From Faecalicoccus acidiformans (GTDB lineage Bacteria > Bacillota_I > Bacilli_A > Erysipelotrichales > Erysipelotrichaceae): a stretch of DNA of 64,000 nt. Shown here piece by piece: positions 1 through 64,000 of the stretch. Numbering within the stretch: the stretch's first letter is position 1; each line of letters opens with the position of its first letter. The notes below the pieces were generated by a model. That model was not told where the DNA came from, searched no databases, and was given only the letters and a program-made list of their open reading frames with translations. The stretch lies in the NCBI RefSeq assembly GCF_014202635.1, contig NZ_JACHHD010000011.1, positions 1 through 64,000 of the forward strand, written 5' to 3'. Position numbers and translations under genes: made by a program.

Positions 1-36
1 ATTTTCGAGACCCCCACTTAAATTTAAAGCGATACA

Positions 37-72
37 AGAAAAACACCCCAACCAATTTAAAGGCTAGGGTGT
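37..72 (-). terminator. Terminator after rbfA
   Basis: Read on the minus strand, ACACCC pairs with GGGTGT around an AT-rich loop and is followed by TTTTTC. It lies about 30 bases past the rbfA stop and closes the rimP-rbfA operon. The bases from 1 to 36 show nothing recognisable. Confidence 0.75.
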
Positions 73-102
73 ACCCCAACATAATTTAATATATCCTCTT
101 TT

Positions 103-447
103 TTAGTCTTGGTGAAGATCATGTAAGATCTTTTCAATACGATTTCCTTGTTCTAAGCTAAGGTCTTGAACAAATACAAGATCTGGCATTTTTCGAATTT
201 TGATCTTTTTCGCCAAATTTGAACGAATAAAACCCTTACTCTGGTTTAAAACACGCAATCCCGCATCATTCCGCGTTTGCTGTCCAAGAAAGGATACATA
301 GACCTTCGCTAAACTTAAGTCCTTAGTACATTGAACATCTGTCACAGTGACAAATCCAAGTTTAGGATTTTTTAATTCGAATTGAAGGATCCTTGAAATC
401 TCCTTTAACAAGATATGATCCATTCTTTCCGCTTTTAAAACTGCCAT
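103..447 (-). CDS. rbfA: Ribosome-binding factor A
   Basis: 30S subunit maturation factor that binds the 16S rRNA neck helix late in assembly and is needed for growth in the cold. The 114-residue length and the KH-like core match the family: 'LKNPKLGFVTVTDV' near residues 26-39, 'DLSLAKVYVSFLG' near 43-55, and a 'MPDLVFVQDLSLEQGNRI' end. Its ATG shares one base with the infB stop (TAATG), and an internal GGAGG in the last infB codons serves as ribosome site, so translation is coupled. It is the last gene of the rimP operon; the truB gene that often follows is absent here, replaced by a terminator. Confidence 0.96.
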   Translation of the reverse strand: MAVLKAERMDHILLKEISRILQFELKNPKLGFVTVTDVQCTKDLSLAKVYVSFLGQQTRNDAGLRVLNQSKGFIRSNLAKKIKIRKMPDLVFVQDLSLEQGNRIEKILHDLHQD

Positions 448-2294
448 TATGCCTCCTGCACTTCTTGATCTTCATAAGCTTCGATAATATCGTCGACTTT
501 GATGTCATTGTAATTCTCAATGGTCATGCCGCATTCAAACCCATTTGTGACTTCTTTCACATCATTTTCAAATCGACGAAGAGACCCTAATTTTCCTTCA
601 TATTGAACGATGCCGTCTCGTATCAAACGCACTTTACAGTCACGTCGAACACAGCCATCTGTAACCATGCATCCGGCAATTGTTCCCACTTTAGAGACTT
701 TATAGATCTGTCGAACTTCAGCTTGTCCGATAACTACTTCTTCATAAACTGGCGCTAACATACCTTTCATTGCCGATTCAAGTTCTTCTAAAGCTTTATA
801 AATAATATTGTGAAGACGGATCTGTACTCCTTCTTCTTCAGCTTTTTTACGAATTGCTGCACTAGGACGAATATTAAATCCATAGATGATAGCATTTGAA
901 GCCATTGCCAACATAATATCCGACTCAGAGATCGTACCTACTGTCGAACGAATGACATTAACACGAACTGTATCAACATCCAATTTCTCCATGCTGGCTT
1001 TTAAGGCTTCAGCAGATCCTTGAACATCAGCTTTGATCAAAACATTGATCTCTTGCAGATCGCCTTCTTCCACTTTCTTGGCAAGATCTTCCAAAGACAT
1101 GGCACTAGTTTGATTTCGCTCTTTTTCAATTTGTTTTTCTAAACGTTGATTCGCGATTTCCTGGGCCTTTTTATAGTTTGCATAAGCCATAAAGACATCG
1201 CCAGCGCGCGGTACATCATTCAATCCAATAATTTCTACCGGACAGCTTGGTTCTGCATGTTTGATTTCTTGCATACGGTCATTCGTCATTTTACGAACAC
1301 GTCCAAATGAACTTCCGACGACAATACTATCCCCTGCATGCAAAGTCCCTCTTTGAACCAGTAAGGTAGCTACCGGGCCACGACCTTTATCCAACTTGGC
1401 TTCAATAACAGTCCCGCTTGATAAACAGTTAGGATTTGCCTTTAACTCTTGCATATCTGCAACCAGCAACATCGTTTCTAAAAGTTCAGGGACGCCTTCT
1501 CCGGTTTTGGCACTGATCTTTGTAAAGATCGTATCGCCACCCCACTCTTCCGGCATAATACCCAACTCTGCCATTTCTGACATGATCCGATCTGGATTAG
1601 CTCCTGGTTTATCCATCTTATTGACCGCAACAACGATTGGAACACCGGCAGCTTTCGCATGGTCGACCGCTTCTTTCGTTTGAGGCATCACACCATCATC
1701 CGCAGCCACTACGATGATAACGATATCCGTAACTTGCGCACCTCGAGCACGCATAGAAGTAAATGCTTCGTGTCCCGGGGTATCTAAAAATGTCACTTTA
1801 CGGCCATTTACATTGACCTGATACGCCCCAATATGCTGCGTAATTCCTCCAAACTCTTCCCCCGTTACATTGGTTTTACGAATGGTATCCAACAATGTAG
1901 TCTTACCATGGTCAACGTGTCCCATGATCGTTACAACCGGCGGACGAGGAACTAAATTCTCTTCCTTATCTTCGATATGCCCTAGCTGTTCTTCAATATC
2001 ATCCTCTTCAATAATGATCTCTTTATGTGGTTCGCAATGAAATTCCATACAGATCAATTCAATATCATCATCGCTAAGGACTGTATTGATCGTAGACATG
2101 TTTCCCATCATAAATAAAAATTTGATGATATCGGAACTGTTTCGTTTTAAAAGCTCAGCTAACTGGCCCACAGTCAAAGTATCATGATATGTGATTTCCT
2201 TTGGATACTCTACTTTTTTAGCAGGTTGTGGTCGGTTATTATTTCGCTGATTGCGATTCCGATTCGGTTTTTTCTTTTGTTTGTTGTAAGCCAT
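447..2294 (-). CDS. infB: Translation initiation factor IF-2
   Basis: GTPase that brings fMet-tRNA to the 30S subunit and promotes subunit joining. An Asn/Lys/Arg-rich leader (residues 1-28) is followed by an IF2_N-type segment (about 33-85). The GTPase domain carries G1 GHVDHGKT (125-132), then DTPGHE and NKMD; beta-barrel domains II and IV follow. At 615 residues it is shorter than Bacillus IF-2 because the N-terminal extension is very short. Its start overlaps the ylxQ end by 56 bases, and a GGTGAT ribosome site precedes the ATG. No sign of disruption. Confidence 0.98.
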
Positions 2295-2595
2295 CTGATA
2301 TCACCGTTCCTTTTCTCTGTTCTAAGATCCGATCCGCCAATTGAGGATCGGTTATAGAAAATGCTACAAAAGATCGTTTCGTGATACGATCAAATTCACT
2401 TTGATCTACACCAAAACAAGGTATTTCATAAAATTGGCATTTATTCAATATTTTTTTCTTGATATTTTGCCCAATACAATTTGAATAGATAATAAGTTTT
2501 GCCGTCTGGTTCTGAACACTTGGTAAGAGTTGCGCTCCATAGCATACTTTATTTGCCTTGAATGCAATTTGTGCATACGTGATCCATTTATTCAT
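2239..2595 (-). CDS. ylxQ: YlxQ, L7Ae-family RNA-binding protein
   Basis: Small L7Ae/L30e-fold protein expected to bind kink-turn RNA; its family is usually found between ylxR and infB, as here. The start was placed at MNKWITYAQ because this ATG overlaps the ylxR stop (ATGAATAA). Visible family features are a glycine followed by '[17 protein letters not shown]' (the usual 'K-LVIIA-D' strand) and a C-terminal '[14 protein letters not shown]', equivalent to 'AI-D--LA--I'. The usual polar residues of the RNA loop are only partly kept, so RNA affinity is uncertain. It overlaps infB by 56 bases, an unusually long overlap that suggests coupled translation. Confidence 0.85.
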
Positions 2596-2845
2596 CACAA
2601 TATGTTTCCAATTGATCAAAGATCTCTTGCGGAATAGTAGTCTCTAAAGCGCGATCCAAAGCATGATTCGCTCTAGCTTTTTTGATAGTTTCTTTTGAAC
2701 GAGAAACATAAGCACCATGGCCGTTCTTTTTCCCCGTAGGATCGACAACGATTTCCCCTTCAGGGGTACGGACAACACGAATCAGTTCTTTTTTTGGAAA
2801 ACGCTCTTGTGTTACTACGCATTTTCGCATCGGTATTTTACGCAT
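2588..2845 (-). CDS. ylxR: YlxR family nucleic-acid-binding protein
   Basis: DUF448 protein of 85 residues. The family signature is clear: 'RKCVVTQERFPKKELIRVVR' near the front, then 'DPTGKKNGHGAYVSR', the basic loop of the YlxR fold. Members sit between nusA and infB in Bacillota and are thought to bind nucleic acid or modulate RNase P or transcription; the exact role is not settled. AGGAG lies five bases before the ATG. It starts 8 bases after the nusA stop and overlaps ylxQ. Confidence 0.93.
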   Translation of the reverse strand: MRKIPMRKCVVTQERFPKKELIRVVRTPEGEIVVDPTGKKNGHGAYVSRSKETIKKARANHALDRALETTIPQEIFDQLETYCDE

Positions 2846-2853
2846 AGAAACTC

Positions 2854-4485
2854 CTAATCATCATAATATTCATCAAATTCTTCGTAATCGACATCTTCAT
2901 CCCAAATGTTCTCTTCTTCCATTTGCTGGGCTTCGATTTCCGCAAGTTCTTCTTCAGAATAAATCGGACGCATTTGTTCAAATTGTTGTTTTGCTTCAGA
3001 AAGATCTGTTTTTTCTTCTTTTGTTTCTTTCGGTTCTTCATGCTTTTTCTTTGAAACTTTCGAAGTTGTTTCCTGCTTAGAAGAAGCATCTGCAAAATTT
3101 TCAAACTTAGATGTATACTCAACTGTTGGAGCGGCAGAAGCTTTCTCTTTGCGTTTTGCTTTTGCGATTCGAGCCGCTTCTTCCATTTCATCCATTTCTT
3201 TTTTCTCTTGTTCTTTTTCAAACAATGTTGTCGTATTTTGAAGTGGTGCTTCGTCTTCAATATCCAATATTGTATCGACATCCTCATAAGTGAAATCTGC
3301 AACATCAACGTTTTCAATTTCCGTATCGGCTTTATTTAATTCTTCAATACGCAATTGTTGTTTATATGCGCGTTCCTTCGCCTTCTTAGCTTCGTATTCT
3401 TCTTGCATCTGCTGAGAAATGGCACGATAATCTATTCCTAATTCATCCATTTCTGAATCGGATTTGATATCGATCTTTCGATTTGTCAGTTTAACAGCTA
3501 AACGAGCATTCTTTCCTCTTTTTCCAATCGCCAATGACAATTGATTTTCTGGTACGACAACGATCAACCCATCTTTTACTTCTTCATTTGGAATTACCGC
3601 AATAGCTTCACTAGGACTTAAAGCGTTTTTGATCAAATCTGAAATATTATCTGACCATTCAAAAATGTCGATCTTTTCACCATGCAGTTCATTGATGATC
3701 ATCTGAACACGAGAACCTCTTGGACCAATACAAGCACCAATAGGATCAATATTCTCGTTATAAGAATGCACTGAAATTTTACATCTTTCGCCAGGTTCAC
3801 GCGCAATGGCTTTGATTTCAATGATACCCTGGTAAATCTCTGGCACTTCTTTTTCAAACAATCGCCGAACAAATACAGGCGTCGCCCGAGATACTAATAC
3901 TTGAGCACCTTTCGTATCTTTATTTACTTCTGTAATGACTACAAGAATCTTCTGCCCTTCACGATATACTTCTCCAGGAATCTGCTGACTTTTTTTCATC
4001 ATAGCCAAAGTTTTACCGATGTTAACGATCACAAATTTCGGCTCAACTGTTTCAATCGTTCCCATCACCATCTCATCCACTTTATCGTTATACTCTTCGT
4101 AGACGATCTGTTTTTCAGCTTCACGAATCTTTTGTTTGATCACGTTTTTAGCTAAAACAACAGCTGCGCGATCAAATTGTGTATAATCGACTTCTTCATC
4201 GATCATATCTGAAATTTGAACATTCGGATCGACCTTTTTCGCATCCTTTAAAGAAATCTCTAATTCATCGTCCTCAACATCTTCTACAACGATTCGCTGA
4301 TGATAGAGGTGAATTTCTCCGTTCACAATTTCTGCCTTTACATACGCATCTGGAATCTCGATGTGTTTACGATAAGCTTTGATCATGGCTTCCTTCAATG
4401 CGTCCTCAACAATTTCCGGTGTTAATTGTCGATCCGTTTCAATTCCCTGTAATGCTTTCGCAATGGATTCAACTTTTAATTTCAT
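2854..4485 (-). CDS. nusA: Transcription factor NusA with long acidic tail
   Basis: Binds RNA polymerase and nascent RNA and modulates pausing, termination and antitermination. Order: N-terminal RNAP-binding domain (1-125), S1 domain (about 135-200), KH1 with GPRG (254-257), KH2 with GKRG (321-324). This core equals the whole of Bacillus NusA (about 370 residues). Here a further ~195 residues follow: a charged, Glu/Lys-rich, probably disordered and coiled segment ending in an Asp/Glu/Tyr cluster. It lacks the acidic AR1/AR2 repeats of the E. coli protein. Long NusA tails are known in Mollicutes. AAGGAG precedes the ATG. Second gene of the rimP operon. Confidence 0.97.
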   Translation of the reverse strand: MKLKVESIAKALQGIETDRQLTPEIVEDALKEAMIKAYRKHIEIPDAYVKAEIVNGEIHLYHQRIVVEDVEDDELEISLKDAKKVDPNVQISDMIDEEVDYTQFDRAAVVLAKNVIKQKIREAEKQIVYEEYNDKVDEMVMGTIETVEPKFVIVNIGKTLAMMKKSQQIPGEVYREGQKILVVITEVNKDTKGAQVLVSRATPVFVRRLFEKEVPEIYQGIIEIKAIAREPGERCKISVHSYNENIDPIGACIGPRGSRVQMIINELHGEKIDIFEWSDNISDLIKNALSPSEAIAVIPNEEVKDGLIVVVPENQLSLAIGKRGKNARLAVKLTNRKIDIKSDSEMDELGIDYRAISQQMQEEYEAKKAKERAYKQQLRIEELNKADTEIENVDVADFTYEDVDTILDIEDEAPLQNTTTLFEKEQEKKEMDEMEEAARIAKAKRKEKASAAPTVEYTSKFENFADASSKQETTSKVSKKKHEEPKETKEEKTDLSEAKQQFEQMRPIYSEEELAEIEAQQMEEENIWDEDVDYEEFDEYYDD

Positions 4486-4495
4486 ATTAATCTCC

Positions 4496-4954
4496 TTAAA
4501 TTTTAACAGCAGTTCGTATCATCAAAATATTATTTCGATCAATATCGATCGTTTTCAATCTCGTTTTATTTCGATATTCAATCTTAACAAATTCATTGTT
4601 TACTTCCAAAAGATTTCCAGTCACAGAATCCAAACCGTCTTTTGGATCTTTTAACTTACAAAAAACATATTGATCAATCGCGTTTTGAAGTTGTTCTTCA
4701 TTTTTAAGTTCTCTTTCAGCACCTGGCGAACAAACTTCTAACATGTATTCTGACGCAAACCAATCTTTTTGATCAAGAATCTCACTGATTGCATCACTGC
4801 AAATTGCACATGTATCCAAATCCATCGATCCGTCGTCTTTTTCAACACTGATACGTAAAAGCGGGGGTCGTTCTGAACTTAACCATTCAATATCATACAA
4901 ATGACATCCTTTTGTTTCTAAGATTGGCACGATCCACTCTCTTAGTTTGTCCAT
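4496..4954 (-). CDS. rimP: Ribosome maturation factor RimP
   Basis: 30S assembly factor that acts early on the S12/S5 region. At 152 residues it has the family length and motifs: 'GCHLYDIEWLSSERPPLLRISVEKDDGSMDLDTC' in the N-terminal alpha/beta domain (the 'L--V-ID---GI-ldDC' strand) and 'YMLEVCSPGAERELKNE' at the domain boundary (family 'Y-LEVSSPGldRpL'), then an SH3-like C-terminal domain. An AAGGAGAG site precedes the ATG. First gene of the operon running to rbfA; a promoter and a leader hairpin lie upstream. Confidence 0.95.
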   Translation of the reverse strand: MDKLREWIVPILETKGCHLYDIEWLSSERPPLLRISVEKDDGSMDLDTCAICSDAISEILDQKDWFASEYMLEVCSPGAERELKNEEQLQNAIDQYVFCKLKDPKDGLDSVTGNLLEVNNEFVKIEYRNKTRLKTIDIDRNNILMIRTAVKI

Positions 4955-4974
4955 ACTCTCTCCTTTTCAAAATG

Positions 4975-4998
4975 AAGGAGTGGGAAATCCCACTCCTT
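4975..4998 (-). terminator. Perfect hairpin between gmk and rimP
   Basis: AAGGAGTGGG and CCCACTCCTT form a perfect 10-bp stem with a 4-base loop. On the minus strand it is followed by CATTTTG, a weak U-tract. It lies after the gmk stop but also downstream of a promoter candidate at 5016-5044. It may therefore be the gmk terminator, an attenuator in the rimP leader, or both. Confidence 0.6.
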
Positions 4999-5015
4999 TT
5001 TGTTTATCCATCGAT

Positions 5016-5044
5016 AATTTAGCACACTTACGAATTAAACGCAA
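5016..5044 (-). promoter_or_regulatory. Promoter candidate for the rimP operon
   Basis: On the minus strand TTGCGT, 17 bases, then TAAATT. It sits just after the gmk stop and about 60 bases upstream of rimP, with the perfect hairpin lying between it and the rimP ribosome site. Confidence 0.5.
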
Positions 5045-5049
5045 GATGA

Positions 5050-5628
5050 TTATTTGTTTTCTTCAAGTTCTATATGCCGTAAAATAATCGTTTCAATCAA
5101 CTCGGCTGCCAGCTGCGGATCATCGTTGCAGACAATATATTTGTATTGATAAACCATTTTCATTTCATTAGCTGCTTTAGCAAGACGTTGCTGTACGATT
5201 TCTTCTGCTTCTGTCCTTCTTCCTCGAATTCTTCGCTCTAATTCTTCCATAGAAGGAGGAACGATGAAAATGCTGACCGCATCCGGACATTTTTTCTGAA
5301 CTTGGGTTGCTCCTTGAACTTCAATCTCCAACAGAACATTTTTCCCTTCATCGCGCAATCGATTTACTTCTTTTAAAGGTGTACCATAATAATTGCCAAC
5401 AAATTCAGCATATTCCAACAATTCTCCATTCTCGATTGCTTTCTCAAAATCCTCACGTGATGTAAAGAAATAATCTACACCGTCAACCTCTCCTTCTCGA
5501 GGCTTCCTAGTCGTCATAGAAGTTGAATAAGCAAGATTCAGTTTTTGATCTTGCGAAAAAATCTTTCGTATCGTTCCTTTACCGACTCCACTTGGTCCGC
5601 TCAGGATGATCAACAACCCACGTTTCAT
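5050..5628 (-). CDS. gmk: Guanylate kinase
   Basis: Phosphorylates GMP to GDP with ATP, in purine nucleotide supply. The P-loop 'SGPSGVGKGT' is near the N-terminus, followed by 'YSTSMTTRKPREGEVDGVDYFF' (GMP-binding loop) and 'LLEIEVQGATQV'. An earlier in-frame ATG at 5646 exists, but AAAAGGAGA seven bases before the ATG at 5628 marks that one as the start; the resulting 192 residues agree with the family. Single gene, divergent from rqcH. Confidence 0.96.
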   Translation of the reverse strand: MKRGLLIILSGPSGVGKGTIRKIFSQDQKLNLAYSTSMTTRKPREGEVDGVDYFFTSREDFEKAIENGELLEYAEFVGNYYGTPLKEVNRLRDEGKNVLLEIEVQGATQVQKKCPDAVSIFIVPPSMEELERRIRGRRTEAEEIVQQRLAKAANEMKMVYQYKYIVCNDDPQLAAELIETIILRHIELEENK

Positions 5629-5695
5629 TCCCATTCTCCTTTTCATACATTTTACACCACTTCACCATACTGTCAAAATAAAGTTTTGAATATGA

Positions 5696-5719
5696 TATAA
5701 TATTACACAAAAAAGGGGT
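5696..5719 (+). promoter_or_regulatory. Extended -10 promoter and ribosome site of rqcH
   Basis: TGATATAAT (TGnTATAAT, extended -10) at 5693-5701, no convincing -35, then AAGGGGTGAT before the rqcH ATG at 5726. Confidence 0.55.
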
Positions 5720-5725
5720 GATCAT

Positions 5726-7360
5726 ATGGCGTTAGACGGTTTGTTGCTGCACGTAATTCTAAAAAGGCTACAATCTCTATGCCCTTGTAAAGTCAATAAA
5801 ATTCAAAACATCTCAGATGAAGAAATATGTTTTCACGTATATACAAGACACGGAAACGAAAAAATTGTTGTGAATGCACATTCCAATTCGAATCGCATTT
5901 ATTTAGATCCTTATGCTGTTTCATCTTCGTTACAGCCCTCCAATTTTGTAATGGTTCTAAGAAAATGTTGCAGTCAAGCAATCTTGGATCAGATCCAACA
6001 AATCGGATTCGATCGAATATTGGAATTCACGCTTGTCAATCGCGATGAGCTAGGGGATACAAAGAGATATAAACTCTATATCGAACTAATGGGAAAATAC
6101 TCAAATATAGTCTTGGTCGATCACAACGGAATCATTATTGATGCTCTGAAACGAATCCCTATTTATGAAAACACCAAACGAATGATCCATCCAGGTGCTC
6201 AATATACTCTGCCTGATCCAGGTCAAAAAAAGAATCCATTATGTATCGATCAAATTGATCGAAACACTTCTTTAGTCAATCAGATTTATGGCTTTTCACC
6301 ACTATTGTCTAAAGAGTTCTTGAAAAGAATGCAAGAAGGCGAAAAATACGAAGAAATATTACAAGAGCTTCTTAACTCTAAAACTTTATATATTTATAAA
6401 AAAGATTTTCACTGCCTTGCCATGACACATCTGGAAGAAATTCCTAAACAGTTCGAATTCATGGAAGGCTTTCATCATCTGTATGCTGCTGAAGAACAAA
6501 AGAATCGCATCCGCGAACAATGCCAAGATGTTTATCGGGCCGTAGAAAAAGAACTCAAGAAGGCTCAGAAAAAACTGCCAAAACTTCAAGATACATTAGA
6601 GCTTTCAAAAGATTATTGTAAATATAAGTTGTATGGCGATCTCTTATTTGCTTATATGGGCCAAATCCAAAAAGATCAAACTGTCAAAGTTCCTTCTTTT
6701 GAATCCGATGACATCATCGAGATTCCTTTGGATATGCGCTATGATATTAAACAAAACGCAAATCGCTATTATCAAAAATATCATAAAGCTAAACGTTCAA
6801 TTTCGATCCTACAAGAACAGATTCGACAATGTGAGATGGATATCGCATATTTTGAGCAGCTTCATGAACAACTTCGTCATTGTACGATTCAAGACGCACT
6901 AGAGATCAAAGAAGAATTGATCAAAGAAAGAATCTTACGTCCGAAAAAAAACACTTTGACAAAAAGGGGCAAGAAAAAGCCAAACGTTTTATGTTTGCAG
7001 ATCAATGACGATTTGATCTATGTGGGCAAGAATAACATTCAAAACCAGACGATCACGTCAAAGATCGCAAATAAAAAAGATCTCTGGTTTCATGTAAAAG
7101 ATTATCACGGATCCCATGTACTCTTAAAAGCCGAAAAACCAACTGAAAACCTTATACGGATGTGCGCCAACTTGGCTGCTTATTTTTCAAAAAGTAAAGA
7201 TTCCAGCAGTGTTCCGGTCAATTACTGTCTTGTATCCGAGTTAAAAAAAGTCCCGGGAGCAAAAACTGGATTTGTTACAATGAAATCTTATAAAACAATC
7301 TTTATTGACCCGCAGGAAGTCCCGATTGAAGAATGGATCCAAACATATAAAAAGATCTGA
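5726..7360 (+). CDS. rqcH: RqcH, NFACT-family ribosome quality-control factor
   Basis: Binds obstructed 50S subunits and recruits tRNA-Ala to add C-terminal alanine tails that mark stalled peptides for decay; older annotations call it fibronectin-binding protein. The 544 residues run NFACT-N domain (about 1-210, beginning 'MALDGLLLHVILKRL', equivalent to 'MSfDG--l-----EL'), a long charged coiled-coil (about 255-400) and the NFACT-R domain with 'KKDLWFHVKDYHGSHVLLK' (about 452-470), the most conserved family segment. The ribosome site AAGGGGTGAT and an extended -10 lie upstream. The gene faces the rnf operon, and its TGA lies inside the shared terminator stem. Confidence 0.93.
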   Translation: MALDGLLLHVILKRLQSLCPCKVNKIQNISDEEICFHVYTRHGNEKIVVNAHSNSNRIYLDPYAVSSSLQPSNFVMVLRKCCSQAILDQIQQIGFDRILEFTLVNRDELGDTKRYKLYIELMGKYSNIVLVDHNGIIIDALKRIPIYENTKRMIHPGAQYTLPDPGQKKNPLCIDQIDRNTSLVNQIYGFSPLLSKEFLKRMQEGEKYEEILQELLNSKTLYIYKKDFHCLAMTHLEEIPKQFEFMEGFHHLYAAEEQKNRIREQCQDVYRAVEKELKKAQKKLPKLQDTLELSKDYCKYKLYGDLLFAYMGQIQKDQTVKVPSFESDDIIEIPLDMRYDIKQNANRYYQKYHKAKRSISILQEQIRQCEMDIAYFEQLHEQLRHCTIQDALEIKEELIKERILRPKKNTLTKRGKKKPNVLCLQINDDLIYVGKNNIQNQTITSKIANKKDLWFHVKDYHGSHVLLKAEKPTENLIRMCANLAAYFSKSKDSSSVPVNYCLVSELKKVPGAKTGFVTMKSYKTIFIDPQEVPIEEWIQTYKKI

Positions 7361-7381
7361 CTGTAAGCCAGATCTTTTCTT
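7350..7381. terminator. Bidirectional terminator, rqcH / rnfB
   Basis: AAAGATCTG (7351-7359) pairs with CAGATCTTT (7369-7377). T-rich tracts follow on both strands. The rqcH stop codon lies in the stem and rnfB ends 5 bases beyond it. Confidence 0.8.
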
Positions 7382-7699
7382 CTAACCTTTCAGTTGAATA
7401 GTTGATCCATCCGGTCCCGGTGTATTCTTTAAGTAATCGATTATCTCTTGCTTCTTCTCTGCTTTGCACGGTTTACAGGCAATTGTATCCATGTCTCCAG
7501 AAACCAAAGCTTCTGCCATACCGGAACATCCAGGAAATCCACAACCTCCGCAGTTATAACCAGGGAGCATAGATGTCACCTCATCTACTCGTTTGTCTTG
7601 TTCGACTTTTAAGAATTTATCTGCGAATCCCAAGCCAAGACCAAGAACCGCACCTAAAATCAACATCATGACCACAGCCATTAAGATAGTTTGTATCAT
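7382..7699 (-). CDS. rnfB: Truncated RnfB: membrane anchor plus 4Fe-4S domain only
   Basis: RnfB normally takes electrons from ferredoxin through a chain of ferredoxin-type clusters. Here 105 residues contain one N-terminal membrane helix (about 4-25) and the single 4Fe-4S domain with 'YNCGGCGFPGCSG' plus a distal 'ACKPC' (the C-x2-C-x4-C-x16-C pattern of PF04060). The protein then stops after 'DYLKNTPGPDGSTIQLKG', before the CxxCxxCxxxC ferredoxin domains that follow in usual RnfB (about 260 residues or more). A terminator follows within 5 bases, so no missing part lies downstream. It is the last gene of the rnf operon, and the gene just upstream encodes a small Cys-rich membrane protein. 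The stop may be ancestral to the lineage and not a recent mutation. Confidence 0.85.
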   Translation of the reverse strand: MIQTILMAVVMMLILGAVLGLGLGFADKFLKVEQDKRVDEVTSMLPGYNCGGCGFPGCSGMAEALVSGDMDTIACKPCKAEKKQEIIDYLKNTPGPDGSTIQLKG

Positions 7700-7701
7700 A
7701 A

Positions 7702-7887
7702 TTAATTTCCTTCTTTCTCCTTATGAGCCGGATTATGCAAACATGCGTAATCATGACAACCTTCACAATCCGCCTTTAAGTTTTCACAGCCTTCTGGTAA
7801 AGGAGTCTTTTTATTCATTAGATAAAGACCGATGTAAATACCCACCAAAGCCGCAAAGAATAAAACAGCTAAGATATATTTGATCAT
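7702..7887 (-). CDS. Small membrane-anchored cysteine-rich protein in rnf operon
   Basis: 61 residues: one N-terminal membrane helix (about 3-23), then a short soluble tail with four cysteines spaced C-x6-C-x2-C-x4-C ('CENLKADCEGCHDYACLHNP') and three histidines. It overlaps the rnfA end by 4 bases (ATGA), and rnfB begins two bases after it, so it is translated as part of the operon. No family recognised. The cysteine spacing could hold an iron-sulfur cluster or zinc. Its place between rnfA and a shortened rnfB suggests an accessory electron-carrying or assembly role, which is inference. Confidence 0.7.
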   Translation of the reverse strand: MIKYILAVLFFAALVGIYIGLYLMNKKTPLPEGCENLKADCEGCHDYACLHNPAHKEKEGN

Positions 7888-8459
7888 ACAATGCCTGCTA
7901 AGCCGCTAAATGCCATCGACATAATGGCAGCACAAATCAAAGCAATTCCATTGCCTTGAAAAGCTTTAGGAACATTGCTTAGATCCAAACGCTCTCGAAT
8001 GGTAGAGAAAATATAAAGCACTAATGCGAAACCTAAAGGTGTTCCAACAGAGTAAACTAGCATATGAGAAAAGTCATAAGCGTTTGTAATGTTGATCAAA
8101 CAAACATTCAAAACAACACAGTTTGTGGTGATCAATGGCAAATATACTCCTAGCGATTTATATAGGCTTGGACTATACTTTTTGATAAACATCTCGGTAA
8201 GCTGCACCAAGGAAGCGATGACCAAAATAAATGTAATCAATTCCATGAATTCAAGGCCTAGCGGTACCAATACCAAATAATACAGTCCATAGGTTACCAG
8301 GGCTGCAACTACGATAACAAATACAACCGCTACTCCCATGCCTAGGGCACTCGATTGTTTCTTCGAAACCCCCATGAATGGGCACATTCCTAAGAACTGA
8401 TTCAAGATAACGTTATTGATCAGTACACAAGTTACAAGTAAAGTAATCAATTCACCCAT
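7884..8459 (-). CDS. rnfA: Rnf complex subunit A
   Basis: Integral membrane subunit of the Rnf ferredoxin:NAD+ oxidoreductase, an ion pump. The 191 residues have six hydrophobic helices. Family landmarks are 'NNVILNQFLGMCPFMGVSKK' near the front (RnfA/RnfE paralogous motif containing a membrane Cys that helps bind an intramembrane Fe-S cluster) and 'LITTNCVVLNVCL' near 110-122 with the second Cys. It pairs structurally with RnfE. ATG lies one base after the rnfE stop region; operon order is C-D-G-E-A-x-B. Confidence 0.95.
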   Translation of the reverse strand: MGELITLLVTCVLINNVILNQFLGMCPFMGVSKKQSSALGMGVAVVFVIVVAALVTYGLYYLVLVPLGLEFMELITFILVIASLVQLTEMFIKKYSPSLYKSLGVYLPLITTNCVVLNVCLINITNAYDFSHMLVYSVGTPLGFALVLYIFSTIRERLDLSNVPKAFQGNGIALICAAIMSMAFSGLAGIV

Positions 8460-8460
8460 A

Positions 8461-9111
8461 CTACTTCTCCTTTGCCTTTTCTTTAGCGTCTAAATGCGTT
8501 TTGTAAGCACCCACGGCAGCCGCTAAACACGCAAATGTGATAAAAGCACCTACCGGTGAACCGAAAAGACTAATTGTAAAATCTTCCGGAAACAATGACA
8601 AATCCAAAATCACTTGAGCCGTATTAAATGGGTTTGTTATCAAAATACCTCCAGTCGATAAGACTTCACGAATCACTGACATAGAAAGTACAGCCAACGT
8701 ATAGCCGCATCCCATGCCGATGCCATCTAACGCACTGTCAAACACTCCATTTTTACTCGCAAAACTTTCTGCACGTCCAAGAATGATGCAGTTTACAACG
8801 ATCAGGGGAATGAAAACACCTAGACTTTCATTCAATGCAGGAGCAAACGCTTGGATCAACATTTGAATAATTGTAACCAGCGTTGCGATGATCACGATAT
8901 AAACCGGTATACGAATCTCATCCGGTGTAATTTTACGAATCATAGAGATGATCACATTTGACATCGTCAAGACGATAATAACGGAAACTCCCATACCGAT
9001 CGCATTATTGATGCTTGTCGTAATCGCTAATGTGGAACAGATTCCCAAAAACAGTGAAAATACCGGGTTGTCTTTGATCAATCCGTTTTTAAAATTCTGA
9101 ATTCGATTCAT
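8461..9111 (-). CDS. rnfE: Rnf complex subunit E
   Basis: Paralogue and partner of RnfA in the membrane core. Its 216 residues contain six membrane segments, 'NPVFSLFLGICSTLAITTS' near the front and 'PLIVVNCIILGRAE' in the middle, each with the Cys that contributes to the RnfA/E cluster. The start was set at 9111 because GGAGG lies six bases before this ATG; a GTG six bases earlier also opens the frame. It is followed directly by rnfA. Confidence 0.94.
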   Translation of the reverse strand: MNRIQNFKNGLIKDNPVFSLFLGICSTLAITTSINNAIGMGVSVIIVLTMSNVIISMIRKITPDEIRIPVYIVIIATLVTIIQMLIQAFAPALNESLGVFIPLIVVNCIILGRAESFASKNGVFDSALDGIGMGCGYTLAVLSMSVIREVLSTGGILITNPFNTAQVILDLSLFPEDFTISLFGSPVGAFITFACLAAAVGAYKTHLDAKEKAKEK

Positions 9112-9121
9112 AGTCACCCTC

Positions 9122-9634
9122 CTATTTCAACTGCGAAATCGTCTCGGCGGCTTCGTGGATACCATCTACAACCGGTTGTGAACTTACTGTCGCTCCAGAA
9201 ATCGTATCCAATTCACCGTCAGCAAGATTTCCTTCTAAGGATTCTTTAAATGGATCTTCCAAAACTTGTGTTCCTAGACCACTCGTGTCTCCATTAGAAA
9301 TCGCAACAAATTTATCAATCGTTAAATCAATAGAATTGATTGAAACTAAAAAAGTAGTTCCGTCTTTGTATCCGGGAACGCTCATATTAAAAATATAAAG
9401 ATCATTATATTTATAAATTTTATTGATCGTTGTGGATTCAAGATCGGATATATCGACTGCTTCAAAAGACGAAGTATCCGCATCCGGATACATTTCCAAT
9501 AAAGATTCTTGTTCTTGTCTTTCGTTGTTTTTAGCTATAACCGGTTCAGTGATCTCATTAAAGAATGCTAAAGCGCCACCGGCCAATACAGAGACTATCG
9601 CAAGGAATAATGTCAGATGTAATATTTTTTTCAT
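9122..9634 (-). CDS. rnfG: Rnf complex subunit G, covalent FMN carrier
   Basis: Single-helix subunit (residues about 4-26) with an extracytoplasmic FMN-binding domain. The flavinylation motif 'SGATVSS' is near residue 145, where ApbE links FMN to the Thr; the preceding 'LDT' and following 'VVDGIHEA' are typical. 170 residues, slightly shorter than average. It overlaps rnfD by 4 bases (ATGA). The divergent apbE gene supplies the flavin transferase. Confidence 0.94.
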   Translation of the reverse strand: MKKILHLTLFLAIVSVLAGGALAFFNEITEPVIAKNNERQEQESLLEMYPDADTSSFEAVDISDLESTTINKIYKYNDLYIFNMSVPGYKDGTTFLVSINSIDLTIDKFVAISNGDTSGLGTQVLEDPFKESLEGNLADGELDTISGATVSSQPVVDGIHEAAETISQLK

Positions 9635-10779
9635 AGATCTGCCTCCTGTGTGATATAAGCTGTAGTTGATGAAGATTCTACCGATGTCACAGGTTCAATC
9701 GAGCTTGCAGCATAGAAAGTGATCGCAAGACCAATAACTCCCAAGCAAAATGAAATCATATATGCTTTCTTCTTGATATCAAGTTGTTTTCCATCCAATG
9801 CATTTTCAATCATTGGAGTAAACATGTTCATCAACAAGATTGAATACAAGCATCCCTCTGGAAGATTCGCTTTCAAACGTAATAATACAGTGATGATGGC
9901 TGCGCCTAAAGCAAAGATCACACGACCTTGTGCACTGGTTGGCGAAGTCACAGGATCTGTTAACATAAATACGGCACCAAAAACAATACCTCCAGTAACC
10001 ATATGCAGACATGGATACCAGATAAATCCAGGGATACCATGATAAGCATCGATACCGCTCAATAAAGCAACAACGGCAGTCATGATAAAAATAGATCCCA
10101 GATACACAACCGGTACTCGCCAATCAATGATCTTTCTTGCCGCAAACCAAACACCTATCAAAAGAATCGCAATTGTAAATGTTTCTCCTAAAGCTCCATC
10201 ATAGAAACCAAGAGCTAAATTTCCAAATCCACCAAATTGATCTAAGAAAGAATCTAGAGCATTACTTGAGGCAGGAAGCCAATTGAAGGAATTAGCCAGT
10301 GTTGTTGTTGGTGTAGCTCCCGTTGTAATACCATTAGTTGCTGCCCCTGTAAATGCGGCAAAGATCACAGCACGACCAACTCCCGCTGGATTAAAGATAT
10401 TCTGACCGAAACCTCCAAAAAGAAGCTTTCCAAAAACAATCGCAAAGATCGTAGCAACGATCAAGGCATAACAAGTCATAGTGACAGGTACCATCAATGT
10501 TAAAATGATGCTGGTAACCCATCCGAAAGAAGTTTTCAAGTATTCAATCGGATTTTTCTTGTAGATCTTGGCGAAGATAGATTCACAAATAATCATTGTC
10601 ACCAAAGAACTGATCAATAAAAGAATCACGTGCATCAAATATGCACTGCCATAAGTTGTTGCATAATAATAACAAGATAAACAAAACAACAGCATAAGAC
10701 CCAGCGTGAGTTCAGCCATGATCTTTTGTGTCGTCAAGCGTCCTTTTAAACTAGGACTCACATGAAAATTAAACTTCAT
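9631..10779 (-). CDS. rnfD: Rnf complex subunit D
   Basis: Integral membrane subunit, 382 residues, with about nine to ten hydrophobic helices. The segment 'NGITTGATPTTTL' near 150-162 matches the region where RnfD carries its covalently bound FMN on a Thr (T-G-A-T). The subunit forms the ion path with RnfA and RnfE. It follows rnfC by 10 bases. Confidence 0.94.
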   Translation of the reverse strand: MKFNFHVSPSLKGRLTTQKIMAELTLGLMLLFCLSCYYYATTYGSAYLMHVILLLISSLVTMIICESIFAKIYKKNPIEYLKTSFGWVTSIILTLMVPVTMTCYALIVATIFAIVFGKLLFGGFGQNIFNPAGVGRAVIFAAFTGAATNGITTGATPTTTLANSFNWLPASSNALDSFLDQFGGFGNLALGFYDGALGETFTIAILLIGVWFAARKIIDWRVPVVYLGSIFIMTAVVALLSGIDAYHGIPGFIWYPCLHMVTGGIVFGAVFMLTDPVTSPTSAQGRVIFALGAAIITVLLRLKANLPEGCLYSILLMNMFTPMIENALDGKQLDIKKKAYMISFCLGVIGLAITFYAASSIEPVTSVESSSTTAYITQEADL

Positions 10780-10789
10780 CCTTTACACC

Positions 10790-12088
10790 TCACGCTTTTT
10801 TCTTTTTTAAAGAAACGATTCTCTTCGCTTTCCGAACGTTCTCTGTAACATCAATGTGGCTTGGACAAACATAAGTACATAGTCCGCATTCGATACAGCT
10901 CAATGCCCCACGTTTTTCCATCTCTTCTGCATTTCCCATTTTAACTGCCATAGAGATGCGCACCGGCTGTAAACCGCTAGGACAGTGATCACTGCATCGT
11001 CCGCAACGCAAACAAGCAATTTCATCATCTTCCACATGTTTTAAAACCGTGATGGCATTAGTGGCTCTGTCAACGACAAACTGATCATTTACAATCGTTT
11101 TTCCCATCATAGGACCACCTGCAATCAAACGAACGCTATCCGAAGTATATCCTTGACAAGCTGAGATCAATTCAGCGACTGGTGTACCAACAGGGCATAC
11201 AATATTGTGCGGTTCTTTAATTCCGTCTCCGGAAACAGTAACCGTTTTTTGATAGATTGCATCTCCATCTTCAAAAGCATCCGCAACTGCCATAGCCGTT
11301 GAAGCATTTGAAATAATAGCGCCTGCTTCTCCAGGGAGACGATCATATTCTTTATGCAAAATCTCGCGAACCAAAACACGTTCCCAACCCATTGGATAAA
11401 CATCCGGAACGGAACGAACAGAGATTCCATCTTTCGATTGCAAATGGCTTTGTACAGCCTGGATCCAATCCGGATGTGTTTTTTTGATTGCAATGTAAAC
11501 ATTAGAAACATTGGCCATCTTCTTGAGAATCTCGCACCCTAAAACCAGGCGAGAAACATTTTGCATGGTATGGGCATAATCGGCCGTGATATAAGGTTCA
11601 CATTCAACAGCGTTAATAATCACGCATTCCATACCCTCTGTTTTTTGGTATTTGATATAGGCTGGAAATCCGGCTCCACCAAGACCGACGATTCCAGCTT
11701 GTTTTATTTGTTCTACACATTCTTCATGAGATGCAGACCGATAATCTAAAGGTTTCAAAGCCTGAATCTTATTCTGAGAATCTGACAATTCGATCACCAT
11801 ATGATCGATTGGCTTTAAACTAGCGCTCATTCGCTTTTTCAGCCCACGATAAAATCCGCTGACGCTAGAATAGATTGGAACAAAAAATCCAGAACGAGTG
11901 ATAGCTAATTTTGTACCAATCTCAACTTTATCTCCTTCCTGGACTAAAACTTCAAGATCTGTATTAGCTCCGGCTGCTAAAGGAATATAAACTTCCTTCG
12001 ATGGCGAAACATGTAGGATCTCTTTTTTATCTGTCAAATCTTTATGACCCGGAATAAAGTGGTGCATCGGGCCAAGAAACAATGACAT
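10790..12088 (-). CDS. rnfC: Rnf complex subunit C, NADH-binding
   Basis: Cytoplasmic subunit that exchanges electrons with NAD. It carries 'GLGGAGFPAYIK' (the glycine-rich NADH/FMN site shared with the NuoF fold) in the first half, and near the C-terminus two 4Fe-4S motifs, 'CLRCGRCSDHCP' and 'CIECGLCTYVCP'. It is the short form of about 432 residues usual in Clostridia, without the long C-terminal tail of proteobacterial RnfC. AGGAGG seven bases before the ATG at 12088 supports this start over the ATG six bases earlier. First gene of the operon, divergent from apbE. Confidence 0.96.
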   Translation of the reverse strand: MSLFLGPMHHFIPGHKDLTDKKEILHVSPSKEVYIPLAAGANTDLEVLVQEGDKVEIGTKLAITRSGFFVPIYSSVSGFYRGLKKRMSASLKPIDHMVIELSDSQNKIQALKPLDYRSASHEECVEQIKQAGIVGLGGAGFPAYIKYQKTEGMECVIINAVECEPYITADYAHTMQNVSRLVLGCEILKKMANVSNVYIAIKKTHPDWIQAVQSHLQSKDGISVRSVPDVYPMGWERVLVREILHKEYDRLPGEAGAIISNASTAMAVADAFEDGDAIYQKTVTVSGDGIKEPHNIVCPVGTPVAELISACQGYTSDSVRLIAGGPMMGKTIVNDQFVVDRATNAITVLKHVEDDEIACLRCGRCSDHCPSGLQPVRISMAVKMGNAEEMEKRGALSCIECGLCTYVCPSHIDVTENVRKAKRIVSLKKKKA

Positions 12089-12195
12089 TGTCATCCCTCC
12101 TCAAACAAAAATCACTCCTTGATATTTTATGCCTTTTAAATACGAACTTCAAGCTCTTTCCAAAGAACCTGATAACAGGAGAAGAATAGAATCCA

Positions 12196-12224
12196 TAGAC
12201 AATTTGAAAGCTTTTTTTTATAAT
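12196..12224 (+). promoter_or_regulatory. Promoter of apbE; start point predicted at the ATG
   Basis: TAGACA (12196-12201), exactly 17 bases, then TATAAT (12219-12224). The apbE ATG is at 12231, six bases after the -10, so transcription should begin at about the A of the start codon. No Shine-Dalgarno sequence lies in those six bases (ACTCCC). Confidence 0.65.
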
Positions 12225-12230
12225 ACTCCC

Positions 12231-13343
12231 ATGAATAAAAATCATTCTGTACGGAGTTGGATACTCATTTCGATTTGTTTTTTTATTTTAATCGCAAGCA
12301 TCTCTTATTATTTATCAAATGCAAGCTCAAAAAACAGCACTTCGCAACAAATCACCTTTACTGATGTAGGATTTGATACGGCCATTACTTTCGAAGCAAA
12401 TTGTTCTAAATCTGATTTTGATCGGTATGCATCGATCGTCTCTGAAACTTTTCAATATTACAATCAACTTTTTGACCAGTATCATTCTTATGACGACATC
12501 AATAATGTATATACGATCAATCACAGTGCTTATTCTGAAGCTGTTGCGATTGATTCTGAATTAAAGTCTTTGATTCAAACCGCGATGGATTTTAATGAAA
12601 TTAACAGTAATTTTGATTGTACGCAAGGAGATTTGTTAGATCTTTGGCATTCTTATCGTGAAGAAGGCTTAACATTAAATGCCGATGGAAAAGATGGAGA
12701 GTTGCCCAGCGATACAGAAATTCAAAATGCGCTACAGCATGGCGGTAACGACAAAGTGATTCTCCAGGGCGAAACAATTCAGTTCTCAGATCCGGACACA
12801 AAAATAGATCTTGGAGGAATAGCCAAAGGTTACGCCACACAAAAAGTAAAGGAACGTTTGGAAGAAGAAGGATGCAGCGAAGGCTATATCAATGCTGGCG
12901 GAAATGTTGTTTTGATTGGAAACAAAGACCAGGAGCCATGGAAAATAGGAGTCAAAGATCCGGATCATGAATCCTCTTTGATCGAAGTAACATCACAAAA
13001 TCCCAAAGCGTTTGTGACAAGCGGCGACTATCAGAGATATTACATAGCAGATAATCAGGTGTACAGTCACATCATTGACCCTGATACCGGCTATCCGCCT
13101 GTATATCATCGCAGTGTTACTGTCATCTGTGAAGACAGTACGTTAGCCGATTTATTAAGCACTGCATTATTTTGTATGTCCCTTAAAGATGGAAAAGCAT
13201 TTTTATCCGAATACTATCCGGAGGTTCAAGCGATTTGGATTGACAACATCTCAAATGACGCAGAACAGCCCATACTGCAAACTAAAGATTATAACATCTA
13301 TGCAACAGATAACTGCAAAGACCAAATTGATTTAATTCAATAA
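12231..13343 (+). CDS. apbE: FAD:protein FMN transferase ApbE
   Basis: Extracytoplasmic enzyme that attaches FMN from FAD to Thr of RnfG and RnfD; the gene stands back to back with rnfC. An N-terminal membrane helix (about 10-29 from the chosen start) is followed by the ApbE fold. Motifs include 'YNQLFDQYHSYDDINNV', 'IDLGGIAKGYATQ' (nucleotide-binding), 'GYINAGGNV', and 'SHIIDPDTGYPP' with the metal-binding region. The frame opens at 12129, but the ATG at 12231 gives a normal signal anchor and lies directly behind a good promoter. It has no ribosome site, so a leaderless message is likely. Confidence 0.93.
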   Translation: MNKNHSVRSWILISICFFILIASISYYLSNASSKNSTSQQITFTDVGFDTAITFEANCSKSDFDRYASIVSETFQYYNQLFDQYHSYDDINNVYTINHSAYSEAVAIDSELKSLIQTAMDFNEINSNFDCTQGDLLDLWHSYREEGLTLNADGKDGELPSDTEIQNALQHGGNDKVILQGETIQFSDPDTKIDLGGIAKGYATQKVKERLEEEGCSEGYINAGGNVVLIGNKDQEPWKIGVKDPDHESSLIEVTSQNPKAFVTSGDYQRYYIADNQVYSHIIDPDTGYPPVYHRSVTVICEDSTLADLLSTALFCMSLKDGKAFLSEYYPEVQAIWIDNISNDAEQPILQTKDYNIYATDNCKDQIDLIQ

Positions 13344-13380
13344 AAAAACCGCAGCAAGTTTTTGATCTTGCTGCGATTTT
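13344..13380. terminator. Bidirectional terminator, apbE / ileS
   Basis: CGCAGCAAG (13350-13358) pairs with CTTGCTGCG (13367-13375), with A-rich flank on the left and TTTTT on the right, so it works on both strands between two convergent genes. Confidence 0.85.
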
Positions 13381-13384
13381 TATT

Positions 13385-16111
13385 CTAAGAATTCAAGATC
13401 TGATGACAACGATCACACAATCCATCTTCATTTTCACTGGTCGTATAATTCCAGCAGCGAGGGCATGCATGACCCTGTGCATGTTCAACTTTAACACCAC
13501 AGAATTCGTATGAATTCAATTCTTCATCTGAATAGTCAAACTGAGAAACAATGAGCCACTGCTCTGGCTTCTTCAAAATCTCATTCATGATGCCACGAGT
13601 ATTCGCGTCCACGTGCACACTCACTTTAGCTTCTAAAGATTTACCGATATCGCCATTGGCCCTCGATTCTTCTAACGCTTTTAAAACATCTTTTCTCACT
13701 TTAAACAAAATATCCATCTTGTCTTTTAAAGCCTGCGAATCAAACGGCAAATCCAATGATTTGAAGGTAGTAAGATGAATCGACTCTGAATCAAATTTCA
13801 TAAAATCATTGATTTCTTCGCAAGTATGACAAAGAATAGGTGCCCAAAGTCTCGTTAAAACATCGATGGCATGATACAGTACGGTTTGTACTTGTCTTCT
13901 TTGTGGATCTTCCAACTTTTCAATGTACAAAATATCTTTTGTATAATCTAAATAATAAGAACTAAGTTCATTTGTCATCAAATTGCTCAAAGTCTGGACA
14001 ACATCGGCAAAGCGATACTCTTTGTATGCTTTTTCACAGCTTTGAACCACATCGTTCAAACGAACTAAGATATATTGATTTAACGGCTCTAATTGATCAA
14101 AAGGTAAGCAATCATCTTTGCTGAAAGTATGATCATCTAAATTGGCCATCAAGAAACGGAATGTGTTACGAACTTTACGGTAATTTTCACTCACTTGTTT
14201 CAAAATGTTTTGTCCCATGGAGCAATCTGCCTGATAATCTACACTGGATGCCCATAAGCGCAAAATATCGGCACCATATTTTTTCGTGATCTCACTAGGG
14301 GCCACAGCATTCCACTGCGATTTAGACATTTTAACGCCTTTTTCATCCATGACGAATCCATGAGATAAAACTTCTTTATATGGAGCTTTCCCATAAACAG
14401 CCGTTCCAACGATCAAGGACGAGTTGAACCATCCTCGGTATTGATCAGATCCTTCAAAATACAAATCTACAGGATAATCATATCCGCGTTCAACCATACA
14501 CCCTGTATGCGAAGATCCAGAATCAAACCAGACATCCATAGTATCCGTTTCTTTCTTGAAAATTCCATTTGGAGAATGCTCGTTCGTATACCCTTCCGGA
14601 ACCAAATCCTTGGCTTCTCTTTCAAACCATACATTCGAACCATATTGTCCAACTAATTCAGCTACATGATCAAAGATTGCATTATCCATCAATGGTGTAC
14701 CATCTTCTCCGTAGATGATCGGGATCGGAACACCCCAAGCGCGCTGTCTAGAAATGCACCAGTCACCACGATCAGCAATCATATTATGCATGCGGCCTTC
14801 CCCCCACGCAGGAACCCAGTGAATGGAGTGGATCTGATCTAAAAGCTGATCGCGAATCTTATCAATAGAAGCAAACCATTGCGTAGTGGCACGGAAAATA
14901 ATAGGCTTCTTTGTACGCCAGTCATGAGGATAAGAGTGAGTAATGAATGTTAGATTCAATAAATAACCTAACTCATCTAATTTCATCGTGACTGTCTTAT
15001 TTGCATCTTCTACATATTGTCCTGCTAACCATTCGCCGCAGTCTTCCATCATGCGACCTTGTTCATCGACATTACAATAAACCGGTAAATGATAACGCAT
15101 ACCTGTATTAAAATCGTCTTCACCAAAAGCAGGAGCCGTATGAACACAACCAGTTCCGGCATCTGCAGTAACGTAATCAGCTAACATTAAGAGACTCTCT
15201 CGTTCTGGATACAATGGATGCGTACAAGTAATGAATTCAAATTCAGAACCTTTGAAAGTTTTAACGATTTGATAATTTTTACATTCGAACTTTTCACAAA
15301 GAGAATCCACAAGTTCTTCCAACATAACGAGTTTTCCCTTTTCTGTATCGACCAGAGCATACGTCATATCTGGATGAACACAGATTCCCAAGTTACCTGG
15401 AATTGTCCATGGTGTCGTCGTCCAAATCACAAAATATGTGTCTTGGTCTAAGACTCCTTTTCCGTCTTTAACTTGAAATTTAACATAAATCGTCGGTGAT
15501 TTGATATCTTTGTATTCAACTTCAGCTTCCGCCAAGGCTGACTCGCTGCTTGGTGACCAATAGACTGGTTTTAAGCCTTTATAGATCAAACCTTTCATGG
15601 CCATATCTGCAAAGATTTGAATCTGGTGTTTTTCAAAATCTTTTTGAAGAGTGATATAAGGGTGATCATAGTCCCCGATAGAACCCAATGATAAAAAACC
15701 TTTTTTCTGTTTTTCAACTTGCTCCATCGCAAAGTCATAACAAATTTTACGGAATTCAGCAATACCGATTTTTTTACGATCATATCCTAATTTCGTAACA
15801 GCCGTTTCAATAGGAAGTCCATGCGTATCCCACCCGGGAATATAAGGGACTTTCTCGCCCATCATAAAATGAGATTTGTTGATAACATCTTTTAAGATCT
15901 TGTTTAAGGCATGACCCAAATGGATATCCCCATTGGCATAGGGAGGGCCATCATGAAGCACAAAGGATTTGGCATCCTTTCTGCGTTCCAACATTTTTTC
16001 ATAAAGCTTTTGGTCTTGCCAACGTTTTTGAAATCCAGGTTCTTTTGTCGGTAATTTTCCACGCATTTCAAAACCGGTTTTAGGCATATGCAAAGTCTGT
16101 TTGTAATCCAT
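13385..16111 (-). CDS. ileS: Isoleucine-tRNA ligase
   Basis: Class I aminoacyl-tRNA synthetase charging tRNA-Ile, with an editing domain against valine. It shows the HIGH motif in 'PPYANGDIHLGHAL', KMSKS in 'GVKMSKSQWN', and a C-terminal zinc ribbon 'CPRCWNY...CDRCHQ'. The start was set at the second of two adjacent ATGs, five bases after AAGGAGG; the 20 codons upstream belong to the leader. 908 residues is usual for the bacterial type. Regulated by the T-box leader upstream, which reads tRNA-Ile charging. Confidence 0.98.
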   Translation of the reverse strand: MDYKQTLHMPKTGFEMRGKLPTKEPGFQKRWQDQKLYEKMLERRKDAKSFVLHDGPPYANGDIHLGHALNKILKDVINKSHFMMGEKVPYIPGWDTHGLPIETAVTKLGYDRKKIGIAEFRKICYDFAMEQVEKQKKGFLSLGSIGDYDHPYITLQKDFEKHQIQIFADMAMKGLIYKGLKPVYWSPSSESALAEAEVEYKDIKSPTIYVKFQVKDGKGVLDQDTYFVIWTTTPWTIPGNLGICVHPDMTYALVDTEKGKLVMLEELVDSLCEKFECKNYQIVKTFKGSEFEFITCTHPLYPERESLLMLADYVTADAGTGCVHTAPAFGEDDFNTGMRYHLPVYCNVDEQGRMMEDCGEWLAGQYVEDANKTVTMKLDELGYLLNLTFITHSYPHDWRTKKPIIFRATTQWFASIDKIRDQLLDQIHSIHWVPAWGEGRMHNMIADRGDWCISRQRAWGVPIPIIYGEDGTPLMDNAIFDHVAELVGQYGSNVWFEREAKDLVPEGYTNEHSPNGIFKKETDTMDVWFDSGSSHTGCMVERGYDYPVDLYFEGSDQYRGWFNSSLIVGTAVYGKAPYKEVLSHGFVMDEKGVKMSKSQWNAVAPSEITKKYGADILRLWASSVDYQADCSMGQNILKQVSENYRKVRNTFRFLMANLDDHTFSKDDCLPFDQLEPLNQYILVRLNDVVQSCEKAYKEYRFADVVQTLSNLMTNELSSYYLDYTKDILYIEKLEDPQRRQVQTVLYHAIDVLTRLWAPILCHTCEEINDFMKFDSESIHLTTFKSLDLPFDSQALKDKMDILFKVRKDVLKALEESRANGDIGKSLEAKVSVHVDANTRGIMNEILKKPEQWLIVSQFDYSDEELNSYEFCGVKVEHAQGHACPRCWNYTTSENEDGLCDRCHQILNS

Positions 16112-16128
16112 CATTTCCTCCTTAAAAA

Positions 16129-16345
16129 TAAAAAAACGTCCTCTCCAAGGACGTAAAAAACGCGGTACCACCTTAGTTCACTGATCGATGTCAATGCACC
16201 TCATTTCGATAACGGAATGATCCGGAACCTCTTACTAGATTGCTTCAGAAGTTCAGCTCAGAAGGGATACCAAAACCTTTCCTATGCAGTCATCACACCC
16301 TATCGACTACTCTCTGAATAGGAATTCTGATTTTGACTTGTCTTC
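16129..16345 (-). promoter_or_regulatory. T-box leader of ileS (Ile specifier)
   Basis: The minus strand carries the T-box core AAGGTGGTACCGCG (16161-16176) and then a terminator ACGTCC...GGACGT followed by TTTTTTT (16129-16154). Stem I lies upstream, and the best specifier candidate is ATC (16268-16266) in GGTATCCC. Uncharged tRNA-Ile should pair with specifier and T-box bulge and prevent termination. The element starts just after the ylmH stop. Confidence 0.92.
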
Positions 16346-16353
16346 ATCAAAGC

Positions 16354-17124
16354 CTATTTGTATTTTTCAAACGATAGAATCCACCGATCTTTCTTTGTTT
16401 TAGAAAGAACGCCTAAACAATGAAAGCGCCCGATTCCTCGAATAGAAACGTAATCATTATGGCATAATTGTTCATTATCTTCAAGAATAACATCATTCAA
16501 TTTTACATTTCCCTGATCAATCATTTTCATTGCTTTAGACCTGGAAACATTTGCTAAAGAAGCGACAATGGAATCCATTCGAAATGAAGAGACATTAATT
16601 GTGATCGTTTCAAGAACTTGTGTATTCCATACAAAACTGTAATTTTCTTCAAAAGCGACAGGCGAATGTGCAACATAACGAAGTTCATTTTGGATCCACT
16701 CAGATATTGGCTGCTTGCAAACCAAGGCAATTTCATGATCAGAAACACAGATATCCCCAATTTGATCTCGTTCCAAGCCAAGATTCATTAGAGCACCCAA
16801 AACATCACGGTGAGACAATCGACGCCTGTCATAGGAATACGAGCTAGATAAAATCGAATAATCAAAGTCTGATTCCATTGGTTCGAAAGATATAAAAGCA
16901 TGTTTACGGACTGCTTGATCGTATCCTCCATAAAAAGAAAGAAATAATTGATTCTTTACCAATTGTTTCACGATCTCCTGCTCAGTCGGCGTCAAAAAAG
17001 AGGTCACCGCCGGACGCCGATATCGTATGACCGAATAAATCTGATCTTGGATATGAGCGGCAAAAACTTCATGACCTCTTAAAATATTCGCTCTATTTTT
17101 TAAAATATTATTCGTCGAAATCAT
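16354..17124 (-). CDS. ylmH: YlmH, S4-domain RNA-binding protein
   Basis: Family beside sepF in Gram-positive division clusters; recent work on the family links it to 50S-peptidyl-tRNA quality control. 256 residues: an N-terminal domain with 'VTSFLTPTEQEIVKQL' and 'YGGYDQAVRKHAFISF' (family 'F--P-e-----------F-GGy--AERk'), a middle domain with 'LGLERDQIGDI', and a C-terminal S4 domain about residues 183-245 ('SKAMKMIDQGNVKLND', 'DYVSIRGIGRF'). It overlaps sepF by 17 bases. The divIVA gene that often follows is missing; the ileS leader comes next. Confidence 0.92.
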   Translation of the reverse strand: MISTNNILKNRANILRGHEVFAAHIQDQIYSVIRYRRPAVTSFLTPTEQEIVKQLVKNQLFLSFYGGYDQAVRKHAFISFEPMESDFDYSILSSSYSYDRRRLSHRDVLGALMNLGLERDQIGDICVSDHEIALVCKQPISEWIQNELRYVAHSPVAFEENYSFVWNTQVLETITINVSSFRMDSIVASLANVSRSKAMKMIDQGNVKLNDVILEDNEQLCHNDYVSIRGIGRFHCLGVLSKTKKDRWILSFEKYK

Positions 17125-17545
17125 CTGGATTTCCTAAAGAAATCGTTCCTTGAACTCCAATTTCAGCAGGTGAACACAAAATGACATTTTGACCAATCTT
17201 TTGAATTTTACCATCTAAAGCAAAAACAACACCAGTTAAAAAATCAATGGTACGCTGTGCATAATCACGATCCAATTTGTGCAAATTCACAACAACAGCA
17301 CGACCTTCTTTTAACCGAGTTCCAACTTCTTCTGCCTCACCAAAACTTCTAGGTTCAAATAAAACCATTTTTGTCTTTGTGCTCAAAGTAGCAGAATTTG
17401 TTCTGCTTTTCGGTCTTTCATATCGATTCTGAGGTTCAGCCTCCGTTTCAGTCGACATTGTCTGCGCTACAGGCTGTTCTTCGTATTCTTCTTCATCTGC
17501 GTCAACAGGTGCTACGAAATCTTTTACTTTATCCATAAATCCCAT
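17108..17545 (-). CDS. sepF: Cell division protein SepF
   Basis: FtsZ-binding protein that tethers the Z-ring to the membrane and bundles filaments. It starts MGFMDKVKDFV, a short amphipathic membrane-binding helix, followed by an acidic/polar linker (about 12-60) and the SepF core with 'VVNLHKLDRDYAQRTIDFLTGVVFALDGKIQKIGQNVILCSP'. The ATG at 17545 has AAGGAGG eight bases before it; the frame opens 21 codons earlier without a ribosome site. 145 residues is normal. The following ylmH overlaps it. Confidence 0.95.
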   Translation of the reverse strand: MGFMDKVKDFVAPVDADEEEYEEQPVAQTMSTETEAEPQNRYERPKSRTNSATLSTKTKMVLFEPRSFGEAEEVGTRLKEGRAVVVNLHKLDRDYAQRTIDFLTGVVFALDGKIQKIGQNVILCSPAEIGVQGTISLGNPDDFDE

Positions 17546-17641
17546 GGGTAGTACCTCCTTATCTCCAACATTATAACATAGAATGTAAATTTGAAAAGAA
17601 TAATTCAATGAAATAAAACAGTAATAATGTGTTTGAAATCG

Positions 17642-18349
17642 TCAGCAGATAGAAGCAATTTTTGATTCTAAATCATGAACACGATATTTATCGAGAAAAT
17701 CATATTTAACCATTTGACCAAGCACTTGATAAGCCCTCTGCTTTGCTAATTCAGGATTGTTGCTTAAAGAATAAACGCTAGGTGCATTAGGTATTCCTGC
17801 CAGGACTATCGCTTGTTCATCACTCAAAGCGCCTGCAGGAACACCAAAATAACCAAGAGATGCTTCTTCAATGCCATAATAGCCGTCACCAAAATAGATC
17901 GAATTCACATAGACCTCTAAAATCTCATCTTTTGAATATATGTCTTCTATCTTTAAAGCCATGAAAAATTCAGCAATCTTTCGCACAAAATCTTTATCTT
18001 GTGAAAAATAAAGATTCTTAGCAAGCTGTTGCGTGATTGTTGAACCGCCTTCTACCAAAGCACCCTCTTTGAGATTTGTCAAAATGGCTCTTCCGATTGA
18101 TTCGATATCGATTCCAGAATGATGATAGAAATCATGATCTTCCACTGCAACTACCGCATCTAGATATACAGGAGATATATCTTGGAGCGATATATAGTTT
18201 TGCTGATTCTGGATCTCTTGAATTTTATCAGGTAAATCTTGTTGGGCAAGAGAATTTTTATATTCGCTATAACCCATAAATGTCAAAACGCCTAAACCCA
18301 TCAAAACGACAAGAAGAAGCCCTAAAAAGAATATGCCTATCTTTTTCAT
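17642..18349 (-). CDS. Monofunctional peptidoglycan glycosyltransferase (GT51)
   Basis: Lipid II polymerase without a transpeptidase domain, 235 residues: one N-terminal membrane helix (about 4-27) and a GT51 domain. All family motifs are present: 'VEDHDFYHHSGID' with the catalytic Glu, 'GGSTITQQLAKNLYF', 'RKIAEFFMALKIE', 'EILEVYVNSIYFG' with the second Glu, and 'GIPNAPSVYSLSNNPELAKQRAYQVLGQM'. It begins two bases after the stop of the Bce-like permease, with only a weak ribosome site, so it is translationally coupled to that operon. Sensing of lipid-II-directed peptides would raise its synthesis (inference). Confidence 0.92.
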   Translation of the reverse strand: MKKIGIFFLGLLLVVLMGLGVLTFMGYSEYKNSLAQQDLPDKIQEIQNQQNYISLQDISPVYLDAVVAVEDHDFYHHSGIDIESIGRAILTNLKEGALVEGGSTITQQLAKNLYFSQDKDFVRKIAEFFMALKIEDIYSKDEILEVYVNSIYFGDGYYGIEEASLGYFGVPAGALSDEQAIVLAGIPNAPSVYSLSNNPELAKQRAYQVLGQMVKYDFLDKYRVHDLESKIASIC

Positions 18350-18351
18350 AT

Positions 18352-20355
18352 CTACTTCACGATCCTATAATAAACTTTTGATGTCAAGAGATATACAATG
18401 GAATAAATCACAACAAATACCAAAAAGCAAATCAGAGTCACGGTCACAAATAACTTTGTATCATCAAAGTATAACAATCTAAGTAGTTTATCGATCAAAG
18501 GAAATGCAAAACAGATATGAATACCGGCAACAATTAATGGTAAAAAGAAAACCGTTAAAACTTGGGAATTGATCGAGCGTTTGAGTTCTCTTTTTTCCAA
18601 TCCAATGTTAGCCATAATTTCAAACCGATTACGATCCTGAAGTCCTTCTGTGATTTGTTTATAATACATGATCAATACAGCAGCAACAACAAAAAGCATG
18701 CTCAAGAAGATTCCCAAGAATAAGAATCCTGCATATAAAGACATAACTTCATGATACGAGGCATCTTTAGTACTTGTATAAACGTAAACTAAATCTTGGG
18801 TCGTATCGCCCTCATCTATATTCAAAGTTCGAAATAATGAAGCAATCTTCTCTTGAGAGCGATTGTCTTTGTCACAATTAAAAGAAAGCATCGTTGTCGG
18901 AGTGCTGTAGGCGTTTGAATACAGCATTTCCTGGATCTTCTGTATTTGAAGAACTTGAGTATAATCTGACATTACGACAAAATAATTATCATTTATACTC
19001 GTGCCAGCTTCCTGTGTATCCATAAAGTTAGATAATGTATCTTTGACACAATAGCTCACATCTCCCACTTTCAAATAATCATCGGTATATTTTTGATGTG
19101 TTCCATAAATGAAAACTTCATCTTGTTTCAAAGTCAGTTGTTGATCCATCGATGCATTGTAGTCCTCTAAAGGAATAAAGTACAAAGATACAACATCCCC
19201 AACATTCGAAAGTGAAGCTTGGGAAATATCCGTATCCAAAGTTCCATTCTCCAAAATACCGCTCATGGAACTGTATCGATAAAGCATAATGTCTTCAGCT
19301 TGAACTTTGTTTTCTTCTAAGACAGTCATTAACTGGACCTTTGATGAATCCAGATCATATCCTCGCATCGCGACTTGAACTTCCCTGGGAAAACGCGAAC
19401 TGATGATCGAATCGATACTCATCCATAAAGATACTGTTGTTGACAGCATCACTAAAATCATCGTAGATAGAATACAGATATTTGCCAGTCCGACAGCATT
19501 TTGTTTCATTCGATAGATCATATTGGAAACGCTGATGAAATGACGAGTTTTATAATAGTAATTTTTGTTTTTCTTTAGCAGTTTTAGAAATGTGACACTG
19601 CCTGCAATAAAAAGAAGATAAGTTCCAAAAATCACAAGGACGACTGCGATAAAGAAAAATGTAAAAGCACTCAGAGGGTCTGTAATTGATACAGCCAAAT
19701 AGTAACCAAAGCCCAGGCACCCTAAACCGGCCAAAGAAAAAAGCCATTTTGTTTTTGGTTCTTTTTCACCCATTTGTTGTGAATGAATCAATTCAATAGG
19801 ATTGGTCATCTGGATCTGAAATAAAGAAAAACAATAAATCAACAGATAAATCAATGAAAACAATACCAAACTGTATACAATACCAGTCACAGAAATGTAA
19901 AAACCAAATCCGGCATCAAAAGAAAGCATTCTCAACAAGATAAGATAAGATAGTTTGTCGAATAAGATTCCTGTGCCAATACCGAAAACCAGAGAAAATA
20001 CCAAACTGATCAAAGTCTCATAAAAAATCACTCTAGCAATATGTTTTTTCTCCATTCCCAAGATATTGAAAATCCCAAATTCATGTTTCCTTCGTTTCAT
20101 CAAAAAGGAGTGTGTATAGAACAAAAATATGATTGAAAAAATCACGATTACACCCACACCAGATGATAATAACATCTGAACGTATTGGCCTCCCACCAAA
20201 GCAGTGATGCCTTCATTATGGGACAAAGAGTATACAAGATAAAAAATCATTACGGTCAGTGAACTTGAACAAAGAAACGGAAGAAACATTTTTCCATTCT
20301 TCTTTAAATTATCGACAGCCAGACGGAAGTAAAAATGTTTAAGCATGTCGAACAC
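18352..20355 (-). CDS. BceB-type ABC transporter permease (FtsX family)
   Basis: 667 residues with about ten membrane helices in the Bce layout: one helix, an FtsX core (about 50-180), four more helices, a large extracellular domain between helices VII and VIII (about 320-540), then the last three helices. 'RRKHEFGIFNILGMEKKHIARVIFYE' is the typical coupling segment after helix II. Such permeases release lipid-II-cycle intermediates from peptide antibiotics and also serve as sensor for their partner kinase. It overlaps the ATPase gene by 17 bases. Confidence 0.9.
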   Translation of the reverse strand: MFDMLKHFYFRLAVDNLKKNGKMFLPFLCSSSLTVMIFYLVYSLSHNEGITALVGGQYVQMLLSSGVGVIVIFSIIFLFYTHSFLMKRRKHEFGIFNILGMEKKHIARVIFYETLISLVFSLVFGIGTGILFDKLSYLILLRMLSFDAGFGFYISVTGIVYSLVLFSLIYLLIYCFSLFQIQMTNPIELIHSQQMGEKEPKTKWLFSLAGLGCLGFGYYLAVSITDPLSAFTFFFIAVVLVIFGTYLLFIAGSVTFLKLLKKNKNYYYKTRHFISVSNMIYRMKQNAVGLANICILSTMILVMLSTTVSLWMSIDSIISSRFPREVQVAMRGYDLDSSKVQLMTVLEENKVQAEDIMLYRYSSMSGILENGTLDTDISQASLSNVGDVVSLYFIPLEDYNASMDQQLTLKQDEVFIYGTHQKYTDDYLKVGDVSYCVKDTLSNFMDTQEAGTSINDNYFVVMSDYTQVLQIQKIQEMLYSNAYSTPTTMLSFNCDKDNRSQEKIASLFRTLNIDEGDTTQDLVYVYTSTKDASYHEVMSLYAGFLFLGIFLSMLFVVAAVLIMYYKQITEGLQDRNRFEIMANIGLEKRELKRSINSQVLTVFFLPLIVAGIHICFAFPLIDKLLRLLYFDDTKLFVTVTLICFLVFVVIYSIVYLLTSKVYYRIVK

Positions 20356-21106
20356 CGCCCGTTGCCAAAAGTGTTAAAGTATCCGATATCGATTCATACA
20401 TTTGATCAAGAGAACGATCTCCACGATAGATTTGATGAAATACTTCCCCATCTTTGATAAACAGTACTCGTTTCGCATGAGAAGCTGCCTTAGTTGAGTG
20501 TGTGACCATTAATATCGTTTGCTCATTTTGATTCAATTGATCAAACAACATTAACAGTTCTTCTGTCGATTTGGAGTCCAGAGCTCCCGTAGGCTCATCC
20601 GCCAATATCAGTTCCGGATTCATAATGACAGCGCGAGCAACTGCAACTCTTTGTTTTTGGCCACCGGAGATCTCGTAAGGGTACTTTCCCAAGATCTCAC
20701 TGATCCCCAATTGTCTTGATAAAGGTTTGAGTAAACGAAACATCTCTTTTGGCTTAGTGTTCGATAAGACAAGCGGTAAAAGAATATTATCCTGATTTGA
20801 AAAATTATTGAGTAAGTTAAAATCCTGAAAGACAAACCCAAGGTTATTTCTTCGATAAGAAGCCAGCATTTTTTCAGGAATTTTCGTTAAATCTTTTCCG
20901 TTCAAATAAACAGATCCGCTGGTTGGACGATCCAAAGCAGCCAAAATATTTAACAGAGTCGTTTTCCCTGATCCTGATTCTCCCATGATTGCCACATACT
21001 CCCCTTTTTCTACATTAAGGTTTACGTTCCGCAATGCCTGCACAGAATTTGTGGAAAAACGCGAAGAGTAGACTTTTTTAACATTTCTTACTTCTAACAA
21101 TGACAT
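20339..21106 (-). CDS. BceA-type ABC transporter ATPase
   Basis: 255-residue MacB/BceA-class ATPase. Walker A 'GESGSGKTT' (about 38-46), Q-loop 'VFQDFNLL', signature 'SGGQKQRVAVARA', Walker B 'LILADEPTGALDSKS', and H-loop 'VTHSTKAA'. Partner of the following permease in resistance to antimicrobial peptides. The 78-base gap to the kinase gene upstream may hold its own promoter; Bce ATPase genes are usually activated by the cognate response regulator. Confidence 0.93.
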   Translation of the reverse strand: MSLLEVRNVKKVYSSRFSTNSVQALRNVNLNVEKGEYVAIMGESGSGKTTLLNILAALDRPTSGSVYLNGKDLTKIPEKMLASYRRNNLGFVFQDFNLLNNFSNQDNILLPLVLSNTKPKEMFRLLKPLSRQLGISEILGKYPYEISGGQKQRVAVARAVIMNPELILADEPTGALDSKSTEELLMLFDQLNQNEQTILMVTHSTKAASHAKRVLFIKDGEVFHQIYRGDRSLDQMYESISDTLTLLATGGVRHA

Positions 21107-21184
21107 CTCAATTCCTCCTTACACACTCTCAGTTTAAAAGAGAAATCATTCTTCAGACATAGATTAAGCTAACAATAATTAATC

Positions 21185-22171
21185 TTATCTTACAGTTTTG
21201 TAAGATTGTTCAAATGTTAAAAAGACCTTCGTATAGCTTTCAACTTGCGACTCGATAGAGATTTGACAAGAAAGCTTTTTACAGATTTCTTTGCATAGAT
21301 AAAGGCCCAAGCCGCTGGCTCTTTTATCCTGTCTGCCATTAAAACCAGTATAGCCCTTCTCAAAGACACGAGGTATATCACTGGCTTGAATGCCTATGCC
21401 ATTGTCTTCTATGACTAGCTCACGATCCTTTTGAAGATAGATTTTGATTTGTCCATAAGGTTTTGTATATTTCAGTGCATTCGATAAAAGCTGCTCAATA
21501 ACAAAGACGAGCCATTTCTCGTCGCTTAAGACAAAAAGATGTGTTTCTTTAAAGATAAGAGAAATATTGCGTGTAATAAACTCAGAAGAAAAATAACGTA
21601 TACTCTGCCGAATTGTTTCATCGAGGTCTGTTTCTTTAAAAACATAGTCCGTCTGCGATGCGTTCATACGAAGATATGCCAGAACCATATCGGTATACTG
21701 ATTGATGCGCAAAAGCTGGCTCTTTAGTTTCTCTTTTGAAAGATGATCTTCCTCTAGTAGAAGCTGCATTGCAGAAATGGGTAATTTGACCTGGTGGATC
21801 CATAAAGTAAAATAATCCATATGTTGTTTGAATTGTTCTTCGTTTTGATCAATCGCTTCTAGCCGGGCGCGTTCGATCTTTTTTAAAAGAACCTGGTATT
21901 CAATACCCGGCAAAGTAGAATCATGAAGATCCATAACCTGATCAATAGCTTCGGTCTTGATCAAAATGCGCTGATCGTGCCGCTTTTTATAACGATAAAA
22001 GTCAGTCCCAATTAAAACTAGAAAGAAGAAAAGACATAGAAGCGTTCCGTAAAAAAGAATTTCTATGTCAATTTGATATAAAAAACAAAGTATGCTTAAA
22101 GTGAAAAAACTGACAGTGAGAAAAAGGAGCCAGTAACTATGATCTTTGCAGTACCAAAATAGAATTTTCAT
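21185..22171 (-). CDS. BceS-type intramembrane-sensing histidine kinase
   Basis: 328 residues. Two N-terminal membrane helices (about 12-32 and 38-58) have almost no extracellular loop, the mark of kinases that sense through a partner transporter. The H-box is 'WIHQVKLPISAMQ' near residue 128, N-box 'LLSNALKYTKP', G1 'VIEDNGIGI', F/G2 'RASGLGLYLCKEI'. It overlaps the response-regulator gene by 4 bases (ATGA). The kinase should phosphorylate that regulator when the permease is busy with a peptide drug. Confidence 0.93.
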   Translation of the reverse strand: MKILFWYCKDHSYWLLFLTVSFFTLSILCFLYQIDIEILFYGTLLCLFFFLVLIGTDFYRYKKRHDQRILIKTEAIDQVMDLHDSTLPGIEYQVLLKKIERARLEAIDQNEEQFKQHMDYFTLWIHQVKLPISAMQLLLEEDHLSKEKLKSQLLRINQYTDMVLAYLRMNASQTDYVFKETDLDETIRQSIRYFSSEFITRNISLIFKETHLFVLSDEKWLVFVIEQLLSNALKYTKPYGQIKIYLQKDRELVIEDNGIGIQASDIPRVFEKGYTGFNGRQDKRASGLGLYLCKEICKKLSCQISIESQVESYTKVFLTFEQSYKTVR

Positions 22172-22836
22172 ACTTTGTACCCCATTCCCTTAACGGTTTC
22201 AATGAATCGCTGGCAACCTATAGAATCCAATTTTTTTCGTAAACGGTTCACATTCACGCTTAATGTATTTTCATCCACATAATAATCTGTTTTCCAAAGA
22301 TAATTCATCATTTCATCGCGGGAAACAATCTTGTTTTTCTGCTGAAGAAGCAGCATCAGAATCTTTGATTCATTCCGTGTTAATTCAACTTCATGATCGT
22401 TAAAGACCGCACGCGTTTCCTCTGGAAAAAAACGAAGTCCCTTATGTTCTAAAACAAGTGTTTTGCCAGCGAAATCATAAGTTCTTCTAAGTAACGCTTG
22501 AATCTTTGCCTGTAAAATCTGCAACTCGAAAGGTTTTGTGATATAGTCGTCAGCACCTTGACTCAATGCCATAACAATATTCATATTGTCAGCAATGCTC
22601 GAGATAAAAAGAATCGGAACTTTAGAAATCTTGCGTATCTCGCCGGCCCAGTGGTAACCATTGAGAAAAGGCAATACAATATCCATACAAACAAGATCTG
22701 GATGCGTATCCAAAAATACCTGAAGAATATTTTTAAAATCTTTAGGAATAATGACTTTATAGTTCCAACCTTCAAGAAAATCTTTCATCTTTTGTGCAAT
22801 AATTTCTTCATCTTCAATTAATAATATCGTATACAT
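22168..22836 (-). CDS. OmpR/BceR-type response regulator
   Basis: 222 residues. Receiver domain with acidic pair 'IEDEE' (8-12), phospho-acceptor in 'LVCMDIVLPFLNGY' near residue 53, and the conserved Lys in 'GADDYITKPF'. A winged-helix DNA-binding domain follows, with 'ELTRNESKILMLLLQQ' and 'VNVNRLRKKLDSIG'. First gene of the Bce-like operon; it should activate the ABC genes and, by operon position, the glycosyltransferase. Confidence 0.93.
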   Translation of the reverse strand: MYTILLIEDEEIIAQKMKDFLEGWNYKVIIPKDFKNILQVFLDTHPDLVCMDIVLPFLNGYHWAGEIRKISKVPILFISSIADNMNIVMALSQGADDYITKPFELQILQAKIQALLRRTYDFAGKTLVLEHKGLRFFPEETRAVFNDHEVELTRNESKILMLLLQQKNKIVSRDEMMNYLWKTDYYVDENTLSVNVNRLRKKLDSIGCQRFIETVKGMGYKV

Positions 22837-22855
22837 AGCTTTATAATAACAAAAA

Positions 22856-22873
22856 AAGTGCCCGAAGGCACTT
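22856..22873 (-). terminator. Terminator after hpf
   Basis: On the minus strand AAGTGCC-TTCG-GGCACTT, a UUCG tetraloop hairpin, followed by TTTTTTT, directly after the hpf stop. Confidence 0.88.
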
Positions 22874-22880
22874 GTTGAAT

Positions 22881-23408
22881 CTATTCGGTTTCAATCAATC
22901 CATAACCGCCATCATAGCGTTTATAAACGACAGCAATCTTTTGCGTTTCATCATCTGTATAGATAAAGAAATCATGCCCTAACAATTCCATTTTCATGAT
23001 CGCATCATCTAAGCTCATTTCAACAGGAACAATGGATTTTGTCTTAACTACTTGATCATCCGAATCCAAATCATCATCCACTTCGTCGATAAAGGCTTGG
23101 GCTAGAGAATCTTTGTTCTTACGAGTCAGACGAGTCTTTTGACGACGAATCTGATCTTCTAGTTTGTCGATAACTTTATCAACCGCATTATACAGATCAT
23201 CATCCATAACTTCCGCACGGAGGATTGCGAATTTTGTGGGAATCGTCACCTCGATTTTCTGCTTATGACGATACGTACGAATCAAAACATTGGCCGTATC
23301 TTCATCGCCAACAATGAAATACTTGTTGAGCACTTCCAATTTTTTGTGAATCTTATCAGAGATCCCTTGCGTAACGGTTACATTTTTTCCTACTACATTG
23401 ATTTTCAT
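22881..23408 (-). CDS. hpf: Long-form ribosome hibernation-promoting factor
   Basis: Stops translation in stationary phase by binding the 30S decoding site and pairing ribosomes into 100S dimers. The N-terminal domain has 'VTQGISDKIHKKLEVLNKYF' and 'IEVTIPTKFAILRAEVMDDDLYNAVDKVIDKLEDQI'; a linker follows; the C-terminal dimerisation domain has 'DDAIMKMELLGHDFFIYTD' and 'VVYKRYDGGYGLIE'. 175 residues is the long form common in Bacillota. It has its own extended -10 promoter and AAGGAGG ribosome site. Confidence 0.95.
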   Translation of the reverse strand: MKINVVGKNVTVTQGISDKIHKKLEVLNKYFIVGDEDTANVLIRTYRHKQKIEVTIPTKFAILRAEVMDDDLYNAVDKVIDKLEDQIRRQKTRLTRKNKDSLAQAFIDEVDDDLDSDDQVVKTKSIVPVEMSLDDAIMKMELLGHDFFIYTDDETQKIAVVYKRYDGGYGLIETE

Positions 23409-23432
23409 AATAGGTACCTCCTTGTTATTGAA

Positions 23433-23461
23433 ATTATACCACAGTATAACTCAAATGAAAA
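23433..23461 (-). promoter_or_regulatory. Promoter of hpf
   Basis: On the minus strand TTTTCA, 17 bases, then TATAAT preceded by TGG (extended -10, TGGTATAAT). It lies about 25 bases before the hpf ATG. Confidence 0.55.
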
Positions 23462-23486
23462 TCAAGGACCCTTCATTATAGGCCAT

Positions 23487-23783
23487 TTAGGAATCAAGAT
23501 CTAAATAAACATTTTTAAGCTTCTTTAACTCTCTCACATAAGTCTGATAGAGGTCTTTGGTCATAGAACCATCACTTGGAAAAGGAAAATATAAAAAACA
23601 TTTTTTATGAAGCTTATTCAGACTCATCTGTAAGACAAGGATTTGTTGAAGCGGGTCCATCTTTTTATATAGAGATAAAAAATGAATCCGAATCTCTTCA
23701 ATATCTTCATTTCGATCAGCAGCTTCTAAGGACTCTAAAAAACTTTCATAATCTTTAAAAAAAATGTCGATGCAATTAGACAT
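23487..23783 (-). CDS. Small helical protein of unknown function
   Basis: 98 residues, mostly predicted alpha-helical, acidic in the first third, with no membrane segment and no recognised family. A GAGGAAG ribosome site precedes the ATG, supporting a real gene. It lies alone between hpf and the divergent aroE. The middle reads 'LYKKMDPLQQILVLQMSLNKLHKK', amphipathic in pattern. No function can be assigned. Confidence 0.55.
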   Translation of the reverse strand: MSNCIDIFFKDYESFLESLEAADRNEDIEEIRIHFLSLYKKMDPLQQILVLQMSLNKLHKKCFLYFPFPSDGSMTKDLYQTYVRELKKLKNVYLDLDS

Positions 23784-23959
23784 AAGCTTCCTCTTTCTTT
23801 ATTTTGACAAACTATCAATAGTCTATCAAATTTAAATATGAATAACCAGGAAACGGCTCGAAATTAAAATAGAACGAAGAAACTTCAACAAATGACTAGA
23901 AATTTATCTTTTTATTTTCTTATAAATGAGATAAACTTGAAAAAAAAAGAGGTGAAAAT

Positions 23960-24970
23960 ATGCAATATGGACTGATTGGCGAACATTTGGGTCATTCTTA
24001 TTCAAAATTGATTCAAGAAAAATTAATAGACAACTATACTTATGAGATTCATCCTGTTAAAAAAACGGATCTGGATGCGTTTATGAAAAAGCATTCTTTC
24101 CAAGCAATCAACGTTACGATCCCATATAAAAAAGACGTGATTCCTTACCTTTATCAATTAGATGATGCTTCCAAGAAAATAGGAGCAGTCAATACTATCG
24201 TAAACCGTGAAGGAAAACTTTTCGGGTATAATACGGATTATTATGGCTTTGATTATATGGTCAAAAAACACGGAATATCGTTTGCGAACAAAAAAGTTCT
24301 CGTTTTAGGAAATGGAGGAGCCAGCCAGGCGATACAAGCCGTCATTAAAGACAATGAAGCAAAAGAACTCTTAGTAACAGATATCATCCTCAGTGGTGAT
24401 GTACTCTCTATCGATTCCGTCTACCAAAATCATAAAGATATCGATATTGTTGTGAATACGACGCCTTGCGGTATGTATCCCCATGTTGATTCCGCAGCGG
24501 TGGATCTATCGAAGTTTATTCACATTGAAGCAGTATTTGATTGTATTTATAATCCAATGGATACAAAGTTTACGCTACAAGCTAAAAGCTTAGGAATTCC
24601 AGTAGCTGTCACTGGATTAGAAATGTTGGTCGGACAAGCAAAGAGGGCCTTGGAGCACTTTAAAGACATTCAAATCGATGATCGGGAAATTGACAGAATC
24701 TATCGTGAGATTTTATTCGAAACATCTAATTTGATCACCGACTGCACAAACTCAGATATACTCAACGATCTAAGCAATCGTCTTCATAAAGAAATACGAT
24801 TTTCTAAGCAAATTGAAAAAGATGCAATTGAAAACAGCCTGATTCTTGTCGTTTCACAAGAGGAAATCTCGGCGCATCAGGAAAAGCTGATTTCGAATGG
24901 CTTTATCGTAAATGGAGATTCAGCCGATACAATCATAGCTAGATTTAAATCTGCCATTCAAAAATTCTAA
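23960..24970 (+). CDS. aroE: Shikimate dehydrogenase with vestigial shikimate-kinase tail
   Basis: Reduces 3-dehydroshikimate to shikimate with NADPH. Residues 1-250 form a normal AroE: shikimate-binding 'GHSYSK' (11-16), catalytic Lys in 'NVTIPYKK', 'GYNTDYYGF' with the catalytic Asp, Rossmann 'LGNGGASQAI' and C-terminal 'VTGLEMLVGQAKRAL'. The remaining ~85 residues align by eye with the front of the AroK part of the neighbouring fusion (for example 'LSNRLHKEI' against 'LSKRLNKPF', and 'LISNGFIVNGDS' against 'LRLNGIVFFIDR'). They have lost the P-loop, the GGG motif and the rest of the kinase. It thus descends from an aroE-aroK fusion. AGAGGTGAAAAT precedes the ATG. Confidence 0.92.
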   Translation: MQYGLIGEHLGHSYSKLIQEKLIDNYTYEIHPVKKTDLDAFMKKHSFQAINVTIPYKKDVIPYLYQLDDASKKIGAVNTIVNREGKLFGYNTDYYGFDYMVKKHGISFANKKVLVLGNGGASQAIQAVIKDNEAKELLVTDIILSGDVLSIDSVYQNHKDIDIVVNTTPCGMYPHVDSAAVDLSKFIHIEAVFDCIYNPMDTKFTLQAKSLGIPVAVTGLEMLVGQAKRALEHFKDIQIDDREIDRIYREILFETSNLITDCTNSDILNDLSNRLHKEIRFSKQIEKDAIENSLILVVSQEEISAHQEKLISNGFIVNGDSADTIIARFKSAIQKF

Positions 24971-24971
24971 A

Positions 24972-25013
24972 TAAAAACCAGAGATTTTGAAATTGAAAGT
25001 TCTCTGGTTTTTT
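24972..25013. terminator. Bidirectional terminator, aroE / aroD
   Basis: ACCAGAGA (24977-24984) pairs with TCTCTGGT (25001-25008), with an A-run before and a T-run after, between two convergent genes. Confidence 0.82.
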
Positions 25014-25033
25014 TATCGAATTTGAAAAAGCAA

Positions 25034-25795
25034 TTAGATCGAATTGTGTAAGATATCTAAAACAGAATTCAAATCTGTCACATTGATTTGTCCTGGTGCA
25101 CTGGCAGCTCTAGCAGCTCCAAATGTCAAGCAAGAACCAAACACTTCCCCAGCCAATCTAGAAATAACACCATCAGCGCCCATTGACATTGTGATAATTG
25201 GTCGATCGGCATACTTCTCATTCATATCCAATGTTGCCTTTAAAAGAGTTAGAACATCTGATTTTGACTGCGGCATTAATGCAATCTTGGGAATATCCGC
25301 TTCTTTTTCCTGCATCAGTTTCAATCTGGAAATGATTTCTTCATAATCTGGCGTCTTATCGAAATCATGATTACTCATCACTACATATACGCCATGTGCG
25401 TGGGCATACTCAACGATCTCTTTCACTTCGTCATCGCCAGTAAAACATTCTACATCCACAAAATCAATCTGTTTAGAATCAATCATTTGTTTGTTCAATG
25501 CAACATAATCTTCATTGGAAATGGCCATTTCCCCGCCTTCTTTACTGGTTCTAAAAGTAGCCAGAAGAACGGTATCTGATAACATTGTCCCAACAAGTTG
25601 AATTGCTTTTTGGGCTTCTTCTTTTTTTAATATATCTTTGAAGTGGTCCATACGCCATTCAATAATGTCATATGTCAAACCCTCCAAACTCTGGATTTCA
25701 TTTTTTAGACCCTCTAGATCTTTTCCCATGATTGGGATGCAGATTTTTGGTTTTCCTTTACCAAATTCAACATTCTTAACTGTAATAATCTTCAT
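25034..25795 (-). CDS. aroD: Type I 3-dehydroquinate dehydratase
   Basis: Class I DHQase: dehydrates 3-dehydroquinate through a Schiff base. Motifs are 'YDIIEWRMDHF' (substrate-binding Glu/Arg), 'VVMSNHDFDKTP' with the catalytic His, 'IPKIALMPQS' with the Schiff-base Lys, and 'TMSMGADGVISRLAGEVFGSCLTFG'. 253 residues from the ATG at 25795, five bases after GGAGG; a GTG four codons earlier lies within that site. Only 26 bases separate the start from the left end of the IS element, so the original promoter is gone or very short. Transcription may come from the IS, whose transposase gene points this way. Confidence 0.95.
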   Translation of the reverse strand: MKIITVKNVEFGKGKPKICIPIMGKDLEGLKNEIQSLEGLTYDIIEWRMDHFKDILKKEEAQKAIQLVGTMLSDTVLLATFRTSKEGGEMAISNEDYVALNKQMIDSKQIDFVDVECFTGDDEVKEIVEYAHAHGVYVVMSNHDFDKTPDYEEIISRLKLMQEKEADIPKIALMPQSKSDVLTLLKATLDMNEKYADRPIITMSMGADGVISRLAGEVFGSCLTFGAARAASAPGQINVTDLNSVLDILHNSI

Positions 25796-25821
25796 AATTA
25801 CCTCCACTCAACATTTTTTAA

Positions 25822-25845
25822 AGGCTCGTCCTTTGCACATAAAGG
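25822..25845 (+). repeat. Left terminal inverted repeat of the IS
   Basis: Begins AGGCTCGTCCTTTGCACA and continues to TAAAGG; it is the exact reverse complement of 27028-27051 over 24 bases. It lies 26 bases upstream of the aroD start codon. Confidence 0.93.
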
Positions 25846-25856
25846 GTAACAATCCT

Positions 25857-26877
25857 TTATTTATCGTGTCTTTTTGATAAAGCATCTCGATATTTCACTC
25901 TTTTTGGTGACATTATCGCCATTTTGATGAACTTTAGAACTTTATCATATCGGTCTTTAGGCTCATTCATAATGAACCAAAATAAATTCATCCAGTCTTG
26001 CAGATTTTCTCTGTCGTAACCTCCATGTGCTCTCATAAATTTTTAAAGTAACATATGGAGATGATTGACTGGATATAATGGATTCTCTTTATCGTTCAGC
26101 TGTTTTATTTTATTAGATAAATATACTTCATTTTTTAATCCCAGTTCTTCAACAAGTATGTTATGAGATTTTTCTTCATCATGAACGATTGTCGAACCTT
26201 CGGCTATATGTTTTCCATAGGTTCTGATTGTCGAGGTCCTGGATGGTTTTGATGTTCCTGTCACTATGTAGATGGATGCCTTATCATTGCAGGCAACCCC
26301 TACTCCTATTTTGTTCCTGGATATTCCTCGCAGTTCTTTTCCGTCTTTTTTGATCTTGTTCTGTTTGGCTTTTGAAAAATACGTTTCGTCTAAATATACA
26401 GTACCATCCAACACTATATCATCTTGGATCCCTTTTAATACTTCAAATACTTTAATAAGCCAGTATTTAGCGGTTGTTTCTGAATTCCTGTTGTCATAAG
26501 CTGTGGAATGGAGTGAATGAAATTCAAACAAATGCAGAAGATATTCGATCCATTCCGAAATAGGTATTTTCTTTGAATCAAAGATTGTATTTGTTAATGG
26601 ATTAAATTGATGATGACATGTCTTACAAAAAATAAATCTGAATTCCATCTTTTCTATGCCCATTTTTAGTGAATTCTGAAGAATCGCATAGCCTACAATT
26701 TTCTATAGGTAAAGAGTTTATAAATATTATTTCTTCCTTTGACATCGTACGATGTTTGGCATCATACCATTCAGAAACTGTAGATTCGACTAAAAGTTGA
26801 TCCGTTGTTTTGGCTTCGGATTTAGACCACGAAAAAGAACGTAAAGGTGTGTATTTTTTACGTTTCTTAGATTTCAT
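25857..26877 (-). pseudogene. IS1595-family transposase, frameshifted and with in-frame stop
   Basis: The reading starts at 26877 with a front segment containing 'CRLCDSSEFTKNG'. At the T6 run 26632-26627 it leaves frame; removing one T restores 'GIQIYFCKTCHHQF', completing the C-x2-C...C-x2-C zinc ribbon. The middle part (26663-26043) has the DDE landmarks 'YLDETYFSKAK' and 'IVHDEEKSHN'. A TAA at 26045-26043 interrupts 'NHLHMLL|KFMRAHGGYDRENLQDWMNLFWF', the C-terminal catalytic region; the frame then continues to TAA at 25857. At least two lesions, so inactive unless slippage and readthrough both occur. Confidence 0.88.
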
Positions 26878-26881
26878 TGTT

Positions 26882-26925
26882 TTGGCGGTTCAGAGTTTCA
26901 CGAGATGAACAACCAGAACCGCCAA
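26882..26925 (-). repeat. Hairpin just before the transposase start
   Basis: TTGGCGGTTC (26882-26891) and GAACCGCCAA (26916-26925) can form a 10-bp stem in the transposase mRNA, ending 4 bases before its ATG. Similar structures shield transposase starts from outside transcripts in several IS families. A TATAAT on the minus strand lies further upstream, near 26996. Confidence 0.6.
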
Positions 26926-27027
26926 GTTCTCTTGATGGTTATTCACCTCATGAAGCTCCTCAAGAGCTTGCCTTTCTGTAAGCGTCTAAATTATACCACC
27001 AAGATTTCATTTTTAATATTTATTCAT

Positions 27028-27051
27028 CCTTTATGTGCAAAGGACGAGCCT
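27028..27051 (-). repeat. Right terminal inverted repeat of the IS
   Basis: Exact reverse complement of the left repeat at 25822-25845. The LysR fragment begins immediately after it. Confidence 0.93.
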
Positions 27052-27053
27052 AA

Positions 27054-27404
27054 AAAATTAAACCCTCAGAAAAATGGATCATGTATTCGAAAAGATCGGG
27101 TCTTCGTCCGTATCTTGACGAAGTGTTTAAATCTGTAAAAATCACACCCAATATTCAATGTGAAATTGTTGAAGATACCGCAGCTTTAGGTTTGGTCGCC
27201 ATCAATTATGGCATTGCATTAGTCCCAAATATCAATATCATTAAGCTTTATGATTTAAAAGTCATTAACATCGAAAACAAATTAGAAGATCGAAAGATCT
27301 ATATGGCCACTTTAAAAAATCGTTATTTGACGCCGTCTGTCAATAAGTTTATTAACTTTATGATCCATAACACTTTTAACAATCAAGAGTTTGAAAATAA
27401 ATAA
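27054..27404 (+). pseudogene. LysR-family regulator, C-terminal fragment
   Basis: An open frame of about 116 codons from the IS edge to TAA. It matches the end of a LysR effector-binding domain: 'YSKRSGLRPYLDEVF', 'IVEDTAALGLVAINYGIALVPNI', and a C-terminal 'KNRYLTPSVNKFINFM'. The helix-turn-helix and first effector subdomain are absent, and the sequence left of the IS is aroD, so the 5' half has been deleted and not merely displaced. An ATG at 27081 could start a 107-residue remnant, but it has no ribosome site. By position it probably regulated the aromatic genes. Confidence 0.85.
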
Positions 27405-27412
27405 GAAAATGT

Positions 27413-27441
27413 TTGATTTTATATGTAAGAGTTGGTATTAT
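27413..27441 (+). promoter_or_regulatory. Promoter of the aroEK-aroF operon
   Basis: TTGATT (27413-27418), exactly 17 bases, then TATTAT (27436-27441). The leader-peptide ATG follows six bases later, so transcription is predicted to begin at or next to that ATG. Confidence 0.7.
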
Positions 27442-27447
27442 TTTTAC

Positions 27448-27492
27448 ATGAAAGTATTTTCTTCTAATTACTTTTACTTTTTTAACTCATAG
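27448..27492 (+). CDS. Phe/Tyr-rich attenuation leader peptide
   Basis: A 14-codon ORF, MKVFSSNYFYFFNS, ending in TAG. Four Phe and two Tyr codons, with YFYFF consecutive at positions 8-12, are far more aromatic than chance. It lies directly behind the promoter and ahead of two hairpins, the second an intrinsic terminator, upstream of genes for aromatic amino acid synthesis. This is the classic design of ribosome-mediated attenuation (pheL/trpL type). There is no Shine-Dalgarno sequence; the ATG should be at the very 5' end of the RNA. Confidence 0.72.
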   Translation: MKVFSSNYFYFFNS

Positions 27493-27566
27493 CCCTGCAG
27501 ACATTTTAGAATTGATTCAGGGCTTTTCAAAGTGTTAACTCCTTTATAGTTAACACTTTTTATTTT
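27491..27566 (+). promoter_or_regulatory. Attenuator: pause hairpin and intrinsic terminator before aroEK
   Basis: Hairpin 1 pairs AGCCCTG (27491-27497, overlapping the leader stop) with CAGGGCT (27518-27524). Hairpin 2 pairs AAAGTGTTAACT (27529-27540) with AGTTAACACTTT (27548-27559) and runs into TTTTTATTTT: an intrinsic terminator 20 bases before the aroEK ATG. Candidate competing pairings are the leader TTAACT (27482-27487) with AGTTAA of the 3' arm, and the two TACTTT copies (27469-27474, 27475-27480) with AAAGTG of the 5' arm. The exact antiterminator is not resolved by eye. Confidence 0.7.
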
Positions 27567-27581
27567 ATCAAGGAGAAGGAT

Positions 27582-28889
27582 ATGAAAAGAGGATTAATCG
27601 GAAAAGACTTACGAGGAAACTTTACACAAAGGGTTTCTAATGCATTTGGTTTATCGAATTATGAAATGGTGGAAATGAATGAAGAACAAGTTATTGATTT
27701 TGTAAAAGAAAAAAATTTCGAGGGAATCAATATCACGTTCCCTTATAAAAAATTGATTTATGACTATGTTGATGTTCCCAGTAAAAACGCACAAAAAATT
27801 AAGGCAGTCGATACGATCATTGTTAAAGATGGAAAAACTTATGGTTATAACACAGACTACGATTCATTTTACTATTTGATCAAACGACACAATATCAATT
27901 TTAAAAATAAAAAAGTTCTGATATTAGGAAATGGCGGATCTAGTTCTGCCGTACAAGTGATTGCGAAAGAAATGCAAGCATCAGAAATTAACGTAGTCGA
28001 TATTGTTGAGAGCGAAGGCAGTATCTCATACATTGAATGCTTTGCCAAACATTTAAATTCAGATATCGTGATCAACACTTCCCCCGTTGGTATGTCACCA
28101 GATATTTTAAATGCTCCAATCGCAATGTCATTATTCTCAAACTGCGAAGCCGTAATCGACCTAGTCTATAATCCTATTCTAACCACATTGGGTTTCAATG
28201 CTCAGGAATTAGGAATCACTCGCGTGATCGGAATTGAAATGGAAGTAGCGCAAACCAAATATGCAGTTGAACTGATCACGGGTCAAAAGATATCCGATGA
28301 TAGAATCGATGAGGTGATCCATGAAATCTTAATAGAAAAATGTAATATTGTATTGATTGGTATGCCAAGTGCCGGGAAAACATCTATCGGACAACTTCTC
28401 TCAAAACGTCTTAATAAGCCTTTTATTGATTTAGATGATGTTGTCGTAGAGAAAGCCAAGATGCCAATTCCTGAAATCTTTGATCAAAGCGGTGAAGCCG
28501 GTTTTAGAAAACTAGAATCTCTGGTGGCTGTGGAACTTTCTACCTTAAACAACGTAATCATTGCGACTGGCGGAGGAACCGTCAAAAATAAAGCCAATAT
28601 GGATAGTCTGCGTTTAAATGGAATCGTATTCTTTATTGACCGTGATCTGGACAAGCTGATTTCTAGCGATCCTAATCGCCCGTTGTCTTCAAGCAAAGAA
28701 GCTTTGCGAACTATGCATAAAGAGAGATATCCACTGTATCAGAAATATTCAAATGTAGTTGTCTTTAATAACGAAGAAATGGATAAAACCGTAGAAGATA
28801 TTGTAAAAGGATTCCATGAGACTGCCAAGCAAGCTGTAAAAAAAGATTGGAGGAAATATTGTGATCATCACTCTGAAAAAAGAAGCTAA
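27582..28889 (+). CDS. aroE-aroK: AroE-AroK fusion: shikimate dehydrogenase-like + shikimate kinase
   Basis: 435 residues. Residues 1-250 have the AroE fold with catalytic Lys in 'NITFPYKK', 'GYNTDYDSF' and Rossmann 'LGNGGSSSAV'. The shikimate-binding G-H-S-x-S motif reads 'RGNFTQ' (12-16), losing both serines, so this domain's activity or substrate is in doubt. Residues 254-420 are a complete shikimate kinase: P-loop 'GMPSAGKTSIG' (260-270), 'DLDD', 'GEAGFRKLE' and 'ATGGGTV'. Kinase phosphorylates shikimate at O3. Preceded by AAGGAGAAGG and the attenuator; overlaps aroF by 29 bases. Confidence 0.93.
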   Translation: MKRGLIGKDLRGNFTQRVSNAFGLSNYEMVEMNEEQVIDFVKEKNFEGINITFPYKKLIYDYVDVPSKNAQKIKAVDTIIVKDGKTYGYNTDYDSFYYLIKRHNINFKNKKVLILGNGGSSSAVQVIAKEMQASEINVVDIVESEGSISYIECFAKHLNSDIVINTSPVGMSPDILNAPIAMSLFSNCEAVIDLVYNPILTTLGFNAQELGITRVIGIEMEVAQTKYAVELITGQKISDDRIDEVIHEILIEKCNIVLIGMPSAGKTSIGQLLSKRLNKPFIDLDDVVVEKAKMPIPEIFDQSGEAGFRKLESLVAVELSTLNNVIIATGGGTVKNKANMDSLRLNGIVFFIDRDLDKLISSDPNRPLSSSKEALRTMHKERYPLYQKYSNVVVFNNEEMDKTVEDIVKGFHETAKQAVKKDWRKYCDHHSEKRS

Positions 28890-29874
28890 ACCCGAACAAA
28901 TAAAGAAATTAGTTCATCGTTTTGAAAACATGAATTTAAAGGTTACCGTCATTTATGGAGAAAACTATAATGTATTTGGTTTAGTTGGCGATACATCGAA
29001 AGTAGATGAAAAAAACATCATGGCCAACCCTATCGTCGCCAATGTGCAACGTGTAGATGAGCCCTATAAACTGGTTAATCGAAAATTTCATCCCGAAGAT
29101 ACTATCGTCGATGTAAATGGAATCAAGATTGGCGGAAAGAAGCTGACAATGATTGCCGGCCCATGCAGTGTCGAGGGTAAAGATCAAATTCTGAGAATAG
29201 CAAAAGAAGTCAAAAAATGTGGAGCAGATATGTTGCGAGGCGGTGCCTATAAACCGAGAACAAGTCCTTACGCTTTTCAGGGGTTAGGAACTCAGGGGAT
29301 TCTGGATCTTTGTCAGGCACGAAAAGAAACAGGTTTACCCATCGTCAGCGAATTAATGGCAACCGAACACTTGCAAGAGTTCGTTGAAAATGTAGACATT
29401 ATTCAGATCGGGGCTCGTAACATGCAAAACTTCGACCTTCTCAAAGCTGTCGGAAAAACAAAAAAACCAATTCTGTTAAAGCGCGGTTTAGCAAATACAA
29501 TTAATGAATGGATCATGGCAGCTGAGTATATTATGTCAGAAGGAAATCCGAATGTAATTTTCTGCGAAAGAGGTATCCGAACTTTTGAAACAATGACACG
29601 AAACACCCTGGATCTGGCAGTCATTCCCATCATAAAATCAAAAACGCATTTACCGATCATTATCGATCCAAGCCATGCCGCAGGAAACTGGAAACTTATC
29701 GAATCCTTATCATTAGCATCCATAGCAGCCGGAGCTGATGGATTGATCATCGAAGTACATGATAATCCGGAATGCGCTTGGAGCGATGGGGATCAAAGTC
29801 TGAAACCAGAAAAGTATGCAAGTTTGATTCAAAAGGGAAAAAAGATTGCTCAAGTTATTGGAAGAGAATTATAG
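28861..29874 (+). CDS. aroF: 3-Deoxy-7-phosphoheptulonate synthase (DAHP synthase)
   Basis: First step of the shikimate pathway: phosphoenolpyruvate + erythrose-4-phosphate to DAHP. It is the KDO8PS-like (type I-beta) class with an N-terminal ferredoxin-like regulatory domain (about 1-70) that in this class binds Phe/Tyr or is fused to chorismate mutase. Core motifs: 'IAGPCSVEG', 'GGAYKPRTSPYAFQG', 'IGARNMQNF', 'LLKRGL', 'CERGIRTFE', 'IDPSHAAG'. The start is a GTG seven bases after GGAGG inside the aroK end. Co-transcribed with aroEK under the aromatic attenuator. Confidence 0.95.
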   Translation: MIITLKKEAKPEQIKKLVHRFENMNLKVTVIYGENYNVFGLVGDTSKVDEKNIMANPIVANVQRVDEPYKLVNRKFHPEDTIVDVNGIKIGGKKLTMIAGPCSVEGKDQILRIAKEVKKCGADMLRGGAYKPRTSPYAFQGLGTQGILDLCQARKETGLPIVSELMATEHLQEFVENVDIIQIGARNMQNFDLLKAVGKTKKPILLKRGLANTINEWIMAAEYIMSEGNPNVIFCERGIRTFETMTRNTLDLAVIPIIKSKTHLPIIIDPSHAAGNWKLIESLSLASIAAGADGLIIEVHDNPECAWSDGDQSLKPEKYASLIQKGKKIAQVIGREL

Positions 29875-29907
29875 AAAAAAACAGTATCACATCAGATACT
29901 GTTTTTC
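29875..29907. terminator. Bidirectional terminator, aroF / YgjP-like gene
   Basis: ACAGTATC (29881-29888) pairs with GATACTGT (29895-29902), flanked by A7 and T5. The stop codon of the minus-strand gene lies inside the left arm. Confidence 0.82.
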
Positions 29908-30558
29908 ATTGCTTGTTTCGATGAGGTCAATCCGTCTTTTATAATCCGGCATAACTTTGCACAATTGAGCATAAAACGCTGGTGAATGATTGGGCTCAAC
30001 CATATGGATAAACTCATGACAGATGACATATTCAATAAACTCAACTGGATAATGGATCAATTCAGAATTTAAAGTAATCGAACCTTTATCCGGGTGACAA
30101 ACTCCCCAGCTCGAAGACATCCTCCGAATCAAAATCTTTGGTTTTTTTGTTAAAATGGGTTGAACGCGTAAAAAAATCATATCCGAGATATCGGATAAAA
30201 CATCTTTGGCTGTTTGTTTCAGAAAGTCTTGATACACTTTCTCCATCAATGTGCAGTCTTTTGCCTGTATGATCAATTCATGTTCGCAAGTTGAGACATG
30301 ATTTGAAGAGCCCGTTACTTTTCGAATTTGAAAACTGCGACCAAACAGACGAACTGATGAACTCTTCAGAGGAAAATACAATTCATCAACATGCTCTTGA
30401 ATGAATTTTTCAATCGATTCTTTCGTGCAAAAAGGATTCGCATGAATAATCAGTTTCCCTTGAGGAGTTACTCGCATACGGATTCCCTTTTGTTTTGTTA
30501 TCTTGACAGAATATTCCGGAATGGAATGATTCCGAGTTGTATGAATTTTTTTTGACAT
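29887..30558 (-). CDS. YgjP-like (DUF45/SprT-fold) putative metallopeptidase
   Basis: 224 residues from the ATG at 30558, which has AGGAGG seven bases before it. The C-terminal half contains 'VICHEFIHMVEPNHSPAFYAQL', the zinc-peptidase HExxH pattern in the form HEFIH with a third ligand in 'NHS', and 'RRMSSSWGVCHPDKGSITLNSELIHYP' as in the YgjP family. The substrate is unknown; family members are often found with restriction systems but here the gene is solitary. Divergent from the radical SAM gene. Confidence 0.86.
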   Translation of the reverse strand: MSKKIHTTRNHSIPEYSVKITKQKGIRMRVTPQGKLIIHANPFCTKESIEKFIQEHVDELYFPLKSSSVRLFGRSFQIRKVTGSSNHVSTCEHELIIQAKDCTLMEKVYQDFLKQTAKDVLSDISDMIFLRVQPILTKKPKILIRRMSSSWGVCHPDKGSITLNSELIHYPVEFIEYVICHEFIHMVEPNHSPAFYAQLCKVMPDYKRRIDLIETSNEKQYLM

Positions 30559-30715
30559 AAATGAGCCTCCTAAAAACCATCTCAATATGTCCCCTTAATG
30601 CTCGATAATAATATCATAACTATAAAAAAAAGTGTATACGAAATCTAAAAAGAACAAAAAAACTAAACTTTTTCGATAAGAACTAAAATGTGATAGTATG
30701 TAACAGGTGATAGAA

Positions 30716-31663
30716 ATGAACAATCCTTATCGGAATTCTAACGATAATAAACGATATCAGACCATGAACTATTATTTTCGCTCCAAGTATGGTACAAAGG
30801 TCGCCAAAGTTCCTTTAAACGCGGGCTTTACCTGCCCTAACAGAGATGGCACAAAAGGAATCCTTGGATGTACTTTTTGTTCTGAAAAAGGGAGTGGCGA
30901 CAGTATATTAAAATTTGACCAGGACCTGCAGACTCAATATGAAAAAGGATTAGCGAGAATGCAAAAAAAATGGCCCCGCTGTTTAGGGTTTGCCTACTTC
31001 CAGTCATATACCAACACATATGCCGATCTTGATACAATCAAAAAAATCTATGATCCGTTCTATGCTCGAAAAGATGTCACAGGAATCTGCATTGCTACAA
31101 GAGCCGATTGTCTGGCTCAAGATGTCTTGGATTATTTTGCCGAGAAAGCTAAAGAGAAGGAAACATGGCTTGAAATAGGACTTCAAAGTATTCACAATAA
31201 AACAATTCAATTCTTGAACCGGTGCCATACCACAGAAGAAGTCTGGGAAGCACTGGATCGAATCAAAACCACTGAAATCAAGAGCTGTATCCACATTATT
31301 AATTCTTTACCCAACGAAACCAAAGAAGATATGATCGAAACTGTTAAAGAGCTTTCCTGTCATCCATTTGATGCGATAAAGATCCATATGCTTCATCTGA
31401 TACAAAATACCCAGATGGCAGAACAGTACAAAGAATGTCCCTTCCCTCTTTTATCTCTGGAAGAATATGTTGATGTCGTTGTGAAACAACTGGAATATCT
31501 GCCTTATGATTGTGTAGTCGAACGATTAACAGGAGATGGCATGGCAAAAGATTTGATTGAACCAAAGTGGACAATCAAAAAAACGATTGTCACAAATGAA
31601 ATCGATAAAAAAATGGTTCAAGAAAACACTTGGCAAGGAAAAAAGAGTCGGATATCTTATTGA
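30716..31663 (+). CDS. TIGR01212-type radical SAM protein (YtqA/YhcC family)
   Basis: Radical SAM protein with 'GFTCPNRDGTKGILGCTFCSEKGSGD' (about 34-59), the spaced cluster cysteines of this subfamily, 'FQSYTNTYA', 'GICIATRADCL' and 'WLEIGLQSIHNKTIQFLNRCH'. Its reaction is not settled; homologues are widespread and have been linked to tRNA modification. The ATG at 30716 has AGGTGATAG before it; a GTG nine bases earlier is less likely. The gene end overlaps the convergent tyrS end by 7 bases within a shared terminator. Confidence 0.9.
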   Translation: MNNPYRNSNDNKRYQTMNYYFRSKYGTKVAKVPLNAGFTCPNRDGTKGILGCTFCSEKGSGDSILKFDQDLQTQYEKGLARMQKKWPRCLGFAYFQSYTNTYADLDTIKKIYDPFYARKDVTGICIATRADCLAQDVLDYFAEKAKEKETWLEIGLQSIHNKTIQFLNRCHTTEEVWEALDRIKTTEIKSCIHIINSLPNETKEDMIETVKELSCHPFDAIKIHMLHLIQNTQMAEQYKECPFPLLSLEEYVDVVVKQLEYLPYDCVVERLTGDGMAKDLIEPKWTIKKTIVTNEIDKKMVQENTWQGKKSRISY

Positions 31664-31680
31664 TCCGACTCTTCTAATTT
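31640..31680. terminator. Shared terminator inside the tail-to-tail overlap of the radical SAM gene and tyrS
   Basis: AAGAGTCGGAT (31643-31653) pairs with ATCCGACTCTT (31663-31673). A-run on the left, T-rich on the right. Both stop codons (31661-31663 and 31657-31659) are in the loop. Confidence 0.82.
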
Positions 31681-32901
31681 TACGCAATAGTAATTCTTCT
31701 TTCCTCTTTTTAAAATCATATAATCTTTTACACAGCATTTTTCAATGCAGATCTTCATCAAAGGATCCGTAACTTTCGTTCCGTTGATGGCGATTGAATT
31801 GCCTTTGATCCACTCTCTCGCTTCTCGCTTACTAGATGCGATATGCGTTTGAACCAAAACGTCTTCCAGCAACAAACCGCAAGGACAATTGATCTGATCC
31901 ATCTGTCCTACAGCTTCCAATTTCTGTTCTTCATTCAACTCGGAAAAAGAACCTCTAAACAAAGCGTTTGTGATCTTTAAAGCGGAATCCAATCCTTGTT
32001 CTCCATGAAGATCCTTTACAACATTGGCCGCCAACGCTTTTTGAGCTTCCCGTTTGTGTGGTTCTTCCTTTAATGAAACTTCCAAAGCATTGATTTCATC
32101 AATCGATAAGAATGTCAGTTTCTTCAAATATTCAATAACTTTTGAATCCTCTGTATTAAACAAGAATTGATACAGCTCATATGGACTTGTTTTTCTAGGA
32201 TCTAACCACACCGTTCCGGTCTCACTCTTACCAAATTTTGTCCCGTCGGCCTTTGTAATCAAAGGCATAGTCAATCCATAACATTTCACATCCGCACCGC
32301 ATTTTTTTCGAATCAGCTCTAATCCTGAAGTAATATTCCCCCATTGATCCTGACCGCCAATCTGCATCGTGCAGTTCCGCGTTTTATATAACGTATAAAA
32401 ATCAAGAGATTGAAGGATCATATAAGAAAATTCTGTATAGCTGATTCCAGAATCCAGACGTTTTTTTACTGTTTCCTTATTAATCATGTAGTTTACATTG
32501 AACAGCTTCCCATAATCTCTTAAAAAATCGATAATTGTGATATCTTTGGTCCAATCCAAGTTGTTGACCATATCAAATCCCCAAAGATTCGAGATTTGTT
32601 CATGCAAAGCATCATAATTCTTCTGCAGTACTTCCGGTGTCAACATATTTCTTTCGCCCGTGGCTTTAGGATCACCGATAAATCCGGTTGCTCCGCCGAC
32701 TAACATAATGGGGTGATGTCCATGCATCTGCAGACGTTTTGCCATCAATAAAGAACTGTAATGTCCGATGTGTAAAGAATCCGCCGTCGGATCGGTTCCA
32801 ATGTAAAAGGTCAAATGCTCATTATTGATTGCATCTTCTACATCTGGACTAGTAACATTATCGATCAATCCACGCCATTTCAATTCATCAAATAGTTTCA
32901 T
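31657..32901 (-). CDS. tyrS: Tyrosine-tRNA ligase
   Basis: Class I synthetase, TyrZ/TyrS bacterial type, 414 residues. HIGH-like 'GTDPTADSLHIGHYSSL', tyrosine pocket 'YMILQSLDFYTLY' and 'GGQDQWGNITSG', KMSKS-like 'GTKFGKSETGTVW', and a C-terminal S4 domain ('IASSKREAREWIKGNSIAING'). AGGAGG before the ATG. Controlled by the T-box leader upstream. Confidence 0.97.
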   Translation of the reverse strand: MKLFDELKWRGLIDNVTSPDVEDAINNEHLTFYIGTDPTADSLHIGHYSSLLMAKRLQMHGHHPIMLVGGATGFIGDPKATGERNMLTPEVLQKNYDALHEQISNLWGFDMVNNLDWTKDITIIDFLRDYGKLFNVNYMINKETVKKRLDSGISYTEFSYMILQSLDFYTLYKTRNCTMQIGGQDQWGNITSGLELIRKKCGADVKCYGLTMPLITKADGTKFGKSETGTVWLDPRKTSPYELYQFLFNTEDSKVIEYLKKLTFLSIDEINALEVSLKEEPHKREAQKALAANVVKDLHGEQGLDSALKITNALFRGSFSELNEEQKLEAVGQMDQINCPCGLLLEDVLVQTHIASSKREAREWIKGNSIAINGTKVTDPLMKICIEKCCVKDYMILKRGKKNYYCVKLEESDQ

Positions 32902-32914
32902 ATCATATCCTCCA

Positions 32915-33115
32915 TAAAAAAAACGTCCTGAATAAGGACGTTTGCACGCGGTACCACCTTACTTCATACAATAAGTATGCACTCTAGTCTTTAACGCAGA
33001 CCTACGTCAAATGAAGCTCCAAGGTGTATTCCACAGATTTTCCTACAGCTTTGCACCAGCCAGCTGCTCTCTGACAAGAAAGATTCTGTGTACTCTTTCT
33101 CTTCATCGCTGTAAC
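32915..33115 (-). promoter_or_regulatory. T-box leader of tyrS (Tyr specifier)
   Basis: Minus strand: specifier TAC (33028-33026) in GTGGAATACACC, T-box core AAGGTGGTACCGCG (about 32946-32961), and terminator ACGTCC...GGACGT followed by TTTTTTT (32915-32941). Stem I and the AGAGA region lie upstream to about 33115. Confidence 0.94.
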
Positions 33116-33173
33116 TAAAATTATACGGATTTAATAATAAAAATCAAGGCAGTCCTTTTTAAAACTGATCACT

Positions 33174-33671
33174 TTATTTAGGATTCGATTGAAAAAAAGA
33201 ACATATATTTTTCCACCTCGAACTTGTCACAATAGCACCTAAAACCAGTAAACCAAAAGAACCCCCTAAACAGAATCCTTCTATAAAATCTACGATCGGA
33301 CTGTTAACAAAATGAATCCATTCCATGATAAAATAGACACTGAAAATCAAACATCCAATTACAAATAAAATGTGATACGCTTGCAAAGTTACCTTTTTTT
33401 CTTCTGCAGTATATTGTGCAATCTTCTTATAACTTTCCTCTATGCTCTCTTCCCTGTCACACTGCGTTTGGCCATTTAACATGTCTATTAGTTCAATTTG
33501 ATAAAAATCAGATAATTCAATCAAAAGATCCAAGTCTGGAAGATTAGATCCCGTTTCCCATCGAGATATGGTCCTACGAGATACATTGAGTTGTTCCGCT
33601 AACTGTTCTTGGGTTAATTGTTTATCTTTTCTCAATTTTCTTAAAAAGTTTCCGATTTTAATTGTATCCAT
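33174..33671 (-). CDS. XRE-family regulator with membrane helices
   Basis: 165 residues. An N-terminal Cro/C1 helix-turn-helix (about 6-60, 'LRKLRKDKQLTQEQLAEQLNVSRRTISRWETG') is followed by a linker and two hydrophobic segments (about 100-120 and 130-150). This membrane-bound XRE form is common in Bacillota; target and signal are unknown. GGAGG lies before the ATG. Flanked by the tyrS leader and the P-type ATPase terminator; no partner gene is evident. Confidence 0.85.
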   Translation of the reverse strand: MDTIKIGNFLRKLRKDKQLTQEQLAEQLNVSRRTISRWETGSNLPDLDLLIELSDFYQIELIDMLNGQTQCDREESIEESYKKIAQYTAEEKKVTLQAYHILFVIGCLIFSVYFIMEWIHFVNSPIVDFIEGFCLGGSFGLLVLGAIVTSSRWKNICSFFQSNPK

Positions 33672-33737
33672 GTTATCCTCCCTGCATCTTTATTGTATCA
33701 ATTGTATATTCTTTAACCAGGACACGAAACGTCCACT

Positions 33738-33770
33738 TCCAAAAAAAGAGACGAAAGAAACGTCTCTTTA
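33738..33770 (-). terminator. Terminator after the P-type ATPase
   Basis: On the minus strand AAAGAGACG pairs with CGTCTCTTT and runs into TTTTTTT; the ATPase stop is at the foot of the stem. Confidence 0.85.
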
Positions 33771-36353
33771 GTCAGAAATTTTCATTTTTATTACCCGAAT
33801 GATCTGAATACAGATGAAGGATCCCAAAGCACAAAGCACGATAATTCCAACATCACTAAGAGTTAGATCCTGCGCAATGGTGAAAAGACCATGCAGTCCT
33901 GGCACCAGTAGAATCAACATCAATAATCCTGCACCGATCACAAAAGCTAAACAGCTGTAAATATTGACGGAAAGTTTAAACAACGGAAGATCCGACCGGC
34001 TCGAGAACCCATGAAGCAAACGCGAAAGGCACAATGTCGCAAAAGCCATCGTGCTGGCTAATGAAGCTGAAGACTGGAGCCCTAAATAATACGCCGCCAT
34101 GACAAACACAAAGATGATCAAACCTTCTGAACCAATTTTTAACATTGTTTTGCGATTCAAAATAGAATCATCGCTCTTGCGTGGTTTTTGACGAAGAATA
34201 TCGTCTGTTCCTTTTTCCATTCCAATCGCAATAGCCGGTAAAGAATCAGTAATCAAATTGATAAACAATAAATGAACCGCTGTGAATGGAGTCGGCAAAA
34301 ATAATATTGAGGTAAACACAACAGCCAAGATGGCCGAAAAATTGCCTGATAATAAATAGGTGATCGCATTCTTAATATTGGCATAAACATTTCTGCCCGT
34401 AATGACAGCTTTCACGATGGTAGAAAAATTATCATCCATCAAGATCATACTAGCCGCATCTTTAGAGACTTCTGTTCCCGTGATTCCCATCGCAACACCG
34501 ATATCACTTTGTTTTAGAGCAGGAGCATCATTGACCCCGTCCCCTGTCATCGCAACGATCTCTTTTCGCTTTTGCCAAGCTTTTACAATTCGAATCTTAT
34601 GTTCCGGAGCTACACGTGCATAAACGGAAACTTTCGGCAAGACTTGATCAAGTTCTTCGTCATCCATTTTTTCCAGCTGTGCTCCTTCTAAACAAATATC
34701 TCCTTCTTTAAAAATACCAATTTGTTGTGCGATGCTTTGCGCCGTGATAGCATGATCCCCAGTGATCATAATGGGCTTGATCCCGGCAATTCGACATTTT
34801 TCGACAGCATCCTTACTTTCTTCTCGAGGAGGATCCATTTGAGCAACCATACCCACAAAACAAAGTTCTTTTTCATCAGAATAATCTAATTCTCTAGGCT
34901 CCATATTTTTATAAGCAAAGCCCAATACACGAAGTCCTTTTTTGGCATATTCTTCATTCTTCAAAAGAATCTTTTCTTTATCTTCTTTTGTTAAGGGACG
35001 TTTTTGATCATGGATCAAGATCTGTGTGCAACGCTTTAAAAGTTCATCTACGGCGCCTTTGGTGTAAAGATGAAATTTAGAATTGATCGACATCATCTTT
35101 CGGGTAGAATCAAACGGAATCTCATATAACCGTTCGGTCTCTACAACATAATCATCATCTTTTTTTCCGTAATTATCAAACAGTTCAAGCAAAGCGATTT
35201 CAGTTGGATCACCAATTTTACTGTCTTCGCGATAAATTGCATTGTTACAAAGCAAGCACTCTTTCAACAAAACATCATGACAATGATCGCTGGCATCTAA
35301 GGCTTCTGGTGCAAAGGCCACCTGATTCGCAAAAACATCCATTACTTTCATCTTGTTTTGGGTCAATGTTCCTGTTTTATCAGAACATATAATAGAAACA
35401 CATCCCAAACTTTCAACAGCATTCAATTGTTTGATAATAGCATTTTCTTTGACCATCTTTTGCGTTGAAATAGATAAAACGATCGTAACAATTGAACCTA
35501 ATGCTTCCGGAATAGCTGCAACCGCCAAAGCAACTGCGATCAACAGTGCATCTAAAAGATCTTCATGTGCAAACACGACATTAATACAAAGGATAATGGC
35601 ACAGATCACGCAAATACTGATAGTCAATTTCACTGAAAATTCATCTAAACTTTTCTGCAATGGTGTTTTTCTTTCCGATGCATTTTCAATCATAGTTGCA
35701 ATATGACCAATTTGGGTATCCATCGCTATAGCATTCACAACATATTTTCCGGTTCCGTTCGTAACCAATCCGCTGGAGAAAACCATATTCGTTTGGTCTG
35801 CCAGAGGTTTTTCCCCCTGTAATGCTGCAACGCTTTTTTCTTGCGGAAGAGATTCACCAGTCAAAGCACTTTCATTGATTTGTAAATTTGCAGCTTCCAG
35901 AATACGCCCATCGCCTTCGATAACATCTCCAGCTTCAACACAAACGATATCTCCGATCGTCAACTGATCACTGGAGATTTCTTCAACTTGTCCGCCACGT
36001 ATTACCTTAACATGCGGCGTTGATAATTTTTGCAGGCTCTCTAAAGATTTACGTGCTTTTAATGTTTGAACCGTACCTAAAATCGCATTGATAGTGATTA
36101 CAACCAAAATTACGGCGGTACTAACATATTCCCCTGATATCGCTGAAATCAAAGCAGCACATATCAATACAATAACCAACAAATCTTTATATTGTTCTAA
36201 AAAGATGATGAATGAACTTTTAGGTTTGGATTGATTCATTAAATTCAATCCATACTGGTCTTGGCGTTTCTTTACTTCTTCATGGGATAACCCCTCTAGG
36301 CTCGTATCCAATGTTTTCAAAACATCTTCTGGATTTTGATTGTATATCGACAT
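33768..36353 (-). CDS. P-type cation ATPase, probable Mn2+ exporter
   Basis: 861-residue P2-type ATPase with ten membrane helices. N-terminal cation ATPase segment, 'LTGESLPQEKS' actuator loop, phosphorylation site 'ICSDKTGTLTQN', 'MTGDGVNDAPALKQ' hinge. Helix 4 reads 'AIPEALGSIVTIVL' where classical Ca2+ pumps have PEGLP. By homology alone it would be called a calcium pump, but it is controlled by a yybP-ykoY manganese riboswitch, as are Mn2+-exporting ATPases such as Lactococcus YoaB. Mn2+ export is therefore the likely main role (inference). GGGAGG before the ATG. Confidence 0.88.
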   Translation of the reverse strand: MSIYNQNPEDVLKTLDTSLEGLSHEEVKKRQDQYGLNLMNQSKPKSSFIIFLEQYKDLLVIVLICAALISAISGEYVSTAVILVVITINAILGTVQTLKARKSLESLQKLSTPHVKVIRGGQVEEISSDQLTIGDIVCVEAGDVIEGDGRILEAANLQINESALTGESLPQEKSVAALQGEKPLADQTNMVFSSGLVTNGTGKYVVNAIAMDTQIGHIATMIENASERKTPLQKSLDEFSVKLTISICVICAIILCINVVFAHEDLLDALLIAVALAVAAIPEALGSIVTIVLSISTQKMVKENAIIKQLNAVESLGCVSIICSDKTGTLTQNKMKVMDVFANQVAFAPEALDASDHCHDVLLKECLLCNNAIYREDSKIGDPTEIALLELFDNYGKKDDDYVVETERLYEIPFDSTRKMMSINSKFHLYTKGAVDELLKRCTQILIHDQKRPLTKEDKEKILLKNEEYAKKGLRVLGFAYKNMEPRELDYSDEKELCFVGMVAQMDPPREESKDAVEKCRIAGIKPIMITGDHAITAQSIAQQIGIFKEGDICLEGAQLEKMDDEELDQVLPKVSVYARVAPEHKIRIVKAWQKRKEIVAMTGDGVNDAPALKQSDIGVAMGITGTEVSKDAASMILMDDNFSTIVKAVITGRNVYANIKNAITYLLSGNFSAILAVVFTSILFLPTPFTAVHLLFINLITDSLPAIAIGMEKGTDDILRQKPRKSDDSILNRKTMLKIGSEGLIIFVFVMAAYYLGLQSSASLASTMAFATLCLSRLLHGFSSRSDLPLFKLSVNIYSCLAFVIGAGLLMLILLVPGLHGLFTIAQDLTLSDVGIIVLCALGSFICIQIIRVIKMKISD

Positions 36354-36370
36354 AAGCGTCCTCCCTTATC

Positions 36371-36493
36371 AAAAAAATAGACAAGATCCATTAAGAACCC
36401 TTGTCCTTAATGAGTCTTGTCTTTAAGATTGTCCAGAATGTAACATTCGGGTATGTTGAACAATCACGCGTATTACGAGACTACTCCCTCATT
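36371..36493 (-). promoter_or_regulatory. yybP-ykoY manganese riboswitch with terminator
   Basis: Minus strand: P1 AATGAG (36493-36488), then GGAGTAG of the conserved L1 loop, two further stems, the L3-like GACAAGA, and P1 closing CTCATT (36414-36409). An overlapping terminator pairs 36406-36422 with 36379-36395 (15 of 17 positions) and ends in ATTTTTTT. The terminator uses the P1 closing strand, so metal binding and termination exclude each other: Mn2+ should switch the ATPase on. The match to the family was made by eye. Confidence 0.82.
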
Positions 36494-36534
36494 GCGGTTA
36501 TTATATCGAAGTTAAAAGTAAAATTCAATCATTA

Positions 36535-37452
36535 TCATTCAATGATTAAATTCTGAATACCATTTTCTTTGGCAACTTGATAGAACCCATTCATCACTTC
36601 ACTGGAATACAGCTTTGGATTGTCATCAAAACAGTACTCCATATCTAAGTAAGCATATTTCGATTTAGCCAAAGGATTATAATTCAAGATTTCATAATGA
36701 ACATCGGGATAAATTGAAGTCAAAAAAGCAGAAATCTGAGAGATATTTTCTTTCGTTGCGGTCATTGTGGGAATCAAAGGTGTACGAACGATCACCCGAT
36801 CTTTCTTTTCAGAGGTCAACAAATATCGAATATTATCTAAAATCATAGAATTATGTACACCGGTCCATTTTTTATGCTGGTTCGAATCAAACACTTTACA
36901 ATCCGCATAGATTTGATCAAGATAGGGTAACGCTTTTCGCAACCATTTTTGATCAACATAAAGGCTGGTTTCTATGGCAGTATGAATACCTTCTTCTTTG
37001 CATGCAATCAAAAGCGAGAGCAAGCCATCCGGCTGTAGAAATGGCTCGCCTCCCGAAATTGTAACACCCCCGCCATAACGAAAAAACGATTCATCCTTTT
37101 TTATTTCCTCCATTATCTCTGAGACGGAATAAGAGGAAGAATCAAATTGCAGCGCTCTAGTAGGACAAGCATCAACGATAGTTTCCCAATCTTCTTCCGC
37201 ATCTCGATTCAGACAAAGTTGTCCATCTTGATATGTCACACCGTCACTTTGACAAGCATGAACGCAACTCAAACAATGGATACATTTATTCTCCATATAT
37301 AAAATTTGCCGTTTCGGCCGTAACCCTTCCGGATTTTGACACCACTTGCAACGCAGAGGACATCCTTTTAAAAATACCGTTGTTCGTATTCCTTGCCCGT
37401 CATGAGTAGAAAAACGTTTTATATCAAAAACTTGAAGATTAGATATTGTCAT
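36535..37452 (-). CDS. Glycyl radical enzyme activase (radical SAM)
   Basis: Installs the glycyl radical on the neighbouring enzyme. Radical SAM cluster motif 'FLKGCPLRCKWCQNPEG' near the N-terminus, then an inserted ferredoxin-like segment 'CIHCLSCVHACQSDGV' with a later 'DACPTRAL', giving auxiliary Fe-S cluster ligands as in activases of dehydratase-type enzymes. 'GGGVTISGGEPFLQP' binds SAM. 305 residues from the ATG at 37452 (AAGGA site), overlapping the end of the enzyme gene by 14 bases. Confidence 0.93.
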   Translation of the reverse strand: MTISNLQVFDIKRFSTHDGQGIRTTVFLKGCPLRCKWCQNPEGLRPKRQILYMENKCIHCLSCVHACQSDGVTYQDGQLCLNRDAEEDWETIVDACPTRALQFDSSSYSVSEIMEEIKKDESFFRYGGGVTISGGEPFLQPDGLLSLLIACKEEGIHTAIETSLYVDQKWLRKALPYLDQIYADCKVFDSNQHKKWTGVHNSMILDNIRYLLTSEKKDRVIVRTPLIPTMTATKENISQISAFLTSIYPDVHYEILNYNPLAKSKYAYLDMEYCFDDNPKLYSSEVMNGFYQVAKENGIQNLIIE

Positions 37453-39769
37453 AAGATGTCCTTGCGATGATTTCATTTTGAAGATCTCCAGCCAACTCCG
37501 TAAAGTATGCTGTATAACCTGCAACTCGAACTGTCAATGAACTATATTGTTCAGGATGTTTTTGGGCCGCCAATAAATCTTCACGACGAACAACATTAAA
37601 CTGGATATGAGGGATCTCAAGATCGACAAATGTTCTTAAGAAACTGCAGAATTTTTGAATGCCAGTTTCTGTTTTAAAAAACTCTGGTAGAAACTTCATA
37701 TTCAACAGTCCGCCATTCGTTGTACAATCGTCATTTAATCGAGATACCGATTTTAATACTGCAGTCGGCCCTTTTAAATCTCGTCCATAAACCGCCGATA
37801 AACCGCCATCTGCCAATGGTGTCTGCGAGAGTCTGCCATCGGCACTGGCGCCAACGTTTTGTCCCATTGGAACGTGAGCGCTCACTGTATACATTCCACT
37901 ATGGTAGAGACCTCCGCGATAATTTGTGTAATTTCTCAATGTATCCCGGAAAAATTGAGCCCATTTTGCACCTAGCTGGTCAACCCATTCAACATCGTTT
38001 CCATACTTTGGAACACGATTTAACAACATTTGTCTCATGACTTCAAATCCCTTAAAATCATGTTCTAAAGCTGTTTCCAGGTCAATGGCTGAAATTCGTT
38101 TCTGATCATAGACCATCATCTTGATTGCCGCCATAGAATCGGCCAAATTAGCTACCTGGATCATTTGAATGCCAGATAAATTATAATGCGCGCCACCGCG
38201 AGTTACGTCCATTCCCTTTTCCATACAGTCATCGATCACACTGCTTAAAAACGCAGTCGGAAGAATATCGATATGGGCTTTTTCAACCTCTTCACAACAA
38301 GGAATCATTTTTTTGATAAAATACAACATCATTGTTTGAAAAGCATTCTCAAGATCTTCAAAGGTTTCATATGTGCTCAAAGATCCTAGATCCGGTCCTA
38401 GTTGATCATGAGTAATCAAGCATCGGCCATGATTCAGCGTCAGCTCTAACACCTTATTCATGTTGAACATTGCCGCGTCGGACCATCCTAAATTATTCCC
38501 CTGTGTTGTCAATTCTACACAGCCCACAATTGCATAATCTTTCGCATCTTTCGATGAAATTCCTAATTTCTGTAACTCATGAATGATTGCCTTGTCATTA
38601 AAGAATTGAGGCATTCCGCTTCCTTTAGAGACAACACGGACCGCATGGCGCAAAAGAGCTTCGTTAGTGTGTTCGTGAAGGCGTACACTTAAATTCGGTT
38701 GCGGAAGCCCAAGATCCTCTTGAGCATCCAGGAATAAATGGCTGAGTTCGTTACAGAAATCATTTCCATCCTCATCCACACCGCCAACTGCAATATTGAA
38801 TCCAATTGGGAAACCTGCGAAATATTTAGCAGAATTTTTATTCCGTAAATAAACGATTTGATTGAATTTTAACCATAAGCATTCAATGATCTCTAATGCT
38901 TCCTGATCGTTGATCCGTAATTCATCAATGTCTTTTTTATAATATGGATATAAAGTTTTATCCAAACGTCCTGGTGAGAAGCTGGAAGCATTGCTCTCCA
39001 TATGTAAAACTACAAATAAGAACCAAAGAGACTGTACAGCTTCATGAAAGGTTTGTGCAGGTCGTTGACTCAGATTTTTACAAATCTCGGCAACTTTTTT
39101 CATATCGGATGCATACCTTGGATTTTCATCAGATTCCTGGTTCAAAAGATCATGATAACGCATCATAAAATCTTTTACACCATCCATAACCAGGACAACT
39201 GAACGATAAAAATCTTTTTGTTCTTCCGCACAGGTCAGTAAATGTTCTTGTGCTTCTCTTTGAAGACCAGATGGACCTTTTTCGAGCCATTCTTTTACAT
39301 TTGGACAAATATGCCCTTGAGCATGGTCTTTCTGATTGATCTTGACAACTTTACTGATTGCGTCAATCTCTTTACCGGCTCTGGATCGCAGTACATCTTC
39401 CAAGCTCTTACCCTTCCAATAAGGAAGGATTTCTTTTCTGAATATTTCTATATCTTCGTCGCGAACTAAAAACTTATCCTGCGGACGTGTAGAAATCGTC
39501 TCTAATTCTCGATCAACCCAACTGATTCCGCTTTCCGGAAAAACAACGCCATATCGAACCCCTTTGGTACGATTTCCTACGATCAGTTCTTCTGGTTCGA
39601 TTCCGATTTCTAATTCATGAAGCGAATTATATAGAGAGTAAGCTCGTTTCATCTGAGCAGAATCCGTTTCATGTTCTTTGTAAGTCCTAGTAATGATCAA
39701 AGCTTGTTCAATACTGACAAAGCGCGGCTGTGACAACATTTTGTCCTTCAAAATCTGAATTCTTTCCAC
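37439..39769 (-). CDS. Glycyl radical enzyme of unassigned substrate
   Basis: 776-residue PFL/dehydratase-family enzyme. The thiyl-radical Cys and base are in 'VGCVELTTQGNNLG' (Cys about 417, Glu about 419), and the glycyl radical loop 'RVAGYTAYFTELAGDLQNEII' has Gly about 751. The GCVEL form, instead of GCVEP, separates it from choline lyase, glycerol/propanediol dehydratase and similar known types; it looks closer to the YbiW-like group. No microcompartment, aldehyde dehydrogenase or transporter genes are nearby. The start is GTG eight bases after AAGGAGG; the frame extends 21 codons into the DeoR gene end. Confidence 0.88.
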   Translation of the reverse strand: MERIQILKDKMLSQPRFVSIEQALIITRTYKEHETDSAQMKRAYSLYNSLHELEIGIEPEELIVGNRTKGVRYGVVFPESGISWVDRELETISTRPQDKFLVRDEDIEIFRKEILPYWKGKSLEDVLRSRAGKEIDAISKVVKINQKDHAQGHICPNVKEWLEKGPSGLQREAQEHLLTCAEEQKDFYRSVVLVMDGVKDFMMRYHDLLNQESDENPRYASDMKKVAEICKNLSQRPAQTFHEAVQSLWFLFVVLHMESNASSFSPGRLDKTLYPYYKKDIDELRINDQEALEIIECLWLKFNQIVYLRNKNSAKYFAGFPIGFNIAVGGVDEDGNDFCNELSHLFLDAQEDLGLPQPNLSVRLHEHTNEALLRHAVRVVSKGSGMPQFFNDKAIIHELQKLGISSKDAKDYAIVGCVELTTQGNNLGWSDAAMFNMNKVLELTLNHGRCLITHDQLGPDLGSLSTYETFEDLENAFQTMMLYFIKKMIPCCEEVEKAHIDILPTAFLSSVIDDCMEKGMDVTRGGAHYNLSGIQMIQVANLADSMAAIKMMVYDQKRISAIDLETALEHDFKGFEVMRQMLLNRVPKYGNDVEWVDQLGAKWAQFFRDTLRNYTNYRGGLYHSGMYTVSAHVPMGQNVGASADGRLSQTPLADGGLSAVYGRDLKGPTAVLKSVSRLNDDCTTNGGLLNMKFLPEFFKTETGIQKFCSFLRTFVDLEIPHIQFNVVRREDLLAAQKHPEQYSSLTVRVAGYTAYFTELAGDLQNEIIARTSYDNI

Positions 39770-39782
39770 TGGTGGTCCCTCC

Positions 39783-40544
39783 TTAGTCCAAATATTCAAC
39801 ACCATATTTCCGGCAGTATTTCCGTTGTACACTATTTAATTTTTGATCCGTGATCAATCCGGTCACAGAATCAATTGTAGAATACTTATAATTTCCGATT
39901 TGATTAAATTTTTCATGATCTGCCAATAAATAAATGATCTTAGATCGATCGATAACCATCTTCTTTGTCACACCGTCTTTAGCCATATAAGTATAGACGG
40001 CATTTTCCTCTAAATCTAAGCCCACGACTCCTAAGAATGCCGCGTCAAAGTGAAAGTTTTCAAGCATTTGATCCGCAAGACTTCCTACAAACCCATCTTT
40101 TCCATAATCTAGTTCGCCTCCGATAAAAATTACGTTGACATCGCTAGAAATTAATAAATTAACTGCTTCTAAAGAATTTGTAACCACTGTGATATTAAGA
40201 TTTTGTTGTGCAATCTGACGAGCCAACTCAACAACAGTTGTGCTTATATCAAGGAAGACAACATTTCCCTCTTTAATCAAATCAATGGCTTTTTGTGCAA
40301 TTACTCTTTTTCCCTCTAAATTCAGTGTCTTTCTTTCCGATGCTTTTTTTCGATTTACATTCTGCTTTGTCGGAATTGCACCACCATATATCTTTTTGCA
40401 CTTTCCCGCTTTCTCTAAAGTACTCAAATCTTTACGAATTAAATCCTCAGTCACATTGAATCTTTCGCTCAGTTCTTTAACTCGAACACTGCCCTTTTCA
40501 AGCATTTGTTTTAAAATCAAATCCTGACGTTCCTCTACAAACAT
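39783..40544 (-). CDS. DeoR-family regulator of the glycyl radical operon
   Basis: 253 residues. N-terminal winged helix ('QMLEKGSVRVKELSERFNVTEDLIRKDLSTLEKAGKCKKIYGGA'), then a DeoR sugar-phosphate-binding domain with 'FLDISTTVVELARQI', 'VVTNSLEAV', 'IGGELDYGKDGFVG' and 'LADHEKF'. First gene of a three-gene operon; the enzyme gene begins 13 bases after its stop. DeoR proteins usually respond to phosphorylated sugars, so the enzyme substrate may be a sugar, polyol or derivative (inference). Confidence 0.93.
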   Translation of the reverse strand: MFVEERQDLILKQMLEKGSVRVKELSERFNVTEDLIRKDLSTLEKAGKCKKIYGGAIPTKQNVNRKKASERKTLNLEGKRVIAQKAIDLIKEGNVVFLDISTTVVELARQIAQQNLNITVVTNSLEAVNLLISSDVNVIFIGGELDYGKDGFVGSLADQMLENFHFDAAFLGVVGLDLEENAVYTYMAKDGVTKKMVIDRSKIIYLLADHEKFNQIGNYKYSTIDSVTGLITDQKLNSVQRKYCRKYGVEYLD

Positions 40545-40597
40545 ATCATCACCAATTCAAGTATAACAGAATAATAAAAAGTAATAAAGAAAAATAA

Positions 40598-40624
40598 TAA
40601 AAAATAAAAAGGCCTTTTGGCCTT
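40598..40624 (-). terminator. Terminator after the PepSY gene
   Basis: Minus strand AAGGCC-AAAA-GGCCTT followed by TTTTATTTTTT, at the PepSY gene stop. Confidence 0.78.
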
Positions 40625-41168
40625 AATCATAAATACTCTCTTGTGTAGTGTGCAAAATCTCTCCAGTTGAACCATCGATCGTATAATCATACTCAGTTTG
40701 ATCTTCGATCACCTCGATTTCGTAGATCAACTTTCCATACTCATGATCCGTATCGGTTCCTTTGATCGATCCGTTTGGATGTTGTTGTAAAGCAATTTGT
40801 TGAGCTTTCTCTAATCCGATATCTGTTCCATCCGTAGTGGCAGTCTGTGAATTATTTGGGCAATAATCATTTGTTTGATTGTTTTGTGGATAAGACGGTA
40901 AAGATTCTCTTTCAAAACTGCTGACTTGTCCAAAGCCACTGATTTGCACCTCAAATTTTTCAGTATCCGTCTGGATCGTAAACTCGTATTCTGAAAGAAG
41001 AAAATCTTTCTCCACTTTTTCTTCAACGATTTTTGCATCAGAATCTCCCACTTGATCTAAGGCAATTTGCCGAGCTTCATCTAAATTCGTCTGCAAGAAA
41101 AAGAATGCACCGATCCCAAAAACTATAACAATTATAACAATAACAGCAATTAAAACTCCTTTTTTCAT
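40623..41168 (-). CDS. Membrane-anchored protein with two PepSY domains
   Basis: 181 residues: N-terminal membrane helix (about 5-26), then two PepSY repeats, the first at about 30-90 ('DEARQIALDQVGDSDAKIVEEKVEKD') and the second at about 118-178 ('EKAQQIALQQHPNGSI', ending 'YDYTIDGSTGEILHTTQE'). A short Asn/Gln-rich linker separates them. PepSY domains often inhibit secreted or surface proteases. AAGGGATG ribosome site. Stands alone, with a terminator after it. Confidence 0.87.
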   Translation of the reverse strand: MKKGVLIAVIVIIVIVFGIGAFFFLQTNLDEARQIALDQVGDSDAKIVEEKVEKDFLLSEYEFTIQTDTEKFEVQISGFGQVSSFERESLPSYPQNNQTNDYCPNNSQTATTDGTDIGLEKAQQIALQQHPNGSIKGTDTDHEYGKLIYEIEVIEDQTEYDYTIDGSTGEILHTTQESIYD

Positions 41169-41242
41169 AGTGTCTGCATCCCTTCTTGAATTTATTTTAT
41201 CAAACTCTAGAATTAGACGCTACTCATTAGCCTTTCTTAAAG

Positions 41243-41271
41243 AAAAAAGTCTTGGAAAATCACCCAAGACG
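41243..41271 (-). terminator. Terminator after the small MarR-linked gene
   Basis: Minus strand GTCTTGG...CCAAGAC followed by TTTTTTC. Confidence 0.75.
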
Positions 41272-41282
41272 CAGTCTTTCTA

Positions 41283-41546
41283 TTATTGGATCCCTATGAT
41301 CAAATACACGTGATCATTTTCTCTTTGTACAGATTCAAACACATCGAAAAGCTGTATCAGTTCTTCATGGATCGTAGTTTTTTGAATCAGCTCAATAACA
41401 ATATCTTCATGAATGGAATTCATCGCAACCTTTAAGGACTGAACACTTAAAGATCCGGACTTTGGAAGTTCTAAAATCGAATAGATATCTTCTAAAGACT
41501 CCTCTAGCGATTCATAATTTGTTAAATTTATTGTATAACGTTTCAT
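41283..41546 (-). CDS. Small protein of unknown function downstream of a MarR gene
   Basis: 87 residues, soluble, acidic, without Cys or membrane segment. No family recognised. AAAGGAG precedes the ATG and the gene begins about 20 bases after the MarR regulator stop, so both are probably one transcript ending at the terminator that follows. The sequence 'LEESLEDIYSILELPKSGSLSVQSLKVAMN' suggests helices and a strand. Confidence 0.6.
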   Translation of the reverse strand: MKRYTINLTNYESLEESLEDIYSILELPKSGSLSVQSLKVAMNSIHEDIVIELIQKTTIHEELIQLFDVFESVQRENDHVYLIIGIQ

Positions 41547-41567
41547 AAAACTCCTTTGAACATAAAA

Positions 41568-42023
41568 TCATTCAATTGGATCAACGACATGATTTTTACG
41601 AGAAAAATCAATGATCTTATTTAAAATTCGATACAGATTTTCACAGTCTTCTTCACCAAGTTCATCCAAAAAGCAGCTTAGAGCTTCCTGGTGTTCTTTC
41701 CACTTTGATAGAATTTTTTCACGAATAGTATCCGTGACTTGAATGGTCACAGTACGACGATCCTCATTTGATCGAATTCGTTTGACCCATCCGTTTTTTT
41801 CATATCCTGAAATAATTTGACTTGCAGCAGCTGGAGTTACTCTTAAATTTTGAGCTAGATGAGACATCGTGACCGGCTCTTTTTTTTCTTGCATAAGAAT
41901 ATAAACCAAAATACTCAGATCTCTGGATCGAAACCCTTTGATGGGGCCGCGGTTTTTACGAGTAAATTCCATTAAAGTCAACATAGATTCATTGATCAGT
42001 TCTATAGTTCGTTCTTTAGACAT
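41568..42023 (-). CDS. MarR-family transcriptional regulator
   Basis: 151 residues with a central winged helix: 'LSILVYILMQEKKEPVTMSHLAQNLRVTPAAASQIISGYEKNGWVKRIRSNEDRRTVTIQVT', including the Asp-Arg-Arg wing of MarR proteins. AAAGGAG before the ATG. Its target is not evident; the only gene in the same transcript is the small unknown downstream. Confidence 0.92.
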   Translation of the reverse strand: MSKERTIELINESMLTLMEFTRKNRGPIKGFRSRDLSILVYILMQEKKEPVTMSHLAQNLRVTPAAASQIISGYEKNGWVKRIRSNEDRRTVTIQVTDTIREKILSKWKEHQEALSCFLDELGEEDCENLYRILNKIIDFSRKNHVVDPIE

Positions 42024-42094
42024 AAGCTCTCCTTTTATTAAGTATCTTAATCTTTTAGTAACTAAATACTATCACTTCCTAAGATAATGTCAAC

Positions 42095-42121
42095 AAAAAA
42101 GGTCTGATAAACAGACCTTCT
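42095..42121 (-). terminator. Terminator after valS
   Basis: Minus strand AAGGTCTG...CAGACCTT followed by TTTTTTG, at the valS stop. Confidence 0.82.
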
Positions 42122-44729
42122 AAGATTTTAATTTTGATAAGACATCGTCGAGACTAGTTTGCGTCAAAGATAACTTTTCTTTATACATCTCTAATTTATT
42201 TCGTTCCTGGTCTACTTTGGCCTTTGGCGCTTTAGAAACAAAGTTTTGGTTATTCAACATACCCTCGGCTCTTTGAATCTCTTTTCGAAGATGATCGATC
42301 TCTTTTTCGAGTTTTGCTTGTTCTTCTTCCAAGTTCACAAGATCTCCCATGCGAACTTTTAAAACAGCAGAATCAAGAGTTCTAGTCAATACATCCTCAT
42401 CTTTGATTGTTTCAAAAGATGCATGACACATGCGATCGATCATTTTCCGATAATAATCAGACAATGATTTTGGTGCTCCATTTTCATCAACGACATCAAT
42501 ACTTAACGATTCACTTGGTTTTACATTATATTCTTGTTTGATTTCACGAACTTTTGTAATGATGGACAATGCCAAAGATACGGATTGACGGTCATGATGT
42601 GAAAAATCAATTTGAATCGGAGTTGGCCAAGTTTCCAGATTGATACTTTCTGCCGTGTGTGGCAAAGACAAATAGATCTCTTCTGTTACAAACGGCATAA
42701 ATGGATGCAGCAACTTACAAATATTCATCAAAACCGTGTATAAAACACCTTTTGTAGTAGCTACAATATTCGGATCTTCGCTATACAAGCTTGCCTTGCT
42801 CAATTCAATATACCAGCTGCAGAAATCATCCCATACAAAGTTGTATAACTCGTTACCAACAATAGCAAACTCATATCGTTCCATATTCCCCGTAACATTT
42901 TCCAAAACTTGATCAAATCGATCTAATATCCATTTGTCCACTTCACTTAAATGATCAAAATCAAAGTGCGGAATATCTTCATTCAGCTGCATTTGAACAA
43001 AACGAGCCGCATTCCAAATCTTGTTAATAAAATTCCAAGCAGAATCAAGCTTTTTTTCATCAAAGCGTAAATCCAATCCTGGTGTTGAATTGGTCGTTAA
43101 GAAAAAGCGCAACGCATCGGCTCCCTTATCTTGAATCACATCCATCGGGTCAATACCGTTACCTAGTGATTTTGACATTTTACGGCCTTGAGGATCGCGG
43201 ACCAAACCATGAATCAAAACATCTTTAAAAGGACGATTTTTCATGCAGTAACGAGTCTGAAAAGCCATACGTGCTACCCAGAAGAAAATAATATCATAAC
43301 CTGTAACCAGGCAATCATTCGGGAAATAGCGTTCAAGATCAGCCGTGTCTTCTGGCCAGCCCAATGTAGAAAAAGGCCATAACGCACTTGAGAACCACGT
43401 ATCTAAAACATCTTCATCTTGAATCCAATTTTCCGGATCTTGAGGATCCTCCATTCCTACATAAAGCTCTCCGGTATCTTTATTAGTCCATGCCGGGATA
43501 CGGTGTCCCCACCATAGCTGACGAGAAATACACCAGTCCTCAATATTCTCCAGCCACTGTTCGAACGTTTTTTCAAAACGAGAAGGAACAAAAGAAATCT
43601 TCTGATCTTCGATTTTTTGATTTTTTAAAACTTCGTCTGCCAATGGTTTCATCTTTACAAACCATTGTTTACTCAAATATGGCTCCACTATAACTCCAGT
43701 TCGTTGAGAGTGTCCGACAGGATGCACGTGTTCTTCGATATGATCGACTACACCAGCTGCTTCGAAATCTTTTACTAAAGCTTCGCGACATTCAAAACGA
43801 TCCATTCCCGCATATTTATGAGCCATTTCATTCATGGTTCCATCTGGATTCATGCAGATAGGCATAGGGAGATTATATTTCTTAGCCAACATAAAGTCAT
43901 TCGGGTCATGAGCTGGCGTACATTTCATCACAGCCGTACCAAAATCCATGTCAATATAATCATCTGCCATAATTGGAAGAGCGTCTCCATTGGCGGGATT
44001 AATCGCATGAAGTCCGACGATGTCCTTATATCGATCATCATCGGGATGAACAAAAATTGCTTGGTCGGCAAACATCGTTTCTGGACGTGTAGTCGCAATG
44101 ACCAGTTCCTGTCCCGTTTCTACGACTTTATATTTAAAATAATACATATGTCCTGGTATTTCTTTATGCTCGACTTCAATGTTTGATAAAGCCGTCTTCG
44201 CTTCCGGATCCCAGTTGATGATTCGTTCTCCTTGGTAGATGAGACCATCATTATATAGATCTACAAACACCTTGCGAACGGCTTTAGACAATCCCTCATC
44301 CAAAGTAAAGCGTTCGCGAGAATAATCTAATGAAAGACCAAGTTTTGCCCACTGTTTACGAATCGTAGCCGCATATTCTTCTTTCCATTCCCATGCTCTA
44401 TCTAAAAATTTTTCTCTTCCGATATCATATCTTGAGATACCTTCATCCTTTAATCGCGCATCTACTTTTGCTTGGGTAGCAATTCCGGCGTGGTCCATCC
44501 CAGAAACCCACAAAACATCATAGCCGCGTAAACGCTTGTAGCGGCAAATAATATCTTGTAAAGTTGTATCCCATGCATGTCCCAGATGTAATTTTCCAGT
44601 TACATTCGGTGGCGGTATTACAATACAGTAAGGATGTTTTGATACATCCCCCGCTGTGAAATAACCCTTATTGACCCATTGGTCATAAATGTTGGATTCA
44701 ACTTTTAAATGATCATATTTTGGTTCCAT
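42120..44729 (-). CDS. valS: Valine-tRNA ligase
   Basis: Class I synthetase, 869 residues from the ATG at 44729 (GGAGG nine bases before it). HIGH in 'PPPNVTGKLHLGHAWD', KMSKS in 'GRKMSKSLGNGIDP', editing domain in the connecting region, and a C-terminal coiled coil ('LEEEQAKLEKEIDHLRKEIQRAEGML') that contacts tRNA. Controlled by the T-box leader upstream. Confidence 0.97.
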   Translation of the reverse strand: MEPKYDHLKVESNIYDQWVNKGYFTAGDVSKHPYCIVIPPPNVTGKLHLGHAWDTTLQDIICRYKRLRGYDVLWVSGMDHAGIATQAKVDARLKDEGISRYDIGREKFLDRAWEWKEEYAATIRKQWAKLGLSLDYSRERFTLDEGLSKAVRKVFVDLYNDGLIYQGERIINWDPEAKTALSNIEVEHKEIPGHMYYFKYKVVETGQELVIATTRPETMFADQAIFVHPDDDRYKDIVGLHAINPANGDALPIMADDYIDMDFGTAVMKCTPAHDPNDFMLAKKYNLPMPICMNPDGTMNEMAHKYAGMDRFECREALVKDFEAAGVVDHIEEHVHPVGHSQRTGVIVEPYLSKQWFVKMKPLADEVLKNQKIEDQKISFVPSRFEKTFEQWLENIEDWCISRQLWWGHRIPAWTNKDTGELYVGMEDPQDPENWIQDEDVLDTWFSSALWPFSTLGWPEDTADLERYFPNDCLVTGYDIIFFWVARMAFQTRYCMKNRPFKDVLIHGLVRDPQGRKMSKSLGNGIDPMDVIQDKGADALRFFLTTNSTPGLDLRFDEKKLDSAWNFINKIWNAARFVQMQLNEDIPHFDFDHLSEVDKWILDRFDQVLENVTGNMERYEFAIVGNELYNFVWDDFCSWYIELSKASLYSEDPNIVATTKGVLYTVLMNICKLLHPFMPFVTEEIYLSLPHTAESINLETWPTPIQIDFSHHDRQSVSLALSIITKVREIKQEYNVKPSESLSIDVVDENGAPKSLSDYYRKMIDRMCHASFETIKDEDVLTRTLDSAVLKVRMGDLVNLEEEQAKLEKEIDHLRKEIQRAEGMLNNQNFVSKAPKAKVDQERNKLEMYKEKLSLTQTSLDDVLSKLKS

Positions 44730-44744
44730 AGTTCTTTTCCTCCA

Positions 44745-44965
44745 AACAATAAAAAAACACATCCCTTAGGACGTGTAAAACGTGGTACCACCTAAATTCA
44801 TATGCGATAAGCATACCTCATTACCGATAACGCTGGTTTGCGATGTCTTCTACTTTTGTTCAAAGACCAGCTCCTAGACTACCTTCATCTTGTCTCCGGA
44901 TCCTTTTTCACCATCCAAGGACTCTCTTCACCTTCCCCAAGACTACTCCTTCTACTCAACGCATT
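44745..44965 (-). promoter_or_regulatory. T-box leader of valS (Val specifier)
   Basis: Minus strand: specifier GTA (44882-44880) in GAAGGTAGTC, T-box core TTAGGTGGTACCACG (about 44780-44795), and terminator ACACGTCC...GGATGTGT followed by TTTTTTT. Stem I runs up to about 44965. Confidence 0.93.
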
Positions 44966-45011
44966 TATGAATATAGTTTAGGGGAAAGTCAGAAAAAATT
45001 CAAGTAGATCC

Positions 45012-45239
45012 TTATATCAAGACCTGATAAACTAACATCACATAGAAAATATAACTACACGATGCCACAACGGTTGTCAAGGATACCCCACACGTCCCCA
45101 ACAAGAATATAATCCCAATCAATAGCAGCGAAAAAGAAATCACTTCGAATCGTTCTTTAGTCTTTGCCGGGTTGATTATCGATTTGATGTAACCTAATAA
45201 ACTACATGCGAGACTGCAGAAGCCTAATATATATAACAT
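45012..45239 (-). CDS. Small membrane protein of unknown function
   Basis: 75 residues, mostly hydrophobic: three likely membrane helices (about 2-22, 33-48, 52-74) separated by a charged loop 'NPAKTKERFE'. GAGGGTGATAT lies before the ATG, which supports expression. No family recognised. Solitary between valS leader and ptsI. Confidence 0.6.
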   Translation of the reverse strand: MLYILGFCSLACSLLGYIKSIINPAKTKERFEVISFSLLLIGIIFLLGTCGVSLTTVVASCSYIFYVMLVYQVLI

Positions 45240-45317
45240 TATATCACCCTCTATCTAAATTTATCTTAGAGGATGCTTGTTAGTATTAAGCTAAGTGAAA
45301 GTTAAGATTAAGTAAAA

Positions 45318-45346
45318 AAAGTATAGGCAAATCTTTGCCTATACTT
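45318..45346 (-). terminator. Terminator after ptsI
   Basis: Minus strand AAGTATAGGCAAA pairs with TTTGCCTATACTT (13 bp) and runs into TTTTTAC. Confidence 0.87.
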
Positions 45347-45355
45347 TCTAATGCA

Positions 45356-47059
45356 TTATTGTTGAACTTTTGATTTAACGTATTCCAAAACTTCTTCAGC
45401 TGTCTGTTTTTGTAAGCATTCTTGAGCCAAATCTTGCATTTCTTCATAGCTCAAAGATTTTACAACTTTACGAGCTTTTAAGATCTGAGTTGCGCTCATA
45501 GAGAATTCATCCAAACCTAACCCTAAAAGAATAGGAACAGCATTTGGTTCGCCAGCCATGGCACCACACATTCCAGCCCATTTACCTTGCGAATGAGCTC
45601 CTTTGATCGTATTGGCTACTAAACGCAATACACTTGGGTTGAATGGTTGATACAAGTACGATACATGTTCTGACATACGGTCAGCTGCCATAGAATACTG
45701 AATCAAATCGTTAGTTCCAATAGAGAAGAAATCAGCATATTTTGCGAACTGATCTGCTAAAACCGCTGCCGCTGGAATCTCAACCATCATACCAACTTCA
45801 ATATTATCAGCGACTTGAATACCCTCAGAAATCAATTCTTGTTTCACATCTTCAAAGATTGCTTTCGCATCGCAGAACTCTTTAACAGTGGCAATCATAG
45901 GGAACATGATGCAAAGTCTTCCGTAGACGGAAGCACGGCACAGCGCACGCAATTGAGTACGGAAAATATCTTGTTCTTTTAAACACAAACGAATGGCACG
46001 ATATCCCAAGAAAGGGTTCATTTCCTGTGGGAATTCATAATAAGACAAGTGTTTATCCCCACCAATATCCAAAGTACGAACAACAACTCGTTTTCCTTGC
46101 ATGCCTTCTAAAACTTGTTTATAGGCTTCAAACTGTTCGTCCTCAGTTGGGAAATGATCCGAATCCATATATAAGAATTCTGTACGGAAAAGACCTACAC
46201 CTTCACCACCATTTTTAAGAACGCCTTCAACATCTTTGAATCCGCCGATATTTCCAGCCAATTCAACTTCATGGCCATCTTTCGTTACCGATTTTTCAGT
46301 GACTAAAACTTTCAATTCTTCTTTTTCTTTTGCATAAGCTTCCGCTTTTGCTTGGAATTTTTGTACTGTTTCTTCATCAGGATTTACAACAACTTCACCA
46401 TCCAAAGCATCCAAAGCTAACACATCACCTGTTTTAACCGCGTCCATAACACCTGGGCAGCCGACAACAGCTGGAATTTCCAAAGAATTTGCCATGATGG
46501 CAGAATGACTTGTTTTTCCGCCAATCTCCGTAGCGAACCCTTTTACATATTCATTTAACTGAGCCGTGTCGCTTGGTGTTAAATCGTGGGCCACGATAAT
46601 CGAATCTTCAGCGATGCTTGTGAGATCCGGAATCGTCAAACCTAACAGATTGCATTTCAAGCGGAACGTAACATCTTTTACATCCGCTGCACGTTCTTTA
46701 AAATAATCATTATCCATGCTTTCGAACATAGAAATCATCATAGAAGCAACTTCTTCTGTTGCATATTCGGCATTGACTGACTGGCTTTCGATCATTCCTT
46801 TGATTTGGGAAGCAAGTTCTGGATCGCCTGCCATCATTAAATGTGCATCAAATACAGCCAATTCTTCTGGGCTGAGTCGTTTTGCGGCTCGTTCCTTAAC
46901 ACCTTCGATATCCTTTTTTGTCTTTTCCAAAGCTTCATCAAACTTCTTAATTTCTGCTTGAGGATCGCCTTGTTTTTTCTCAATCACAACATTAGGCGTT
47001 TCAAGCTTGTAAACTTTCGCAACGGATACTCCGGCGCTCGCAGCAATACCTTTTAACAT
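45356..47059 (-). CDS. ptsI: PTS enzyme I
   Basis: Phosphoenolpyruvate-protein phosphotransferase, first component of all PTS sugar uptake: transfers phosphate from PEP to HPr. 567 residues from the ATG at 47059 (AGGAGG site). N-terminal swivelling domain with active-site His in '[21 protein letters not shown]', PEP-binding barrel with '[12 protein letters not shown]', '[15 protein letters not shown]', '[10 protein letters not shown]' and '[12 protein letters not shown]', and near the end '[10 protein letters not shown]'. No ptsH gene in the window. Confidence 0.97.
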
Positions 47060-47162
47060 GATAAAACCCTCCTGTTTATACATAAATATACTATTTGCTC
47101 GAACAAATTTTAACACTTTTGTCAGCTATTTACAATTTTTTAAAACGGTTTCAAACTATATG

Positions 47163-48341
47163 TTACAGATTTTCTTGTGTAAATCCGCTTTCTTTAATAC
47201 AGCGCAACAGATAATCTTTTTGGTTTTCTTCTTTGAAAACAATATGAAAATACAATTCTTCATCGATTTGGCGAATCTTTGCTTCCATCACCGGAAATCC
47301 TTCATCTTCATAAACTATGGTCCAAATCGATTTTCCGTCATACTGGATAGGATTCTGATCCTCTAATTCATGAATCGAAGAACAGATCATCGATTCTTTT
47401 GAAACTTGAATAAAATAATCCCACGCATGTTCTTCAGTGCGAGGAGACATTAAACACATCGCTTTCAAAACCGGATCATAACTTCGCTCGCAAGCCCCCA
47501 AAGCAACAACTTTACTGTTTTCAAACAGATGATAAACTTCACGCAAACGATATTGGAACACTTCTTGCTCCATTTGTTTTGCGTTATGAAGACGATTCTC
47601 ACGGCCAAGTAAAGACACATACTCTTGATATTCTCTAACAGGATATGTTAAAGAAGGATCTTTTTGAAATGCGATCTCTAAATAATCACAAATCAAATGC
47701 GCCATTTTTAAAGTATGATCATTCATTAGGGAAAAAGGCCCGTATCCTTCTTTCGCCATCAACAACAAGGCTGCATTTTTGTAATACTGGGCAGTTTTAT
47801 CCCATGTGTTCCATACATAAAAATTATCCATTAAATCTTCCGGATCCATATGAATCAATTCTTTAGTATCTAAATATCCTATCGGAGTAGCAATGGCGTT
47901 TTCTTTTTCCAAGGGAAGAAAAAATGTTGAATCATAAAGATAATTCTTAAAATACAAGGGTCGTTTTCTTACAAGTTCGCCGCGAAGATATTCAACTTCA
48001 TCTTCATATAAATGGAAGATGCGATGAAAGTCTCCATCTTTATCCAGTTCCAAATCATCAATCAGTTCATAATCTCCCGATAATTCATGCTGGATATCTA
48101 AGAACAAATCAACGCAAAACGCATGAAAGCCAGGTCCGCCATGGCGTGTATTTGCATACATTACGACTTGACGATCCTCTTCACTGACTTGAATCTTTCC
48201 CTGAGGACAAACATCTAACTCTACAATTTCCCCACGTTCTTCGATCTGCAGTTGTTCGCGATGAGCCAAGGCACTGAGAACTTGATAAAGTTCATCTTTT
48301 TCTTTTTGATTTCGATCCTTACAAAGCAATTGAACAAACAT
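47163..48341 (-). CDS. Unknown 392-residue protein
   Basis: Soluble acidic protein, no membrane segment or clear signal. The ATG at 48341 has AAGGAG before it; the open frame begins 21 codons earlier over the promoter of the divergent gene. No family recognised with confidence. The first third has a 'VVMYANTRHGGPGFHAFCVDLFLDI' stretch followed by many acidic residues; the middle has 'WNTWDKTAQYYKNAALLLMAKEGYGPF'; the end is strand-rich ('WTIVYEDEGFPVMEAKIRQIDEELYFHIVF'). Situated between ptsI and an rRNA-methyltransferase-like gene. Confidence 0.6.
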   Translation of the reverse strand: MFVQLLCKDRNQKEKDELYQVLSALAHREQLQIEERGEIVELDVCPQGKIQVSEEDRQVVMYANTRHGGPGFHAFCVDLFLDIQHELSGDYELIDDLELDKDGDFHRIFHLYEDEVEYLRGELVRKRPLYFKNYLYDSTFFLPLEKENAIATPIGYLDTKELIHMDPEDLMDNFYVWNTWDKTAQYYKNAALLLMAKEGYGPFSLMNDHTLKMAHLICDYLEIAFQKDPSLTYPVREYQEYVSLLGRENRLHNAKQMEQEVFQYRLREVYHLFENSKVVALGACERSYDPVLKAMCLMSPRTEEHAWDYFIQVSKESMICSSIHELEDQNPIQYDGKSIWTIVYEDEGFPVMEAKIRQIDEELYFHIVFKEENQKDYLLRCIKESGFTQENL

Positions 48342-48389
48342 TGAAATCTCCTTTTTGATTATTATATCAAAATCATTGACTAACTGTGT

Positions 48390-48402
48390 TATAATAACAC
48401 AC
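48390..48402 (+). promoter_or_regulatory. Extended -10 abutting a start codon
   Basis: TGTTATAAT (TGnTATAAT; -10 hexamer 48390-48395) with seven bases (AACACAC) to the ATG at 48403. There is no ribosome site in this gap and no strong -35. Transcription should start at or next to the ATG. Confidence 0.6.
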
Positions 48403-49278
48403 ATGAATCAATGTGCAAATAATTGGAAAGACTATGAAGTATTAGATACGGGCAATAAAGAAAAGCTGGAACGCTGGAACTCGATTATCCTGCGCCGTCC
48501 AGACCCTGTCTGCGTGTGGCCGATCGATCAATCCAATCTCGATTGGAAAAAAGCAGACGCGATCTACCATCGTTCAAAAAGCGGTGGCGGACATTGGCAA
48601 ACGGTAAAACCCATCAAAGAATTCTGGACGATTGGCTATAAAGGTCTGCGCTTTAAGATTTCCCCTACCGGTTTTAAACATACAGGCTTATTTCCGGAGC
48701 AAGCTGCAAACTGGGACTTTATGATGGACATTATTCAAAAAAACACCCTTCCGGAATTCCGTGTTTTGAATCTCTTTGCCTACACCGGAGGAGCAACTAT
48801 GGCTTGTGCCAAAGCAGGAGCTACTGAAGTGGTTCATGTGGATGCCAGCAAAGGTATGGTTCAATGGGCAAAAGAGAATATGCAACTATCTCATTTAGAA
48901 AATCATAAAATCCGCTTTATTGTGGATGATGTAGTGAAATTCGTAAAAAGAGAACAAAGACGCGGTCGTACTTATCATGCCATTATCTTAGACCCGCCCA
49001 GCTATGGTCGCGGTCCTAAACAAGAGCTCTGGAAACTGGAAGACCAAATCTATGAGCTTTTGTTGGAATGCCAGAAATTGCTCGATAAGGATGCACAATT
49101 TTTGATTATCAATTGTTATACCACCGGGTTTACGATATCCGCTTTGCATGAAATCTTAAAACGAACGATACAAAATAAAAATGGCGGACAGATCGAATGT
49201 GGAGAAAATCTTCTCCCTGTCAGCCATAATCAAGGCGTTCTTCCTTGCGGAATCTTTGGACGTTGGACTAGCGACTAA
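48403..49278 (+). CDS. Class I SAM-dependent methyltransferase, RlmI-like
   Basis: 291 residues. The N-terminal part has 'YEVLDTGNKEKLERWNSIILRRPDPVCVWP', and the Rossmann methyltransferase has 'VLNLFAYTGGATMACAKAGATEVVHVDASKGMVQWAKENM' and the catalytic-loop 'AIILDPPSYGRGPKQELWKLE'. That layout matches 23S rRNA m5C methyltransferase-type (RlmI/RlmK-like) enzymes, but without an obvious PUA domain, so the exact target is open. Divergent from the unknown gene. No ribosome site: probably leaderless. Its last 11 bases overlap the convergent kinase-like gene. Confidence 0.87.
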   Translation: MNQCANNWKDYEVLDTGNKEKLERWNSIILRRPDPVCVWPIDQSNLDWKKADAIYHRSKSGGGHWQTVKPIKEFWTIGYKGLRFKISPTGFKHTGLFPEQAANWDFMMDIIQKNTLPEFRVLNLFAYTGGATMACAKAGATEVVHVDASKGMVQWAKENMQLSHLENHKIRFIVDDVVKFVKREQRRGRTYHAIILDPPSYGRGPKQELWKLEDQIYELLLECQKLLDKDAQFLIINCYTTGFTISALHEILKRTIQNKNGGQIECGENLLPVSHNQGVLPCGIFGRWTSD

Positions 49279-49298
49279 AAACATAGTCGCTTTTTTCT
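49266..49298 (+). terminator. Terminator of the RlmI-like gene, within the convergent coding end
   Basis: GCGACTA (49271-49277) pairs with TAGTCGC (49284-49290) and runs into TTTTTTC. The stem contains the methyltransferase stop codon and also codes the last residues of the convergent kinase-like protein. Confidence 0.75.
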
Positions 49299-50227
49299 TT
49301 GATCGAATAGGTTGAAAAATAGAGTTCCTCCATCGGAATCCATTCCTTTAAAAAACGATCTATCAAAGATGGTGATCGCTTTTCTAAACGAGCTTTTTGT
49401 AAGTCCTGCGAGATATCCAAATAAATCTTTAATGCATTCAGTTCTCCAAAAGCAGGATGATGACTATAACACCCTTCAATAATCAGAAAGGGTGTATATT
49501 CAAGATGGATTGGCTTTCGATATGTCTGTGTATGGCAATCAAAAGGACGAAGAAAAAGATCTTCCTTTTTTAGAAACGGTACAACTACTTCGCTATAAAA
49601 ACGTTCGTGATCAATATTACCCCCTGGTGTACGTAAACGCTCTTTCGTTTTTAAAGAAGAGGGTAAAAAATAATCATCCATATGAATACAAGGGCATTCA
49701 AAAAAAGAAGATAGATAGCGAGCAGCCGTTGTTTTACCACTAGCACAAGGTCCGTCGATCAAAACAACCTTTTGCATAGAAAAAGCATGGAGACAAACCT
49801 TAAATAGCGAAAAATAATCTACATACTCTTTTCTAATCACTCTGTAATGGGGAGAATAATTCTCTTTAAAGATCTGACTGTGACTCACCGGCCCCCGATC
49901 GAAGAAGCCATATTTGGCCAGCGCCTGATCAAAGGCTCTGTGAGTATGTCTTGTCTTTGCGCTTTCTATCAATAGTTCGTTCCATAAGAGAAGGTCTTCT
50001 TCTTTCATTTCAATCAGAGGCATTCGTATATAGCCGTTACCTATCTCCTGTACAGGAAACCAGGCAGCTTGTTTCCACTCTTCCACCAAACAATCATACG
50101 CCACTTGTTCATCCTTGATCATATGCCCATTGCCTAAGCAAGACTGATAGATCAGCTTATACAGATCCTGACTGGTTCCTAAAGGATGTAATTCTTTTTC
50201 GTGATGAATTGCCTGTTCTAAATCCAT
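49268..50227 (-). CDS. Uridine-kinase-like P-loop protein with extra N-terminal domain
   Basis: 319 residues from the ATG at 50227. The first ~145 residues form a domain not recognised by name ('LYKLIYQSCLGNGHMI', 'GNGYIRMPL', 'GPVSHSQIFKENYSPHYRVIRKEY'). The rest is a uridine kinase/phosphoribulokinase-type P-loop domain: 'VLIDGPCASGKTTAARYLS', 'CIHMDDYFLP', 'TPGGNIDHERFYSEVV', 'LIIEGCYSHHPAF', and a C-terminal 'SLIDRFLKEWIPMEE'. It could phosphorylate a nucleoside or a small metabolite. No ribosome site at this ATG or at the one 12 codons earlier; a TATATT box lies six bases before it. Confidence 0.8.
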   Translation of the reverse strand: MDLEQAIHHEKELHPLGTSQDLYKLIYQSCLGNGHMIKDEQVAYDCLVEEWKQAAWFPVQEIGNGYIRMPLIEMKEEDLLLWNELLIESAKTRHTHRAFDQALAKYGFFDRGPVSHSQIFKENYSPHYRVIRKEYVDYFSLFKVCLHAFSMQKVVLIDGPCASGKTTAARYLSSFFECPCIHMDDYFLPSSLKTKERLRTPGGNIDHERFYSEVVVPFLKKEDLFLRPFDCHTQTYRKPIHLEYTPFLIIEGCYSHHPAFGELNALKIYLDISQDLQKARLEKRSPSLIDRFLKEWIPMEELYFSTYSIKEKSDYVFSR

Positions 50228-50233
50228 AAAATA

Positions 50234-50262
50234 AATATAGTTCAAATTGGTTGAGATTTCCA
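50234..50262 (-). promoter_or_regulatory. Promoter candidate abutting the kinase-like start codon
   Basis: Minus strand TGGAAA (50262-50257), 17 bases, TATATT (50239-50234), then six bases to the ATG at 50227. The -35 is only a partial match. Confidence 0.4.
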
Positions 50263-50263
50263 T

Positions 50264-50304
50264 AAAAAAAGACTTTCTGATTTGATAACAAACCAGAAAA
50301 TCTC
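50264..50304 (-). terminator. Terminator after metQ
   Basis: Minus strand TTTCTGGTTTG pairs with CAAATCAGAAA (one G-T pair) and is followed by GTCTTTTTTT, just after the metQ stop. Confidence 0.75.
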
Positions 50305-50313
50305 TAAAATCAA

Positions 50314-51138
50314 CTATTCGACATCGAACACAGAAACAACAACACCATCGTATGTGTCATTGATAAAATCAACCGTTTTTTGTGTTTCTAAAACATCTAA
50401 CAAGTCCTTGATTTTCTGTGAATCTTTATCTTCTTTTCGAACAGCTATCACATTTGCGAACTCATCAGCAGCCTCAGAATCTTTGTCTTCCGTAACTAAA
50501 AGATATTCTGTGATTTTGGCATTTAATGCGTTATTACCATTGGCAACCGCAAAATCAACTTCTTCTAATTTCGTTGGGACAACTTCAGCGGCCAATTCTA
50601 CAATTTCTACATTATATGGATTTTCTACAATATCGGCCTTCGTTGCTTCCAATCCTTTACCTTCAGCCAATGTAATGATTCCTTGTGCCTGTAAAAGCTG
50701 CAGGGCGCGTGCCTCATTTGTCGTATCATTTGGAACGGCAATCTGCGCTCCATCCGGCACATCACTTACATCGCTATGTTTGGAAGAGTAGATCCCTAAA
50801 GGTTCAAAATGAATCTTTGCGGCTGCAACCAGGTCATCATCATTTTCACAGTTGTTCGCAACCCAATCTTCCAAATATGGGGTATGTTGGAAATAGTTAC
50901 AGTCAATTTCCCCTTCATACAAAGCTTGGTTCGGCTTTACATAATCAGAAAACTCAACGATTTCAACATCGTAACCTAATTCTTCTAAATCCGGTTTAAT
51001 ATTTTCAATAATCTCTGCATGCGGTGTCACACTGGCCCCGATTTTGATTGTTTTATCATCGGAAGATGAATCCGCCCCACAGCCTACAAGAGCTGCACTC
51101 AAACATAATACAGTTAATCCTTTAATAAGTTGTTTCAT
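50314..51138 (-). CDS. metQ: Methionine ABC transporter substrate-binding lipoprotein
   Basis: NlpA/MetQ family lipoprotein, 274 residues. Signal peptide with lipobox 'ALVGC' (Cys about 20), then 'KIGASVTPHAEIIENIKPDLEELGYDVEIVEFSDYVKPNQAL', 'NYFQHTPYLEDW' and 'VPNDTTNEARALQLLQAQGII', all standard for MetQ. The ATG at 51138 follows AGGAGAGAAT; the frame opens 14 codons earlier. Last gene of metN-metI-metQ under a Met T-box. Confidence 0.95.
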   Translation of the reverse strand: MKQLIKGLTVLCLSAALVGCGADSSSDDKTIKIGASVTPHAEIIENIKPDLEELGYDVEIVEFSDYVKPNQALYEGEIDCNYFQHTPYLEDWVANNCENDDDLVAAAKIHFEPLGIYSSKHSDVSDVPDGAQIAVPNDTTNEARALQLLQAQGIITLAEGKGLEATKADIVENPYNVEIVELAAEVVPTKLEEVDFAVANGNNALNAKITEYLLVTEDKDSEAADEFANVIAVRKEDKDSQKIKDLLDVLETQKTVDFINDTYDGVVVSVFDVE

Positions 51139-51157
51139 ATTCTCTCCTCTTTTCTTT

Positions 51158-51841
51158 CTAATGTGTAGTTTTTTTCGCAAGATAGTTTCCTATCGTTTGA
51201 ACTAAAATCGTTAAAAGTACCAAGACAGCCAAACTAACCCATAATATATCCCAATTATATTGATTATAGCCATAATTGATACAGAACACACCCAAGCCGC
51301 CGCTTCCGGTGACTCCTAAAATGGCAGTCAATCCGATCATAGAGATCAAAGTGATTGTAGAGCCGCGAATAATACTCGGAATGCTTTCTCTTAAATATAC
51401 TTTCCAAATGATTTCAAAAGGTCCTAATCCCATGGCCTGGCTGGCTTCAACTAAACCTCTATCAATTTCAGAAAGAGCCTGTTCCATCTGCCTTGCACAG
51501 AATGGTGCGGTTCCGATGATCAAAGGAATAAAAGCTCCTTTTAATCCAATCGAAGTCCCCATGATCAATTGGGATAATGGCGTTAAGATCATTGCTAAGA
51601 TAATAAACGGAGCGGCACGAAACAAATCTACGATCTTTCCTAAAATCGTATAGAGTACTCGATTCTCCAAGATATCCCCTGGCCTTGTAACGACCAATAT
51701 AGCCCCTATGATCAAACCCAAAATCAAAGAAATAGAACCGCTGATTAGAATCATAAGGAAAGTCTCATAGATTGATTCCAAAAAAACATCGAATCGGTCG
51801 ATAACATTCGGCATGATCTGGATGAGAAAATCCATCATCAC
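51158..51841 (-). CDS. metI: Methionine ABC transporter permease
   Basis: 227-residue permease with five to six membrane helices. The BPD inner-membrane EAA loop is 'VEASQAMGLGPFEIIWKVYLRESIPSI'. The start overlaps the metN stop; GGAGG seven bases before a GTG at 51841 and ten before the ATG at 51838 leaves either as start. Partner of MetN and MetQ. Confidence 0.95.
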   Translation of the reverse strand: MMMDFLIQIMPNVIDRFDVFLESIYETFLMILISGSISLILGLIIGAILVVTRPGDILENRVLYTILGKIVDLFRAAPFIILAMILTPLSQLIMGTSIGLKGAFIPLIIGTAPFCARQMEQALSEIDRGLVEASQAMGLGPFEIIWKVYLRESIPSIIRGSTITLISMIGLTAILGVTGSGGLGVFCINYGYNQYNWDILWVSLAVLVLLTILVQTIGNYLAKKTTH

Positions 51842-52866
51842 TTCATCACCTCCACCTGTACTTGATTATTTTCACATAATTGTAAAGCCTTTTGCATATT
51901 TTCTTTTTTTCCTGTTAAAACACAAATCAAAGTACCAAATGGAACATCATGCACAATTTCAACATTTCCGAAAATGATTGAACAATCGACATTGTATTCT
52001 CTAGAAATCGTTGAAATCAAAGCCTCTTTTGTATTCCCACTTTGATAACTTAATTTCACTAACGTCTGATTGGAATCGATTTGAACAAGAGGGTGTTCAT
52101 TTTCCAAAAGCTCATTAATCTTTCCCAGATTGTTGGTTGTGTTGATAAAATTCTTAGTGACCGGCATTGAAGGATGTGAAAATACTTCAACGATATTCCC
52201 TTCTTCTACAACTTTGCCATTCTCCATAACAGCGACTCGATCACAAATATCTTTGACAACAGCCATTTCATGAGTAATTAAGATGACGGTAAGGTTTAAT
52301 TCTTTGTTGATACGGCGAATGAGTTGCAGGATCTGTTGTGTGGTATGGGGATCCAAGGCTGAAGTTGCTTCATCACATAGAAGAACCTTCGGCCTGGTAG
52401 CTAAAGCTCTGGCTATCGCTACCCGTTGTTTTTGCCCTCCGCTTAGTTGTGACGGATAAGAATCTTTACGATCTTTCAACTCGATCAATTCTAATAAAGA
52501 ATTTACACGTCTTTGAATCTCGTCTTCTTTCATTTTCATGTGACGCAAAGGAAACGCAATGTTTTCAAAAACAGTTCGGGAACGCATCAGATTAAAATGC
52601 TGAAAAATCATTCCCATTTCTTGTCTTTTTAACCGTAATTCTTTTTCGCTTAATTTGAGAAGATCTTTGTCATCAAAATAAACGGCGCCTTGTTCTGGTT
52701 TCTCTAACAAGTTGATACAGCGTACGAGTGTAGACTTACCTGCTCCAGAAAATCCAATGATTCCAAAGATTTCACCATCTTGGATCTCAAGACTGACATC
52801 TCTTACGGCATGAACATTTCCATTTCGAGTCTGAAAGGTTTTTGTTACATGTTCTAACTTGATCAT
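51838..52866 (-). CDS. metN: Methionine ABC transporter ATPase
   Basis: 342 residues. Walker A 'GFSGAGKSTLVR', Q-loop 'MIFQHFNLM', signature 'LSGGQKQRVAIARAL', Walker B 'VLLCDEATSALDPHT', followed by the C-terminal NIL domain (about 265-340) that binds methionine and inhibits the pump when the cell is replete. The ATG at 52866 is right after the T-box leader. First gene of metNIQ. Confidence 0.96.
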   Translation of the reverse strand: MIKLEHVTKTFQTRNGNVHAVRDVSLEIQDGEIFGIIGFSGAGKSTLVRCINLLEKPEQGAVYFDDKDLLKLSEKELRLKRQEMGMIFQHFNLMRSRTVFENIAFPLRHMKMKEDEIQRRVNSLLELIELKDRKDSYPSQLSGGQKQRVAIARALATRPKVLLCDEATSALDPHTTQQILQLIRRINKELNLTVILITHEMAVVKDICDRVAVMENGKVVEEGNIVEVFSHPSMPVTKNFINTTNNLGKINELLENEHPLVQIDSNQTLVKLSYQSGNTKEALISTISREYNVDCSIIFGNVEIVHDVPFGTLICVLTGKKENMQKALQLCENNQVQVEVMK

Positions 52867-52884
52867 TCTGTCTTTCCTTTCTAA

Positions 52885-53150
52885 AATAAAAAAACTTTCA
52901 TCCGTTATAGGACGAAAGTTGAACTTCGTGTTACCACCTATATTCGTAAAATGATCGCTCATTTTACCTCATCAAGTACAAACATACTCTATCACGATAA
53001 CGGGTGAACCCGTCAAAGTCTAAATATCGACTTTGCAACTCCAAGACCATGTTCCCTAACAACCTCTTTATCCTCTTTCAGCGCTCAAGGACTCTCTTAT
53101 TAAAGAAATACGATAGGTACTCTTCTCTTCAACATCATTTATGCATAGAT
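52885..53150 (-). promoter_or_regulatory. T-box leader of metNIQ (Met specifier)
   Basis: Minus strand: specifier ATG (53050-53048) in GGGAACATGGTC, T-box core ATAGGTGGTAACACG (about 52927-52942), terminator AACTTTCGTCC...GGATGAAAGTT followed by TTTTTTT (52886-52920). Methionine uptake is thus switched on by uncharged tRNA-Met and not by a SAM riboswitch. Confidence 0.93.
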
Positions 53151-53202
53151 AATATCAACGTCATGAAAGAATGTCAATCGTTTTCTGAAAAGTTTTCAGC
53201 CA

Positions 53203-53928
53203 CTAACAAACCATCCACTGTGGATAAAATTGAATTCCGTTCTTAATCATTCTGTGAATCAAAGGTCTGCCAATGGTTTGAAAATAATGCTCGATCGTCG
53301 GAACTTGTAAAATCAAGATATCTGCACATTTTCCAATTTCTAAACTCCCGCGATCGTTTAGATTAAAATCTTTAGCCGGTAAAGAAGTCATTCCTTCTAA
53401 TAAAGTTTTAGAACTCACCTGCATCATCGTAAAGAGATAGTGACAGATAGGCTGAAAGGAATAAACGTACCGATTTAAAGATCCGAAACCACAAGAGAGT
53501 AAGAAATGTTCCGGTTTGTGTTTTAAATAATCCGTTTCGGTTTCAATCAATGGGTAAGTACTCTTCTTCTTGATTAAAAAAACATCTTGCGTAAGCTCTT
53601 TTCTTTGCACTTTCGGATCGTAAGTCAATAAAGTCAAGATTCCATTTTGAGACATGGCATACAATGCCGCATTATTCTCACGCAATTGATCGCCTAAACG
53701 AACATTACGGAAGCCTTGATAATGACAGTCAATCATGGCCGGTATCACTGTCTCTCCAACAGCATCAATGACACGAGTCGTTGGATCGATCCATTTCATA
53801 TAAGATCCTGTCCCGATATCAATGATCTTATCATGATGAATTGCGATAAAGGCATGTTTCAATACTCTAAACAAGGAATCACACGTATAACAGTTTTCAA
53901 TATTTTTAATTAAAAGTGTCGCTTTCAT
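53203..53928 (-). CDS. Degenerate HutI-like amidohydrolase
   Basis: 241 residues against about 400-420 for imidazolonepropionase. The N-terminal composite domain ('LLIKNIENCYTC', 'DKIIDIGTG') and the C-terminal part ('DFNLNDRGSLEIGKCADILILQVPTIEHYFQTIG') look like HutI. Between them most of the TIM barrel is missing, and the HxH metal motif is reduced to 'DCHYQ'. No other hut gene is near. It has no in-frame stop, so it seems maintained as a non-catalytic or re-purposed protein, or is an in-frame deletion relic. No good ribosome site; TATAAT lies about 23 bases before the ATG. Confidence 0.65.
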   Translation of the reverse strand: MKATLLIKNIENCYTCDSLFRVLKHAFIAIHHDKIIDIGTGSYMKWIDPTTRVIDAVGETVIPAMIDCHYQGFRNVRLGDQLRENNAALYAMSQNGILTLLTYDPKVQRKELTQDVFLIKKKSTYPLIETETDYLKHKPEHFLLSCGFGSLNRYVYSFQPICHYLFTMMQVSSKTLLEGMTSLPAKDFNLNDRGSLEIGKCADILILQVPTIEHYFQTIGRPLIHRMIKNGIQFYPQWMVC

Positions 53929-53979
53929 AAATAAATTTGCCTATAATTCATTATATACAAAAAATGCTCAAAATGTGAG

Positions 53980-54669
53980 GTGAGTTACATGTTTTCATTT
54001 AACAGAAAAAAGAAAAAAGCACTAATACTCACAATTCACGGATTTGGAAAACAGAGACATCAGGAATTTGACTTACTTTGCCGATATCTGAAAGAGAGTG
54101 GCTGGGATAGCATACAATTTGATATCTATTCTCTTAAAAATCCTGAAGATGCTAATCTTGAACAATGGATCAAACGTTGTGAAGAACAGATGCGCTCAGC
54201 TCTGAAACTTAAAAAACCCGTGATCTTGGTTGGTTTTTCTATGGGTGGCGTTATTGCCAGCTATCTAGCTAGTGTATTTCCGGTACAAAGTTTGATTTTA
54301 GTAGCACCTGCTTTCCGGTATTTTGATATCCAAAAACTTGGCAGTTATTCTTTGCATGCATTGCGAAAAATTACCGCGAAGGAAAAAAACGTCCCCAGTT
54401 CATTACAAACTCGAACATTCATGGATCTTGTCGATCAGTATAAAGATTCTATTTATCATGTTACATGTCCCGTTTTGATTCTACATGGTACAAAAGATGA
54501 AGTGATTCCTTATGAGAGTTCACAATCCATTTACTATGACTTGAACACACAAAAAAAATGCCTCCTTCTAATTGAAGGAGGAAAGCATCGCATGCTGTAT
54601 GATGGACTTGGTCACGAGAAACCATGTTTCAAGATCATAGAATCCATGTTAAATGATGAACTCTTGTGA
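53980..54669 (+). CDS. Alpha/beta hydrolase
   Basis: 229-residue serine hydrolase. Nucleophile elbow 'LVGFSMGGVIAS' near residue 86, oxyanion 'TIHGFGKQRH', acid in 'LILHGTKDEVIPYE', and His in 'GGKHRMLYDG'. Resembles small esterases/carboxylesterases; substrate unknown. GAGGTGAG precedes the ATG. Its stop codon is adjacent to that of convergent pncB, and its 3' coding part contains the terminator used by the opposite strand. Confidence 0.87.
   Translation: MSYMFSFNRKKKKALILTIHGFGKQRHQEFDLLCRYLKESGWDSIQFDIYSLKNPEDANLEQWIKRCEEQMRSALKLKKPVILVGFSMGGVIASYLASVFPVQSLILVAPAFRYFDIQKLGSYSLHALRKITAKEKNVPSSLQTRTFMDLVDQYKDSIYHVTCPVLILHGTKDEVIPYESSQSIYYDLNTQKKCLLLIEGGKHRMLYDGLGHEKPCFKIIESMLNDELL
54550..54582 (-). 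terminator. pncB terminator inside the convergent hydrolase gene
   Basis: Minus strand CCTCCTTC (54581-54574), loop AATTA, GAAGGAGG (54568-54561), then CA and TTTTTTTT (54558-54551): a strong intrinsic terminator about 90 bases past the pncB stop and wholly within the hydrolase coding sequence. Confidence 0.8.
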
Positions 54670-56115
54670 TTATTTATGCTCGTTCAACAACTGCAGCTTG
54701 AGATCGAGCAGTTTTTTTGTAAGATCCACATAATACTCTTGGGGGTATGCGAAACGCTTGATCTCTTCCCAAATCGTATCTAATTCACGTTTCGAATATT
54801 CCCGGATCCCATCCAAGCTAGGACACTGATATACGACCTGTCCTCGCTTAAAAATAGGGACTAAAAGTTCCCGCAATTCATAAGTTCCGCCCGGAATCAC
54901 TTTATATTTCCATCGCGACATCGGATGATAAATCGTCAAATCTTCGTTTTCATCAAATTTTTCATCCACGAGTGCCAATAAATCCGCTTGCGCCATTCCT
55001 GTTTCATGATCATAAATTCGGTACACTGTTTTCATCCCTGGATTAGTTACTTTTTCAACATTGTCGCTGATTTTTATTTTAGGAATCATCTCTCCATCTT
55101 TTTCAATCGCAACCAGTTTATAAACGCCGCCAAAAACCGGAGAATTTTTTGAACAAATCAAATTTTCTCCTACGCCAAAAGAATCAATCTTTGCGCCTTG
55201 TTGATGAATCAGTGATTCAATCACATACTCATCCAATGAATTTGAAACGACAATACCACAATCCTGCATTCCATTTTGATCTAATTCTTTACGCACTTGT
55301 TTAGAAAGATAAGCCATGTCACCTGAATCAATACGAACGCCTTTTAAACGATAACCGTTCGGCTCCAAATAATCCTTTGCGACACGAATGGCATTTTTAA
55401 TACCACTTTTAAGAGTGCTGTATGTATCAATCAATAGGGTGCAATTATTTGGATATGTTTTAGCGTAATACAAGAAAGCATCGTACTCTGTTGAAAAACT
55501 CTGAATAAAAGAATGAGCCATCGTTCCTAAAACCGGAAGGCCGTATTCCTTGCCGGCATATGTTGTGGCAGAACCCACACAACCGGCAATATAAGCAGCG
55601 CGTGCTCCATAAATGGCTGCATCAAAATTATGAGCTCGTCTAGCCCCAAACTCCATGACTGCCCGTCCCTCGGAAGCCTGTACGATTCTTCTTGCCTTAG
55701 TTGCGATCAAAGTCTGATGATTCAACGCCAATAACAGGGCAGTTTCAATCAGTTGCGCCTCAATAATGGGCGCTTTTACACGAAGCAGCGGTTCATGAGG
55801 AAAAACAGGTGTTCCTTCAGGGATCGCATAAATATCTCCTGTAAAGTGAATGGTGCTCAAATAATCTAAAAAATCATTGGAGAACATCTGTAAAGAGCGT
55901 AAATACTCAATATCTTCTTTTTCAAAATGTAAGTTTTTAACGTATTCGATCACCTGTTCGAGTCCGCAAAAAAGACACAAGCCTCCATTATCCGGATTGT
56001 TTCGATAAAACAAATCAAAGACAACTTCCTGATTTTTATCTTGATTAAAATAACATTGACTCATCGTGAGCTCATAAAAGTCCATAACAAGACTTAGATT
56101 CCGCAGTTCTTTCAT
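54670..56115 (-). CDS. pncB: Nicotinate phosphoribosyltransferase
   Basis: Makes nicotinate mononucleotide from nicotinate and PRPP in NAD salvage. 481 residues, the long Gram-positive type. 'LTMSQCYFNQDKNQEVVFDLFYRNNP' at the front, 'EFGARRAHNFDAAIYGARAAYIAG' with PRPP contacts, 'GTMAHSFIQSF' with the phosphorylated-His region, 'LKGVRIDSGDMAYLSKQVR', 'GVGENLICS'. Starts one base after the pncA-like stop, in the same operon. Confidence 0.95.
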   Translation of the reverse strand: MKELRNLSLVMDFYELTMSQCYFNQDKNQEVVFDLFYRNNPDNGGLCLFCGLEQVIEYVKNLHFEKEDIEYLRSLQMFSNDFLDYLSTIHFTGDIYAIPEGTPVFPHEPLLRVKAPIIEAQLIETALLLALNHQTLIATKARRIVQASEGRAVMEFGARRAHNFDAAIYGARAAYIAGCVGSATTYAGKEYGLPVLGTMAHSFIQSFSTEYDAFLYYAKTYPNNCTLLIDTYSTLKSGIKNAIRVAKDYLEPNGYRLKGVRIDSGDMAYLSKQVRKELDQNGMQDCGIVVSNSLDEYVIESLIHQQGAKIDSFGVGENLICSKNSPVFGGVYKLVAIEKDGEMIPKIKISDNVEKVTNPGMKTVYRIYDHETGMAQADLLALVDEKFDENEDLTIYHPMSRWKYKVIPGGTYELRELLVPIFKRGQVVYQCPSLDGIREYSKRELDTIWEEIKRFAYPQEYYVDLTKKLLDLKLQLLNEHK

Positions 56116-56724
56116 TTAGTCCTCCCTAATATGAGATACAACCATGATCCCATTCATTTTCATATTCGCTAACGCAAACCGGTTCCAATCATAAGCATCA
56201 TGTACATCCGGGATATGATAGGTATCAACACAATCGACCGGCAAGATGATTCGATTACAGCGATCATATTCATTCAGCCAGGCGTTTAAACTCAGCGCAA
56301 ATTGAAGAATACATAAATCCGTGCAACATCCAGTGATCACAATATCCGAATGGTTGTCCAACAAAGGTATTATTTTAGAAAAGCCTTTGGCATGGAATGT
56401 ATTTGTACTATTTTTATATAAAACATCCTTAACATACGGACAAAGCTCATCAATGACCTTAGATTCTTCACTTTCAGTAATACAATGAGGCGGATACGAT
56501 TGAAACTCTCTGGCATTCTGAGAATGTGAATCACAAACAAACCATCGAGGTCCGGAAAGTTCCTTTAACAATTTCTGAATATTTGGGGTAATTGAATTGA
56601 TTTCAAGATCGTGCAAAGGACCGTTTTTCACAAAGCCGTTGATCATATCCACCACAAATAAGATGGGGCTTTTGATTTCATTGACTGAAATTGATTCATA
56701 GAGATTATCTTTTACTCTTGCCAT
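56116..56724 (-). CDS. Isochorismatase-family hydrolase, probable nicotinamidase
   Basis: 202 residues. Cysteine hydrolase fold with 'LFVVDMINGFVKNGPLHD' (catalytic Asp), a central Lys ('VLYKNSTNTF') and 'IVITGCCTDLCILQFAL' (catalytic Cys). Adjacent to pncB, so nicotinamide to nicotinate is the natural assignment (PncA function). It follows the recA terminator directly, with AGGAGG before the ATG. Confidence 0.88.
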   Translation of the reverse strand: MARVKDNLYESISVNEIKSPILFVVDMINGFVKNGPLHDLEINSITPNIQKLLKELSGPRWFVCDSHSQNAREFQSYPPHCITESEESKVIDELCPYVKDVLYKNSTNTFHAKGFSKIIPLLDNHSDIVITGCCTDLCILQFALSLNAWLNEYDRCNRIILPVDCVDTYHIPDVHDAYDWNRFALANMKMNGIMVVSHIRED

Positions 56725-56739
56725 AGATGTTCCTCCTAG

Positions 56740-56768
56740 AAAAAAAGAAGTTCTATTCCTGAACTTCT
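56740..56768 (-). terminator. Terminator after recA
   Basis: Minus strand AGAAGTTC-AGGAATA-GAACTTCT followed by TTTTTTC; the recA stop is in the loop and the next ribosome site follows the T-run. Confidence 0.82.
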
Positions 56769-57754
56769 TCCGTTGCGTCTTTTAAAAGAGCCTCAAGTTG
56801 GGTCTGAAACTCGGGATTTTGTTTGATATATTGTTTCGCAGCTTCTTTTCCTTGGCCGATCTTCTCACCTTCAAAGCTGTACCAGGCACCGCTTTTTTTC
56901 ACGATATTACGATCGACACACAAATCCAATAATTCAGAAATATAGGAAATTCCTTCTCCATATACAATTTCCAAAACCGCTTGTTTAAAAGGTGGAGCCA
57001 CCTTATTTTTTACGACTTTGACTCGTACTTTGTTGCCAACGATATCCGTTCCATTTTTGATAACGTCTGCTTTACGAATATCGATGCGGACAGAACTATA
57101 AAATTTTAGAGCTCGCCCGCCTGGAGTTGTTTCAGGATTTCCATATACGATTCCAACTTTTTCGCGTAACTGATTAATAAAGATTGCCGTACATTCATTA
57201 TGATTCATGATACCAGCTAATTTTCGCATGGCTTTGGACATCATACGGGCCTGTGATCCAACTTGCTGATCACCCATTTCTCCATCGAGTTCAACCTGAG
57301 GAACCAATGCGGCGACACTATCCACAACGACAAGATCCACCGCCCCGCTTTCGATCAACATCAACATAATGTTCAATCCTTGCTCACCAGAATCAGGCTG
57401 TGACAAAATGAGCTCATCGATATTAACTCCTAAATTGCGGGCATAAATAGGATCGATTGCATTTTCTGCATCAATAAAAGCGGCACGACCGCCCATTTTT
57501 TGAACTTGTGCAATGGCATGGAGCGCTAAGGTCGTTTTCCCACTGGATTCCGGGCCAAAAATCTCGATAATACGTCCTTTGGGATATCCTCCAATTCCCA
57601 AAGCCTCATCTAACAACAAGGATCCACTTGGTATGGGTTCCACATCCACGGCTGCTCGATCCCCCAACTTCATAACGGCGCCTTTTCCATACTCCTTCTC
57701 AATTTCATGAAGGACATCATCTAACAGTTTATCTTTATTTTCTTCTTTAGGCAT
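56753..57754 (-). CDS. recA: Recombinase RecA
   Basis: Strand-exchange ATPase and SOS co-protease. 333 residues from the ATG at 57754 (AGGAG site). Walker A '[13 protein letters not shown]', '[33 protein letters not shown]', Walker B '[13 protein letters not shown]', loop L2 region '[27 protein letters not shown]'. The start overlaps the cinA end by 8 bases. Last gene of rodZ-pgsA-cinA-recA. Confidence 0.98.
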
Positions 57755-58235
57755 ATTTTTTCTCCTCATCTTCATTAATGACTTGGATCAGTTTTATGAT
57801 CATATCACTAACAACATTTTCTCTGACTTTATTACGATTCAATCCCATATAATGGAATTCAAAAGTTCGGACTTGAGTTTTTGTTGCGATTGCACAACAA
57901 ACCATTCCGGCAGGTTTATTCTCTAATACGTCCGGTCCAGCATTTCCGGTAAACGACACACAATAATCTACATCCAGGATCTCTCTTGTTTTTTGAGCCA
58001 TTTCACACGCACAAGCAAGAGAAACAACTCCGTCTCGAGCAATTACTTCTGGATCCACATGAACGACATCTGTCTTAATTTGCGTCCAATACGTAACGAT
58101 GCCGCCTTTTAGTGCTCGACTGGCACCAGGAATCGATGCGACAGAAGAAGAAAACAGCCCTGCCGTCAAGCTCTCACATGAACCAATCGTAATATTTTTC
58201 TCCGTACAGATTTTCACAAGCGTTGAAGCATTCAT
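57747..58235 (-). CDS. CinA C-terminal domain, NMN amidohydrolase type (PncC)
   Basis: 162 residues equal only the C-terminal amidohydrolase domain of CinA: '[35 protein letters not shown]', '[10 protein letters not shown]' and '[10 protein letters not shown]'. The N-terminal CinA domain (ADP-ribose pyrophosphatase) is absent, as in stand-alone PncC. It would deamidate nicotinamide mononucleotide and join the nearby NAD salvage genes; the link with recA is the classic competence-operon order. Starts on the pgsA stop (TAATG). Confidence 0.92.
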
Positions 58236-58813
58236 TACATACTCTCCAAAACAAAATCTTTGAGCTGTGCAAAATAGATCAAACCACTAAATAAACTCAT
58301 CAAACATGCAAGCCATAATAATATTTGATCTAGCGGAAGTCCAAGATATACAAAAGGCCAATTCTTCAACAGCAAAAAGAGAATTGCAAACATCTGCAAC
58401 ACTGTTTTTGCTTTCCCATATATTCCTGCACTAACAACTTTTCCATGTTGACTGGCTAGCATCCGCAATCCATCAACGATCAAATCCCGGGCAATCATGA
58501 GTAAAACAGCCACAATATTGGCTTGATGCGTATACACTAACAAGATCAGCATCGTATTGACCAACATTTTATCCGCAATGGGATCAAAGAACTTCCCAAA
58601 AGACGTGATCAAATGATACTTTCTGGCAATCTGTCCATCGAACATATCGGTTAAAGAGGCCAGCATAAAAATTAGAAAAGCTAATACATCTCGCAAAGCC
58701 AAACCATTTGTTGCACTGATCACGCAAAAATCTTGCGGAATCACTAAATAGATCAAGACCACTAGCGGAACCATGGCAATACGACCAACGGTCAGTTTAT
58801 TCGGTAAATTCAT
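58235..58813 (-). CDS. pgsA: CDP-diacylglycerol-glycerol-3-phosphate phosphatidyltransferase
   Basis: Makes phosphatidylglycerol phosphate for anionic membrane lipid. 192 residues with about five to six helices and the CDP-alcohol signature 'DMFDGQIARKYHLITSFGKFFDPIADK' (DGxxAR-x8-G-x3-D-x3-D). The ATG at 58813 follows GGAGGAGACTGCTT and overlaps the rodZ end by 17 bases. Confidence 0.95.
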   Translation of the reverse strand: MNLPNKLTVGRIAMVPLVVLIYLVIPQDFCVISATNGLALRDVLAFLIFMLASLTDMFDGQIARKYHLITSFGKFFDPIADKMLVNTMLILLVYTHQANIVAVLLMIARDLIVDGLRMLASQHGKVVSAGIYGKAKTVLQMFAILFLLLKNWPFVYLGLPLDQILLWLACLMSLFSGLIYFAQLKDFVLESM

Positions 58814-59828
58814 AAGCAGTCTCCTCCGCTGCATTTTCATTGACAGCTGTTTGTCCATCCGAACTTGTTTGACTTTCTTGTTCAAGTGTCTCGTTTGAAA
58901 CAACTTCGATATAGAAAGTAGCAGGTGCGCCATAAGCCCAATATGTCGGATTAAAAGTCACATTATTATCGGCAAATGAAAAAGTTGTACCTTCACCGAC
59001 ATAAGTGCCGACTTCGACTGCAATCGTGCAAGGTTCAGTCACTTCAACTTCTTGTTCAAATGTACCCGAATATAATTCGTCCACAGTGCTTTCATCCAAA
59101 GGCACATCATCTTTATAAATGACTACAGTGCTTTCTTCTGGTAATTCTATCTTGATCGTAAACTTTTGTGTAGTTTCTAAAACATTAGACATTTGATATA
59201 TGTTTTCTTCCGGATTCGTTGAGGTTAGAACGATTTCCTGACTTTCTCTTTCCGATTGTCTTTGTTGAGCAAGACGATCTGTCTCTTCTTCTTTTTCACG
59301 CAATTCTTCTTGGCGCAAAGCCTCTTCCTGTGCAGCTTGATTCGAGGAATGTAGATCCATGATAAAATTAAGACCGACAATTAACCCTAGGATCACAACC
59401 CCGCCCACGATCCAAGTTTTAATATTCTTTCTGTTTTTCCATTGAATATTTCTCGATAATGCGGAAATACTCTTCTGATACCGGCTTCGGCCTGGATGTT
59501 TTGAATGCTGTTTTGTTTTTGATTTTCCATTCGGCATTTGTGCAATCAGCTTTTTTTGTGCCTGTGATAAGGCCATCGACCGCTGACGGGCGTAAGCATT
59601 TATATCCGCATCGACTTCATCTTTGATTACGATCCAATTTACCCCAATCGCATCACAATAAGCGTGCACAAAATAACGTACGAAGGAAAAATCATCTGAA
59701 AAAACATCCAGATTATGTTGTTCAATGGCCTGAATATATTGTGGTGCCAGTCGTGTTTGACTTGATACATATTCAATCGATAGATTTAAATCTTGACGTC
59801 TCTGTCTAAGAATATGATAATAGGCCAC
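58797..59828 (-). CDS. RodZ-like helix-turn-helix membrane protein
   Basis: 343 residues. Cytoplasmic HTH_25 domain (about 1-75, 'LRQRRQDLNLSIEYVSSQTRLAPQYIQAIEQHNLDVF'), a basic stretch (about 95-130), one membrane helix (about 137-156), a Glu/Gln/Arg-rich coiled coil (about 160-200) and an extracytoplasmic C-terminal DUF4115-like domain (about 205-310). RodZ links the MreB cytoskeleton to the wall machinery; this is the usual position before pgsA in Bacillota. Starts with GTG after AAGGGGG. Confidence 0.88.
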   Translation of the reverse strand: MAYYHILRQRRQDLNLSIEYVSSQTRLAPQYIQAIEQHNLDVFSDDFSFVRYFVHAYCDAIGVNWIVIKDEVDADINAYARQRSMALSQAQKKLIAQMPNGKSKTKQHSKHPGRSRYQKSISALSRNIQWKNRKNIKTWIVGGVVILGLIVGLNFIMDLHSSNQAAQEEALRQEELREKEEETDRLAQQRQSERESQEIVLTSTNPEENIYQMSNVLETTQKFTIKIELPEESTVVIYKDDVPLDESTVDELYSGTFEQEVEVTEPCTIAVEVGTYVGEGTTFSFADNNVTFNPTYWAYGAPATFYIEVVSNETLEQESQTSSDGQTAVNENAAEETAYEFTE

Positions 59829-59899
59829 TCTTTTTCCCCCTTTAGCCTTTTCATTATAACAAAAAGCAAAACGAATTGTTTAAAATCCAATGAAAAGAT

Positions 59900-61198
59900 T
59901 TATTTTTTTGATTGGATTCTTCGCAAAGAAACGATTGTTTCCACATGCTGTGTTTGTGAAAACATGTCAAATGGCCGGATCCTTTCCACTGCATAAACAG
60001 TTTCAAGATCAGCTATATCTTTTGCTAAGGTACTCGGATTACAAGAAACATACAGAATTTGATCCGGTTGTTTTTTTAGAATTGCCTTTTTCATAGGAGA
60101 ATCCAATCCTGAACGAGGTGGATCTACGATCAATGCATCAACTTTATCAATCTTGGAAAAGAGGCTTGCCGCATCTCCTTGTTTAAAATAGACATGATCA
60201 AATCCATTGTTTTTCGCATTTGCATTTGCATTCTGGACCGCATCATTGATCCATTCAATTCCATAAACTTGTTTCGCTTTAGGAGCGCACAACAAACTCA
60301 TGGCGCCGATACCGCTATAGGCTTCAACCAAACTTTCACATGGTTCGAGCCACTCTCTGACTGTCCGATATAAGTTTTTTGCCTGTGACGTATTTAATTG
60401 GAAAAAAGATCTTGGAAGTAATTTTAATTTTAAATTATCTATATGTAAGATCATATTTCGCTGCCCGCCTAAGAAATTCATCTGTGATCCAAAGATATCG
60501 ACACTGTCATGAATTTTGATACTTTGCCATACAGAGCATACATTCTCTAGGTTCAAAATATCCTGAATCATTGATTGAGAAAAGTGCATTGGCGTACTCA
60601 CTAAAATGATTTGAATCTTCTGTTCAAATTCTTTTATTACGATATGGCGTAATCCTTGTCCGTCGCCTTCTAAACAAGGTACATTGTATTTTCTTAAACA
60701 AATCAACAATTCAGAACGAACACGTTCTAATTCTTTTTCGTGAACTAGACACCGATCTATAGGCAGAAACTTTTGAGTACCCGCTTTAAACATTCCCGTT
60801 TGAATTTCCCCGTTTCTTTTTTGAACGGGTAGTTTACAGCTGTTGCGATAGCCGAAAACTGAATTGTTTTTCACAAGCGGTTCAATTTTCCCGTTATAGT
60901 TCGCATACTTAGCCAAAGCTTGTTTTAAGATAGACGCCTTCATTTGACATTGCCCTTTATAGTTTACATGCATCAGTGCACAACCATCGCATTGCGCATG
61001 AGGGCAAGGCGAAAATCGACGATAACTGCTTGATTTCAACACCTTGATAAGACAAGCATTTGAATAATGTTCAAATCTTTTTTCAATCTTTACATCCACT
61101 AATTCTTCAGGAATCGCTCCCTTGACAAAGACTGGTTTTCGATCTTTAAAACCGATCCCTTCTCCATTGATTCCCCATTTTTTTATATTTAGTTTCAC
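59900..61198 (-). CDS. rlmD: 23S rRNA (uracil-5)-methyltransferase, RlmD/RlmCD type
   Basis: Methylates U at C5 in 23S rRNA (U747/U1939 types). 432 residues. A TRAM-like N-terminal segment, an Fe-S cluster motif 'CPHAQCDGCALMHVNYKGQC', a SAM domain with 'LVEAYSGIGAMSLLCAPKAKQVYGIEW', 'ALIVDPPRSGLD' and 'ILYVSCNPSTLAKDI' with the catalytic Cys. The GTG at 61198 overlaps the rlmA stop (GTGA) and has GGAGG five bases before it, so it is preferred to the ATG four codons earlier. Known homologues in Gram-positives modify both sites. Confidence 0.94.
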   Translation of the reverse strand: MKLNIKKWGINGEGIGFKDRKPVFVKGAIPEELVDVKIEKRFEHYSNACLIKVLKSSSYRRFSPCPHAQCDGCALMHVNYKGQCQMKASILKQALAKYANYNGKIEPLVKNNSVFGYRNSCKLPVQKRNGEIQTGMFKAGTQKFLPIDRCLVHEKELERVRSELLICLRKYNVPCLEGDGQGLRHIVIKEFEQKIQIILVSTPMHFSQSMIQDILNLENVCSVWQSIKIHDSVDIFGSQMNFLGGQRNMILHIDNLKLKLLPRSFFQLNTSQAKNLYRTVREWLEPCESLVEAYSGIGAMSLLCAPKAKQVYGIEWINDAVQNANANAKNNGFDHVYFKQGDAASLFSKIDKVDALIVDPPRSGLDSPMKKAILKKQPDQILYVSCNPSTLAKDIADLETVYAVERIRPFDMFSQTQHVETIVSLRRIQSKK

Positions 61199-61968
61199 GA
61201 TTTCCTCCATACATGAATCATAAAATCAAAGGTAACATTTAGACTGGAATAAGAATCAATCTTATCCAGATCACTTGCTTTTGTCCGATATCGATAAGGT
61301 GTCATCTCTAACAAAGAACGAAGATCTTTCACCAGAAAAACCCTTTTAATATTCTGAATATCTATACAGGTAAATCCCGGCCGAACATGTAACGGTTCGG
61401 GATTTAGGTAAGCATTCTCATATAGAATTGACTTCAGCTCAAAACAATGAAAGGGACCAGGCCCTACTTGAATCAAATAGCCTCCCGGCTTTAAAAGACG
61501 ATAAAACTCGTTCTTCGCATCTGGTGTAAATATTGTGGTAACTAAATCAAATGACTCATTCCTAAAAGGACAATCATATATGCTGGAGACGATATAAGTA
61601 GACTTCTTATCGTGTTTTGCAGCATATTGAATGGCAGCTTTGCTCAGATCCACGCCATAAACCGTGTTTACACAAGAAGCAAACTCTTTCGTATAATAAC
61701 CTTGTCCGCAACCTGCATCTAAAAGAGTAAAAGCCGAATATTCATGAATGATCATCTTTAACGCATCTCTTAGAAAATCATAATATCCTTTCTCTAAAAA
61801 AGCTGTACGGGCTCTTACCATGGCCGGATTATCTCCTGTCATCTTTTTTTGTTTTAAGGAAAGATTGACATACCCTTCTTTCGCTTGGTCAAATGTATGA
61901 TGATTTTTACAAACAAATTGATGATTCTCGCACGATAAAGGTTCTTTACAAACTGGACATACTAACAT
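61195..61968 (-). CDS. rlmA: 23S rRNA (guanine-N1)-methyltransferase
   Basis: Methylates G745/G748 in helix 35 of 23S rRNA; in Gram-positives the RlmA(II) type affects tylosin sensitivity. 258 residues from MLVCPVC: N-terminal zinc ribbon ('CPVCKEPL...CKNHHTF'), 'DQAKEGYVNLSLKQKKMTGDNPAMVRARTAFLEKGYY', SAM site 'LLDAGCGQGYYTKEF' and 'FDLVTTIFTPD'. The frame is open to 62160 but the extra N-terminal part resembles no family; an ATG at 62013 is the alternative. Neither start has a clear ribosome site; a TACACT box lies six bases before 61968. Confidence 0.9.
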   Translation of the reverse strand: MLVCPVCKEPLSCENHQFVCKNHHTFDQAKEGYVNLSLKQKKMTGDNPAMVRARTAFLEKGYYDFLRDALKMIIHEYSAFTLLDAGCGQGYYTKEFASCVNTVYGVDLSKAAIQYAAKHDKKSTYIVSSIYDCPFRNESFDLVTTIFTPDAKNEFYRLLKPGGYLIQVGPGPFHCFELKSILYENAYLNPEPLHVRPGFTCIDIQNIKRVFLVKDLRSLLEMTPYRYRTKASDLDKIDSYSSLNVTFDFMIHVWRKS

Positions 61969-62310
61969 GTTGTTAGTGTACACCAATTCATATTCAGAAA
62001 AAAGAACCTTCATAATTATCTTTTTACAAATGATTTCATTTTGAAAACCGAAATCAAATTTAAAAGAATTAAACAAGTCGAAAAGATTCATAGCATATGG
62101 GCATAATATAATCCAATCCACTCCTCCAGTCCTGCCAAGCGCAATCATAATAAAACGCACGCAACAGCAATGACAAAAAAGAGAACTTACTTCTTTTGGA
62201 AAGCAAGCAAAAGATTACATACCGTAAACTAAAAATACGATCAACATTGTTATCCACATAAACTACTGTTTGATAAAGTAACAGATCAATGAGATTCATC
62301 TCGTCATATT
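61969..62310 (-). other. Region without a convincing gene upstream of rlmA
   Basis: About 340 bases between the rlmA start and the thiI terminator. Short open frames exist on the minus strand (62069-62299 and the upward extension of rlmA), but they lack ribosome sites and family signals. Probably holds the rlmA promoter; nothing else identified. Confidence 0.5.
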
Positions 62311-62338
62311 AAAAAGATGATGCTGTGGACACAGCATC
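62311..62338 (-). terminator. Terminator after thiI
   Basis: Minus strand GATGCTGT-GTCC-ACAGCATC followed by ATCTTTTT, right after the thiI stop. Confidence 0.8.
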
Positions 62339-62340
62339 AA

Positions 62341-63534
62341 TTAATATAAGTCTTGGTCTTCCTTTTGTTGTGGATGGATCCAGATCGATTCAGCTGATTG
62401 GATACATTCTTGAACCAAGGATTCAAAATCAAAAGATTCTTCATATTTGACACATCGGTCAACTCTTGGCTTTGTAACAGGATTCTTTGGAGTGAAAATG
62501 GTACAGCAATCCTCATAAGGAAGGATACTAGTTTCATAAGTACCGATTTTTTTCGACAATTCAATAATTTCAACTTTATCCATACAAACCAACGGACGAA
62601 TCATCGGTATATTGACAACAGAATTGATGGCAACCATACTTTCCAAGGTTTGGCTGGCCACCTGCCCTACACTTTCACCGGTTGCCAATACCAATGCCTT
62701 TCGCTTTTGAGCCAGTCCTTCCGCAATCCGCATCATCATTCTTCGCATCAAAGTGATTGCATAGCTTTCATCCGCATGCTGATAAATCGCAAGTTGCAAA
62801 TTAGTAAAAGGTACTATATGCACTAACAGATCCCCTTGGTATGCCGATACGATGGAAGCAAGATCTAAAACCTTCTGCTGAGCATTTTCGCTTGTATAAG
62901 GAGGGCTCGCAAAATGGATACATTCGATTCGAACCCCTCGCTTCATCATTAAATAAGCGGCAACCGGAGAATCAATACCTCCCGAAAGTAAAACCATTGC
63001 TTTTCCGCCGACGCCCACCGGATATCCTCCGGCCCCAGCCATGCGATCCGTCATAATATATGTCGAATCACGATGTACTTCAATCACGATCTTATAATCA
63101 GGATGGTGTACATCGACTTTCCAGGCGCTGTTTTTCAGAATGGCTCCAGCCACGATTCGATTGATTTGATCCGAAATAACAGGAAAATTCTTATCGGATC
63201 TTCTAGCCGCAACTTTAAATGTCTTAGCGTTGGAAAAATCCAAAGTCTGTAAACAAGCATCTACGATCGCATCTATATCACTATCCACTTTAATTGCAAA
63301 ACTAAAAGAAGAAATCCCAAACACACGAGACAAAACATTTGCTACCTCGTTTGGATCTTCTTCCTTCAAATAGATATACATACGATCATGTTGAGATTCA
63401 ATCTCTAAAGTCGAAAAAGACTTTAAAGCTTTTTTGATATTCTCTTTTAACTGACGAATAAAAACATTACGGTTTTTTCCTTTTAAAGAAAGTTCTCCAT
63501 AACGAATTAAAATATGATCATAGCGATAATCCAT
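62341..63534 (-). CDS. thiI: tRNA 4-thiouridine synthase ThiI
   Basis: Adds sulfur to U8 of tRNA, and can supply sulfur for thiazole. 397 residues: N-terminal ferredoxin-like and THUMP domains (about 1-165) and a PP-loop ATPase with 'VLLSGGIDSPVAAYLMMKRG' and 'LVLATGESVGQVASQTLESM'. No rhodanese domain, as usual in Gram-positives, where the partner cysteine desulfurase gene lies next to it. The ATG overlaps the desulfurase end by 17 bases; AAGGAG lies upstream. Confidence 0.96.
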   Translation of the reverse strand: MDYRYDHILIRYGELSLKGKNRNVFIRQLKENIKKALKSFSTLEIESQHDRMYIYLKEEDPNEVANVLSRVFGISSFSFAIKVDSDIDAIVDACLQTLDFSNAKTFKVAARRSDKNFPVISDQINRIVAGAILKNSAWKVDVHHPDYKIVIEVHRDSTYIMTDRMAGAGGYPVGVGGKAMVLLSGGIDSPVAAYLMMKRGVRIECIHFASPPYTSENAQQKVLDLASIVSAYQGDLLVHIVPFTNLQLAIYQHADESYAITLMRRMMMRIAEGLAQKRKALVLATGESVGQVASQTLESMVAINSVVNIPMIRPLVCMDKVEIIELSKKIGTYETSILPYEDCCTIFTPKNPVTKPRVDRCVKYEESFDFESLVQECIQSAESIWIHPQQKEDQDLY

Positions 63535-64000
63535 AGGTATTTAATATCTCCTTACAAATTTTGATAAAACGTTTACCTTCTTCCAACGAATTGTTTCCAT
63601 CGAAAGAAAGACGAATCATATGAGTTGCCCGCTTTTCTGATAATCCCATATGAATCAACGTAGAACTCTCATTCGCTGAACGAGAGGAACATGTGCTTTT
63701 GGCACTAACACAGATATCTCTTTGATCTAAAGCGTTTAACATAACTTCACTGGTTATTTGATCAAAAGAAATATTTAAAATATAGGGTATTGCCGTTTCG
63801 GGGGAATTAATATGCACTCCAGGAATATTCATCAATTCAGAACGCAAGAAGAAATTTAGTTTGGATACTCGATCATAACTCTCTTCCTTTTCTTCTAAAG
63901 CGAGACGAATCGTTTTGGCAGCAACGATATTGCTCGGCGCATTGCTTGTGCCTCCTCGAAGCCCCTGCTCTTGTTGGCCGCCTTGAATCAAAGGCGTCAA
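63518..64000 (-). CDS. Cysteine desulfurase, C-terminal part (runs off right edge)
   Basis: PLP enzyme giving persulfide sulfur to ThiI (NifS/IscS class V family). Only the last 160 residues are in the window: 'PLIQGGQQEQGLRGGTSNAPSNIVAAKTIRLALE' follows the PLP-Lys region, and the catalytic Cys is in 'SAKSTCSSRSANESS'. Then 'RLSFDGNNSLEEGKRFIKICKEIL' closes the domain. The N-terminus with the PLP lysine is beyond base 64000. The close coupling to thiI suggests a dedicated NifZ-like enzyme for tRNA thiolation. Confidence 0.93.
   Translation of the reverse strand: MTPLIQGGQQEQGLRGGTSNAPSNIVAAKTIRLALEEKEESYDRVSKLNFFLRSELMNIPGVHINSPETAIPYILNISFDQITSEVMLNALDQRDICVSAKSTCSSRSANESSTLIHMGLSEKRATHMIRLSFDGNNSLEEGKRFIKICKEILNTYGLSL

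Follow-up and report, generated by a model that had tools for sequence, protein, structure and literature searches.

What controls the two-gene operon aroEK-aroF of Faecalicoccus acidiformans, and does the very short, Phe- and Tyr-rich reading frame ahead of it serve as the sensor? Combining a close reading of the window (the whole stretch of DNA analysed, 64,000 nucleotides long) with a comparison of leaders across the family Erysipelotrichaceae, we arrive at the view, to which we give a probability of about 0.87, that this region is a ribosome-mediated transcription attenuator that senses the charging of tRNA-Phe and tRNA-Tyr and thereby controls entry into the shikimate pathway.

Results

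A preliminary description of this DNA, made from its letters alone, had named a TTGATT-N17-TATTAT promoter, a 14-codon reading frame rich in Phe and Tyr, a hairpin (H1) at its stop codon, a 12-bp terminator, and a ribosome site between the terminator and aroEK, and every one of these elements is indeed found in the window (Table 1). Six of the 14 leader codons encode Phe or Tyr, and the terminator hairpin ends 22 nt upstream of the aroEK ATG (27582). The RNA from 27448 to 27581 folds more stably than its shuffled counterparts (z -3.4), with 1 of 200 shuffles equally stable. Taken by itself, the promoter-like match does not exceed chance (17 such matches found against 14.8 expected); it is because the elements are conserved in relatives that the set as a whole stands above it.

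Table 1. Features of the leader locus and of the operon downstream (window coordinates).
Feature	Position	Strand	Details
Promoter, TTGATT and TG-extended TATTAT	27413-27441	+	TTGATT 27413-27418, spacer 17 nt, TATTAT 27436-27441; start predicted at 27448
Leader ORF, MKVFSSNYFYFFNS	27448-27492	+	ATG 27448, stop TAG 27490-27492; probably leaderless
Hairpin H1	27491-27524	+	AGCCCTG 27491-27497 / CAGGGCT 27518-27524; first base inside the stop codon
Candidate antiterminator, GACAUUUUaGAA with UUCAAAGUGUU	27500-27536	+	27500-27511 with 27526-27536; -7.2 kcal/mol
Intrinsic terminator, 12 bp	27529-27566	+	arms 27529-27540 / 27548-27559; T-rich tail TTATTTTATC
aroEK ribosome binding site	27570-27579	+	
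aroEK, shikimate dehydrogenase-shikimate kinase fusion	27582-28889	+	
aroF, DAHP synthase	28861-29874	+	start overlaps the end of aroEK
Terminator-like hairpin	29877-29906	+	closes the two-gene operon aroEK-aroF

The genes downstream make the amino acids that the leader would sense, as is expected of an attenuator. The aroEK product (435 aa) joins an N-terminal shikimate dehydrogenase to a shikimate kinase domain, its nearest named relatives belonging to uncultured Faecalicoccus metagenome-assembled genomes (91% and 85% identity), and the aroF product, a DAHP synthase, also has a ferredoxin-like domain. No such leader precedes aroB-aroC or pheA of the same genome, neither of the two covariance models described below found a second copy of the leader there, and a BLAST search of plasmids with the leader gave no match.

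The neighbourhood holds some further features. The region directly upstream (26043-27404) holds the last 107 codons of a LysR-type regulator gene, all that is left of it in the window, and, adjoining this remnant, a transposase-like gene pair on the opposite strand; in L003 and L004, both relatives from Faecalicoccus, the regulator is full length (about 300 aa). A separate second shikimate dehydrogenase-like gene, which is extended at its C-terminal end, lies at 23960-24970, about 2.6 kb upstream of aroEK, and in the relatives G165:C41 and G162:C56 two aroEK-like genes stand side by side.

The start of the leader ORF is unusual in its spacing. In the window, the ATG follows the -10 element by exactly 6 nt, placing the predicted transcription start on the A of the AUG, and no ribosome site is found upstream of the ORF. 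Because of this spacing and the missing ribosome site, the leader mRNA is probably leaderless, and translation of the leader would therefore depend on leaderless reading. The same spacing recurs elsewhere: among the 93 leaders compared, 25 lack a real ribosome site and have exactly 6 nt between the end of the -10 element and the ATG, including six of the seven closest to the window (group W, below), the seventh having 7 nt. L056 and L073, read by eye, show the same arrangement; three leaders have 7 nt, bringing the total to about 30 of the 93. In the remaining leaders the distance is mostly 15-26 nt, and a ribosome site of the GGAG or GAGG type is often present. The background, taken from all 2656 ATGs in the window, is near-flat at about four per spacing, with a small rise to 9 and 8 at spacings of 6 and 7 nt. 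A signal-based survey found few leaderless genes in Firmicutes, concentrated in Lactobacillales and Mycoplasma (PMC3160421). As a separate observation, exactly 6 nt separate TAAAAT from the ATG of pheA in the same genome (L135, G000:C3), where there is no ribosome site either, so that this gene may be leaderless too.

To place the window among its relatives, leaders were gathered from the DNA preceding aroEK homologues throughout the family and by searches with two covariance models, one built from compact leaders (R1) and one from aroB leaders (R2). Counted from the search lists, this gave 94 leaders in 87 genomes of 28 genera of Erysipelotrichaceae. By tblastn, a shikimate gene is the first gene downstream in 93 of the 94 (aroB 63, aroEK 26, aroF 4); the exception is L089, whose contig ends a few tens of bases downstream of the leader. 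We sorted the leaders into group W (7; Faecalicoccus and the nearest genera, with a simple H1), group A (38; compact leaders whose H1 usually contains an inner hairpin as well as a U-rich bulge), and group B (49; extended). Using model R1 on a class-wide sample, we found no convincing match outside the family, and those outside matches that were inspected had neither such a leader ORF nor an aro gene.

Each of the 52 leaders read in detail comprises a short ORF with a Phe/Tyr run at its end, a hairpin, and an intrinsic terminator. Their last eight codons hold 127 Phe and 120 Tyr (together 3 to 7 per leader), and none of the 52 ORFs contains a Trp codon. H1 begins at +0 to +8 after the first base of the stop codon in every one of the 52, each step of its stem carries differing pair types among them, and the mean folding z is -3.8. 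In the compact groups H1 mostly ends 0-9 nt upstream of the terminator. Between the window and its nearest relative, L003, the 45-base ORF differs by a single, synonymous base, and the H1 loop has changed considerably. Conservation of the Phe/Tyr codons in relatives, which the preliminary description had set as a check on its reading, extends across the family, and the helices of group B (below) carry compensatory changes. By such comparison the leader ORF, H1, the terminator, and their link to the shikimate genes are conserved parts of one arrangement.

Three variations are of interest in their own right. In group A (for example L010, L011, L064, and L066), H1 in most cases carries an inner hairpin CCAN..NTGG followed by a T-rich bulge (TTNTTTT), which could be an RNA polymerase pause signal. 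The terminator arms of the same group keep GCATC/GATGC across many genera while H1 varies freely, as if the terminator sequence were under a second constraint. Finally, the leader-like stretch L072 before an aroB gene (G084:C8:45174-45282) has a Tyr run without an in-frame stop at H1 and looks degraded or misread.

The switch is most clearly seen in group B, where the model behind our alignment of all 49 leaders (A4) comprised just two elements, helix 1:2 and the terminator. These two have 96.3% of cells paired and 104 double changes, against 19 in shuffles. Three further helices lying outside the model are also conserved and covary: the antiterminator 3:4 (90.9% paired, 35 double changes against 13 in shuffles), helix 2:3 (92.9%, 24 against 8), and helix 0:3 (96.1%, 10 against 3.6). 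The counts of double changes are inflated by related sequences; controls in which helix 3:4 is slid along the alignment retain that relatedness, yet fall far lower, to 8-57% paired. Column 107 of A4, in segment 3, pairs with columns 22, 48, and 162 in different states, its partners lying in turn in segments 0, 2, and 4, and covaries with each of them. Segment 0 shares bases with the last codon and with the stop, segment 1 comes directly after it, and the position of the ribosome would therefore pick the helices. The front of a ribosome lies 12-13 nt beyond the start of the A-site codon, as known from toeprinting, and we calculated partition functions of leaders truncated at that front. In 5 of 6 group B leaders the terminator probability dips at ribosome edges -6 to +6 and returns from +9; this dip and recovery is strong in some (L076) and slight in two of the five (e.g. 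L079). With all its mutually exclusive helices conserved and covarying, ribosome-mediated attenuation in group B is well supported on comparative grounds.

Among the compact leaders of groups W and A, the window and 44 others, conservation is limited to H1 and the terminator. At equilibrium, the terminator of nearly all compact leaders is computed to form in every ribosome state. Neither terminator arm pairs with the H1 region or the RNA after the stop in compact leaders in excess of shuffles, and no third helix was consistently conserved in the 37 of them that were searched with positions anchored. In the window itself, the segment 27500-27511 can pair with 27526-27536 through 8 + 3 pairs around a bulged A. 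This pairing is predicted to be excluded by H1 with the ribosome edge at 0 or earlier relative to the stop, to form at +3 to +9, which corresponds to Phe12 in the A site, and to weaken from +12 on, that is, with the ribosome at the stop; it thus follows the order of events expected of a trp-like leader. We list it as a candidate only, because stalls on the earlier codons of the YFYFF run leave H1 free, its strength is not beyond chance (z -1.2), and it is weak in L003 and absent in L004. The preliminary description had left the antiterminator pairing unsettled; the alternative helices are now found for group B, and the window has this candidate. A pseudoknot between the H1 loop (27500-27507) and the 5' arm of the terminator (27529-27536) was also considered and set aside: it is possible in the window and, by eye, weakened in L003 and lost in L004.

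Conversely, the compact leaders might hold the same sensor without any antiterminator helix, with the ribosome alone as the switch: H1 itself would hinder completion of the terminator where the RNA leaves the polymerase, at the exit channel, and would be removed by a ribosome at the stop, which would so permit termination. The persistence in groups W and A of H1 at the stop and of a short gap to the terminator, yet of no third helix, would fit such an arrangement, but we consider it improbable. We found no precedent for it, it would predict readthrough without a ribosome, and equilibrium folding places H1 and the terminator side by side.

Less probable still is control driven by translation with the opposite sign, in which free leader RNA pairs with the terminator, so that an untranslated leader gives readthrough and any ribosome gives termination. 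Over 45 leaders the ORF does pair with the 3' arm of the terminator beyond expectation (mean z -0.69, standard error 0.19), with strong cases in L007, L052, L056, L058, and L070, but most leaders lack the pairing, as does the window (z -0.1), control of this sign would be hard to make sense of in a biosynthetic operon, and group B points to the opposite. ORF-terminator pairing was accordingly rejected as the switch: its excess is real in a few lineages, but the window does not share it and its sign is wrong. In those five leaders and in L071, the ORF is complementary to the terminator loop and 3' arm at -11 to -16 kcal/mol, by calculation sufficient, in an untranslated leader, to reduce or eliminate the terminator.

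That the small ORF arose by chance in AT-rich DNA, and that the two hairpins are a riboswitch or an element bound by a protein, is very hard to maintain: no ribosome site precedes the ORF and no covariance model of the Rfam 15 leader families matches the leader region near any gathering score, but a Phe/Tyr-rich ORF ending at H1 recurs at 94 loci, without Trp and with a synonymous change between relatives. An overlooked T-box is refuted, for although the window holds four T-boxes, none is at the leader (the nearest is at 32931) and the T-box model (RF00230) finds no match in 27400-27620 even at E up to 10.

Discussion

Our work supports the original reading of this locus as an aromatic leader-peptide attenuator, given a family-wide use of Phe and Tyr without Trp, the position of 93 of the 94 leaders before shikimate genes, and the helices of group B. 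From the group B alignment we infer the direction of control and the ribosome positions as follows. A ribosome slowed on the last Phe/Tyr codons would cover segment 0 and not segment 1, allowing helix 1:2 to form; segment 3 would then be free to form helix 3:4 by pairing with the terminator's loop and arms, giving readthrough. A ribosome at the stop would cover both segments 0 and 1, leaving helix 2:3 to hold segment 3 so that the terminator forms, and without a ribosome helix 0:3 would hold segment 3 to the same end. The window, we further infer, would work by this logic too, H1 playing the part of 0:3 and 27500-27511:27526-27536 being the candidate antiterminator. With Phe and Tyr plentiful, the ribosome would reach the leader stop and RNA polymerase would stop at about 27560-27566; with either of them short, the ribosome would slow in the YFYFF run.

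If this mechanism is right, the shikimate pathway of a whole gut Bacillota family, the Erysipelotrichaceae, answers to Phe and Tyr via coupled translation and transcription. In Bacillus subtilis, transcription is held to run ahead of translation, and the leaders described here offer ready reporters for asking whether Erysipelotrichaceae couple transcription and translation. The repeated leaderless start of the ORF may likewise serve as a natural experiment on whether initiation at the 5' end helps the ribosome keep pace with RNA polymerase.

In the pheL and trpL leaders of enterobacteria, a stalled ribosome leads to the antiterminator and a ribosome at the stop to the terminator. The aro leaders share this stalled-ribosome logic but differ in that pheL and trpL each sense a single amino acid through an ORF led by a ribosome site, and in that the aro leader has no match among the Rfam leader families. 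The trpL leader of Sinorhizobium meliloti likewise has 14 codons and a leaderless transcript starting at the AUG (PMC7298713), but belongs to the Alphaproteobacteria and senses Trp.

The suggestion that such control would be unusual in Bacillota proves only partly right, since leader-peptide attenuators are documented there for his, hisS/hisZ, and ilv, along with a candidate for aroF. Those of his in Erysipelotrichales and other Firmicutes (PMC9413887) have, in the same bacterial order, a leader peptide with consecutive pathway codons leading straight into the attenuator hairpins, as here, but for histidine and other genes; hisS/hisZ are so controlled in bacilli (PMC2965389). The ilv leader of Staphylococcus aureus, which has genetic support and a proposed antiterminator that takes up the poly-U (PMC5794164), likewise combines an amino-acid-rich leader peptide with a terminator, but senses Leu/Ile. 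Our literature search, with subscription journals mostly outside it, found no description of aromatic leaders in Erysipelotrichaceae. Since attenuators of this type are already documented in Bacillota, what is new is a broad, well-conserved set of aromatic leaders in this family. Closest in content is the uORFC-13-1 motif, known upstream of aroF from 24 representatives in Acholeplasma and environmental DNA only, for which attenuation was proposed and an antiterminator not given (PMC8632094). By description, a DAHP synthase gene is preceded in both by a short ORF containing Phe codons, another helix, and an intrinsic terminator; uORFC-13-1 is tied to aroF only, whereas the Erysipelotrichaceae leaders precede aroB, aroEK, and aroF, use Phe plus Tyr, and in group B have a worked-out switch.
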